NCBI GenBank assembly: GCA_018222915.1
Contig: JAAEZI010000010.1
Location: 42,944-79,876, forward strand
DNA from: Algicola sp.
GTDB taxonomy: Bacteria > Bacteroidota > Bacteroidia > Flavobacteriales > Flavobacteriaceae
DNA: 36,933 nucleotides
Direction: 5' to 3'
Each line of letters starts with the position of its first letter. The stretch's first letter is position 1. The notes beneath the pieces were generated by a model. It searched no databases. It was given only the letters and a program-made list of their open reading frames with translations, and was not told the DNA's origin. Shown in pieces: positions 1 through 36,933 of the stretch. The position numbers and the translations under genes are program-made.

Positions 1-2
1 GC

Positions 3-59
3 ATTTTATTACGTCGATTGAATAAGAATTACAAGGAACTCAAAAAATTAGAAATTTAG
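3..59 (+). CDS. C-terminal tail of an upstream gene (partial)
   Basis: Frame 3 is open from the window edge to a TAG at 57-59 and encodes a lysine- and leucine-rich tail (ILLRRLNKNYKELKKLEI). The other two forward frames stop within about 25 bases. The stop lies two bases before the next ATG at 62, an operon-like spacing. Too little is visible to name a family. Confidence 0.4.
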   Translation: MLLRRLNKNYKELKKLEI

Positions 60-61
60 AT

Positions 62-529
62 ATGGCAAAAGTTCATTTTCATATTGATCAACAAACAATT
101 ACTTGTAGCGTCAACTGGTTAGGCTTTGTGACCATTAGGGTTAATGGCGAAAATAAATCTAAGAAATTGTCGTTTCCCTGGAGCAAGCATACTTTTGATA
201 TGTTAATAGATGGACAACGGCAGCCATTTCAGATAACGTCAACCTCGAATTTCTCTGGAAGTCAATTAACAATCAAACTTTATCATCTTGATGTTTGCAT
301 TGATTCAAAAACAGTCGACACACTTGTTGGAAACTGCGAAACACCTAAAGAAAAAGAGACTCATATGTCACTTGCGATTGGGATACTTTTTATCGTATTA
401 ACCTTATGCTTTGATTGGTCGCGATTTTTTCTGTTTTTTGGCTTGTATTTTTTATTTCAGGCGTTCCATAAGCCAAAAACCTCATCCAAGGACTGCAAAT
501 CCGCAGCTATAAAGCAACTGAATGAGTAA
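62..529 (+). CDS. Hypothetical protein with C-terminal membrane segments
   Basis: This 155-residue protein is not recognised. Residues 1-95 are soluble and look beta-rich, with alternating hydrophobic residues and no signal peptide. Two hydrophobic stretches follow, about 102-120 and 122-136, separated by only a few residues, so they probably form a hairpin that anchors the protein to the membrane. A lysine-rich tail then follows. It starts two bases after the end of the partial upstream frame, suggesting co-transcription. The neighbouring acyltransferase gene converges on it with a 2-base gap. No function is proposed. Confidence 0.75.
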   Translation: MAKVHFHIDQQTITCSVNWLGFVTIRVNGENKSKKLSFPWSKHTFDMLIDGQRQPFQITSTSNFSGSQLTIKLYHLDVCIDSKTVDTLVGNCETPKEKETHMSLAIGILFIVLTLCFDWSRFFLFFGLYFLFQAFHKPKTSSKDCKSAAIKQLNE

Positions 530-531
530 CA

Positions 532-1329
532 TTACCAGTCTCGCAGTTTATTGAGGCGTTCACGCTCTTCAAGTTCCTCTTGTGGAATCACCTTTAAAAA
601 AGATGGATGTTGCTCAATAGCATATTCTATTTTTTCTACAATCTCTGCAATGGACTCATTCTCATAGTCAATATCAAGTGGTTCTTTTACTTCGAAACTT
701 TGGTAGACATTTTTCTTTTTTACGCGCAAGCCTTTTTTATCAAAAGAGCGACGAAAACCATCAATAACAATAGGCACTACAATCGGTTTGTATTGTTTAA
801 TGATATGAGCCGTTCCTTTTCGAATCGGTTTAAAAGGCGTTGTAGTTCCTTGTGGGAAGGTCACTACCCAGCCATCATCTAGAGCCTTCTTGATACTTGT
901 AATATCACTCATTTTAACCTGTCGATTCACATCCTGACCTTTAGAGCGCCAAGTGCGTTCAATACTAATCGATCCTGTATAGGCAAATATTTTTGGAATC
1001 AACCCAGATTTCATCGTTTCCTTAGCAGCTACATAATACATGTTAAGCTTCGGATTCCAGAGATAACCTACGTTCTTAATGTTGTCTAAACGCCCACTTA
1101 AGCTGGCGTTAAACACATGAAACATGGCAATCACGTCGGCAAAATACGTTTGGTGATTCGAAATAAAAAGGACGTTGGTTTCTGGAAGATTTTTAATAAT
1201 GTCTGAACCTTCAATTTGAAGCTCATTGAATCCTCTAAACCTTCTGTGAGTCATTAGACCAAGGATTCTGATCAGCCATTTTTTTACAAAAAGTATATGC
1301 CCAAAAGGGTTTTTCTTAAATAATCCCAT
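532..1329 (-). CDS. 1-acyl-sn-glycerol-3-phosphate acyltransferase family protein (PlsC-like)
   Basis: A 265-residue member of the PlsC/AGPAT family, which transfers an acyl chain to lysophosphatidic acid or a related acceptor at the inner membrane. All four family blocks can be placed: NHQTYFAD (58-65), GSISIER (119-125), FPQGTTT (158-164) and VPIVIDG (185-191). Two departures from the textbook motifs are visible: the catalytic HX4D appears as HX5D (H59 to D65), and FPEGTR is FPQGTT, with Q replacing E. These may be subfamily features, so the exact substrate is uncertain. A perfect TAnnTTTG box lies 27 bases upstream of the start. Confidence 0.85.
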   Translation of the reverse strand: MGLFKKNPFGHILFVKKWLIRILGLMTHRRFRGFNELQIEGSDIIKNLPETNVLFISNHQTYFADVIAMFHVFNASLSGRLDNIKNVGYLWNPKLNMYYVAAKETMKSGLIPKIFAYTGSISIERTWRSKGQDVNRQVKMSDITSIKKALDDGWVVTFPQGTTTPFKPIRKGTAHIIKQYKPIVVPIVIDGFRRSFDKKGLRVKKKNVYQSFEVKEPLDIDYENESIAEIVEKIEYAIEQHPSFLKVIPQEELEERERLNKLRDW

Positions 1330-1355
1330 TAAAAGTTAGTTATTAAGCGGAATTA

Positions 1356-1363
1356 CAAACTTA
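1356..1363 (-). promoter_or_regulatory. Candidate -7 promoter box of the PlsC-like gene
   Basis: The minus strand reads TAAGTTTG, a perfect match to the Bacteroidota TAnnTTTG -7 consensus, with 26 bases between the box and the start codon at 1329. No clear -33 box was picked out. Confidence 0.5.
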
Positions 1364-1377
1364 CAAAAAACCGACCC

Positions 1378-2019
1378 TTATAAGGTCATTTTTAACAAGT
1401 CTTTTAATTCACTAAGCATCATCGCCGTTGCTCCCCAAACCACGTGGCCGTTCAAATGAAACGCAGGAACTTCCAATTCTAAATTATAGGAGGTCATCAC
1501 CTTTACGGTTGACGTATTGGTATCATCGATAAAATCTGTAAGCTTTACTTCTATTAAATCTTCAACTTCGGCTTCTTGTTTTATGAACTTAGGTGTTTGG
1601 TGGGTAATCCCAACAAAAGGAGCTACCGTAAAATTACTTGGAGGAATGTATAAGGGTGTTAAAGGTTTTAAGACTTCAATGGTTTCAACAGGCACACCCA
1701 CTTCTTCATGTGTTTCTCTAAGCGCTGTATATTTTAAATCGGGATCGGTGTCCTCAAATTTCCCTCCAGGAAAACCGACTTGAGCCGAATGAACCCCTTT
1801 ATACGTTTTTCTTAAAATCAATATAAGGTGAGTTTCAGTGTTTGCACTGGGATAAAAAAGCGCCATAACACCAGCTTTTTTGGCATCTTTCATCTTCTCA
1901 CGATTCTCCGTAACCAAGGCCTTACGAAACGGTGGTGACATTTTAAACTGGGAGTCTTCGCCTGGAAGATGTAGATTTTTTATTTTTGATACTGATTTTA
2001 TAAACGTTTCAAAATTCAT
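1378..2019 (-). CDS. Nudix hydrolase, CoA pyrophosphatase-like (NudL family)
   Basis: A 213-residue Nudix hydrolase that probably cleaves coenzyme A or acyl-CoA into 3',5'-ADP and phosphopantetheine products. Residues 69-86 carry the UPF0035-type signature before the Nudix box (LRKTYKGVHSAQVGFPGG). The box itself ends in RETHEEVG (101-108), with the metal-binding glutamates E102, E105 and E106. The first half of the box is degenerate, as is common in this subfamily. The start codon is only five bases from the start of the divergent isomerase gene, so each promoter must lie inside the other gene. The acyltransferase gene follows on the same strand after a 48-base gap. Confidence 0.88.
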   Translation of the reverse strand: MNFETFIKSVSKIKNLHLPGEDSQFKMSPPFRKALVTENREKMKDAKKAGVMALFYPSANTETHLILILRKTYKGVHSAQVGFPGGKFEDTDPDLKYTALRETHEEVGVPVETIEVLKPLTPLYIPPSNFTVAPFVGITHQTPKFIKQEAEVEDLIEVKLTDFIDDTNTSTVKVMTSYNLELEVPAFHLNGHVVWGATAMMLSELKDLLKMTL

Positions 2020-2024
2020 TATCC

Positions 2025-2732
2025 ATGAGATTATTAATGCTCACTTTATGTTGCTTGCTATTTTTCAATTGTGAAGATAAACAATCTCGAAATAAATCAG
2101 CTTCTAAATCCGTAGATTCTACAGCTGTTAAAACAACTACCAAAAAAGACACGATAGAACAGGCAACCGAAGACAAGGACACTTTGTTTTTATTAAATGA
2201 CAAAAATGCCATGGAGTTCTTCCTTCAGTATGAAAAGGAAAACAAAGAAAATAAAGTCCGAATCGTCACAGATTTTGGCAATATCGACATCCTATTGTTT
2301 GATGAAACCAAGTTCCATCGAGCTAATTTCATCTACCTCACCAAAAAAGGCTATTTCGACAATACGCAATTCTATCGCGTTATTGAGAATTACATCATCC
2401 AAGGTGGCAGTACTGATGACCGAGAGGTTATGAAAAAACGACGATTTATTGGTCGCTACTTATTACCAACTGATACCGAACGCGGTTTCCATCATGACAG
2501 AGGAATGATTTCCATGCCGAGTAGTGACATTGACAATCCTTATAAATTAGCGTCTCCTTATGAATTCTTTATTACGTTGAGGGAAGTCCGTCAATTGGAT
2601 GGCGATTATACCATCTTCGGAAGGGTGATTGATGGCTTAGATGTGGCCGATAAAATTGCGAATGTTGACACAGATGATGCCGATTGGCCGCTAAAGAACG
2701 TGTATATCCGACGTGTGGAAATTTTAGATTAA
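2025..2732 (+). CDS. Cyclophilin-type peptidyl-prolyl isomerase lipoprotein
   Basis: A 235-residue protein with a short lipoprotein signal ending in LLFFNC (Cys16), then a polar linker rich in K, S, T and D to about residue 60. A cyclophilin domain occupies about 77-233. It catalyses cis-trans isomerisation of prolyl bonds and, after lipidation, would act in the periplasm or at the outer membrane. Cyclophilin landmarks are TDFGNIDILLFD, FYRVIENYIIQGG with the active-site arginine, and GDYTIFGRVIDGLDVADKI. It is divergent from the Nudix gene with a 5-base gap. The substrate is unknown. Confidence 0.88.
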   Translation: MRLLMLTLCCLLFFNCEDKQSRNKSASKSVDSTAVKTTTKKDTIEQATEDKDTLFLLNDKNAMEFFLQYEKENKENKVRIVTDFGNIDILLFDETKFHRANFIYLTKKGYFDNTQFYRVIENYIIQGGSTDDREVMKKRRFIGRYLLPTDTERGFHHDRGMISMPSSDIDNPYKLASPYEFFITLREVRQLDGDYTIFGRVIDGLDVADKIANVDTDDADWPLKNVYIRRVEILD

Positions 2733-2761
2733 GTCACGGTAAAAAAAGTGAAAACAGCCTA

Positions 2762-3373
2762 TTAAGGTTCGTCTCGGTACAAACTAGGCAAACTAATTTT
2801 TAATCGAACCGCTAACAATCGGACCACAATGACTATCAATCCTGCGATCACGAATATAAAATTGGTATCGGCTACAAACTCACGAAGTAAAAAATAGGTC
2901 AGACCTCCCAAAATACAGGCCGTTGCATAAATCTCTTTTCGGAAAATTACTGGAATCTCATTGCACAAGATATCTCTAATAACACCACCAAAACAAGCGG
3001 TCATTGTACCAAGGGCGATACAGATTAACGGATGTAATCCTGCCACAATTCCAGTTTCTATACCAACAACCGTGTATAATCCAATACCTATGGTATCAAA
3101 TAAAAACAGGGACCGACGTAGGTAATTGATTTTATTTCGGAGTAAAACGGCAAAAATAGCTGAAGCAATAATGACATACACATAAGTCATATTTCGCATC
3201 CAGGACACAGGCTCAACTCCAATCATGACATCTCGTAATGTACCACCACCAACAGACGTCACAAAAGCAATAATTAGAACACCAAAAGCATCCATGCGTT
3301 TTTCTAAAGCCACCAACACACCTGAAATGGCAAAAGCAATGGTTCCCAAAATATCTACAACTTCAAAAAACAT
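2762..3373 (-). CDS. TRIC channel / YicG-like membrane protein (UPF0126)
   Basis: A 203-residue integral membrane protein made of two homologous halves, the layout of prokaryotic TRIC cation channels and of YicG, described as a glycine transporter. The first half has GGGTLRDVMIG and the second GGVIRDILCNEIPVIFRKEI. Both show the glycine-rich GG.(I/L)RD signature that kinks a pore helix. About six to seven hydrophobic helices are visible. Substrate (K+ or glycine) cannot be decided from sequence alone. It converges with the isomerase gene and has a perfect TAnnTTTG box upstream. Confidence 0.85.
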   Translation of the reverse strand: MFFEVVDILGTIAFAISGVLVALEKRMDAFGVLIIAFVTSVGGGTLRDVMIGVEPVSWMRNMTYVYVIIASAIFAVLLRNKINYLRRSLFLFDTIGIGLYTVVGIETGIVAGLHPLICIALGTMTACFGGVIRDILCNEIPVIFRKEIYATACILGGLTYFLLREFVADTNFIFVIAGLIVIVVRLLAVRLKISLPSLYRDEP

Positions 3374-3396
3374 AGGTATCGATAAAAGATTTTGTA

Positions 3397-3404
3397 CAAA
3401 GGTA
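3397..3404 (-). promoter_or_regulatory. Candidate -7 promoter box of the TRIC-like gene
   Basis: The minus strand reads TACCTTTG, a perfect TAnnTTTG match, 23 bases before the start codon at 3373. The plus strand also has TACTTTTG at 3403-3410, but nothing downstream on that strand would use it. Confidence 0.5.
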
Positions 3405-3484
3405 CTTTTGTAAATGGATTTATCAGAATTAAGAGGGCGAATTCTAATTCCAATTCAGAAATTCTAAAGCATTGAGGCAACCCT

Positions 3485-4228
3485 TTACATGCCTTGCGTA
3501 TAGTAATTATAATCTTTGAGGATGGTATCTATAAACTCAATGTCACTATCATTAAAATCCTTAATTTCTGCCACCTCAATGATTTTGCGTCGTAATTTTG
3601 ATAAGGTCTGGTAGTCTCTCGAAGCTTTGGCACGCACATAAGTTTCTTTAATAATACGTGCATCATTATCGGATAACTTAATGACACTTGGGTATGTTGG
3701 TTGGTAACTGTCTTCGAGTTCCTCTAAAATCGTATGGCTAATATTGACATTATTTTTTAAGGTAATCACTGAAGTCCCAGCCGTCATATCCCCTAATCGC
3801 TGACTTTTTTTACTACTTACAATGGCAATTAAACCAATAATTCCAGAGGCCATATTGATGTCTACAATTCTAAAAAACCATCGGACCAAATAATCAGCCA
3901 ACGATGCCTGATAGCCATCAATTTTCACGACTTGGATTTTCATGATACGCTTCCCTATTGTTTGTCCGTCTAAAACCGTTTCAAATATCAAGGAATAAAA
4001 AACAACGGGTAAATAAAAAGAGACAATGATAGCCATTTGAGACCAGTCGTCCATCCCATCTAACCAGTTATTAATATTAAACACGTTAAACATAATTTGA
4101 TAGGTTACAATCACATAGGCGATTTTAATTAACAAATCAATTATGTAAGCTAAAATGCGCTCTCCAACACTTGCTGCGATGAAATTTATATTAACGTTTT
4201 GTGTCGTATTTATTTGTAACTCTACCAT
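3485..4228 (-). CDS. RDD family membrane protein
   Basis: A 247-residue RDD-family protein. The N-terminal helix carries the family arginine and aspartate in SVGERILAYIIDLLIK (R24, D31). Then come three to four membrane segments, the GQTIGKRIMKIQVV connector typical of RDD, and the late LGDMTAGTSVI motif. Residues 170-247 form a soluble, charged, probably helical tail. RDD proteins are of poorly defined function; some are linked to ion or small-molecule transport. It lies divergent from the SpoIIM-like gene with only 23 bases between, the usual pairing for this module, so it probably belongs to the same membrane system. Confidence 0.88.
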   Translation of the reverse strand: MVELQINTTQNVNINFIAASVGERILAYIIDLLIKIAYVIVTYQIMFNVFNINNWLDGMDDWSQMAIIVSFYLPVVFYSLIFETVLDGQTIGKRIMKIQVVKIDGYQASLADYLVRWFFRIVDINMASGIIGLIAIVSSKKSQRLGDMTAGTSVITLKNNVNISHTILEELEDSYQPTYPSVIKLSDNDARIIKETYVRAKASRDYQTLSKLRRKIIEVAEIKDFNDSDIEFIDTILKDYNYYTQGM

Positions 4229-4251
4229 TAATTGCTTTAATTTGAAAGCTT

Positions 4252-5229
4252 ATGAGAGAAGTGGCATTTATTAAACAAAATAAAGAAAAATGGCTGAATT
4301 TTGAAAAGGCTATTTTTGGAAAGACCCTTAAAAATCCCGATGAATTAGCATCGCTTTATATTCAGTTAGTAAATGATCTATCGTATGCACAAACTTACTA
4401 TCCCAAAAGTAAAACAATTCTTTATTTAAACAACTTGGCGGCCAAAGCTTTTCAAAAAATTTACAAAACGAAACGTGAAGACACCAATCGATTCGTCCAT
4501 TTTTGGAAAATTGAAGTACCCATGATCGTCTTTGAATACCGACGTTACGTGTATTATGCCTTTGCCATCTTTCTGAGTTTTGTAGCCATAGGTGCACTGT
4601 CTGCTCATTATGATGACGCCTTTGTAAGACTCATTTTGGGTGATAACTATGTCAACCAAACTTTGGAAAATATAGAAGCTGGAGATCCCGTAGCGGTTTA
4701 TAAAAGTGGGAGTAATTGGGGAAGCTTTATCGGGATAACACTCAACAATTTATATGTGGGTATCTGCTCCTTTGTTTTTGGCGTCTTTGGAGGCTTGGGT
4801 ACCGCATATTATATGTTACAAAACGGAATTATGTTAGGTGCCTTTCAGTATTTTTTCCAAAAGGAAGGTGTTCTTTGGGAAAGTGTTAGAGGTATATGGA
4901 TACATGGTGCGATGGAAATATTCGCTATCATAATCGAAGGTGCTGCAGGTTTAATTTTAGGTGCTAGCATCTTATTTCCTAAAACCTATTCTAGACTTAT
5001 TTCTTTTAAAATGGGTGTCAAGAATGGTGTAAAGATTTTAATCAGCACGTTTCCTTTTACCATTGCTGCTGGTTTTTTAGAAGGTTATGTGACGCGGTTC
5101 TCGAATACCATGCCCAATTGGCTATCTGTGGGTATCATTCTAGTCACATTAAGCCTTATTTCATATTACTATTTAGTTTACCCATATATCCTGAACAAAA
5201 AAATAAAAAAAACCTATGCAGCTATATAA
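4252..5229 (+). CDS. SpoIIM-like (stage II sporulation protein M family) membrane protein
   Basis: A 325-residue protein with a soluble N-terminus (1-95) followed by a SpoIIM/DUF95 membrane domain. Hydrophobic helices are visible near 97-118, 158-190, 222-245, 263-283 and 295-315. In non-sporulating bacteria the family occurs next to RDD, MoxR and DUF58 genes, as here, and has no sporulation role; its function is not established. It is the first gene of a tightly packed plus-strand run and overlaps the next gene by 14 bases. The promoter must lie in the 23-base gap or inside the divergent RDD gene. Confidence 0.85.
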   Translation: MREVAFIKQNKEKWLNFEKAIFGKTLKNPDELASLYIQLVNDLSYAQTYYPKSKTILYLNNLAAKAFQKIYKTKREDTNRFVHFWKIEVPMIVFEYRRYVYYAFAIFLSFVAIGALSAHYDDAFVRLILGDNYVNQTLENIEAGDPVAVYKSGSNWGSFIGITLNNLYVGICSFVFGVFGGLGTAYYMLQNGIMLGAFQYFFQKEGVLWESVRGIWIHGAMEIFAIIIEGAAGLILGASILFPKTYSRLISFKMGVKNGVKILISTFPFTIAAGFLEGYVTRFSNTMPNWLSVGIILVTLSLISYYYLVYPYILNKKIKKTYAAI

Positions 5230-6157
5230 ACCAAGAGGTTTTGGTGAGTTTTTCCAAGACACTTTTGCTTTTCTAAAGCAAAACGGAAAACACTTTTTTA
5301 AACATTTCTTTATTGTAAATGGTCTTTTCATTCTCATCTTAATGGTGTTGGGTTATTTCTTTAGTAAATTCTATCGAGAGGTTTTTTTCGGAGGCATCGT
5401 CTATGGAAATCCAGACGCCATGGATGCCTACATCAATGACAATATCGGACTTTTCATTCTCTTCGTTGTGGTTTTTGTTGTCGTTGGATTAACGGCTAGC
5501 GTCATTTCATATGCATTTGTACCAATATATCTTAATTTATACGCAAAACAGAACGGCACAAATTTTACTGCAACAGATCTTATTCAATCTTATAAAAAGA
5601 ATATTGGAAACATTTTCATCTTTCTTATCTGTGGAATTCTTGTTGCAATTCCTCTAATGATTTTTGTGGGTTTACTGGCCTTTATACTCACGATAACAAT
5701 TGTTGGTATTTTAGCCTTGCCTCTCATTGTTGGCGGTGTAAGCCTCTACTATCAAGGCACTCTTATGGAGTATCTCGAGCGAAAAAAAAGTATATGGGAA
5801 AGTTTTGGCTATTCTTGGAAACTCATGAGTACTAAGTTCTGGGCAGCTATATTGTGTGTTGGCCTCTTCTTTTTAATGGCTTATATTATGCAATATATTG
5901 TGGCTATTATTCCCTACATCCTAGGTATGGTGGAACTGTACACCAATATCGATCCCAGCGGGAATCTAAATCCGGAAGATGTTGGCAACACCGTTAGTAT
6001 TATGATGTTAGCGATTTTCGCGATTTCATTCTTGGTCAGTTCAATGCTGAGTCTTATTGTGCAACTCAATATTGGTATCGTTTTTTATAGTCTTAAGGAA
6101 GAAAATGAAAATATCAATACGAAAAGTGATATTGATTTAATTGGTTCTGGTGAGTAA
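5216..6157 (+). CDS. Multi-pass membrane protein of unknown function
   Basis: This 313-residue protein has about six long hydrophobic segments, near 25-48, 78-105, 134-185, 210-240 and 262-290. It has an N-terminal FGEFFQDTFAFLKQNGKHFFKHF stretch of the kind seen at the start of uncharacterised membrane proteins related to the DUF975 or GlpQ membrane-domain group; that relation is tentative. The start overlaps the SpoIIM-like gene by 14 bases and the end overlaps the DUF4129 gene by 17 bases, so translation is probably coupled. Its place in the run makes it a likely component of the same membrane complex. Confidence 0.8.
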   Translation: MQLYKPRGFGEFFQDTFAFLKQNGKHFFKHFFIVNGLFILILMVLGYFFSKFYREVFFGGIVYGNPDAMDAYINDNIGLFILFVVVFVVVGLTASVISYAFVPIYLNLYAKQNGTNFTATDLIQSYKKNIGNIFIFLICGILVAIPLMIFVGLLAFILTITIVGILALPLIVGGVSLYYQGTLMEYLERKKSIWESFGYSWKLMSTKFWAAILCVGLFFLMAYIMQYIVAIIPYILGMVELYTNIDPSGNLNPEDVGNTVSIMMLAIFAISFLVSSMLSLIVQLNIGIVFYSLKEENENINTKSDIDLIGSGE

Positions 6158-6896
6158 AATCAGATGCTTACATATCGTGTTCTTAATCTTCGGAATGACT
6201 GGCTACGCTGGCACGCTTGATGTGATTTATCAGGATTCTCAAGACTCGGTATTAACCGATACAGCACCTATTGAAAAACGAAGTTTTGAGGACTTAAAAG
6301 ACAAATATGATGGTGATGAATTTATCTATGAGCGAACTACTGAAAATTCAGGATGGTGGACACGTTTCAAACAATGGCTCTCTGATTTTTTTAGGGATTT
6401 ATTTGATATTAATTCGGATGCTCGAGCGTCAGAAGTGACCGATATTATTCTGAAAGTCTTTGCCGCCATTCTTTTCATACTGGTGCTCTTTTTTATAGTG
6501 AAAGCGATTATGAACAAAGAAGGTAGTTGGGTTTTCGGCAAGTCATCTGATAAAAATATTATTCCTGTTACAGATATTGAAAACAATATTTTTGAGACTG
6601 ATTTCAAGACCTTAATCCAAAATGCTGAAGACCATCATAATTACCGATTAGCCATAAGATACTACTATTTATGGCTGCTTAAGAAACTTGCGAAAGCAGA
6701 GTATATTGAGTATGATGTTGAGAAAACCAATAGTGATTACTACCTCGAACTTTCCGAGGCATCCATAAAAAAAGACTTCTCTTACACATCATACCTTTAT
6801 AATTATATCTGGTACGGAGAATTCGATATCGATCAAGCACAGTACGAAAAGGCCAAAGAGGCTTTTGCTCAATTTTTAAACGCAATTAAAGTATGA
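6141..6896 (+). CDS. DUF4129 domain-containing membrane protein
   Basis: A 251-residue protein with an N-terminal hydrophobic signal (about 9-23), a periplasmic segment containing W-rich WWTRFKQWLSDFF, one transmembrane helix (about 101-123), and a C-terminal cytoplasmic DUF4129 region. The last part has the typical NYRLAIRYYYLWLLKKLAK stretch followed by a conserved asparagine/tyrosine pair. DUF4129 proteins accompany MoxR/DUF58 genes and sometimes transglutaminase-like proteins; their biochemical role is unknown. The gene overlaps both neighbours: the end overlaps the DUF4350 gene by 4 bases (ATGA). Confidence 0.85.
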   Translation: MVLVSKIRCLHIVFLIFGMTGYAGTLDVIYQDSQDSVLTDTAPIEKRSFEDLKDKYDGDEFIYERTTENSGWWTRFKQWLSDFFRDLFDINSDARASEVTDIILKVFAAILFILVLFFIVKAIMNKEGSWVFGKSSDKNIIPVTDIENNIFETDFKTLIQNAEDHHNYRLAIRYYYLWLLKKLAKAEYIEYDVEKTNSDYYLELSEASIKKDFSYTSYLYNYIWYGEFDIDQAQYEKAKEAFAQFLNAIKV

Positions 6897-8089
6897 GCAG
6901 AACCTTAAAAATATATCTCGGACTTTTGATTTTCCTTTTGATAGGTATTATCATCATTGAGTATTCGACACCAGTTCCTGTGAATTGGCAAAAAACCTAT
7001 AATGAGACGCATAAAAGACCTTATGGCACGTATGTGTTTTATGAAGAATTGGGAACCTTATTTCCTGAAAGTAAAGTACAGAATATCAATGTTACTCCTT
7101 ATGAGTATTTTGATGATTATTACAACTGGGAGGATAATTCGTATCTAACTTCTGGCACCTATATGGTCATAGATGATTATCCCGAGATTGATAATACTTC
7201 TGCTCAAGAATTGTTAGATTTTGCGTCTCATGGTAACGACATTTTTATATCTAGTAATTATTTCCCTGAGCGTCTCATGGACTCTTTGGGCTTTAAGACT
7301 AAAAACGATTATAACTTTAAAGGTAAAGCCGAGTTTTATTTAACGAATCCTGTTTTTGCTGAAGATTCTATAACCGTTGAAAAAGGGTTGAGTAATATTT
7401 ATTTCTCTGAAATAGATACTTTAAATACGACGGTTTTAGGTCATCAAAAATTCTCAGATTCCTTGTATACCAATTTTATCAAACGGTCTTGGGGTGACGG
7501 ACAAATATTTATTCATTTACAACCTGTGGCATTCACCAATTATCACTTATTGAAAAAATCCAATAAGAATTACGCTGCTGGTGTGATGTCTTATCTAGGT
7601 GATGACACCATATACTTTGATTCCAGAAATAAACAACGGCAAGCTATGAGCAATTCGCCACTTCGTTTTGTTTTAAGTCAACCGCCTTTGAAGTGGGCTT
7701 GGTTTTTAGCATTATTAACTACTACCCTATTTATAGTGTTCAATGCGAAAAGACGCCAGCGAATTGTTGAAGTATTAAGTCCGTTAAAAAACACAACTGT
7801 AGAATTCACTAAGACTATTGGTAATTTGTATTATGAAACAAAAGACCATGACAATCTGATCGATAAAAAAATCACTTATTTCTTAGAATACTGGCGTCGT
7901 GTCTATTATTTAGATACCCAATTATTAGATGACAAGTTTGCCAAAAACCTGGCTCTCAAGTCAGGTAAAGATGAAGATAACGTAAAACAATTAATAAACC
8001 ATATTGTATATTTAAGAGCGAAAACAGGCTGTAATGAGACGGATTTGTTACGATTAAATACTGCTATAGAAGATTTTTATACCACATAA
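6893..8089 (+). CDS. DUF4350 domain-containing membrane protein
   Basis: A 398-residue protein with an N-terminal transmembrane helix (about 6-24), a long extracytoplasmic domain of the DUF4350 kind beginning with the KRPYGTYVFYEEL segment, a second helix (about 263-282, WAWFLALLTTTLFIVF) and a cytoplasmic helical tail. DUF4350 resembles ABC-associated and GldG-like ligand-binding domains, but no substrate is known. It starts inside the end of the DUF4129 gene (ATGA overlap) and is followed three bases later by the MoxR gene, so it may be directly handled by that ATPase. Confidence 0.83.
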   Translation: MSRTLKIYLGLLIFLLIGIIIIEYSTPVPVNWQKTYNETHKRPYGTYVFYEELGTLFPESKVQNINVTPYEYFDDYYNWEDNSYLTSGTYMVIDDYPEIDNTSAQELLDFASHGNDIFISSNYFPERLMDSLGFKTKNDYNFKGKAEFYLTNPVFAEDSITVEKGLSNIYFSEIDTLNTTVLGHQKFSDSLYTNFIKRSWGDGQIFIHLQPVAFTNYHLLKKSNKNYAAGVMSYLGDDTIYFDSRNKQRQAMSNSPLRFVLSQPPLKWAWFLALLTTTLFIVFNAKRRQRIVEVLSPLKNTTVEFTKTIGNLYYETKDHDNLIDKKITYFLEYWRRVYYLDTQLLDDKFAKNLALKSGKDEDNVKQLINHIVYLRAKTGCNETDLLRLNTAIEDFYTT

Positions 8090-8092
8090 ATT

Positions 8093-9193
8093 ATGGAAAA
8101 CTTAGACGACAACAAGAATGAGGACCAAGCGCCTAAAATCGAACAGTTTGATGAATCCTTATTAGGAGACGCCAGTACTCCTAATACTTCAGATGAAACA
8201 GGTCCTGAAACACCAAATACCGATATAAGCTTTAAAAACCGTATCGACTTGACTGAACTTCAAGAAGGTATTGATTTAATCAAGAATGAAATAAGTAAAG
8301 TGATTGTCGGACAGAAAGGAATGATTGACATGCTTATTGCTTCTATTTTAGCCAACGGACACTCGCTTATTGAAGGTGTTCCAGGAGTGGCTAAAACCAT
8401 TTCAGCAAAATTATTGGCGAAATCGCTCGACATAGGTTTCAGTAGAATTCAGTTTACACCCGATTTGATGCCAAGTGACATTTTGGGAACTTCGGTATTC
8501 AATATGAAAACGACAGAATTTGAATTTAAAGAGGGTCCCATATTCTCAAACATGATCCTTATTGACGAGATTAACAGAGCACCTGCAAAAACGCAAGCGG
8601 CTTTATTCGAAGTCATGGAAGAACGTCAAATTACCATCGACGGACAAAAATCTAAAATGGAACTTCCGTTTATTGTATTAGCAACTCAGAATCCAGTGGA
8701 ACAAGAAGGTACTTACCGATTACCAGAAGCACAATTAGACCGTTTTCTATTCAAAATTGATATTGACTATCCGAACGTTGAAGAAGAAGTTGAAATTTTA
8801 ACTAGAGAACAGAATTTACAAGGAGATACGAAAGTCGGCCAAATAAAAGCCCATTTAAGTAGCGAACAGATTAATAAATTTCAAAGACTTGTCGATCAGA
8901 TTTTGATAGAATCACATCTTATCAAGTATATCGCAGATATCATCGTAAGTACGCGAAACAATCCGTTCTTGTATTTAGGAGCGTCACCCAGAGCTTCCAT
9001 TGCCATATTAAAAGCCAGTAAAGCTTTCGCTGCCATGAGTGGTCGCGATTTTGTCACTCCTGAAGATATTAAACGTGCAGCCATACCTGTCTTACAACAT
9101 CGTGTGATTGTAACGCCTGAACGTGAAATGGAGGGTGTTACTACCAAACAAATTATCAGACAAATTATAGAAGCGGTAGAAATTCCTAGATAA
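8093..9193 (+). CDS. MoxR family AAA+ ATPase
   Basis: A 366-residue AAA+ ATPase of the MoxR group, thought to act as a chaperone that remodels or activates partner protein complexes. Residues 1-50 form an acidic, disordered extension. Walker A is GVPGVAKT (95-102) and Walker B is MILIDEINRAP (154-164). The sensor region ATQNPVEQEGTYRLPEAQLDRF is intact and is followed by a lid domain. The expected partners are the DUF58 protein encoded next and the membrane proteins encoded before. The DUF58 gene follows after 118 bases in which no signal was seen. Confidence 0.93.
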   Translation: MENLDDNKNEDQAPKIEQFDESLLGDASTPNTSDETGPETPNTDISFKNRIDLTELQEGIDLIKNEISKVIVGQKGMIDMLIASILANGHSLIEGVPGVAKTISAKLLAKSLDIGFSRIQFTPDLMPSDILGTSVFNMKTTEFEFKEGPIFSNMILIDEINRAPAKTQAALFEVMEERQITIDGQKSKMELPFIVLATQNPVEQEGTYRLPEAQLDRFLFKIDIDYPNVEEEVEILTREQNLQGDTKVGQIKAHLSSEQINKFQRLVDQILIESHLIKYIADIIVSTRNNPFLYLGASPRASIAILKASKAFAAMSGRDFVTPEDIKRAAIPVLQHRVIVTPEREMEGVTTKQIIRQIIEAVEIPR

Positions 9194-9311
9194 CATATCA
9201 TAAAACTGATACCATATTGTCATCTCTAAAATTTAAAAGAACACCTTGGAATTCATCCTATAAACAAACTTAAAAATCAGAAAAACATCTAACACGCATT
9301 AAACCATCACT

Positions 9312-10643
9312 TTGAAACGAATTAAACCATTTTATTTACAAAACAGATTTTTCTATGCATGCATTGGCATCATGGTATTATTCGTCATAAGTTTTTTATT
9401 CCCTAGATTGTTCAATGTTGTCAAAGTGGTGTTGTTACTCTTAGTCACTTTAACTGTTTTAGACACCCTTATTTTATTTGTGGCTAAAAATGGTGTTGTT
9501 GGGGAAAGACAACTTCCTGAAAAGTTTTCCAACGGCGATCCAAATCCCGTACATCTGACCATTCATAATTACTATACGTTTAATGTGAATGTGACCATTA
9601 TTGATGAAATCCCTGAACAGTTTCAAGTAAGAGATTTTCGTATTAATAGGGCACTAGAGGCTTCGAGTACATCGGAATTAAAATATGAATTAAGACCAGT
9701 GGATCGTGGCGAATACCATTTTGGGTCCTTAAACATTTATGTGACGTCGGTGTTCGGACTGATTGCACGTCGATTTTCGTACGACGATAATGCCATGGTA
9801 CCAACCTATCCCAGTTTTATACAGTTGCGAAAATATGATTTGATGGCCATCAGCAATAACTTGTATCAATATGGTATTAAAAAGATCAGAAAAATTGGTC
9901 ATACGATGGAATTTGAGCAAATTAAAGATTACGTTTTAGGCGATGACTTGCGTACCATTAATTGGAAAGCCACAGCGAAGCGCAATCAACTTATGGTCAA
10001 TCAATTTCAAGATGAAAAATCCCAGCCAGTATACTCGATTATTGATAAAGGACGTGTGATGAAAATGCCATTTGACGGTCTTACTTTGTTAGATTATGCC
10101 ATCAATGCCGCCTTGGTGATTTCAAACGTCGCTTTAAAAAAGCAGGACAAAGCTGGTATCTTAGCATTTTCTAAAAAAGTAGAAAATATTGTAGTTGCGG
10201 AAAAACGAACTTCCCAAATGAATCTTATATTGGAAACCTTATACAATGTGAGCACCGATTTTTATGAAAGTGACTACAGCCGATTATATGCAGATTGTAA
10301 ACGAAATATTACGCATCGAAGTTTGATGTTGCTTTATACAAATTTTGAAACGCTCGATAGCTTGCATCGTCAGCTTCCTTACCTAAAAGGCATTGCAAAG
10401 AACCATTTATTGGTCGTTATTTTCTTTAAAAACACAGAGCTGAATCAAATTATTACGGAACGTGCAGAAACTGTGCAACAAGCCTATGACAAAGTCATTG
10501 CTGAAAAATTTGCTTTTGAAAAACGACTCATCGTCAATGAGCTTCAAAAATATGGGATCCAATCTATCCTAACATCTCCCCAGGATTTAACGATTGATAC
10601 CATCAATAAATACCTTGAAATTAAAGCGAGAGGTTTGTTGTAA
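9312..10643 (+). CDS. DUF58 domain-containing protein (MoxR partner), TTG start
   Basis: A 443-residue protein with two N-terminal hydrophobic segments (about 13-30 and 35-57), a beta-rich extracytoplasmic stretch and a DUF58 domain marked by GDDLRTINWKATAKR (about 208-222), then a von Willebrand A-like fold. The start is TTG at 9312: an in-frame TAA lies at 9300-9302 and no ATG is available before Met21, which would destroy the first membrane helix. DUF58 proteins are nearly always encoded beside MoxR, as here. Unlike the classical Bat aerotolerance operon, no VWA/TPR BatA-E genes follow. Confidence 0.9.
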   Translation: MKRIKPFYLQNRFFYACIGIMVLFVISFLFPRLFNVVKVVLLLLVTLTVLDTLILFVAKNGVVGERQLPEKFSNGDPNPVHLTIHNYYTFNVNVTIIDEIPEQFQVRDFRINRALEASSTSELKYELRPVDRGEYHFGSLNIYVTSVFGLIARRFSYDDNAMVPTYPSFIQLRKYDLMAISNNLYQYGIKKIRKIGHTMEFEQIKDYVLGDDLRTINWKATAKRNQLMVNQFQDEKSQPVYSIIDKGRVMKMPFDGLTLLDYAINAALVISNVALKKQDKAGILAFSKKVENIVVAEKRTSQMNLILETLYNVSTDFYESDYSRLYADCKRNITHRSLMLLYTNFETLDSLHRQLPYLKGIAKNHLLVVIFFKNTELNQIITERAETVQQAYDKVIAEKFAFEKRLIVNELQKYGIQSILTSPQDLTIDTINKYLEIKARGLL

Positions 10644-10717
10644 TTAATTAATTGACAACTCATCCTTCATTTATGACAGTTCAGTTCAATTCATTATGAA
10701 TAACGTGATTGCTTATT

Positions 10718-10725
10718 GATATTTG
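10718..10725 (+). promoter_or_regulatory. Possible -7 box before the DUF2141 gene
   Basis: GATATTTG differs from TAnnTTTG only at the first base and lies 36 bases before the ATG at 10762. The 11-mer ATATTTGAACC (10719-10729) recurs at 22833-22843 before another gene. Confidence 0.3.
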
Positions 10726-10761
10726 AACCATCATTAACAAACAATCATTAAATCAATTCTT

Positions 10762-11175
10762 ATGAAAACTTTAGTTCTTACAGTATCGCTTTTAATTTCA
10801 ACACTGGGTTTCGCTCAAGACAAAACCGCAAACACCATTACAGTGACTATCGAAAATTTCACGAGTAACGACGGTAAAGCCATTTTAGCATTGCACACTT
10901 CAGAATCTTTTATGAAAGGCCCTGGCATTCAAAATCTAAGTGCCAACATCGTTGATGGCAAAGCAACATTCACATTTGAAAATGTGCCTTCTGGAGAATA
11001 TGCGTTATTAGCGCTTCATGACAAAAATGATAACAAGCGTATGGATTATGAAGCCAATGGCATGCCAAAAGAATCTTATGGCTTATCTAATAATCCTAGA
11101 AGTTATGGACCACCAATCTATGATGACGCTAAGTTTCAAGTCCAGAAAGACACGAGTCTTACCATTAGATTATAA
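10762..11175 (+). CDS. DUF2141 domain-containing secreted protein
   Basis: A 137-residue protein with a clear Sec signal peptide (MKTLVLTVSLLISTLGFAQ, cleavage after about residue 19) and a DUF2141 domain over nearly all the rest. Landmarks are the FENVPSGEYALLALHDKND stretch and the NNPRSYGPPIYDDAKF end, both typical of this periplasmic beta-sandwich family. Function is unknown. It is a single gene with its own terminator at 11200-11226, and converges on the TonB receptor gene. Confidence 0.88.
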   Translation: MKTLVLTVSLLISTLGFAQDKTANTITVTIENFTSNDGKAILALHTSESFMKGPGIQNLSANIVDGKATFTFENVPSGEYALLALHDKNDNKRMDYEANGMPKESYGLSNNPRSYGPPIYDDAKFQVQKDTSLTIRL

Positions 11176-11180
11176 TACGA

Positions 11181-11200
11181 TTCATCAATCAATCAATCAA
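11181..11200 (+). repeat. Short ATCA/AATC tandem run
   Basis: The run catcaatcaatcaatcaa lies between the DUF2141 stop and its terminator. Related ATCAATCAA runs occur just before start codons at about 20526-20545, 22848-22858 and 23648-23667. Confidence 0.4.
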
Positions 11201-11226
11201 AAGAACCTTTTTAGGTTCTTTTTTTT
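11200..11226 (+). terminator. Intrinsic terminator of the DUF2141 gene
   Basis: A perfect 9-bp stem, AAAGAACCT (11200-11208) with AGGTTCTTT (11213-11221), has a TTTT loop and runs into T residues to 11226. It overlaps the receptor stop codon and may also stop minus-strand transcription. Confidence 0.8.
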
Positions 11227-13537
11227 ACCAATACAAGCGGAACATGAGATTAGGTGTAAAGCCTAAAGAATAGCGCTCTATCATTTCAATATCACTGTTT
11301 AAGTCATTATTGCCACGATATTCTCTGCTAATCAGATTTCTTTTGTTATAGATATTTCGAATCGAAAAACCGACTTTAGCACGTATAGGACTATTTCTAG
11401 ATATTCGAAATTTATATGTGGAAGATAAATCCAAACGATGGTAATTTGGCAGACGTCTTGTATTGATGCCGTCATTAAACTCTAAGTTACCAGTTGCATC
11501 TGATGAAGGTGTAAAAGGTTTTCCTGTTTGCCATCTCCAACCTAATGCTACTTGAAAATCTGACCATTTACAGCTCAACGATGTACTTAGCATATGCGTT
11601 ACGTTAGATCTAGAGGTAAAATAGTCTTCATTATTGATATTTTTATATTGACTTTTGCTGGAATTAAAAGTATAACCCATCCAAGTATTGATGTTATGAA
11701 AGCGTTTTTTAAGGAAAACGTCGGCACCATAAACTCTTTGATTTCCAATATTAAATTGGCTATTCTCCGGATTTAGAAACCCTAATGACAATGCGGTAAT
11801 ATTGTCTAAGGTTTTGTAATAACTATCCATATCAATAGTCCAACCACGTTTCGTGAAGATGAATCCTGCTGAAACTTGCTGACTCTTTATGATTGGAAAT
11901 TTACGACCATTCGACAAGCGCCAAAGCCTATTTTCCAGAGACAAATCACTGATAACTGTTTCATCAATCTCGCTGATAATCTGATGTTTTATTTCTCCTG
12001 AAATTTGTAATTTCAAATGCCTTAGTAAGGATTTATAAAATAATAGTCGCGGCTCAAATTTATAAGATTGTAACTCTTGAAAATGCGTAACTCTTAACCC
12101 TAAAGACACCTCAAAGGACTCTGGCTTTCTAAAATGGTAGTTCCCATAGATGCTTTGCGACTGCACGACTGTTTTATCAGTGTCTAGAATAAAGGACAAA
12201 TTAGACGTGTTTAAAAATGCATAACCGACATCTTTCAACACATATTGATAGCCCATGTCTAAGTCATTATTATCATTGATTTTCCATTGCAGTTCGGTAG
12301 CTATTCCGGAATCAAAAATGACATTTCGTTTTTCAAAATCTGAGATTTGATCTCCCGCTTCAGAAGTCACATAATTATATTGTAATTTATATTTCGAAAA
12401 ATAAACATTGGTCACTTGTCGCCATTTAGGCAACCACTGTGCTGTCCAACCCAAACCATAACCATTATTATCAATTGTCATGCGGTCATTAAAAGTTTGG
12501 TTGTTTTCCGAAGAACGTACAGTATAATCCAAATTATTATCAATAGAAATCAAACTCGCAAAAAATTGATGCTTTGGGTTTGGTTCAAAATTGATTTTCA
12601 TATTATAATCCAAAAACTGAAATCGATTATCAGGATTATCACCATGACTAATTTTTGTTCCGCCAAATACTTTATCTGCCAATTGATTGAATGTATGCGA
12701 TTGATACATATCGGTATAACTCGATCTTACAGAACCTTGAATCCCCAATTTTTCTTTAATAATAGGAACTTCCAAGTACATATCACCACTAATTCCATTA
12801 GCGCCAACTTCAGCCTTCACTTTATCCTCAACCTCTGTCGTAGTCGCCATGGAAATGACACTAGAAGCTCTTTCTCCGTATCGTGGATGGGACCCTTTAT
12901 TTATAAATGTTACCGTTTTTGTAGCATTGGGATTGAACGGTGAGATCATACCAAAAAGATGGCCTTTGTGATAGATATTAATGCCATCCCAGATCAGTCT
13001 ATTTTGATCTACTTTTCCACCTCTGACTAAAAATCCTGACGCAGTTTCGTTCGGACTCATCACGCCAGGAAGTAACTGCACACTTTCTAACACATCAGGT
13101 TCGGTAAGTCCTGGTAAAATCCCCAATTCTTTGGGTTTTATCAAATAAGAGCCATCGCTATTTTTCGCAATTCCTTGAGTCAAGTAGCTCTTGACCACAA
13201 TCCGTTCTAATTCTTGAACTTTCGTAATATCGCGTCCGGATGCTTCGTTTGTTATGACAATAATGTATCTATCATCAACCCATTCAAAAGTGACAGATAA
13301 TTGCGCTTCAAGCTCTGAAAGCAAGGTGATTATAGAGCGCTCCTGCCGATTTAAGGTGACGGTTTTATTGTCAAATATGATATCCTTATAAGAAAACCGA
13401 ACATCATATATGGATTCTATCAGTTCAAAAGCACAATCGACTGGTTCTCTGTCAAAACTGACGTAAAATTTAGCCTCTTCTTGCGAAAAGGCCAATGAAG
13501 GTAACATCAACAAAATGCTTATGATTACTGTCTTCAC
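11225..13537 (-). CDS. TonB-dependent outer membrane receptor with STN signalling domain (FecA-type)
   Basis: A 770-residue receptor: signal peptide (1-19), an STN domain (about 24-98) that in FecA-type systems contacts the anti-sigma factor, a plug (about 125-235, including GFLVRGGKVDQNRLIWDGI) and a beta barrel ending in an aromatic residue (LMFRLYW), the usual assembly signal. No CarboxypepD_reg-like domain and no SusD partner are present, so a siderophore, small ligand or metal complex is as likely as a glycan. Its start overlaps the end of fecR by 4 bases (ATGA). With fecR and the ECF sigma gene it forms a complete surface-signalling set. The ligand cannot be read from the sequence. Confidence 0.9.
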   Translation of the reverse strand: MKTVIISILLMLPSLAFSQEEAKFYVSFDREPVDCAFELIESIYDVRFSYKDIIFDNKTVTLNRQERSIITLLSELEAQLSVTFEWVDDRYIIVITNEASGRDITKVQELERIVVKSYLTQGIAKNSDGSYLIKPKELGILPGLTEPDVLESVQLLPGVMSPNETASGFLVRGGKVDQNRLIWDGINIYHKGHLFGMISPFNPNATKTVTFINKGSHPRYGERASSVISMATTTEVEDKVKAEVGANGISGDMYLEVPIIKEKLGIQGSVRSSYTDMYQSHTFNQLADKVFGGTKISHGDNPDNRFQFLDYNMKINFEPNPKHQFFASLISIDNNLDYTVRSSENNQTFNDRMTIDNNGYGLGWTAQWLPKWRQVTNVYFSKYKLQYNYVTSEAGDQISDFEKRNVIFDSGIATELQWKINDNNDLDMGYQYVLKDVGYAFLNTSNLSFILDTDKTVVQSQSIYGNYHFRKPESFEVSLGLRVTHFQELQSYKFEPRLLFYKSLLRHLKLQISGEIKHQIISEIDETVISDLSLENRLWRLSNGRKFPIIKSQQVSAGFIFTKRGWTIDMDSYYKTLDNITALSLGFLNPENSQFNIGNQRVYGADVFLKKRFHNINTWMGYTFNSSKSQYKNINNEDYFTSRSNVTHMLSTSLSCKWSDFQVALGWRWQTGKPFTPSSDATGNLEFNDGINTRRLPNYHRLDLSSTYKFRISRNSPIRAKVGFSIRNIYNKRNLISREYRGNNDLNSDIEMIERYSLGFTPNLMFRLYW

Positions 13538-14460
13538 TTGGTACTTAGATAGAATTGTCCTTTTTCTTTTTCATTGTATTGTATATCCAGTGATTTAAAC
13601 ACTGTTTTTAGTGCAAGCTTTAAATTATGATGGGTAAAACTGCCTGTATATCTCGTATTCTGATCGATACTATCTGCATCAATTCGAATTTGATATTGTG
13701 ACTCCAAAGCTAAAATCACGTAACGAAGTGGCACACTTTTGAAGGAACTTTCACCTTCCATCCATGTCGGATTTAATTCTGACGTTTGCCAACGTTCCAA
13801 AGCAAAACCATTGATTCGCCTTACAGAATTGGTTGGTTGAAGTGTATTGGCTTCACCTTTGGAGTCGACACGTACTTTGCCTTCATAGCAAACCACTTCG
13901 AAAAAATCATCCCTAGAGTTCACATTGAATTGTGTACCCAACACTTGAACCGTCCCATTATCAGTTAGGACTTTAAAGGCACTCCCCTTTTTTACCTTAA
14001 AGAAAGCTTCACCTTGCAAGGTCAAACTTCGGTGGTCTTTCCAATCTTTAGTATCATAGGTTATTTTGGAATTCGAATTTAAGATGACTTCAGAGCCATC
14101 TAATAAGGCTATGGTTTTTTGCTCACCAAACTGTGTTTCCAAAACGGTGACATGATTACCTAATAAAGTAAATAACCCAAATAATAAAATGATGGAGGCC
14201 GCAATTCCAATGGACCATTGCTGCATCTTCAAACGTCTTACTTTCGTTTTCTTTTCTGATATTTTTCTTTGTATTTCGGAGAAAGAAGCCTTTGTTGAAC
14301 TTTCCAAAGATTCAAATGTTTCTATCCCTTTCCGAAGTTTTAAGTAAGCCATATAGTCGTCTTCAGACACTAATTTTTTCAATTCAGCATCCGTCAATTC
14401 ACCTGCCATCCATTGTGCCAGAAACACATCCTTATTGTTATTTGAGAATTCTTCTTTCAT
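13534..14460 (-). CDS. FecR family anti-sigma factor
   Basis: A 308-residue inner-membrane anti-sigma factor. A cytoplasmic N-terminus (1-80) contains the anti-sigma motif region FLAQWMAGELTDAEL, then one transmembrane helix (about 82-102). The periplasmic FecR domain (about 110-210) includes LLDGSEVILNSNSKITYD and GTQFNV. A C-terminal DUF4974 region (about 235-305) follows, with SFKSVPLRYVILALESQY. It would hold the adjacent ECF sigma factor until the receptor's STN domain signals. Just upstream lies the two-box motif shared with the Kazal lipoprotein gene; only 12 bases separate its -10-like box from the ATG. Confidence 0.92.
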   Translation of the reverse strand: MKEEFSNNNKDVFLAQWMAGELTDAELKKLVSEDDYMAYLKLRKGIETFESLESSTKASFSEIQRKISEKKTKVRRLKMQQWSIGIAASIILLFGLFTLLGNHVTVLETQFGEQKTIALLDGSEVILNSNSKITYDTKDWKDHRSLTLQGEAFFKVKKGSAFKVLTDNGTVQVLGTQFNVNSRDDFFEVVCYEGKVRVDSKGEANTLQPTNSVRRINGFALERWQTSELNPTWMEGESSFKSVPLRYVILALESQYQIRIDADSIDQNTRYTGSFTHHNLKLALKTVFKSLDIQYNEKEKGQFYLSTK

Positions 14461-14472
14461 GTTTACTATTTA

Positions 14473-14503
14473 TAAGACAACTATCATTAATAATACCCTA
14501 CTT
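14473..14503 (-). promoter_or_regulatory. Candidate ECF-sigma promoter of fecR-receptor
   Basis: The minus strand reads AAGTAGGGTATT, ten bases, then GTTGTCTTA. The same two boxes with the same 10-base gap occur on the plus strand at 15083-15113. The second box contains GTC, common in ECF -10 elements. The predicted leader before the fecR ATG at 14460 is very short. Confidence 0.7.
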
Positions 14504-14515
14504 AATTTTAAATAT

Positions 14516-15028
14516 TTAAATATTTCCAATCTCACGACGCATTACCAACAAGGCTAGATGCATTCGTTTTTCAACGGCCTTCACAGAAATTTTCAACTCA
14601 TCACTTATCGCCTTGTACGTTTTTTTCTCTATGCGATTCATTAGAAAAACTTGCTTTTGCTTTTCAGGGAGTGTCTCTATGGTTTGCTCCAATTTTTCCA
14701 TAAACTCTTGTTCTAGCATGAGAAACTCTGGAGACTCGTTTGTTTCAGAAGGCTTCAAATAGTGTTGATGCGTTCTTACCACTTTCTCATGTTTTACCAT
14801 ATTCAAAAATAAATTGGTCGCTACTTTATATAGGTAGCTTTTCACTTTCTCGTAGTCGACCTTAGCACAATTATCCCAAAGTTTCACAAAAGTATCTTGT
14901 AAAATATCTTCGGCTTTATTGAGATCTTGCGTCTTGTAAAATATAAACCGTCTCAACGCTTTTGAATGGGTGTTGTACAGCGTTTCAAAAGTTTTTGAAT
15001 CACAAATTTTATGTTGATCTTTAGGCAT
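14516..15028 (-). CDS. ECF-type RNA polymerase sigma factor (sigma-70 family)
   Basis: A 170-residue ECF sigma factor. Region 2 (about 15-85) has the core-binding and -10 recognition helices (KAEDILQDTFVKLWDN, then SYLYKVATNLFLNMVK). Region 4 (about 112-165) has the -35-binding helix-turn-helix (LPEKQKQVFLMNRIEKKTYKAI, then SVKAVEKRMHLAL). There is no C-terminal SnoaL extension. It is followed by fecR after 55 bases. Its own upstream region holds a housekeeping TAGTTTTG box rather than the motif shared by its presumed targets, which suggests constitutive supply of sigma and regulated output. Confidence 0.93.
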   Translation of the reverse strand: MPKDQHKICDSKTFETLYNTHSKALRRFIFYKTQDLNKAEDILQDTFVKLWDNCAKVDYEKVKSYLYKVATNLFLNMVKHEKVVRTHQHYLKPSETNESPEFLMLEQEFMEKLEQTIETLPEKQKQVFLMNRIEKKTYKAISDELKISVKAVEKRMHLALLVMRREIGNI

Positions 15029-15052
15029 TTATTAGTTTAAAAGAAAGTATGT

Positions 15053-15060
15053 CAAAACTA
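15053..15060 (-). promoter_or_regulatory. Candidate housekeeping -7 box of the ECF sigma gene
   Basis: The minus strand reads TAGTTTTG, a perfect TAnnTTTG, 24 bases before the start codon at 15028. It lies next to, but facing away from, the ECF-type motif at 15083-15113. Confidence 0.5.
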
Positions 15061-15082
15061 AATAAAAAATAATTATAGAAAA

Positions 15083-15113
15083 AAGTAGGGTATTTTTTGG
15101 AACGGTTGTCTTA
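15083..15113 (+). promoter_or_regulatory. Candidate ECF-sigma promoter of the Kazal lipoprotein
   Basis: AAGTAGGGTATT (15083-15094), ten bases, then GTTGTCTTA (15105-15113), 45 bases before the ATG at 15159. All 21 box bases and the spacing are identical to the motif upstream of fecR, while the ten spacer bases differ. Confidence 0.7.
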
Positions 15114-15158
15114 GTATTGATTAATCGCCAAAATGATATTTAAACATAAAAAATTGCT

Positions 15159-16604
15159 ATGATGAGAAATTTTAAACTATTCTTTTTAAGCTTGGCTATA
15201 ATAGCCAGTTTTTTAACTGCTTGTTCTAACAACGAACCTGTTGTGGAGCAACAAACTATTGAAAAAAGTGAATCCATTACCACATCCTTAAATCAATTAA
15301 GACAACAATTTAATGATGATGGTAATGTCGTTCCTAGTAATAATCCAACAGGAAATATTGTCTTCGATTTCTGTTTTGATTTTGTGTACCCATTAACACT
15401 CTCTTATAATAACGATACAACTGTCACGGTTAATAGTTTGGAGGATTTGGTACAAATATTAATCAACTCCAACAACGAATTATACATTGATGGTATCGCA
15501 TTTCCATTCGATGTTGAAACTTACAGCGAAGATACTGACGCCATTGTTGTTGTGACCATTAACGATGAGCAAGCATTCATTGATTTATTAGCGAGCTGTA
15601 ATTTTGAGAATTTCAGTTGTGATTGCTACGAAGTTTACGACCCAGTTTGTGTTGAAATTGAAGCACCTGACGGTCAATTATTCCTTATGACCTATCCGAA
15701 CGCGTGTTATGCAGAATGCGACGGATTTACACAAGAGGATTTTGCAGAAAACTGTGCGGATGACTATAATTCTCCAGGTGGTATTGATTGTTTTGAGTTT
15801 TTATTCCCTCTAACGATAATCACCGATAATAACCAAACGATTACGGTTAATTCTCAGGAAGAACTTGACAACGCCTTATACAATTCCTATTATTTCAATT
15901 TCCAATATCCATTCCAGGTGGCGCTGTACGATCAAGCAGAAGTAGTGACCATTAATAACCAAGGGGAATTAGAAGCGCTATTAGATGATTGCTATGGCAA
16001 CCAAGGCACAAATTGCGATTGTCCTGATAACATAGATCCAGTCTGTGTGGAACTCGAATCACCTACTGGCAATATTGATATTATTAGCTTCCCAAATGCC
16101 TGCATAGCGGAATGTGAAGGGTTTACACAGGAAGATTTTGTAGATTGTGAAACTACCGGAGAATGTGATTATCCAGATGAATTTGATCCTGTTTGTGTGG
16201 AAGTTGAAGTGGAAGGTCAATTAGTCATTTTCACGTATCCAAATGCTTGTTATGCGGAATGTGAAGGCTTTACTGCTGACGACTTTGTTGATTGCGAAAG
16301 TAACACACCTGATTGTACCACAGATAACGTTGTAGAAATTTTGCTATCATGTCCATGGACTTCCAATGGAAATACCTATGTTTTTGAAGCGGATGGAAGC
16401 GTCGCTATTGAAGGTTCAGGTCTATCTACCATTGGCACTTGGACTGTAGAATTAGGAATTGAAGGTTATCCTATTGTATCAATTTTTGCTGAGATAGGTA
16501 ATTTTAATGACGATTGGAACTTCTTAGATTGTAATCTCATTAACAGTCTTTTAGTCACGAGTTCCTTGAACCCAGCTGCTAGTATCGCATTGAGTTGTGA
16601 TTAA
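15159..16604 (+). CDS. Secreted lipoprotein with three Kazal-like repeats
   Basis: A 481-residue lipoprotein: the signal ends in FLTAC (Cys22), then a polar spacer. Two copies of an approximately 90-residue acidic module follow (from about residue 70, FCFDFVYPLTL, and from about 210, CFEFLFPLTI). Three cysteine-rich repeats occur at about 154-199, 286-331 and 334-378, each with DPVCVE, (Y/F)PNAC and AEC(D/E)GFT. That cysteine and proline layout matches the Kazal serine-protease-inhibitor fold. A C-terminal beta-rich domain (about 385-481) resembles lipocalin-like domains. The protein is very acidic. It shares a predicted ECF promoter with the divergent fecR-receptor pair, so it may be a surface partner of that receptor. 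Protease inhibition is inferred, not shown. Confidence 0.85.
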   Translation: MMRNFKLFFLSLAIIASFLTACSNNEPVVEQQTIEKSESITTSLNQLRQQFNDDGNVVPSNNPTGNIVFDFCFDFVYPLTLSYNNDTTVTVNSLEDLVQILINSNNELYIDGIAFPFDVETYSEDTDAIVVVTINDEQAFIDLLASCNFENFSCDCYEVYDPVCVEIEAPDGQLFLMTYPNACYAECDGFTQEDFAENCADDYNSPGGIDCFEFLFPLTIITDNNQTITVNSQEELDNALYNSYYFNFQYPFQVALYDQAEVVTINNQGELEALLDDCYGNQGTNCDCPDNIDPVCVELESPTGNIDIISFPNACIAECEGFTQEDFVDCETTGECDYPDEFDPVCVEVEVEGQLVIFTYPNACYAECEGFTADDFVDCESNTPDCTTDNVVEILLSCPWTSNGNTYVFEADGSVAIEGSGLSTIGTWTVELGIEGYPIVSIFAEIGNFNDDWNFLDCNLINSLLVTSSLNPAASIALSCD

Positions 16605-16624
16605 GAATCATTAAGTTTTAAATT

Positions 16625-16661
16625 AAAAGTCCTTCAATAACGCTATTGAAGGACTTTTTTT
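16625..16661 (+). terminator. Strong intrinsic terminator, probably bidirectional
   Basis: A perfect 15-bp stem, AAAAGTCCTTCAATA (16625-16639) with TATTGAAGGACTTTT (16644-16658), has a 4-base loop and continues into T residues. It sits between the convergent Kazal lipoprotein and dps genes, and in reverse ends in TTTTAATTT. Confidence 0.9.
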
Positions 16662-16686
16662 CTGAATATCTATCACGAGTTCTTTA

Positions 16687-17166
16687 TTAAACGCTCTCTC
16701 CTAACCACGCTTTCATCATCCATACTGTTTTCTCTTGTTCTGTGATGAAATCACTCATCATGGAATTAGTCCCTTCGTCATTAATGGCATCTGAAGCATC
16801 TAAGATATGGCGTTCTATCTTCAGCAATTCGGTTAAGGAATCTACAATAAGTTTTACAGCTTTTTCATCCATAGATACATTTTTACCTACTGGCACTTTA
16901 GCCGCTTTGGTATAATCTTCAAAGGTATGTAATGGTGTGACTCCTAACGTTAAAATACGTTCTGCTATTTCATCAACTTTTAAATTGGCGTCGGTGTACA
17001 ATTCTTCAAACTTCACATGTAAATCGAAAAAGCGTTTTCCCTTAATATTCCAATGGATGCCACGCAGATTTTGATAATAAATTTGAAAATTTGCTAATAA
17101 ATTATTTAAATCTTGAGCAATGTCTTGTGTTTTGTCGGTATCTAAACCTATACTATTTAATGTCAT
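16687..17166 (-). CDS. dps: Dps family DNA-protecting ferritin-like protein
   Basis: A 159-residue Dps protein, which oxidises ferrous iron with hydrogen peroxide, stores it in a dodecameric shell and protects DNA. All ferroxidase-centre ligands are present with the family spacing: H38 (GIHWNIKG), H50, E54, D65 and E69. The length is typical. It is divergent from oxyR with a 104-base gap, an arrangement that fits peroxide-controlled expression. The N-terminal tail is short with few basic residues, so DNA binding may be weak. Confidence 0.93.
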   Translation of the reverse strand: MTLNSIGLDTDKTQDIAQDLNNLLANFQIYYQNLRGIHWNIKGKRFFDLHVKFEELYTDANLKVDEIAERILTLGVTPLHTFEDYTKAAKVPVGKNVSMDEKAVKLIVDSLTELLKIERHILDASDAINDEGTNSMMSDFITEQEKTVWMMKAWLGESV

Positions 17167-17189
17167 AATATCTTCTTTTTTTGTTACCC

Positions 17190-17197
17190 TAAAGTTA
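17190..17197 (-). promoter_or_regulatory. Possible -7 box of dps
   Basis: The minus strand reads TAACTTTA, one mismatch from TAnnTTTG, 23 bases before the dps start. Confidence 0.3.
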
Positions 17198-17221
17198 GTT
17201 GATAATTAATCGTTAAGCACC

Positions 17222-17259
17222 ATAGTTTTTATAAATAGTTTTAATATTTTTATAGTTTA
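17222..17259. promoter_or_regulatory. ATAGTTT repeats between dps and oxyR
   Basis: ATAGTTTT at 17222 and 17235 and ATAGTTTA at 17252 lie in an AT-rich stretch 12-49 bases before oxyR. LysR-type regulators often bind such intergenic sites and OxyR sites contain ATAG, but the spacing (13 and 17) is irregular, so the assignment is weak. Confidence 0.25.
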
Positions 17260-17270
17260 AATTAATAAAC

Positions 17271-18209
17271 ATGACCATAACCCAATTACATTACGTATTA
17301 GCTATAGCAGAGCATAAAAATTTTACCAAAGCTGCGGAAAAATGCTTTGTCACCCAACCCACATTGAGTACACAAATTCAAAAACTGGAGGAAGAGTTAG
17401 ATATCCTCATTTTTGATCGAAGTAAAAAACCCATTGAGCTCACTGATGTTGGTCGAAAAATAGTTCAGCAAGCCAAAAATATCGTCAATGAGTCTGATAG
17501 AATTCAGGATATTGTTGACCAGCAAAAAGGATTTATTGGAGGCGAATTCAGATTAGGAATTATTCCAACCATCATGCCTACCTTATTACCGATGTTTTTA
17601 AAGAGCTTTATTAAAAAATACCCAAAAGTAAAGCTCAAAATTGAAGAACTTACCACGGAAGAAATCATTACGCGCATTAAAGATGGTCATTTAGATGCTG
17701 CTATTGTCGCCACACCATTAGAACAAGAAAATATAAAAGAGCGTGTTCTTTATTACGAACCCTTTGTAGGATATATTCCTGATGATCACCGACTCAAAAA
17801 CAAAAAGAAAATCGATGTTTCCGATCTCGATATAGATGACATGCTCCTTTTGGAAGATGGTCACTGTTTTAGAGATGGTGTTATCAACCTTTGTAAAGCC
17901 TTTAAAAATCATGAAGACGATAGCTTCCAATTAGAAAGTGGTAGTATAGAAACCTTGGTTAAACTCTCCAATGAAGGACTAGGAATGACCTTACTTCCTT
18001 ATTTGAATACTTTAGATTTGAATGATAAAATGGCGAATAAATTACACCATTTTAATGAGCCTTCTCCTGCAAGAGAAGTAAGCATCATATACCATAAAAG
18101 TGAATTAAAAATGCAAATAGTAGATGCTTTGCACAATGTGATTTCTGGGATTATTAGAGGAGCTATTGCCTTTCAGAACGTCGAGATCATAAGTCCTCTT
18201 CCAAAGTAA
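17271..18209 (+). CDS. oxyR: OxyR, hydrogen-peroxide-sensing LysR-type regulator
   Basis: A 312-residue LysR-type regulator. The N-terminal winged helix-turn-helix (about 1-60) includes KNFTKAAEKCFVTQPTLSTQIQKLEEEL, and the effector domain spans about 90-300. The redox pair typical of OxyR is present at C199 and C208 (DGHCFRDGVINLC), the same numbers as in the E. coli protein; C199 reacts with peroxide and forms a disulfide with C208. Its divergent neighbour is dps, a classical OxyR target. A bidirectional terminator follows at 18228-18255. Confidence 0.92.
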   Translation: MTITQLHYVLAIAEHKNFTKAAEKCFVTQPTLSTQIQKLEEELDILIFDRSKKPIELTDVGRKIVQQAKNIVNESDRIQDIVDQQKGFIGGEFRLGIIPTIMPTLLPMFLKSFIKKYPKVKLKIEELTTEEIITRIKDGHLDAAIVATPLEQENIKERVLYYEPFVGYIPDDHRLKNKKKIDVSDLDIDDMLLLEDGHCFRDGVINLCKAFKNHEDDSFQLESGSIETLVKLSNEGLGMTLLPYLNTLDLNDKMANKLHHFNEPSPAREVSIIYHKSELKMQIVDALHNVISGIIRGAIAFQNVEIISPLPK

Positions 18210-18227
18210 AATGTCCATCAAAAAATA

Positions 18228-18255
18228 AAAAAAGCGACTCGTAAGTCGCTTTTTT
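18228..18255 (+). terminator. Bidirectional intrinsic terminator after oxyR
   Basis: The left arm is six A plus AGCGACT-type stem (18228-18239) and the right arm is AGTCGC plus T run (18244-18255), with a CGTA loop. The next gene on the minus strand ends at 18256, so the hairpin serves both convergent genes. Confidence 0.85.
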
Positions 18256-18453
18256 CTATTCTTTTAATAAGATTAAACATTGATTTAATTCTGGGTTCTG
18301 TAGAATTAAAGATTTGATGTAAATCTTAAGCTCTTCAATTTCGTAAGGTAATAAGCGTTGAAGTGCTTTTTGTAATTCTTTACAGAACAATGTAGCATCG
18401 AAACTAACTTTATTAAGCACAGTTTTAGTGTACTCAAACATTGCTCTTGCCAT
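18256..18453 (-). CDS. Small conserved-looking hypothetical protein (65 aa)
   Basis: A 65-residue, probably all-helical soluble protein. It begins MARAMFEYTKTVLNKVSFD, has a central leucine-rich helix (LQRLLPYEIEELKIYIKSLI), and contains cysteines at about 24 and 59. It has no signal peptide or membrane segment. Small proteins beginning in this manner occur in flavobacterial genomes as hypothetical proteins; no role is known to me. It shares a terminator with oxyR and stands alone, with 131 non-coding bases upstream. Confidence 0.7.
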   Translation of the reverse strand: MARAMFEYTKTVLNKVSFDATLFCKELQKALQRLLPYEIEELKIYIKSLILQNPELNQCLILLKE

Positions 18454-18584
18454 TTTTTAATTGGGTTTAGGGTTAAAGTAGATTTGTTAAATATGCAATA
18501 GTTTTTATGTTATTAATGTTCTAAATGTAATAAAAAAAACGATGCATTGCTGAATCTTACAAAATTTTAACAGCTAATAAAAAG

Positions 18585-19385
18585 TTAAAAACGGTTATCA
18601 CCATCCAACAAATCACCAAGACCTCCAAGGATACTTCCTTCACCTTTACTCTTTCCTCCGCCTTTTGGTGCAGATGCCAATACACGTCCTGCTAATCTAC
18701 TAAATGGTAACGATTGTATATAAACAGTTCCTGGTCCTTGTAGTTTCGCAAAAAACAATCCTTCACCTCCAAACACAGTATTTTTAATACCTCCTACAAA
18801 TTCAATATCATAGTCTACACCTTGTGTAAAACCAACAAGGCATCCTGTGTCTACTTTCATAGTCTCTCCAGCTTGTAATACTTTCTTTGCCATTGTGCCT
18901 CCAGCATGTACAAAAGCCATCCCATCGCCTTCTAATTTTTGCATGATAAAACCTTCACCACCAAAAAGGCCACGTCCTAATTTTTTTGAAAACTCAATAC
19001 CAATGCTAACGCCTTTAGCGGCACACAAAAACGCATCTTTCTGGCAAACAAACTTACCATTAAACTCTGTTAAGTCTAAAGGAATGATTTTTCCTGGATA
19101 GGGTGAAGCAAACGACACGTTTCGTTTTCCCGTCAAATCATTATAAAATGCTGTCATAAACAAACTCTCACCTGTTAATATTCGTTTTCCTGCGCCTAAT
19201 ATTTTTCCTAAAAAGCCAGTGTCTTTGGCAGAGCCATCTCCAAAAATCGTTTCCATCTTAATGCCGTCGTCCATCATCATAAAACTCCCTGATTCGGCAA
19301 TAACGCCTTCCTGAGGATCGAGTTCTATCTCGACATATTGCATTTCTTCTCCGTAAATTCTATAATCTATTTCGTGTGATGTCAT
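18585..19385 (-). CDS. AIM24 / TIGR00266 family protein
   Basis: A 266-residue protein of the TIGR00266 (AIM24-like) family. Its repeated beta-hairpin structure is visible in the glycine-rich motifs [11 protein letters not shown] (about 31-41), [39 protein letters not shown] and [22 protein letters not shown]. The C-terminal 25 residues are glycine-rich. No enzyme activity is known for the family; the mitochondrial relative affects inner-membrane organisation. It is followed upstream by a DUF4442 gene on the same strand (75-base gap), so the two may be co-transcribed. Confidence 0.9.
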
Positions 19386-19460
19386 GGTTGTATATTTTTT
19401 AATTGATTACCTATATGTTCCAAAATGTCGGTATTTGTTACAAATTCCAATATCTATAAT

Positions 19461-19916
19461 CTATTGTTTTAACTTAATCGTCCATTCAAAATTGAAATCA
19501 GACACCTGTATGTCGTCACTATTCACACCTTTAGCATTGAGCCAAACAGTTTGCCCCTCGCCTGTTTGAATCGCTTGTTGTATGGCCTCGTCAATCAAAT
19601 GCCCTTGATGACAAGAAAACATGATTCTACCAGTCGCTTTTTTTGTGAAAGAGGCATTATTGTTGGCTACTAACATAGATATCTTATAGCCGCTATTCCT
19701 AATTTTTGACATCATTAAAGCGCCAGTGGTTAATTCTGCAGCCATTCCTTGAACTGCCCAAAACATGGATCCAAACGGATTCTGATTGATCCATCGATGC
19801 TTCACAGACACGGTGCAGGTCTTATCACTTAAAGATGTCGTTCTTACACCGCACAAATAAGCAGCTGGTAACTTGAACATTAAGAAGGTATTGAGTTTTC
19901 TGGGAGATATAGACAT
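19461..19916 (-). CDS. DUF4442 domain protein (hotdog-fold thioesterase-like)
   Basis: A 151-residue protein matching the DUF4442 family, which adopts the hotdog fold of acyl-CoA thioesterases. Family features visible are KLPAAYLCGVRTTSL, the NQNPFGSMFWAVQGMAAELTTG stretch (the central hotdog helix) and the C-terminal beta strands. Substrate and catalytic status are unknown. The upstream 144-base gap to the plus-strand DUF4870 gene holds that operon's promoter. Confidence 0.85.
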   Translation of the reverse strand: MSISPRKLNTFLMFKLPAAYLCGVRTTSLSDKTCTVSVKHRWINQNPFGSMFWAVQGMAAELTTGALMMSKIRNSGYKISMLVANNNASFTKKATGRIMFSCHQGHLIDEAIQQAIQTGEGQTVWLNAKGVNSDDIQVSDFNFEWTIKLKQ

Positions 19917-20023
19917 ATACGATGGATGTTTCAGCTAAATTATCGAAAATATTTGATAACTCAATTTGTTAATTATATGTTAATTTTTAGTACTATGCGT
20001 AACATAACACCTTCTTTTAGACA

Positions 20024-20031
20024 TATATTTG
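20024..20031 (+). promoter_or_regulatory. Candidate -7 box of the DUF4870-PadR-PspC operon
   Basis: TATATTTG is a perfect TAnnTTTG match, 29 bases before the ATG at 20061. A possible -33 element was not clear. Confidence 0.55.
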
Positions 20032-20060
20032 TATAAGAAATTACTATATGCTTTACAATC

Positions 20061-20507
20061 ATGCTAAATAATCACCAAAAAAACATTGCCACATTTATTC
20101 ACCTATCCACCTTTAGTAGGTTTTTGGTACCATTAGGAAATTTCATTGGTCCCATCATATTATGGATGGTCAATAAAGACAAATCTGAGTTTGTAGATAA
20201 ACACGGAAAGCAGGCTATTAATTTTCAAATGAGTATTCTACTATACACCTTGATTATTGGGACGCTTACCATTCCCTTTTTTATTTTCAAATTCTTTAAC
20301 GGTATCGATTTTATAGATTTTCATGGGTTTCATGATTTTCATATCAATATTGGGAAACCATCACCTCTCCTATATATTACAGGTGGACTAGGTTTTTTAG
20401 CGGTCATCGGATTTATTCTAGAATTGGTTTTTATCGTTATTGCTAGTTTAAAAGCCCGTGATGGCGAACTCTACGAATACCCATTAACCATCAATTTTTT
20501 AAAATAA
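20061..20507 (+). CDS. DUF4870 domain-containing membrane protein
   Basis: A 148-residue membrane protein of the DUF4870 (Tic20-like) kind. The first membrane segment is about 12-35 (STFSRFLVPLGNFIGPIILW), followed by the family signature KDKSEFVDKHGKQAINFQMS (about 40-59). Two further hydrophobic stretches lie at about 60-82 and 105-132. Its usual neighbours in Flavobacteriaceae are PspC and PadR genes, as here. It opens a plus-strand run ending at 24398. The function is not known. Confidence 0.88.
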   Translation: MLNNHQKNIATFIHLSTFSRFLVPLGNFIGPIILWMVNKDKSEFVDKHGKQAINFQMSILLYTLIIGTLTIPFFIFKFFNGIDFIDFHGFHDFHINIGKPSPLLYITGGLGFLAVIGFILELVFIVIASLKARDGELYEYPLTINFLK

Positions 20508-20545
20508 AACAATCAGCAATCTAACCATCAATCATCAATCAAAAA

Positions 20546-20584
20546 ATGAACAGTTTATTAAAATTTAATCTCATTCAAACATGA
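20546..20584 (+). CDS. Possible 12-codon leader ORF before padR
   Basis: An ATG preceded by atcatcaatcaaaaa starts a 12-residue frame (MNSLLKFNLIQT) whose TGA overlaps the PadR ATG as ATGA (20581-20584). The better A-rich start context belongs to this leader ORF rather than to padR itself, so it could couple translation. It may equally be chance. Confidence 0.3.
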   Translation: MNSLLKFNLIQT

Positions 20585-20919
20585 AGATAGAAAACACAAA
20601 AGCTCAAATGCGAAAAGGTGTATTGGAATACTGCATTTTGTCGGTATTAAAGGATGACGATGCCTATGTTGCAGAAATCCTAGAGACACTCAAAGACGCA
20701 AAATTGCTTGTGGTAGAAGGAACTATTTATCCGCTACTTACAAGGCTCAAGAATGCTGGGTTACTCAATTATCGTTGGGAAGAATCCACATCAGGACCAC
20801 CAAGAAAATATTATGGTCTCACAGAAACTGGTCAGTTGTTCTTAAAGGAATTGACCACGACCTGGAACGAATTACAAAATGCAGTTAACATAGTAACAAG
20901 AGTAAAAAACACAAAATAA
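20581..20919 (+). CDS. PadR family transcriptional regulator
   Basis: A 112-residue winged-helix regulator of the small (PadR-s1) type. The DNA-binding part is visible as KGVLEYCILSVLKDDDAYVAEI (about 12-33), EGTIYPLLTRLKNAGLL (about 47-63) and the wing WEESTSGPPRKYYGLTETG. A short C-terminal helix mediates dimerisation. It overlaps the PspC gene by one base (TAATG), so it probably regulates its own operon, the usual arrangement for PadR-PspC pairs. The inducing signal is unknown. Confidence 0.93.
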   Translation: MKIENTKAQMRKGVLEYCILSVLKDDDAYVAEILETLKDAKLLVVEGTIYPLLTRLKNAGLLNYRWEESTSGPPRKYYGLTETGQLFLKELTTTWNELQNAVNIVTRVKNTK

Positions 20920-22769
20920 TGAATAAAACAGTCAACATAAATTTAGCAGGTATATTCTTCCATATAGATGAAGATGCATACTTAAAATTGCAACGCTATC
21001 TTGAGGCTATAAAACGTTCATTTACAGACTCTCAAGGTCGATCAGAAATTATCGCAGATATCGAGGCACGAATTGCTGAGTTATTTAGCGAACGTGTCTT
21101 AAACGAAAGACAAGTCATTGGAAACAAAGAAGTAGATGATGTCATTACCATCATGGGGCAACCTGAAGATTATTTGGTAGATGATGAAATCTTCGAAGAT
21201 GAACCAAAGCAAACTCACTACTCTAAGCGTTCCACATCTAAAAAGTTATATAGAGACACCGATAACTCCTATATTGGTGGTGTATCTGCCGGATTGGGTC
21301 ATTATTTCGGAATTGATGCGCTTTGGATTCGTTTAATTTGGATCTTATTGTTATTCGGAGCAGGTACTGGTGTCTTATTGTACATCTTACTTTGGATTTT
21401 TATCCCTGAAGCTATCACGACTTCGGAAAAACTAATGATGAAAGGCGAACCTGTCAACATTAGTAACATTGAAAAAAAAATCAAAGACGGATTTGATAGT
21501 GTTACCAACGCCGTTCAAAATGTCGATCTCAAAAAACATGGTGACAAACTAAAGGAAGGTTTTGAACAGGTGTCTGACTCCATTTCCGAAGGTGTAAAAA
21601 AAGCCGATTTACCACGTCAAGGCGAGCGTATCAAATCAACATCCACTAGTTTTTTTGAAGCCATAGGAAATATCATCATGTTCTTTCTAAAACTATTTGC
21701 CAAGTTTTTTGGAGTTATTTTAATGTTTGTAGGAGCAGTTACGATCATTTCATTAGTAGTTAGCTTGTTAGGCTTAGGTCTCTTAGAATCTGTGCATATA
21801 CCTGGCACGAACTTGTATGATATTGCTGATGCCACGAATGTTCCGATTTGGCTCATGTCGTTACTGGTGTTCTTTTTCATAGGCATTATCGCGTTTTTTA
21901 TTTTCTACTTAGGCTTAAAAATCTTGGTCACCAATTTAAAATCGATTGGTAATGTGGCAAAGTATACGCTATTAGGTCTTTGGTTGATCTCTTTTGTATC
22001 ACTCATCATCTTATCAGCAAGATTTGGACTGAGCTTCAAGGAAGAGGGATCTTACATAAAAACCGAGAAACTGTCTGCGCTAACGTCCAATGACACTATT
22101 AGTATCAGAATGAACAATAACGATTTGTTTTCGTCCCGTTTCAATAGGAATTATGGCTTTGACACAGCTTACGATGAAAACGATAAAAAAGTATTGTTTT
22201 CTCAAGGTGTCAGGCTCATTGTAAAATCTACTAAGGATAGCGTCGCTAAGATTAGAATAGAAAAAAGTGCCAGAGGATACGATTTTGAAAATGCCAAAAC
22301 CAAGGCGGAGCGTATCACTTACGACTATAAATTACAAGGAAAAGATATTTTATTGAACAGTTATTTCACCATTCCATTAAACGAATCTCGTAGAGGCCAA
22401 GAAGTGAATGTCACGGTCTACCTACCTGAAGGTTCCGTATTATATGCCGATGAAAACACCTATAATTACCATAGCAACCAATACTATTACAATGATATCT
22501 TGGATCACGACATGGAAGGACATTACCTAAAGATTATCACCAATGGTATTGAATGTTTAGATTGTCCGGAAGATGAAGAATTCAAAGTGAAGGTCGACGT
22601 CAAGGATGGTACCTCTAGCCTAAAGCTTAATGAGGATGGTATTGAGGCAACAACTCAAGACAGTAGTTTGCAGATTAACGGTGACGGACTCAAGGCTAAA
22701 GCGGATGAAGTCAAAGTAAATATTGACGACAACGGTATAGAAATAACTACAGAGAACAACAACAATTAA
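20919..22769 (+). CDS. PspC domain-containing membrane protein
   Basis: A 616-residue protein with an N-terminal helical region (1-95, including QGRSEIIADIEARIAELF) and a PspC domain at about 109-165 (YIGGVSAGLGHYFGIDALWIRLIW, then a membrane helix). A linker follows, then at least three more membrane segments around 250-360. A large C-terminal extracytoplasmic region (about 380-616) has a beta-helix-like end with repeated DGxEATTxDSSLQINGDG-type units similar to GIN domains. PspC proteins sense or counter envelope stress. The adjacent GIN-domain lipoproteins suggest an envelope-stress or surface-adhesin operon. Codons for the start overlap the padR stop. Confidence 0.9.
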   Translation: MNKTVNINLAGIFFHIDEDAYLKLQRYLEAIKRSFTDSQGRSEIIADIEARIAELFSERVLNERQVIGNKEVDDVITIMGQPEDYLVDDEIFEDEPKQTHYSKRSTSKKLYRDTDNSYIGGVSAGLGHYFGIDALWIRLIWILLLFGAGTGVLLYILLWIFIPEAITTSEKLMMKGEPVNISNIEKKIKDGFDSVTNAVQNVDLKKHGDKLKEGFEQVSDSISEGVKKADLPRQGERIKSTSTSFFEAIGNIIMFFLKLFAKFFGVILMFVGAVTIISLVVSLLGLGLLESVHIPGTNLYDIADATNVPIWLMSLLVFFFIGIIAFFIFYLGLKILVTNLKSIGNVAKYTLLGLWLISFVSLIILSARFGLSFKEEGSYIKTEKLSALTSNDTISIRMNNNDLFSSRFNRNYGFDTAYDENDKKVLFSQGVRLIVKSTKDSVAKIRIEKSARGYDFENAKTKAERITYDYKLQGKDILLNSYFTIPLNESRRGQEVNVTVYLPEGSVLYADENTYNYHSNQYYYNDILDHDMEGHYLKIITNGIECLDCPEDEEFKVKVDVKDGTSSLKLNEDGIEATTQDSSLQINGDGLKAKADEVKVNIDDNGIEITTENNNN

Positions 22770-22791
22770 CAATTCATCATTAAAAATCAAC

Positions 22792-22843
22792 GGTTCAGAT
22801 ATTTAAATTACTACTAACCAACCATTTTTTAAATATTTGAACC
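22792..22843 (+). other. Intercistronic 16-bp hairpin after the PspC gene
   Basis: GGTTCAGATATTTAAA (22792-22807) pairs with TTTAAATATTTGAACC (22828-22843) along 16 bp with one G-U pair and a 20-base loop. No T run follows, so it is not a standard terminator. The right arm contains AATATTTG, a near-match to a -7 box for the next gene at 22863. Confidence 0.5.
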
Positions 22844-22862
22844 TCAATTAATCAATCAAAAA

Positions 22863-23645
22863 ATGTTACAGTTTCAATATTTCATCATAAGTATTTTGAT
22901 GGCACTAACAATAACCATTCAAGATCAGCCCTATCATAATAAGCAAGATCAAGCACTTTTTCATGTGTTAAAAGAAAAAGATAGTTTGCTTTTTGAGCGT
23001 GCGTTCAATCATTGTGAAACTAGCTTATTAAATGAGCTTATCGCAGACGATTTCGAATTTTATCATGACCAATCTGGTGTTACAAATTCTAAAGCTAACT
23101 TTATTGAAGGCATGAAAAAAGGTATTTGCAATCCTAGTAATACCACGACATCTCGTCGTGAACTCATTTCAGGCACCTTAAAGGTCTTTCCTCTTAAATC
23201 GAAGGGAGAAGTTTATGGTGCTATTCAAGAAGGTACTCACAGATTTTTTGAACGCACAAATGGTGTGGAAGTTCCTGGAAGTATTGCGAAATTCTCGCAT
23301 TTATGGGTTTTACAAGATAGTTCTTGGGTATTAAAACGTGTTTTCAGTTATGACCATCATATGGAAACCAAAAACCCTATGTCAGTTGCTGATCATCTTC
23401 TAGATTCATACATAGGAAAATATGAGGCCAAAGATTCTGGTCTGGTTATCATATCAAGAACAGACCATGGGTTACACATTAACGCAGGTGGTATGAGCGC
23501 TGATATTCTTGCCGAATCTGACACTATCTTTTATCACCAAGAGAGTCCATTGTCCTTTGAATTTGTTACCAATGCCGACGGACAAGTAGAAAAATTTATA
23601 GTAAGAGAACGTGGCAAAATCGTAGAAGAAGCTTTTAAAATATAA
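22863..23645 (+). CDS. Secreted protein with DUF4440 (NTF2-like) and DUF3471-like domains
   Basis: A 260-residue protein with an N-terminal hydrophobic signal (about 4-20), then a DUF4440/SnoaL-like alpha+beta domain (about 28-165) containing NELIADDFEFYHDQSGVTNSK and SWVLKRVFSYDH. A C-terminal part (about 175-260), beginning LLDSYIGKYEAKDSG, resembles the DUF3471 domain found at the end of beta-lactamase-like and other secreted proteins. No catalytic function can be assigned. It follows the PspC gene after 93 bases containing a long hairpin, and precedes a GIN-domain gene by 24 bases. Confidence 0.75.
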   Translation: MLQFQYFIISILMALTITIQDQPYHNKQDQALFHVLKEKDSLLFERAFNHCETSLLNELIADDFEFYHDQSGVTNSKANFIEGMKKGICNPSNTTTSRRELISGTLKVFPLKSKGEVYGAIQEGTHRFFERTNGVEVPGSIAKFSHLWVLQDSSWVLKRVFSYDHHMETKNPMSVADHLLDSYIGKYEAKDSGLVIISRTDHGLHINAGGMSADILAESDTIFYHQESPLSFEFVTNADGQVEKFIVRERGKIVEEAFKI

Positions 23646-23669
23646 AATCATCAATTAAATCAATCAATT

Positions 23670-24398
23670 ATGACAACACTAACAAAAATTACAATCGCCA
23701 TCATTTTAAGCATCATGATGACGTCTTGCCAATTTGACCTCAACTTCAACAATGGCATTCAAGGCAATGGCCATGTGACCACCATAGAAAGAACATTGGA
23801 AGACTCATTTCATGAAATAGAAGTAAGTCGAGGTATGGATGTCTATTTAACGCAAAGCGACACACCGATGCTAAAAGTACAGGCTGATGAAAATTTACAC
23901 AACCTCATCATTACTGAAATCGAAAATGGCGTACTTAAAATTTACACTAGTGAGAACATTAGTACTGCAGAAGCCAAAAAAGTCATGGTTAATGTGAATC
24001 AACTTAAACGTATTTCATCAACAAGTGGTAGTGATGTTTATTCCACAAATACCATCATTGCTGATGATATTGCATTATCTACTACGAGTGGAGCCGATTT
24101 AGAATTGGCTCTTGAGGCCACGTCCACAACCTTATCGTCTACAAGTGGCAGCGATCTTAACGTCACTGGCAAAACGGTTAATTTAAAAGCTTCAGCGACT
24201 AGCGGTAGTGACATTAGAGCAAGTCAACTTCAATCTGAGACTTGTGACGCCAATGCTACTAGTGGTGCGGATATCGAACTCCATGTAAGTAAAAAACTAA
24301 CGGCTAAAGCCAATAGTGGTGGTGACATTCGATATGTTGGCAACCCAGAATTACTAGAAAAAAACGGTGTAACATCGGGTTCCGTACGCAAAATGTAA
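23670..24398 (+). CDS. DUF2807 (head GIN domain) lipoprotein, putative auto-adhesin
   Basis: A 242-residue lipoprotein (lipobox MMTSC, Cys20) with a DUF2807 domain over about 45-235. The domain is a right-handed beta-helix whose period is plainly visible as recurring TSGSD/TSGAD turns: SGSDVYS, SGADLEL, SGSDLNV, SGSDIRA, SGADIEL and SGGDIRY. Such proteins were proposed as bacterial auto-transporter-like adhesins, but the role is unproven. It is the last gene before a 13-bp terminator hairpin at 24436. A second, divergent GIN-domain gene follows with its own promoter. Confidence 0.9.
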   Translation: MTTLTKITIAIILSIMMTSCQFDLNFNNGIQGNGHVTTIERTLEDSFHEIEVSRGMDVYLTQSDTPMLKVQADENLHNLIITEIENGVLKIYTSENISTAEAKKVMVNVNQLKRISSTSGSDVYSTNTIIADDIALSTTSGADLELALEATSTTLSSTSGSDLNVTGKTVNLKASATSGSDIRASQLQSETCDANATSGADIELHVSKKLTAKANSGGDIRYVGNPELLEKNGVTSGSVRKM

Positions 24399-24435
24399 TT
24401 CATAAAAACAACCTTCTAATCAACCATTTTGAAGA

Positions 24436-24477
24436 CCATTTCAAACTTAAATACAAGTTTGGGATGGTTTTTGTTTT
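24436..24477 (+). terminator. Intrinsic terminator of the PadR-PspC-GIN operon
   Basis: CCATTTCAAACTT (24436-24448) pairs with AAGTTTGGGATGG (24455-24467) along 13 bp with two G-U pairs, followed by TTTTTGTTTT. Its T tail runs directly into the next promoter box. Confidence 0.8.
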
Positions 24478-24484
24478 ATATTTG
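24477..24484 (+). promoter_or_regulatory. Candidate -7 box of the second GIN-domain gene
   Basis: TATATTTG, a perfect TAnnTTTG, 22 bases before the ATG at 24507. A TTTG at 24458-24461, inside the terminator arm, could be the -33 box, although the 15-base gap is short. Confidence 0.55.
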
Positions 24485-24506
24485 TCGTAACGCTTAATAT
24501 AAAATA

Positions 24507-25340
24507 ATGAAAAATATTACCTTATGCCTACTCGTTATCTTAGGATGGAGTGCTTCAAGTTTTGCACAAGATTCTGAAAAGATAAAAGGAGACAGGAATT
24601 TGACCATCAAACAAACTTATGTTGATGAATTCAAAAAAATAATCATAGGTGAAGATTTCAAAGTAGAATTATTTTACAACAAGAAACCTTCTGTGGAAAT
24701 TGAAACTGACGACAATTTACATGAATATATCAATATTGCTGTGGTTGATGGTGTTCTCACTTTAGCATCTACTGGTGACATACGACCAAGAAAATTGGAG
24801 GTAAAAATTAATTATGGCGATATGTTCTCAGACATTGAAGTGAAGGACGATGCAGAAGTAAGGTCACTCACGTCGTTAGAATTGAATAATGCGATGTTGA
24901 AAACGAGTGGTTCATCTCGAGCCTATCTGAACATAAAAACCGATTCTTTCAATTTTGTGAGTACCGAGAAATCTAAAGTAAAACTTAATATCACCGCTAC
25001 GGATGTCGTGACCCAAATTAGTGATAATACTAAAATGGATGCCTTGATTAATGCGTCAACCGCAAAAATTGACTTGTATCAGCGCGCCAATGCCGATATT
25101 GAGGGAACCATTAATACGCTTACTTTAAGAGGTGACAACAATAGCCAGTTTAATGGTAAAAACTTTACAGCTAAAACCTGTGAGGTCATTGCAGAATTTG
25201 CAAGTGATGTGTACATTGAAGCAACAGAATCTATTTCTATAGCGGCAAGTGGTTCTAGTGAAGTTTACCTATATGGGAATCCGCAAATAACCATCACTAA
25301 ATTTACAGATACTGTTAAACTTCAAAAGAAAGAAAAATAA
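24507..25340 (+). CDS. DUF2807 (head GIN domain) secreted protein
   Basis: A 277-residue protein with a Sec signal peptide (MKNITLCLLVILGWSASSFAQ, about 1-21) and a DUF2807-like beta-helix over about 35-270. The SGS/SGA turns of the upstream paralogue are mostly replaced here (KTSGSSRAY, ASGSSEVYLYGNPQ), but the early signature VDEFKKIIIGEDFKVELFYN and the final YLYGNPQ are kept. It is transcribed from its own promoter just after the upstream operon's terminator and shares a terminator with convergent trxB. It is probably soluble in the periplasm rather than lipid-anchored. Confidence 0.85.
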   Translation: MKNITLCLLVILGWSASSFAQDSEKIKGDRNLTIKQTYVDEFKKIIIGEDFKVELFYNKKPSVEIETDDNLHEYINIAVVDGVLTLASTGDIRPRKLEVKINYGDMFSDIEVKDDAEVRSLTSLELNNAMLKTSGSSRAYLNIKTDSFNFVSTEKSKVKLNITATDVVTQISDNTKMDALINASTAKIDLYQRANADIEGTINTLTLRGDNNSQFNGKNFTAKTCEVIAEFASDVYIEATESISIAASGSSEVYLYGNPQITITKFTDTVKLQKKEK

Positions 25341-25362
25341 CGCGCCATACCTTAAAAAATTA

Positions 25363-25397
25363 AAAAGACCCGAAGCTTCATCAGTTTCGGGTCTTTT
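25363..25397 (-). terminator. Bidirectional terminator between GIN gene and trxB
   Basis: AAAAGACCCGAA (25363-25374) and TTCGGGTCTTTT (25386-25397) form a 12-bp stem with an 11-base loop. The minus-strand side runs into TTTTTAATTTTTT, the better terminator, and the plus side has four T. Confidence 0.85.
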
Positions 25398-25418
25398 CAT
25401 ATCATGAGTCTTCGTTTT

Positions 25419-26396
25419 CTAATACACAGGTGTAGAGACTTCAAAATCAGATTCTTTAGCGGCTAAATAACGTTCAGCGTCCAAAGCAGCCATACAACCC
25501 GTTCCAGCAGCCGTAACGGCTTGTCTGTAAACATGATCTGCAGCATCACCAGAAACAAACACACCTTCTACATTCGTCTTCGCGGTTCCAGGGACATTGA
25601 TAATGTAACCTGTTTCATCTAAATTCAAATAGTCTTTAAAAATATCTGTATTTGGTTTATGCCCAATCGCTACAAAGAATCCAGTTGCTGGTATTTCATG
25701 TTTTTCCTGAGTTTGATTATTGAACACGCGCACACCAGTTACGACTTGCCCATCACCCAATACTTCTTCTGTTTCGGTATTGTAAAGAATGTCGATATTC
25801 TCGGTATTCTTAACACGATTCGCCATGATTTTAGACGCTCTAAATTCATCTCTTCGCACAAGCATTGTGACTTTTTTACATAATTTGGATAGGTAATGTG
25901 CTTCTTCACAAGCACTATCTCCAGCACCTACAATAACAACCTCTTGATTTCTGTAAAAGAATCCATCGCAAACAGCGCAGGCAGAAACACCGCCTCCTAA
26001 CTTCAAATATTTTTGCTCAGAATCTAATCCCAAATATTTAGCCGAAGCACCTGTAGAAATGATCACCGTTTTACAATGTATCTCTTTGGTTTCATTCACC
26101 CATACTTTGTGAATATCTCCTGAAAAATCAACTTTGGTGACCCAGCCGTCTCTGATATCGGTACCAAATCTGGCCGCTTGCTTCTGCAATTCAATCATCA
26201 TTTCAGGACCAGTAATCCCATCAGGATAACCAGGGAAATTTTCTACATCATTGGTGGTTGTTAATTGACCTCCTGGTTGCGTTCCTTGATACAAAACCGG
26301 TTTCATATTAGCTCTAGATGCATAGATGGCTGCCGTATAACCAGCAGGACCAGAACCTATGATAAGGCATTTCACTTTTTCTATTGTTTCAGACAT
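25419..26396 (-). CDS. trxB: Thioredoxin-disulfide reductase (TrxB)
   Basis: NADPH-dependent flavoenzyme that reduces thioredoxin. The FAD-binding GSGPAGYTAA motif is near the N-terminus. The redox-active pair is CAVC within GVSACAVCDGFF, the NADPH-binding motif is GAGDSACEEA, and the late FAD motif is VEGVFVSGDAAD. The start at 26396 (MSETIEKVKCLIIG, 325 aa) is preferred because homologues begin this way. An ATG four codons earlier at 26408 (329 aa) is possible. A perfect TAnnTTTG box lies at 26421-26428. It is a single gene with its own terminator. Confidence 0.95.
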   Translation of the reverse strand: MSETIEKVKCLIIGSGPAGYTAAIYASRANMKPVLYQGTQPGGQLTTTNDVENFPGYPDGITGPEMMIELQKQAARFGTDIRDGWVTKVDFSGDIHKVWVNETKEIHCKTVIISTGASAKYLGLDSEQKYLKLGGGVSACAVCDGFFYRNQEVVIVGAGDSACEEAHYLSKLCKKVTMLVRRDEFRASKIMANRVKNTENIDILYNTETEEVLGDGQVVTGVRVFNNQTQEKHEIPATGFFVAIGHKPNTDIFKDYLNLDETGYIINVPGTAKTNVEGVFVSGDAADHVYRQAVTAAGTGCMAALDAERYLAAKESDFEVSTPVY

Positions 26397-26420
26397 ATTT
26401 ACTTTCAATTAATTCTTAAA

Positions 26421-26428
26421 CAAAAGTA
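26421..26428 (-). promoter_or_regulatory. Candidate -7 box of trxB
   Basis: The minus strand reads TACTTTTG, a perfect TAnnTTTG match, 24 bases before the preferred trxB start and 12 before the alternative. This short distance to 26408 favours the 26396 start. Confidence 0.5.
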
Positions 26429-26616
26429 GGTTTTTTGATTAAAAACTAACATCAAAGTTATTAACAGTTCTTATATAACCATTAAGCTTTTCAATAGCCA
26501 CCTATTTGGGTTTTACGTTAATCATTATCGTATTTGAGTTAACTAAACATATGCTTTGATGTTATATTAGATTGACTAAACATATCGAAATGTCCACTAT
26601 CAAAACACATAAAAAC

Positions 26617-27000
26617 ATGATTAAAATATATTACAGTTCAGAGTCATCTATTGGAAAGCAAACCTATGGCTACGTGAATGCATCGTTTAAGGATTTATTG
26701 GCCATTGATGTCTTGAAATCAAATGTTACTGGGACACAATGGAAAGATTTAGCAGAAGCCTTAGATTGTTCTATTGGTGACTTAATCGATAAAGATCATC
26801 CTGAGTTTACAGCACATTATGATAAGACTACAAATTTGGATGAAAACGGTTGGATTGATGTTTTGGACAAAACACCTGAAGTATTTAATTTTCCGATTGT
26901 GATAGTTGGTGAAGACTTTTACCAAATTAAGAACCCATCTGATATCGAAAAGTATTTAGATCCTAATAGTCAAGGTATTGATGAAAAAAAATATATTTAA
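26617..27000 (+). CDS. ArsC/Spx-fold protein lacking the catalytic cysteine
   Basis: A 127-residue protein resembling the arsenate reductase (ArsC)/Spx thioredoxin fold: a first strand IKIYYSS, a helical insert (TQWKDLAEALDCSIGDLIDK) and a strand-turn with cis-proline NFPIVIVGEDFYQIKNP, then a C-terminal helix. The first-strand loop is SESSIGKQ where ArsC has CxxS/CxxC, so the nucleophilic cysteine is missing and reductase activity is unlikely. The frame is open back to a TTG at 26572, but ATG at 26617 starts directly at the first strand and is preferred; ATG at 26590 is another option. It precedes the first AraC-type gene by 74 bases, so co-transcription is possible. Confidence 0.7.
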   Translation: MIKIYYSSESSIGKQTYGYVNASFKDLLAIDVLKSNVTGTQWKDLAEALDCSIGDLIDKDHPEFTAHYDKTTNLDENGWIDVLDKTPEVFNFPIVIVGEDFYQIKNPSDIEKYLDPNSQGIDEKKYI

Positions 27001-27074
27001 TTAGCCTTTATATACTTTTATGAAGTAAATTTATAAGCTCATAATGCCTGCATTCTTTTAAATACATAAGTTTT

Positions 27075-28109
27075 ATGCCTAAAACGCTCAGAATAGGTCA
27101 ACCGGACATCGTACAAATTATGGACTCTTTGTCTGAACAGCTTGGCATTGCCATGACGAATAGCAATGACGATTATTGTCTTGACGTTTCTGATAAGTTG
27201 GGACGTGGATATATAAGAGGCATTCAATTTTCACATGGTTTAGGTGTTATAGAATCGCATTTAACCGTTAATAGCAAACTGCATTTTTTATTCGAAAAAC
27301 TCGATGTCAATTATCTACAGCTGCTATTTAATCTGGACGCAAAAGTTGTTCATAAATCGTCTGATTCCAAAGAAAAAACGACGATAAACAAGCTTCAGTA
27401 TTGCATGTTTGCTAACGATACAACCACCACACACCAAATTTCGATATCCAAAGAAAAATCGTCTAATTTCTTTATGCTATTAATAAATCGAAAAGTATTT
27501 GAAGAAAAGTTGATGAGCTTGACAGATGAATTTTCCAACGAATTAGAACTCATATTCAAAGATGTTAATGGTGTGAATCATATTTTTGAATCCAACTATT
27601 TTTCCTTGGAAATCTCACAATATATTGAAGAATTTAGGCGATGTGAGCATGAAGAATTTATGAAGCCAATGTTCTTGGAAGGTAAAGCCTATGAGATTCT
27701 GACCAGTCAACTCCATAATTACAATAATGGTGGTGACGACTCCAAAAAAACATTATTAAGGAAATCCACGATCGACAAGATTGAAAAAGCTGTCGATATT
27801 ATTAAAGAGGAATTGGATGTTAGAATCAATGTCTATAGTCTTGCCAAACGTGTTGGGTTGAATCAAAACACCTTGCAAAATGGCTTTAAAAAGCTTTTCA
27901 GAACATCCGTGAACGAATATATTAAGAATTACCGCATTGAAAGGGCAAAAACGCTTATGGAAAACTCTGATCTTAATATTTCTGAAATCACTTATAAAAT
28001 TGGCATAAATAGCCGAAGTTACTTTTCAAAATTATTTAAGGAGCGATATGGCATATCTCCAAGCAAATATATGGCACATCTCCAAGAGAGCAATACAAAG
28101 TCAGCTTAA
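27075..28109 (+). CDS. AraC family regulator, PchR-like (paralogue 1)
   Basis: A 344-residue regulator. The N-terminal ligand/dimerisation part begins with a helix (about 8-25) and the shared signature GRGYIRGIQFSHGLGV (about 43-58). The C-terminal AraC DNA-binding domain (about 240-338) has two helix-turn-helices: LAKRVGLNQNTLQNGFKKLF and SEITYKIGINSRSYFSKLFKERYGISP. The LQxGFK form instead of LxRxFK is typical of PchR-type regulators, known for siderophore responses. It is one of four paralogues in this window and the most divergent in its N-terminal half. Ligand and targets are unknown. Confidence 0.9.
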   Translation: MPKTLRIGQPDIVQIMDSLSEQLGIAMTNSNDDYCLDVSDKLGRGYIRGIQFSHGLGVIESHLTVNSKLHFLFEKLDVNYLQLLFNLDAKVVHKSSDSKEKTTINKLQYCMFANDTTTTHQISISKEKSSNFFMLLINRKVFEEKLMSLTDEFSNELELIFKDVNGVNHIFESNYFSLEISQYIEEFRRCEHEEFMKPMFLEGKAYEILTSQLHNYNNGGDDSKKTLLRKSTIDKIEKAVDIIKEELDVRINVYSLAKRVGLNQNTLQNGFKKLFRTSVNEYIKNYRIERAKTLMENSDLNISEITYKIGINSRSYFSKLFKERYGISPSKYMAHLQESNTKSA

Positions 28110-28203
28110 ACAACTTAATTACAGATATATAGAAAAATTAATTATCAAAATTGATAGGGTTTTAAGCCTATTAACAACCCAATTGTGTTAAAGTTAATTT
28201 CAA

Positions 28204-28225
28204 TTTTGTCAAGGCGTTTTGTCAA
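28204..28225 (+). repeat. Direct repeat TTTTGTCAA before paralogue 2
   Basis: TTTTGTCAA occurs at 28204-28212 and 28217-28225, a 13-base period, 80-100 bases upstream of the ATG at 28306. It could be a regulatory site; the spacing is not the 21 bases common for AraC-type half-sites. Confidence 0.3.
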
Positions 28226-28305
28226 TATTCTCTTTTTTTGCACCACCAACCTCACCTAACACAACTATTATATTCTAATAAAAAAACACTAAGAAGTTAC
28301 TTAGC

Positions 28306-29343
28306 ATGAGGAGTATTGAAATAACTGATGTAGAAAAGAAGTCCATAATTGAGCAGCTCAATGTTTATATTAAAGGAGACATCAAAAAAGATGATGGCGA
28401 AGAGACGCTGGTTTTTAATAATGATATTGGTATAGGCTCCATACGAAATCGAAAATTTGACTGGGGAATAGCACTCTTAGATTACGATGTTAATTTTAAA
28501 GAGGATGTCAAAATTATTTTTAACATGACTAAAGATAAAGGACCTATTGAGTTCTTATTTATCTCGAAAGGCAACTTAACTTATAATAATCAAGACAATA
28601 GTAACTATATACGTTTAGAGCGATTTCAAAATATCATTCTCTCCAATGATGTGCAATCAAAAAGCATCTATGTATTTCCCAATAGAATACAAGTCAAACT
28701 AAATATCATTCATGTTTTTTCAAAGAAATTCATGAAGAAAAAAAATCATCAAGTCGATACTATTGAAGATTCATTGCTATCCGTTTTTCAAGGGAAAACA
28801 GAAAATTTACCGTATAAGCATATTGGTAATTACAATCTCACTATAGCTGATAAAATTAAGACATTGAACGAATTTCACGGTTCAGGCATTATACGATCCC
28901 TGACGATTGAAGGTCAGCTAAATCTTATTTTAGCGTTACAAATGCTGGAGCACAAACGGTATGTAAATGATATCCATCTTACAGATAGTCTCTCCATAGA
29001 GGATATTAAGAAAATTCATAATTTGGTTGAATACATCTATGACAATGTATCTCAATCACTTACCATTAAATCACTTTCGAAAGAATGCGGACTTGGTCCG
29101 AAAAAACTTCAGTTAGGATTTCAGCTGTTGTTTTCAAAATCTATTAATGAGTATATGCGAAACGTGAAGTTGGAAATAGCTCGTGATATGATTCGAAACA
29201 CTGATAAATCGATTTCTGAAATCGTTTATGAAATAGGATATAAAAGTAGAAGTTACTTTTCAAAAATCTTTTACGAACAATATAAGATTCTCCCTATAGA
29301 TTATAAAGAAAGCCTAAAATCTGCTAAGGTTAAGAACGAATAG
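28306..29343 (+). CDS. AraC family regulator, PchR-like (paralogue 2)
   Basis: A 345-residue paralogue of the regulator encoded just upstream. It has the N-terminal signature GIGSIRNRKFDWGIALLDYDVNFKED (about 45-70) and a PIEFLFISKGNLTYN segment. The C-terminal AraC domain (about 243-340) contains LSKECGLGPKKLQLGFQLLFSKS and SEIVYEIGYKSRSYFSKIFYEQY. Its N-terminal half is closest to paralogue 4 at 35793 (both have FDWG). A 196-base gap separates it from paralogue 1. The 3' end overlaps the end of the convergent SRAP-like gene by 14 bases. Confidence 0.9.
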   Translation: MRSIEITDVEKKSIIEQLNVYIKGDIKKDDGEETLVFNNDIGIGSIRNRKFDWGIALLDYDVNFKEDVKIIFNMTKDKGPIEFLFISKGNLTYNNQDNSNYIRLERFQNIILSNDVQSKSIYVFPNRIQVKLNIIHVFSKKFMKKKNHQVDTIEDSLLSVFQGKTENLPYKHIGNYNLTIADKIKTLNEFHGSGIIRSLTIEGQLNLILALQMLEHKRYVNDIHLTDSLSIEDIKKIHNLVEYIYDNVSQSLTIKSLSKECGLGPKKLQLGFQLLFSKSINEYMRNVKLEIARDMIRNTDKSISEIVYEIGYKSRSYFSKIFYEQYKILPIDYKESLKSAKVKNE

Positions 29344-30031
29344 TTAGGTCTTTATAAATGGCTGGTTCAAGAATACCATCATAAAGAATATTATTTTTAT
29401 AAAATTCTTTGGCAATTGTGTGAGATGTAAAACAGAGGTCCTCAAAACTGGTATTACATCCAGATAATATGTCTGTATAGTGTTCGCCCAGCCATATCTT
29501 TTTATGTTGGTCATTTAACACTATAGGCATGGAATCACTCACATTGTGTAGCTTGGACATTTGAAAATTATGCTTTTCAAGAAGTATAGAAAACGTTATA
29601 AACCCGTCATGTGTTCGGTTATAAATACCAGCTAAGTAAAAAGGCACGCTCTGTTTAGGGTAGACATAAACAGGGTATACTTGTCCTTGATAATTGAATG
29701 AGGCGAAAAATCCTGAGACAATGACAACACATCGCCTATGCATTAAGGCATTTTCGTGCTCTTCATCCTGATAAATCGATCTGATATCAAGATTAAGCGT
29801 GTTTCTCACTTGTTGAAAAACATGCCAATCTTCTCTATAATTTTGTGGTAAAATACCCCAAATAGCAAGATTAATTTCATTAGGACGATCTCTCGTAATT
29901 ACCGGTAAGGACTCCTCATATAATCCATCAATAATCTCTGAAGAATTGTATAAGTTAGGAAACCGGAATGGCAGTCCTGTTTTCGATTCGATAGTGTTAA
30001 GGTCAATATGATTTGAAAGCTTGTAATACAC
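29330..30031 (-). CDS. SRAP (YedK/HMCES)-like protein without catalytic Cys2 (copy 1), GTG start
   Basis: A 233-residue protein with the SRAP fold pattern: FPNLY (24-28), AIWGILP (56-62), RRCVVIVSGFF (99-109), PFYLAGIYN (130-138), and LHNVSDSMPIVL (161-172). True SRAP proteins form a thiazolidine between Cys2 and abasic DNA. Here residue 2 is Tyr. The position of the active glutamate (GFYEW in YedK) reads GFFAS, and the NxR motif reads NLD. Only the late histidine (H162) may survive. The start is GTG at 30031; no in-frame ATG lies between it and an upstream stop, and copy 2 begins the same way. It is divergent from AraC paralogue 3 and overlaps paralogue 2 tail to tail. Confidence 0.75.
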   Translation of the reverse strand: MYYKLSNHIDLNTIESKTGLPFRFPNLYNSSEIIDGLYEESLPVITRDRPNEINLAIWGILPQNYREDWHVFQQVRNTLNLDIRSIYQDEEHENALMHRRCVVIVSGFFASFNYQGQVYPVYVYPKQSVPFYLAGIYNRTHDGFITFSILLEKHNFQMSKLHNVSDSMPIVLNDQHKKIWLGEHYTDILSGCNTSFEDLCFTSHTIAKEFYKNNILYDGILEPAIYKDLTIRS

Positions 30032-30169
30032 AATTTTAATTTGATTGCAAGTTGATGAAATAATTATTAATTGATTGTCTTTAAATCTTTTAATTATAAC
30101 TCAAAAAACAATTTTAGTGTTAAAAATTAGTAATACAGCATATTCGTAAAAACCTGTGCCTCAAGCGGA

Positions 30170-30199
30170 ATACTGTTACACAAATATGTCATACTGTTA
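30170..30199. promoter_or_regulatory. ATACTGTTA direct repeat with 21-bp period (candidate AraC-type operator)
   Basis: ATACTGTTA occurs at 30170-30178 and 30191-30199, start to start 21 bases, i.e. two helical turns, the spacing of half-sites bound by AraC-family monomers. It lies about 75-105 bases before AraC paralogue 3 and 140-170 bases before the divergent SRAP-like copy 1. Confidence 0.45.
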
Positions 30200-30216
30200 A
30201 TTAACCCTTCAAAATA

Positions 30217-30235
30217 TACCTACCTTGAATAGGTA
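30217..30235. promoter_or_regulatory. TACCTA/TAGGTA inverted repeat
   Basis: TACCTA (30217-30222) and TAGGTA (30230-30235) form a 6-bp dyad with a 7-base centre, 38 bases before the ATG of AraC paralogue 3 and just downstream of the 21-bp direct repeat. It could be a second operator or part of the promoter. Confidence 0.3.
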
Positions 30236-30273
30236 CATTCAGGTGTACAATTTTATCAAAAAATTATGTTGTC

Positions 30274-31317
30274 ATGAAACCAGAAAATAAACAAACTAGC
30301 GAATCCAGCATCTTGCTTCACGCGCTGAGAGATGGCCTTAATTGCCATGAACATGTGAGCAACGACGGGATAACCGAGCTACAGCTCAAAAACGATTCTG
30401 GACAAGGATCTATAGATCAAATCACCTTTGACAATGGCTTAACTGCCGTTAATATTGACGTGAACCTCAAAGAGGATCTCGTAATGAACATTCCCACGAA
30501 CAAGAATAATATTCTCTACTTTTTCTACAATTTAGAGGGTATTTGCTACCATAGTTTTGACAATTCTGAAAAATATTCCAAAATAGATGAACTCAAAACA
30601 GTTGTTGTAGCTACAAGCAGATACAAGCATAACATCTTAGTTATTAAGAAACATATTCCTTTTAAATGTAATATCATCACCATTAATAAAGACACTTACA
30701 TGAAGAATTTCGAGTGTCCTTATAAGCCTAAAAGAGAAAAACTCTCCAAATTGACCAAAATATTTGATATGCTCAGGGATTATTTATTTGAGTGTTCTCA
30801 TAATCTAAATATTACGGAACAACTGAGATCGATAAGAAATATATCGATGTCTGAGTGTGTCTCATCAGTTTTGCAATTACAAAGTAGATATCAATTGATT
30901 TTATCTCAACATATAGAGCAGATGTATCACGAAACTTATACGAATCGTGAGAGTTATGATATTTCGCGTCATGAGATTCAAAAAATAAGGGCCATCACCG
31001 AGCACATTATTGATAATCCTGGTCTTAATCACTCGCAAGACAATATCTGTTCACAGTTTTTCATCTCTCAATCAAAGTTACAAAGCGGTTTTAAGGCTGT
31101 ACATAATCATACGGTCTCAAATTTCACTAGAAAGGTGCGTTTAGATAAAGCGCAAGAATTGCTGATAAATTCAGATTTAAATGTCTCAGAAATTGTTTAT
31201 ACGATAGGATTCACGAGTCGCAGTTACTTTAGTAAAATATTTAAACAACATTTTGGTTGTAACCCAACAGCTTATAAGCATCGGTATAAATCAAGCATGT
31301 CAATGATTAGCATCTAA
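30274..31317 (+). CDS. AraC family regulator, PchR-like (paralogue 3)
   Basis: A 347-residue member of the same family. The N-terminal signature is GQGSIDQITFDNGLTAVNIDVNLKEDL (about 46-72), with a following NNILYFFYNLEGICYHSFD segment as in paralogue 4. The C-terminal AraC domain (about 245-340) contains QFFISQSKLQSGFKAVHNH and SEIVYTIGFTSRSYFSKIFKQHFG. It shares a 242-base divergent intergenic region with SRAP-like copy 1, which holds a 21-bp direct repeat, so it may control itself and that gene. The signal it senses is unknown. Confidence 0.9.
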   Translation: MKPENKQTSESSILLHALRDGLNCHEHVSNDGITELQLKNDSGQGSIDQITFDNGLTAVNIDVNLKEDLVMNIPTNKNNILYFFYNLEGICYHSFDNSEKYSKIDELKTVVVATSRYKHNILVIKKHIPFKCNIITINKDTYMKNFECPYKPKREKLSKLTKIFDMLRDYLFECSHNLNITEQLRSIRNISMSECVSSVLQLQSRYQLILSQHIEQMYHETYTNRESYDISRHEIQKIRAITEHIIDNPGLNHSQDNICSQFFISQSKLQSGFKAVHNHTVSNFTRKVRLDKAQELLINSDLNVSEIVYTIGFTSRSYFSKIFKQHFGCNPTAYKHRYKSSMSMISI

Positions 31318-31332
31318 TCACAGCCCTTCTTC

Positions 31333-31893
31333 CTAGTCTTTGGCTGATTCTTTCGTCTTCTCTTCCTGTACATCTTCTTCTTTATAAATCAGTTCATGAT
31401 CTTGTTTAAGACCAACAATCATGATGATATTTGTAACTGTGTTATAAAGCATAAGAATGACCACGACCATAGCACCACTTAACATAGAAGACACTAATAA
31501 CGTACTCCAGTAAATAATTCTAAACCAATTTGTTGGCACTTCATTCGATTCCGTAATCGGAATATTGAATAACTGAAACATGACTAGCGTTACGATAAAG
31601 AGAATGGTATCTATTTTTGCAATGTTAAGTACTTCAATATAATGACCATCTTTTAGTTGAGATTCGGTACCCGAACTAATTCCCAAAAGTGTTAATAATA
31701 ATGCTAATATCGTAGCTGAAGCCAATACGATAGTATTGCAAAGCATATTAATTCCCGAAAGGGAGGCATTCAACAGATTCTTCGCCTCATACCCAGAGAT
31801 GTTCCCTAAAAGAAACACGCCCACAACAATAATCATGAACGTTATTAAACCGCCATAAATAGCTCTTCTATTATTGAGTAGAAATTTTTTCAT
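31333..31893 (-). CDS. Four-helix membrane protein of unknown function
   Basis: A 186-residue protein with hydrophobic segments at about 11-32, 46-71, 90-111 and 125-160, and a charged C-terminal tail (YKEEDVQEEKTKESAKD). It is not a family I recognise. The loop sequences contain no clear metal or catalytic motif. It ends 15 bases from the end of the convergent AraC paralogue 3 and lies downstream of a terminator (31904-31931) that follows the small lipoprotein gene, so it is probably expressed separately or by readthrough. The membrane location and stress-gene neighbours are the only clues. Confidence 0.75.
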   Translation of the reverse strand: MKKFLLNNRRAIYGGLITFMIIVVGVFLLGNISGYEAKNLLNASLSGINMLCNTIVLASATILALLLTLLGISSGTESQLKDGHYIEVLNIAKIDTILFIVTLVMFQLFNIPITESNEVPTNWFRIIYWSTLLVSSMLSGAMVVVILMLYNTVTNIIMIVGLKQDHELIYKEEDVQEEKTKESAKD

Positions 31894-31903
31894 TGATTTT
31901 GAT

Positions 31904-31931
31904 ATAAAAAAAGGCCTCTGTTTGAGGCCTT
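31904..31931 (-). terminator. Intrinsic terminator of the small lipoprotein/DUF1328 transcript
   Basis: AAGGCCTC (31911-31918) pairs with GAGGCCTT (31924-31931) around a 5-base loop. On the minus strand it is followed by a T run (31904-31912). It lies 22 bases after the lipoprotein stop. Confidence 0.85.
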
Positions 31932-31953
31932 AAAATTGGTTATTTTGAAATTC

Positions 31954-32091
31954 TTAATCTACTGCATCTTCTACATCATCAGCAACATCCTCAACAGCGT
32001 CTTCGACTTTGTCTTCGTTTGTTTCTCTACAACTAGTAAATACCGTCGATACTGTAAATAGTATCAAAAATAATTTTGATAATTTTCTCAT
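31954..32091 (-). CDS. Small acidic lipoprotein (45 aa)
   Basis: A 45-residue protein that begins MRKLSKLFLILFTVSTVFTSC: a basic start, a hydrophobic core and a lipobox ending at Cys21. The mature part is only 24 residues and nearly all acidic, with a VEDAVEDV/ADDVEDAVD repeat of about 7 residues, probably a short amphipathic helix. Such entericidin-like mini-lipoproteins are often stress-induced. It is encoded 33 bases after the DUF1328 gene on the same strand and followed by a terminator, so the two likely share one mRNA. The function is unknown. Confidence 0.75.
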   Translation of the reverse strand: MRKLSKLFLILFTVSTVFTSCRETNEDKVEDAVEDVADDVEDAVD

Positions 32092-32124
32092 AATTGATTG
32101 TTTAAAGGTTAATTGTTGATTAAT

Positions 32125-32286
32125 TTATTTTTTGAGAGCACCTCTCAGAAGAGAAAGTACGAATAATACAATGAATATAAAAAATAATATTTTCGCTATT
32201 CCAGAAGCAGCTCCTGCAATGCCACCAAATCCTAATATGGCAGCGATAATAGCAATAATTACAAATGTGATTGTCCAACGTAACAT
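32125..32286 (-). CDS. DUF1328 small membrane protein (YtjA family)
   Basis: A 53-residue membrane protein. It starts [20 protein letters not shown] and continues [18 protein letters not shown], the unmistakable DUF1328 (YtjA) pattern of two hydrophobic helices joined by a small-residue GGIAGAAxGIA segment. It ends in a basic tail (LLRGALKK). Members are commonly induced by osmotic or general stress, but the molecular role is unknown. It forms a two-gene unit with the small lipoprotein. The upstream minus strand has CATATTTG, one mismatch from a TAnnTTTG box. Confidence 0.9.
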
Positions 32287-32401
32287 AATATAAACTTTAA
32301 AAGTTAATGAGACTGATTTTCAATCCCTTACCTTACAAATATGAGGCTTTTTATTTGACTGACTTAACTCATATGGCTAGATAATTAACACTAATACCAT
32401 A

Positions 32402-33106
32402 TTAAGAGATCCTTAAATTTATTTCGTCGTAACCGTCATCAAGTGTTCGCCTTAAATCTTTAATATTATCATGAGGTCCTTTTATAGGATCGTAAACAAA
32501 ATCATAAACATCGTGATGGTTGATAAGCGATTTTAAATCGTTTAAATTGTTGTTTCGATCCAACCAGGTATGGTAATCTTTCTTTTTAAATATGAGTGGT
32601 TTTAACTTTCCGAGATTTGGAATATTATCGAATTTATGAGTCGCATGAGTCACCAAAAGTGAACAGGTAATAAAGCCATCTACCACCTTGTTATAGATTC
32701 CTGCTAGACAGAAAGGTGAATGGTTTTTTAAATGCACATAATGCATGTGTAACTTACCATTGAATAGGCGCGTTGTAAAAAATCCGTTCACTATAATCAA
32801 ACAACGCCTTTTATCTAATGCGTTAGTGTAAATATCGTCGCTTAAATTTTGATTGTGAACATTCGTATTTAAAGTATTGGTAACATCTTGAAACGTATCC
32901 CAACTTTCTTCATAATCTTCTGGCAATAAACCCCAAATGGAAAAATCGATCGTTTGGCTATCTTCCATTGTAATGATGGGTAGATTAGACTCTACCAAAC
33001 CATTAATAACAGCGTTAGGTTCATATAGATTTGGAAACCTGAATTTCACGCCGAGCTCTCGTTCTATCCCTTTCAGATCAGATGTATTGGATAATCTATA
33101 AAACAT
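32402..33106 (-). CDS. SRAP-like protein without catalytic Cys2 (copy 2)
   Basis: A 234-residue paralogue of the protein encoded at 29330-30031. The two align from the start (M-F/Y-Y-R/K-LSN), through FRFPNLY (22-28), SIWGLLPEDY (56-65), KRRCLIIVNGFF (99-110), PFCLAGIYNKVVDGFIT and the C-terminal part. Residue 2 is Phe instead of the SRAP nucleophile Cys, the active glutamate position reads GFFTT, and the late histidine motif is replaced by NLGKLKPLIF. It is therefore even more degenerate than copy 1 and predicted not to crosslink abasic DNA. Start ATG at 33106. The minus strand has TACTTTTC at 33125-33132, one mismatch from a -7 box. Confidence 0.75.
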   Translation of the reverse strand: MFYRLSNTSDLKGIERELGVKFRFPNLYEPNAVINGLVESNLPIITMEDSQTIDFSIWGLLPEDYEESWDTFQDVTNTLNTNVHNQNLSDDIYTNALDKRRCLIIVNGFFTTRLFNGKLHMHYVHLKNHSPFCLAGIYNKVVDGFITCSLLVTHATHKFDNIPNLGKLKPLIFKKKDYHTWLDRNNNLNDLKSLINHHDVYDFVYDPIKGPHDNIKDLRRTLDDGYDEINLRIS

Positions 33107-33174
33107 TTTTTGTTTTAAGGACGTGAAAAGTAGCAGATTGCGTTAACTCATTCAAATGAAAAGTGTCTTCATAT

Positions 33175-33201
33175 AAAAAAGGTGCCCATTGGACACCTTT
33201 T
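33175..33201 (-). terminator. Intrinsic terminator of the DUF2383 gene
   Basis: AAAAGGTG (33177-33184) pairs with CACCTTTT (33194-33201) around a 9-base loop, with a T run continuing on the minus strand. It lies 25 bases after the stop of the DUF2383 gene. Confidence 0.8.
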
Positions 33202-33226
33202 GAATCATTATCTATCGATTAGATGA

Positions 33227-33676
33227 TTATCTCAAATCTTCTAAAGTTTTGATATTAGATAATCCATTTTCAATCGTATTTTTCTGCGACGTCAATATGG
33301 ACTTCGTTGTGGATGGCAAACTTGTTTCCTTTAAGACTTCACTGTATTCGTCTATGGCTGCTTTTTCACCACGAATCGCTTCTTCAAGCATCGATTCTTC
33401 ATCATCATTTGAAAATAAGGATTTAACATCCATCCAAGCTCTGTGTGCTTTACCAGTTAAGCTTCCTCCTTTATCGACATCTTGGTTAAATGATTTAATT
33501 TCAGACTTTAATTCATGTCCAAAATTATAACGCTCTTGAGCTTTTTCATTAAAATATGACTTTAACGCTGAATGCTCTACATTTTCTGCAGCCTTCTTGA
33601 AGCCTTTTTCAGCATCATACGTTTTTTCTAATAATTCGTTTAATTTATTTCCTACTTCTTCTGTGTAATTACTCAT
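33227..33676 (-). CDS. DUF2383 / PA2169 family four-helix-bundle protein
   Basis: A 149-residue, all-helical ferritin-like protein of the PA2169/TIGR02284 type. The first helix pair includes LNELLEKTYDAEKGFKKAAE and the second half EEAIRGEKAAIDEYSEVL, with conserved glutamates in the ferritin-like pattern. Family members are small stress-related proteins, often encoded with hemerythrin, DUF1328 or general stress genes; metal binding is possible but not demonstrated. It is separated from the downstream SRAP-like copy 2 by its own terminator, and from upstream topoisomerase IB by 172 bases. Confidence 0.87.
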   Translation of the reverse strand: MSNYTEEVGNKLNELLEKTYDAEKGFKKAAENVEHSALKSYFNEKAQERYNFGHELKSEIKSFNQDVDKGGSLTGKAHRAWMDVKSLFSNDDEESMLEEAIRGEKAAIDEYSEVLKETSLPSTTKSILTSQKNTIENGLSNIKTLEDLR

Positions 33677-33848
33677 AATTCATGTATTTAAATTTAAACG
33701 ATAGTTTGTTTTTTTGATGTCTATCGATTTTACATCATAAGCAGTCATGATTAACTTACTTACAATGCTAAATTACAGTAATCAAGATGTTTCGTTTAGT
33801 CGTTATGCTTTAAAAAATAACTCAAATACGAGTTTAATAAAATTTTAA

Positions 33849-34931
33849 CTATATGGACGGTTGGTAAGAGTCAATTAATTCTAAAACAGACATTTCAGAT
33901 GGCGTTAAATAACCCGATTGTATGGGTGCTGTGTCTATTTTAGTAAACACATCATGAAGTGAATCATTTTGGTATGACTCTACAAGAATGGGATGCACAT
34001 AATACTTTCGGCAAACATTACGAGTATTACCAAGTGCTTGTGCAGTGGCATCAAAGGCTGCTAAAATATTGTCATGAGTCTCCTTCTCTGTCTTGGGTCT
34101 GTCAAACTCAAGTAAGGATTCAAAAAAGATCACACTAGCAGACCAAGTTCTAAAATCTTTCGCGGTAAATGCCGAACCTGAAATGGTATTTAAATACTCA
34201 TTAACCATCGCACTATCAACATGATGCTTTTCACCATGACTATCAAAAAACTGAAACAATTCCCATCCAGGAATTTCTTCACATTTACTTACAAGTTGCA
34301 CTAATTTCTTGTTTCTTAAGGTGATATTATGCGCTTTCCCTTTTTTCCCTACAAACTGAAATCGCAAACGATCTTTGTATAGATGAACATGCTTACTTCT
34401 CAAGGTGGTTAATCCATAGGTCTTGTTTTTCTTGGCATAATAATCATTGCCAATTCTAATATGGGTTTCCTCCATGAGTTTAATTACCAGTGCCATCACT
34501 TTAGTTTTAGTCCATGACTTCTCTATAATGTCTTTTTCTACACGATTTCTAATTTTTGGTAAGGCGTTACCAAACTCTGTCATTTTAAAAAACTTGGTTT
34601 GGTTTTTTATTTTGTTCCATTTAGGATGGTAACGATATTGCTTACGCCTTTTGACATCTCTTCCAGTGGCTTGTAGGTGTCCATTTGATAAAACTGAAAT
34701 CTTGACGTCATCCCATGCTGGAGGTATAACCAAAGATTCAATACGCTCCAATTCTTTTTTATTTTGAATAGGCACACCATTGTGGATATATGTAAAATCC
34801 TTCTCTCTTTTTTGTCGAAGAATAGCTAATTGATGCGTATTTACATAAACTAAATCCAAAGTCTCAATGGCCGACTCTGGATGCTTCTCAATTTTTTTTA
34901 AAAGTGCTGGTGTAAGTCTTTGTACAGACAT
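33849..34931 (-). CDS. DNA topoisomerase IB
   Basis: A 360-residue type IB topoisomerase, which relaxes supercoiled DNA through a 3'-phosphotyrosine. Visible elements are the N-terminal DNA-binding part with IPPAWDDVKIS (69-79) and GRDVKRRKQYRYHP, the catalytic arginine in HIRIGND (R159), the lysine region VGKKGKAHN, the second arginine KDFRTW (R261), and the nucleophile Y311 in CRKYYVHP. As in other bacterial enzymes, Asn is found near the usual His position (ALGNTRNVCRK). It follows hemerythrin by 5 bases on the same strand, so the two form one operon. Confidence 0.93.
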   Translation of the reverse strand: MSVQRLTPALLKKIEKHPESAIETLDLVYVNTHQLAILRQKREKDFTYIHNGVPIQNKKELERIESLVIPPAWDDVKISVLSNGHLQATGRDVKRRKQYRYHPKWNKIKNQTKFFKMTEFGNALPKIRNRVEKDIIEKSWTKTKVMALVIKLMEETHIRIGNDYYAKKNKTYGLTTLRSKHVHLYKDRLRFQFVGKKGKAHNITLRNKKLVQLVSKCEEIPGWELFQFFDSHGEKHHVDSAMVNEYLNTISGSAFTAKDFRTWSASVIFFESLLEFDRPKTEKETHDNILAAFDATAQALGNTRNVCRKYYVHPILVESYQNDSLHDVFTKIDTAPIQSGYLTPSEMSVLELIDSYQPSI

Positions 34932-34936
34932 GCTAC

Positions 34937-35371
34937 TTATCGGTTGGAAGACATATAATCCTTATAGTCATCTGCCAGATTCTTTTTCTGATTTTCGGTG
35001 AGTACTTTACCAGACAACTGAAAAAACTTGTGCTCTTCATCTTCTAAGTGATGTTCAACTTTATGCTTGAGATCTTTCGCAATTTTTAGCCAAGCTGACG
35101 AATCATAATCGGTCTTCTCTAATTGCTCAATCAATTCATCAATTTCATGATGTTCAGCGATACCGTGTCTTGCTTTTTCTTGCATAAGATCAGAATCGAT
35201 TAAAGGCTTATAATAATGTCGTTCTTCAGCATCGGCATGTACTTTCAATTCCTTCCTTAAGGATATGAATATACGATCCCTTTCTTCCGTGTCTCCAGAG
35301 GTTTTAATGAGTTGATCTAATAATTCACGTTGGATATCGTGATCTTTTCTTATGGCTTCAAAAATAGTCAT
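34937..35371 (-). CDS. Hemerythrin HHE domain-containing protein
   Basis: A 144-residue four-helix protein with the His/Glu ligands of the HHE cation-binding domain: KDHD (His10-11 area), VHADAEERHYY, AEHHEIDELIEQL and VEHHLEDEEHKFF. Such proteins bind a di-iron centre and are implicated in handling oxygen, nitric oxide or peroxide stress. It is the first gene of a pair with topoisomerase IB. Upstream on the minus strand are TACTTTTT (one mismatch from a -7 box) and a 10-bp perfect inverted repeat at 35402-35429. Confidence 0.87.
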   Translation of the reverse strand: MTIFEAIRKDHDIQRELLDQLIKTSGDTEERDRIFISLRKELKVHADAEERHYYKPLIDSDLMQEKARHGIAEHHEIDELIEQLEKTDYDSSAWLKIAKDLKHKVEHHLEDEEHKFFQLSGKVLTENQKKNLADDYKDYMSSNR

Positions 35372-35401
35372 GGGTCTTGTGTTACATTAATAAAAAGTAT
35401 T

Positions 35402-35429
35402 GCCTCAGTAACAGTGACTTTACTGAGGC
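35402..35429. promoter_or_regulatory. Perfect 10-bp inverted repeat upstream of hemerythrin
   Basis: GCCTCAGTAA (35402-35411) and TTACTGAGGC (35420-35429) around an 8-base loop. On the minus strand AATACTTTTT follows, so it may be an operator just upstream of the hemerythrin promoter or a weak terminator. Confidence 0.5.
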
Positions 35430-35535
35430 GCAACTAACCAATTAAATTATCAGGAAGCTATTCGCTCCTTAGATAGTGTTAAAATTAAAACAAACCAAGA
35501 ATCTTGAAGTGCTGTATCTCATGAGATTTTAACCC

Positions 35536-35573
35536 AAATAAAAACCCAGCAATCTTTAAAAAAAATGCTGGGT
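35536..35573 (-). terminator. Minus-strand terminator hairpin with no upstream gene
   Basis: An 8-bp stem, 35544-35551 with 35566-35573, and a 14-base A/T loop. The T run is present only on the minus-strand side, so it should stop a transcript coming from the right. Confidence 0.6.
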
Positions 35574-35620
35574 CTTATCCCTAACTAAACTATACTTCAA
35601 CATGATTGAAGAGGTATGAC
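35536..35620 (-). ncRNA. Candidate small RNA of about 85 nt
   Basis: On the minus strand a perfect TAATTTTG box (35626-35633) is followed by a small hairpin CTTCAA/TTGAAG (35595-35611), then a terminator: ACCCAGCA (35566-35573 region) and TGCTGGGT (35544-35551 region) with TTTTATTT after it. No ORF longer than 15 codons fits. A -33 box is not evident, so this is a prediction only. Confidence 0.35.
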
Positions 35621-35625
35621 AATCA

Positions 35626-35633
35626 CAAAATTA
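35626..35633 (-). promoter_or_regulatory. Candidate -7 box of the small RNA
   Basis: The minus strand reads TAATTTTG, a perfect TAnnTTTG match; transcription would begin near 35620. Confidence 0.35.
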
Positions 35634-35740
35634 GGTTTATACATACTTTGAAAGTGCTCTATCCCTTATAATTTTAACGTTTTCCTGTAAATTCCGTTAA
35701 AAAAAATTTAAATTAGCGTTCTAGGTATCCATTACGCCTA

Positions 35741-35763
35741 CTTTTACGTATATATAGTAAAAG
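35741..35763. promoter_or_regulatory. CTTTTAC/GTAAAAG dyad before AraC paralogue 4
   Basis: CTTTTAC (35741-35747) and GTAAAAG (35757-35763) form a perfect 7-bp inverted repeat with a 9-base AT-rich centre, 29 bases before the ATG at 35793. The position fits an autoregulatory operator. Confidence 0.4.
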
Positions 35764-35792
35764 CATTTAAGCTAACAGGAACCATTAGAATC

Positions 35793-36836
35793 ATGAAAGA
35801 AATAATTATTACACCAGAAAACGCCAAGGATCTCATTAATCAAATCCAGGAAGCCATTGGTGGTACCATTGATGAAAAGTGGAATGAATACAGCTTAACA
35901 TTAGATAATGAAAATGCCAGAGGTACCATCAAGTTTATGCCGTTTGATTGGGGCGTCAATTTACTCAACTTGAACATTGTATTTTTTAAGGAAATCATCT
36001 TTAACATACAAGCAAGTAAGTTCAACCCTATCCGCTTTATGTATAACTACAAAGGTCATTTTAAACACCGATTTGGTATCAATAACGACGAGAAATTGGT
36101 AGAACAGTATCACTCATTAATTTTTACTAATAAAACAGGTGGTGCCAATCATATCCATTTTCCGAAGGATAAACAATTAGAAACGAGTATTATACAAATT
36201 GTAAGGAAAAAATTCTTAAAGAAACGTACGACGAACGCATCTCTTTTAAATGAACGCTTGTATGAAGTGTTTGTGGATACAGATCACGATAATAGGTTTG
36301 CTCATTATGGATTGCTCAACTTAAAAATGGCCGATTACATCAAAAAAATGAACCATATTAAGTCTAAAGGCATGGTTAAAGTGCTGAAAATTGAATCGAT
36401 GGTTTACGAAATTTTATCGCTTCATATCCAGCAACACAATAAATTCCAAAGAGGCGTTCAATTACCTACCTCGTTGACGAATACGGAACTGAAGGTGATT
36501 CGAAAATTAGGAAACAAAATTATTAAAGACCCTTCTTTCAATTATTCATTGGAACAATTATCAATGGATTCTGGTTTATCACAAGCCAAATTACAGGATG
36601 GTTTTAAATTCCTATACACTAGAACAGTTACGGAATATGTGAGACATATTCGATTGGAAGCTGCTCGTGATTTAATGAAAAATGCCGATCTAAATGTCTC
36701 TCAAGTAGTTTATAGTATCGGATTCACAAGTAGAAGTTATTTTTCAAAAATATTTAAGGAAAAGTACAATGTAACACCAAATGAGTATCGTAAGAATGTC
36801 TTAAATAATTTAGTGATTGAAGAGAATGCTGCTTAA
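35793..36836 (+). CDS. AraC family regulator, PchR-like (paralogue 4)
   Basis: A 347-residue paralogue. The N-terminal signature is ARGTIKFMPFDWGVNLLNLN (about 47-66), followed by NPIRFMYNYKGHFKHRFG. The C-terminal AraC domain (about 243-337) contains LSMDSGLSQAKLQDGFKFLY and SQVVYSIGFTSRSYFSKIFKEKYNVTP. It is very like paralogues 2 and 3, with the same length and same SRSYFSKIF motif, which points to local duplication. It is divergent from the hemerythrin-topoisomerase operon across 421 bases, which makes that operon a candidate target. Confidence 0.9.
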   Translation: MKEIIITPENAKDLINQIQEAIGGTIDEKWNEYSLTLDNENARGTIKFMPFDWGVNLLNLNIVFFKEIIFNIQASKFNPIRFMYNYKGHFKHRFGINNDEKLVEQYHSLIFTNKTGGANHIHFPKDKQLETSIIQIVRKKFLKKRTTNASLLNERLYEVFVDTDHDNRFAHYGLLNLKMADYIKKMNHIKSKGMVKVLKIESMVYEILSLHIQQHNKFQRGVQLPTSLTNTELKVIRKLGNKIIKDPSFNYSLEQLSMDSGLSQAKLQDGFKFLYTRTVTEYVRHIRLEAARDLMKNADLNVSQVVYSIGFTSRSYFSKIFKEKYNVTPNEYRKNVLNNLVIEENAA

Positions 36837-36884
36837 TACTTGCCTATTGAGAAATAGGATTAATAGTTAATAAAAGAATCAAAC

Positions 36885-36933
36885 ATGACTCATGAACCAT
36901 TATTGATTTGTATCCCAGATATTAGTGGTTTCA
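36885..36933 (+). CDS. DUF2652 family protein (5' end only)
   Basis: The window ends after 16 codons (MTHEPLLICIPDISGF). The LLxxIPDISGF start is typical of the DUF2652 family, whose N-terminal part resembles adenylate cyclase-like proteins. The ATG lies 48 bases after the end of AraC paralogue 4. The rest of the gene is outside the window. Confidence 0.6.
   Translation, partial: MTHEPLLICIPDISGF

Follow-up and report, generated by a model that had tools for sequence, protein, structure and literature searches.

The closest described counterparts of the locus studied here are the Fec system of Escherichia coli and the ECF sigma factor circuits of Bacteroides. In E. coli, transcription of fecIR is described as not autoregulated and as controlled by sigma-70, and FecI serves a single promoter, located before fecA (PMC9249621). 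Bacteroidota possess many ECF sigma factors, of which 50 are reported in Bacteroides thetaiotaomicron (PMC12596196), and few of their recognition sequences are known. According to an account from 2020, no motif was known for any alternative ECF sigma factor of B. thetaiotaomicron (PMC7366714); a TGTT sequence near the -10 position is described at two ECF-linked promoters of this species, as a motif that was not statistically significant (PMC12596196). Within the same bacterial family as our locus, an ECF-type promoter, SM6, was derived from start-site mapping in Flavobacterium psychrophilum (PMC9723704). Finally, in a structure of sigma region 4 bound to a -35 element, residue T171 of SigW is reported to contact A-34 (PMC6713349).

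The locus lies in the window, i.e. the whole stretch of 36,933 nucleotides analyzed from an Algicola sp. genome. It resembles the FecI-FecR-FecA system in having a FecI-like sigma factor, a FecR protein and a TonB-dependent receptor (Table 1), here with an N-terminal domain that matches FecR_C below the cut-off, and in having a sigma gene that is apparently not under the control of its own sigma factor. Unlike in E. coli, the fecR and receptor genes lie behind a proposed promoter of their own sigma factor, and a second, identical proposed promoter faces a divergent lipoprotein gene; transcription that starts at the sigma gene may also continue into fecR. The combination of a Bacteroidota ECF sigma factor, an anti-sigma factor and an outer-membrane transporter is shared with the ECF/anti-sigma PULs of Bacteroides as described (PMC11501099, PMC12596196), whereas the absence of SusD from the scanned neighbors, a defined TAGGG/TAGGA-type -35 box and a lipoprotein partner of another family set the locus apart. 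The described F. psychrophilum promoter has a CGT box and precedes several T9SS genes (PMC9723704), whereas the element reported here contains TGTY and points toward fecR-receptor and lipoprotein genes. A word search of the literature found no report of this motif; letters inside figures escape such a search, and a published group-level motif is possible.

Table 1. Genes and proposed regulatory sites of the locus (window coordinates)
Feature	Position	Strand	Details
TonB-dependent receptor, 770 aa	11225..13537	-	Pfam TonB_dep_Rec_b-barrel 1.6e-16
FecR-type sigma regulator, 308 aa	13534..14460	-	Pfam FecR 1.5e-21 and FecR_C 6.8e-07, both above cut-off
Proposed sigma-dependent promoter of fecR-receptor	14473..14503	-	-35 box AAGTAGGGTATT 14492-14503, -10 box GTTGTCTTA 14473-14481
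ECF sigma factor, FecI-like, 170 aa	14516..15028	-	recognition-helix residues V149, K154
Housekeeping-type -7 box TAGTTTTG (TAnnTTTG) of sigma gene	15053..15060	-	22 bp from edge of lipoprotein promoter
Proposed sigma-dependent promoter of divergent lipoprotein	15083..15113	+	-35 box 15083-15094, -10 box 15105-15113
Predicted lipoprotein, 481 aa (...LTAC-SNNEP)	15159..16604	+	repeated beta-rich domains, Cys-rich repeats

The sigma factor contains the Pfam domains Sigma70_r2 (residues 17-81) and Sigma70_r4_2 (residues 111-160), with no sigma-3 family listed, and scores 125.5 bits against TIGR02985, the model of Bacteroidota FecI-like sigma factors, which has a curated cut-off of 126.4. Its nearest relative among the named genomes belongs to Psychroserpens algicola (76% identity). 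The receptor frame overlaps fecR by 4 nt. Its matches to Plug (1.1e-4) and, over residues 26-94, to FecR_C (1.9e-4) both fall just below the Pfam cut-off; the N-terminal domain is thus FecR_C-like by sequence and possibly of the STN type. Pfam listed no STN model for the receptor, and no PDB sequence matched it at E ≤ 0.01. SusD had no match in the lipoprotein or in six other scanned neighboring genes. Farther along the window, at 27075-36836, four genes encoding proteins of 344-347 aa resemble AraC-type regulators by eye.

Two exact copies of the two-box motif AAGTAGGGTATT-N10-GTTGTCTTA were recovered, one within the 55-nt gap between the sigma stop codon and fecR and the other before the divergent gene, on opposite strands and with no mismatch over 21 box bases. 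The preliminary description had reported both copies at these positions, before the fecR-receptor genes and before a lipoprotein gene that it labeled Kazal, and its account holds in every coordinate and strand. The gap is 10 bases in both copies and the spacers are unlike, as had also been noted (ATTAATGATA vs TTTTGGAACG). The motif ends 12 nt before the fecR ATG and 45 nt before the lipoprotein ATG. None of 100 dinucleotide-shuffled versions of the window contained a match, even with 3 mismatches allowed. In the source genome (3.35 Mb, 94 contigs, 95% complete), the same threshold recovered the window pair only, and the reversed pattern, used as a control, matched once.

To collect relatives of the cassette, 110 genomes of the family were searched with the sigma factor (E ≤ 1e-25), giving matches at 131 places in 76 genomes. 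The 120 regions fetched cover 121 of these places; eight others belong to the window or to previously collected longer loci, and G036:C9 and G020:C43 were left out of the cassette set. The set also took in the other longer loci and 80 named GTDB loci, and 7 of its 217 cassettes, identical to others in sigma and downstream DNA, were dropped. FecR adjoins sigma in 199 of the remaining 210 cassettes. A matrix was refined from the window motif, and a site was defined as a match above 10 bits. These 210 cassettes also served as the training set of the matrix, which scores the fecR-side and lipoprotein-side sites of the window at 32.3 and 27.6 bits, respectively.

Sites were found in 177 of 210 sigma-fecR gaps and, on the divergent side, in 187 of 209 cases; 166 of the 210 cassettes have both. 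A total of 33 gaps and 22 divergent sides have no site above 10 bits. Shuffled regions exceeded this score in 0/210 and 1/209 cases and the opposite strand in 0/210 and 10/209 cases on the fecR and divergent sides, respectively. The group consensus is RGTAGGRTWWTT-N10-RTTGTTTTA. When the two halves were scored apart with free spacing, the consensus spacing was found in 175 of 178 cases on the fecR side and in 182 of 190 on the divergent side; the shuffled matches obtained in the same manner (5 and 11) include none at that spacing. The median distance from the motif end is 18 nt to the first in-frame fecR ATG (176 cassettes) and 33 nt to the divergent open reading frame (172 cassettes). Among the 20 longer loci, 17 had been chosen through the motif itself, and 11 of these are among the 210; when these 11 are removed, the counts are 166/199 for the sigma-fecR site, 176/198 for the divergent site and 137/155 for pairs with the same -35 hexamer. 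The claim that the motif is tied to the ECF sigma group is thus borne out by an element that is oriented, rigidly spaced and promoter-like and that precedes fecR-receptor and lipoprotein genes. The element is not private to this locus: the paired arrangement is found again across this large family, whose members live in the sea and in soil, with sigma relatives in 76 of 110 genomes and both sites in 166 of 210 cassettes.

With the motif in place of the sigma factor as the query, matches with up to 2 mismatches were obtained in 53 of 397 family genomes, compared with 5 genomes for the reversed pattern. Of 30 loci retrieved by motif, 16 have a window-like sigma gene within 3 kb, and all 16 have a second copy (up to 5 mismatches) 550-700 bp away on the other strand. 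The other 14 loci lie elsewhere, and 5 of them precede an open reading frame of 55-63 aa.

A held-out check covered 148 genomes of the phylum with 48 sigma places; 18 of these places, which lacked a locus of their own, and the locus of the window were left out, and 29 new loci were scanned. One of the 29 has a sigma factor identical to a training one and was excluded, and close kin of the others may remain in the training set. Among the 14 FecR-linked sigma factors scoring above 120 bits, a site above 10 bits was found on the fecR side in 11 and on the divergent side in 12, compared with one fecR-side site and no divergent site for the 13 sigma factors below 100 bits. The motif therefore belongs to this sigma subgroup, and it occurs in at least one further family (L367). 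At L370, each side has a TCAGGA-type site, the two scoring 9.7 and 7.7 bits; L359 has the divergent site only, L369 (FecR present, above 120 bits) has neither site in place, and L368 (131 bits, no FecR found) has no site. On the opposite strand of the divergent side, matches above 10 bits were seen in 3 of 29 loci (L369, L371, L372); of the 13 sigma factors below 100 bits, two have an opposite-strand match of this strength.

The two sites of a cassette resemble each other most in the -35 half. The same -35 hexamer is present on both sides in 148 of 166 cassettes and differs in 18, and the mean within-pair identity is 0.89 for the -35 box, 0.77 for the -10 box and 0.39 for the spacer. Between cassettes, -35 identity drops with sigma identity, to 0.66 when the sigma factors are 40-50% identical. 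The source genome contains three further cassettes, with sigma paralogs 45, 41 and 40% identical to that of the window: the cassette on contig C51 has TTGGGACA on both sides, that on C42 has TCAGGAG on both sides, and that on C7, where the divergent gene is ffh, is mixed, with GTAGGAA and GTAGGGG (hexamers GTAGGA/GTAGGG). Paralogous cassettes within one genome differ in the -35 box (GTAGGG, GTAGGA, TCAGGA, TTGGGA). When divergent sites were shuffled within genomes (24 genomes with at least two paired cassettes, 56 cassettes), 5000 trials gave a mean of 21.7 and a maximum of 35 hexamer matches, compared with 45 observed. The preliminary description had offered the whole two-box sequence as the recognition sequence of this sigma factor; its sigma-specific part is mainly the -35 half, while the -10 half, (R)TTGTYTTA, is common to the paralogs.

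The -35 box covaries with the recognition helix of sigma region 4. With hexamers grouped into classes of our own definition, residue 154 is K in 144/144 sigma factors of the TAGGG/TAGGA class, Y in 19/19 of the CAGGA class and H in 3/3 of the TGGGA class. At residue 149, V, I or Q predominates in sigma factors whose -35 box ends in G, and T, R, K or Q in those whose box ends in A; Q accompanies G in 11 cases and A in 6, and exceptions include L123, L155, L179 and L192. K154 of the window sigma factor is aligned with SigW T171, so that, as in SigW and SigE, the same helix would read the -35 element; the element differs in being GTAGGG-like rather than GAAAC/GGAAC as described for those factors (PMC6713349), and a natural K/Y/H exchange at the contact position accompanies the change of box. 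The phylogenetic tree implies about five class changes, with CAGGA and TGGGA each arising once. The residue-154 correlation is perfect and, because class changes on the tree are this few, thinly replicated.

Position, orientation, spacing, recurrence and pair identity of the sites, together with the helix correlation, are direct results of the computation, and from them we infer that this sigma factor uses the sites as promoters. We assign a probability of about 0.88 to the reading in which the sigma factor encoded between the two copies recognizes both as its promoters, with the full working proposed below. A motif with 21 box bases is long enough to suit a separate transcription factor that regulates both genes, in which case the boxes would not be sigma promoters. 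It is very improbable, however, that this explains a motif that is non-palindromic, is rigidly spaced and keeps a single orientation (0/210 opposite-strand sites in the sigma-fecR gaps), the more so as its -35 half tracks the sigma recognition helix and its TGTY -10 half is like the TGTT described, as non-significant, at the two B. thetaiotaomicron ECF-linked promoters (PMC12596196). Recent duplication of one upstream region, which would make the identity a matter of ancestry instead of function, could account for window copies that agree in all box bases. It can practically be dismissed, as the spacers of the same copies differ, within-pair identity over the 166 cassettes is far lower in the spacer than in the -35 box, and pairs recur in cassettes with sigma factors 40-50% identical.

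The strongest competitor accepts the sites as sigma promoters and holds that the paralogous sigma factors cross-react, so that the -35 classes would reflect clade-level drift instead of an address code. The classes are indeed clade-bound, with about five changes on the tree, the -10 half is shared among paralogs and 18 of 166 pairs are mixed. Sharing of a hexamer across opposite sides of the gene in 148 of 166 cassettes and the within-genome permutation speak against this explanation, as does the alignment of the changed residue with a known base contact, and we regard cross-reaction as unlikely, though considerably less so than the other two.

The sigma gene itself appears to be transcribed by the primary sigma factor. 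Its upstream region had been judged to look like a housekeeping promoter, and the box identified there (Table 1) conforms to TAnnTTTG, described as the -7 box of the primary sigma factor (PMC7366714, PMC9723704). This box is conserved: of 187 cassettes, 107 have it in the stretch that separates the sigma ATG from the divergent motif, compared with 9.5 expected from shuffles, and it is present in 23 of 25 window-type cassettes, the window included, 20 of these 23 having it 21-22 bp from the motif edge. Sigma-type sites pointing at the sigma gene are rare (the 10/209 opposite-strand matches above 10 bits on the divergent side). The sigma-gene and lipoprotein promoters, placed back to back, are probably too close for two polymerases, and activation may therefore lower sigma synthesis. 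Separately, in the cassette of another family at L369, a site of 28.7 bits points at the sigma gene; an autoregulated sigma factor is possible there.

The divergent gene usually encodes a lipoprotein. Of the 174 divergent genes that encode at least 100 aa, a regular expression for the lipobox classified 150 as lipoprotein-like, and 15 of the 24 misses were judged to be lipoproteins by eye; an earlier, simpler expression had given 137 of 177. Export of lipoproteins to the surface is reported to involve a signal (LES) of acidic residues just after the lipid-bearing cysteine (PMC5080379). At least two acidic residues occur at positions +2 to +7 in 135 of the 150 lipoprotein-like proteins; the window lipoprotein has SNNEP at +2 to +6, with one acidic residue. 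Exceptions include a 7TM transglutaminase protein (Pfam) at L278, which those at L109, L130 and L288 look like. The lipoprotein gene is missing from the C7 cassette of the source genome (L043:5236-5266) and from G045 (L181), where the motif is kept and faces ffh; in relatives such as L052, a lipoprotein gene lies between sigma and ffh. In the cassette at L056:7069-9909, the motif occurs three times on the divergent side (7069, 7231, 9879), ahead of a lipoprotein gene and other small genes.

Window-type and sister-type lipoproteins are homologous (profile match probability 99.6, E 1e-23) and have in common the beta-rich repeats and a C-terminal, possibly lipocalin-like domain; the Cys-rich repeats are absent from 14 of 14 aligned sister proteins. 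The structural model of the window lipoprotein is of moderate quality (mean pLDDT 75.4, 77-92 over residues 391-480, pTM 0.38), and a fold search with it gave no PDB match at E ≤ 0.001; matches to the lipocalin-type folds of TP0435 and Tp0751 (probabilities 0.99 and 0.98, E about 0.1) are a hint only, as are sub-cut-off Pfam matches of a sister lipoprotein to META (0.001) and GH43_C (0.0086). No family member tested had a Pfam match above the cut-off. The label Kazal could not be sustained, as Pfam returned no Kazal family for the lipoprotein at E ≤ 10, a search in which the HMMER filters drop most matches above about 0.1. The pattern C-x-C...DPVC...YPNxCxAxC in the lipoprotein resembles Kazal domains.

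Taken together, the finding holds and extends further than first stated, to a sigma-linked cassette whose promoter-like sites are duplicated and specific to the sigma factor. By analogy with the Fec paradigm, a ligand bound at the outer-membrane receptor would send a signal via the N-terminal domain to FecR, which would free or activate the sigma factor. The sigma factor would then drive fecR and the receptor gene in one direction, which would raise the levels of both the sensor and the regulator of the sigma factor, and the surface lipoprotein gene in the other. As the weakest step of this scheme, the lipoprotein might act as a ligand-binding partner of the receptor. The sigma factor itself would be made from the housekeeping promoter, and sigma-loaded polymerase on the lipoprotein promoter may hinder its synthesis by occlusion. 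Paralogous cassettes would be kept apart by their -35 boxes, which match on the two sides of each sigma gene and would be recognized by the helix of region 4, and their circuits would thereby be insulated from one another.

A broader proposal, for which we see about even odds, is that Flavobacteriaceae maintain insulated cassettes in which the address of the sigma factor is written twice and co-evolves with helix residue 154, and perhaps 149, allowing up to four circuits per cell without cross-talk. Each sigma factor would be kept off its own promoter and would drive its regulator, receptor and lipoprotein, the last from a promoter that overlaps the housekeeping one, and would in doing so throttle sigma synthesis; some members would have gained targets in trans, notably a 55-aa protein. 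Genomes alone suffice here to propose a recognition sequence together with its variants and the helix residues that match them, and target prediction and specificity swaps are therefore directly testable. The analysis also links surface signaling with a family of lipoproteins and with a very small conserved protein, and the cassettes may supply sigma-promoter pairs, already separate in nature, with which genes could be controlled in this phylum.

The regulon had been described as small. This is partly right, because candidate targets in trans exist, among them two cytochrome-type lipoprotein genes in the source genome. The core pattern was not enriched there at two mismatches (55 sites vs 70 for the reversed pattern), and a wrong-spacing control with a gap one base too long gave 3 matches vs 6 reversed. 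The seven core sites with 0-1 mismatch comprise the window pair, one in the C7 cassette, two before the cytochrome lipoprotein genes and two others: L299, where no open reading frame was detected, and L300, followed only by a 58-aa frame at a distance of 205 nt. The two cytochrome sites, both of the TAGGG class, lie 131 nt before a lipoprotein-like gene with a cytochrome part (C58:23423-24787, 0 mismatches) and 164 nt before a homologous lipoprotein-like cytochrome gene (C74:16233-17615, 1 mismatch). The C58 protein has a Big_9 domain and scores 307.1 against a model of SO2930-type diheme cytochromes with a cut-off of 313.3. Of 32 listed places with relatives of this protein, 30 were examined: a site of 21.7-26.4 bits precedes the four best matches (two in the source genome, one being the query, and one each in G045 and G005), and the other 26 have no site reaching 10 bits within about 350 nt upstream, where shuffled stretches reach at most 13.6 bits. 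Because the site is confined to the four best matches, its link to the cytochrome lipoproteins appears young and is uncertain.

The small protein of 55 aa (L024:1257-1424(-), L384-L413), by eye a putative membrane protein with one helix, has no homolog in the source genome at E ≤ 1e-4. In other genera, 29 of 30 homologs are preceded by a site above 10 bits, compared with one on the opposite strand; one of the 30 (L408) had been seen earlier through its motif (L004). In G188, in a 15-kb locus where no sigma cassette was seen, a further copy of the motif (L059:7129-7159) lies 44 nt before the gene for an 871-aa protein with a signal-peptide-like start.
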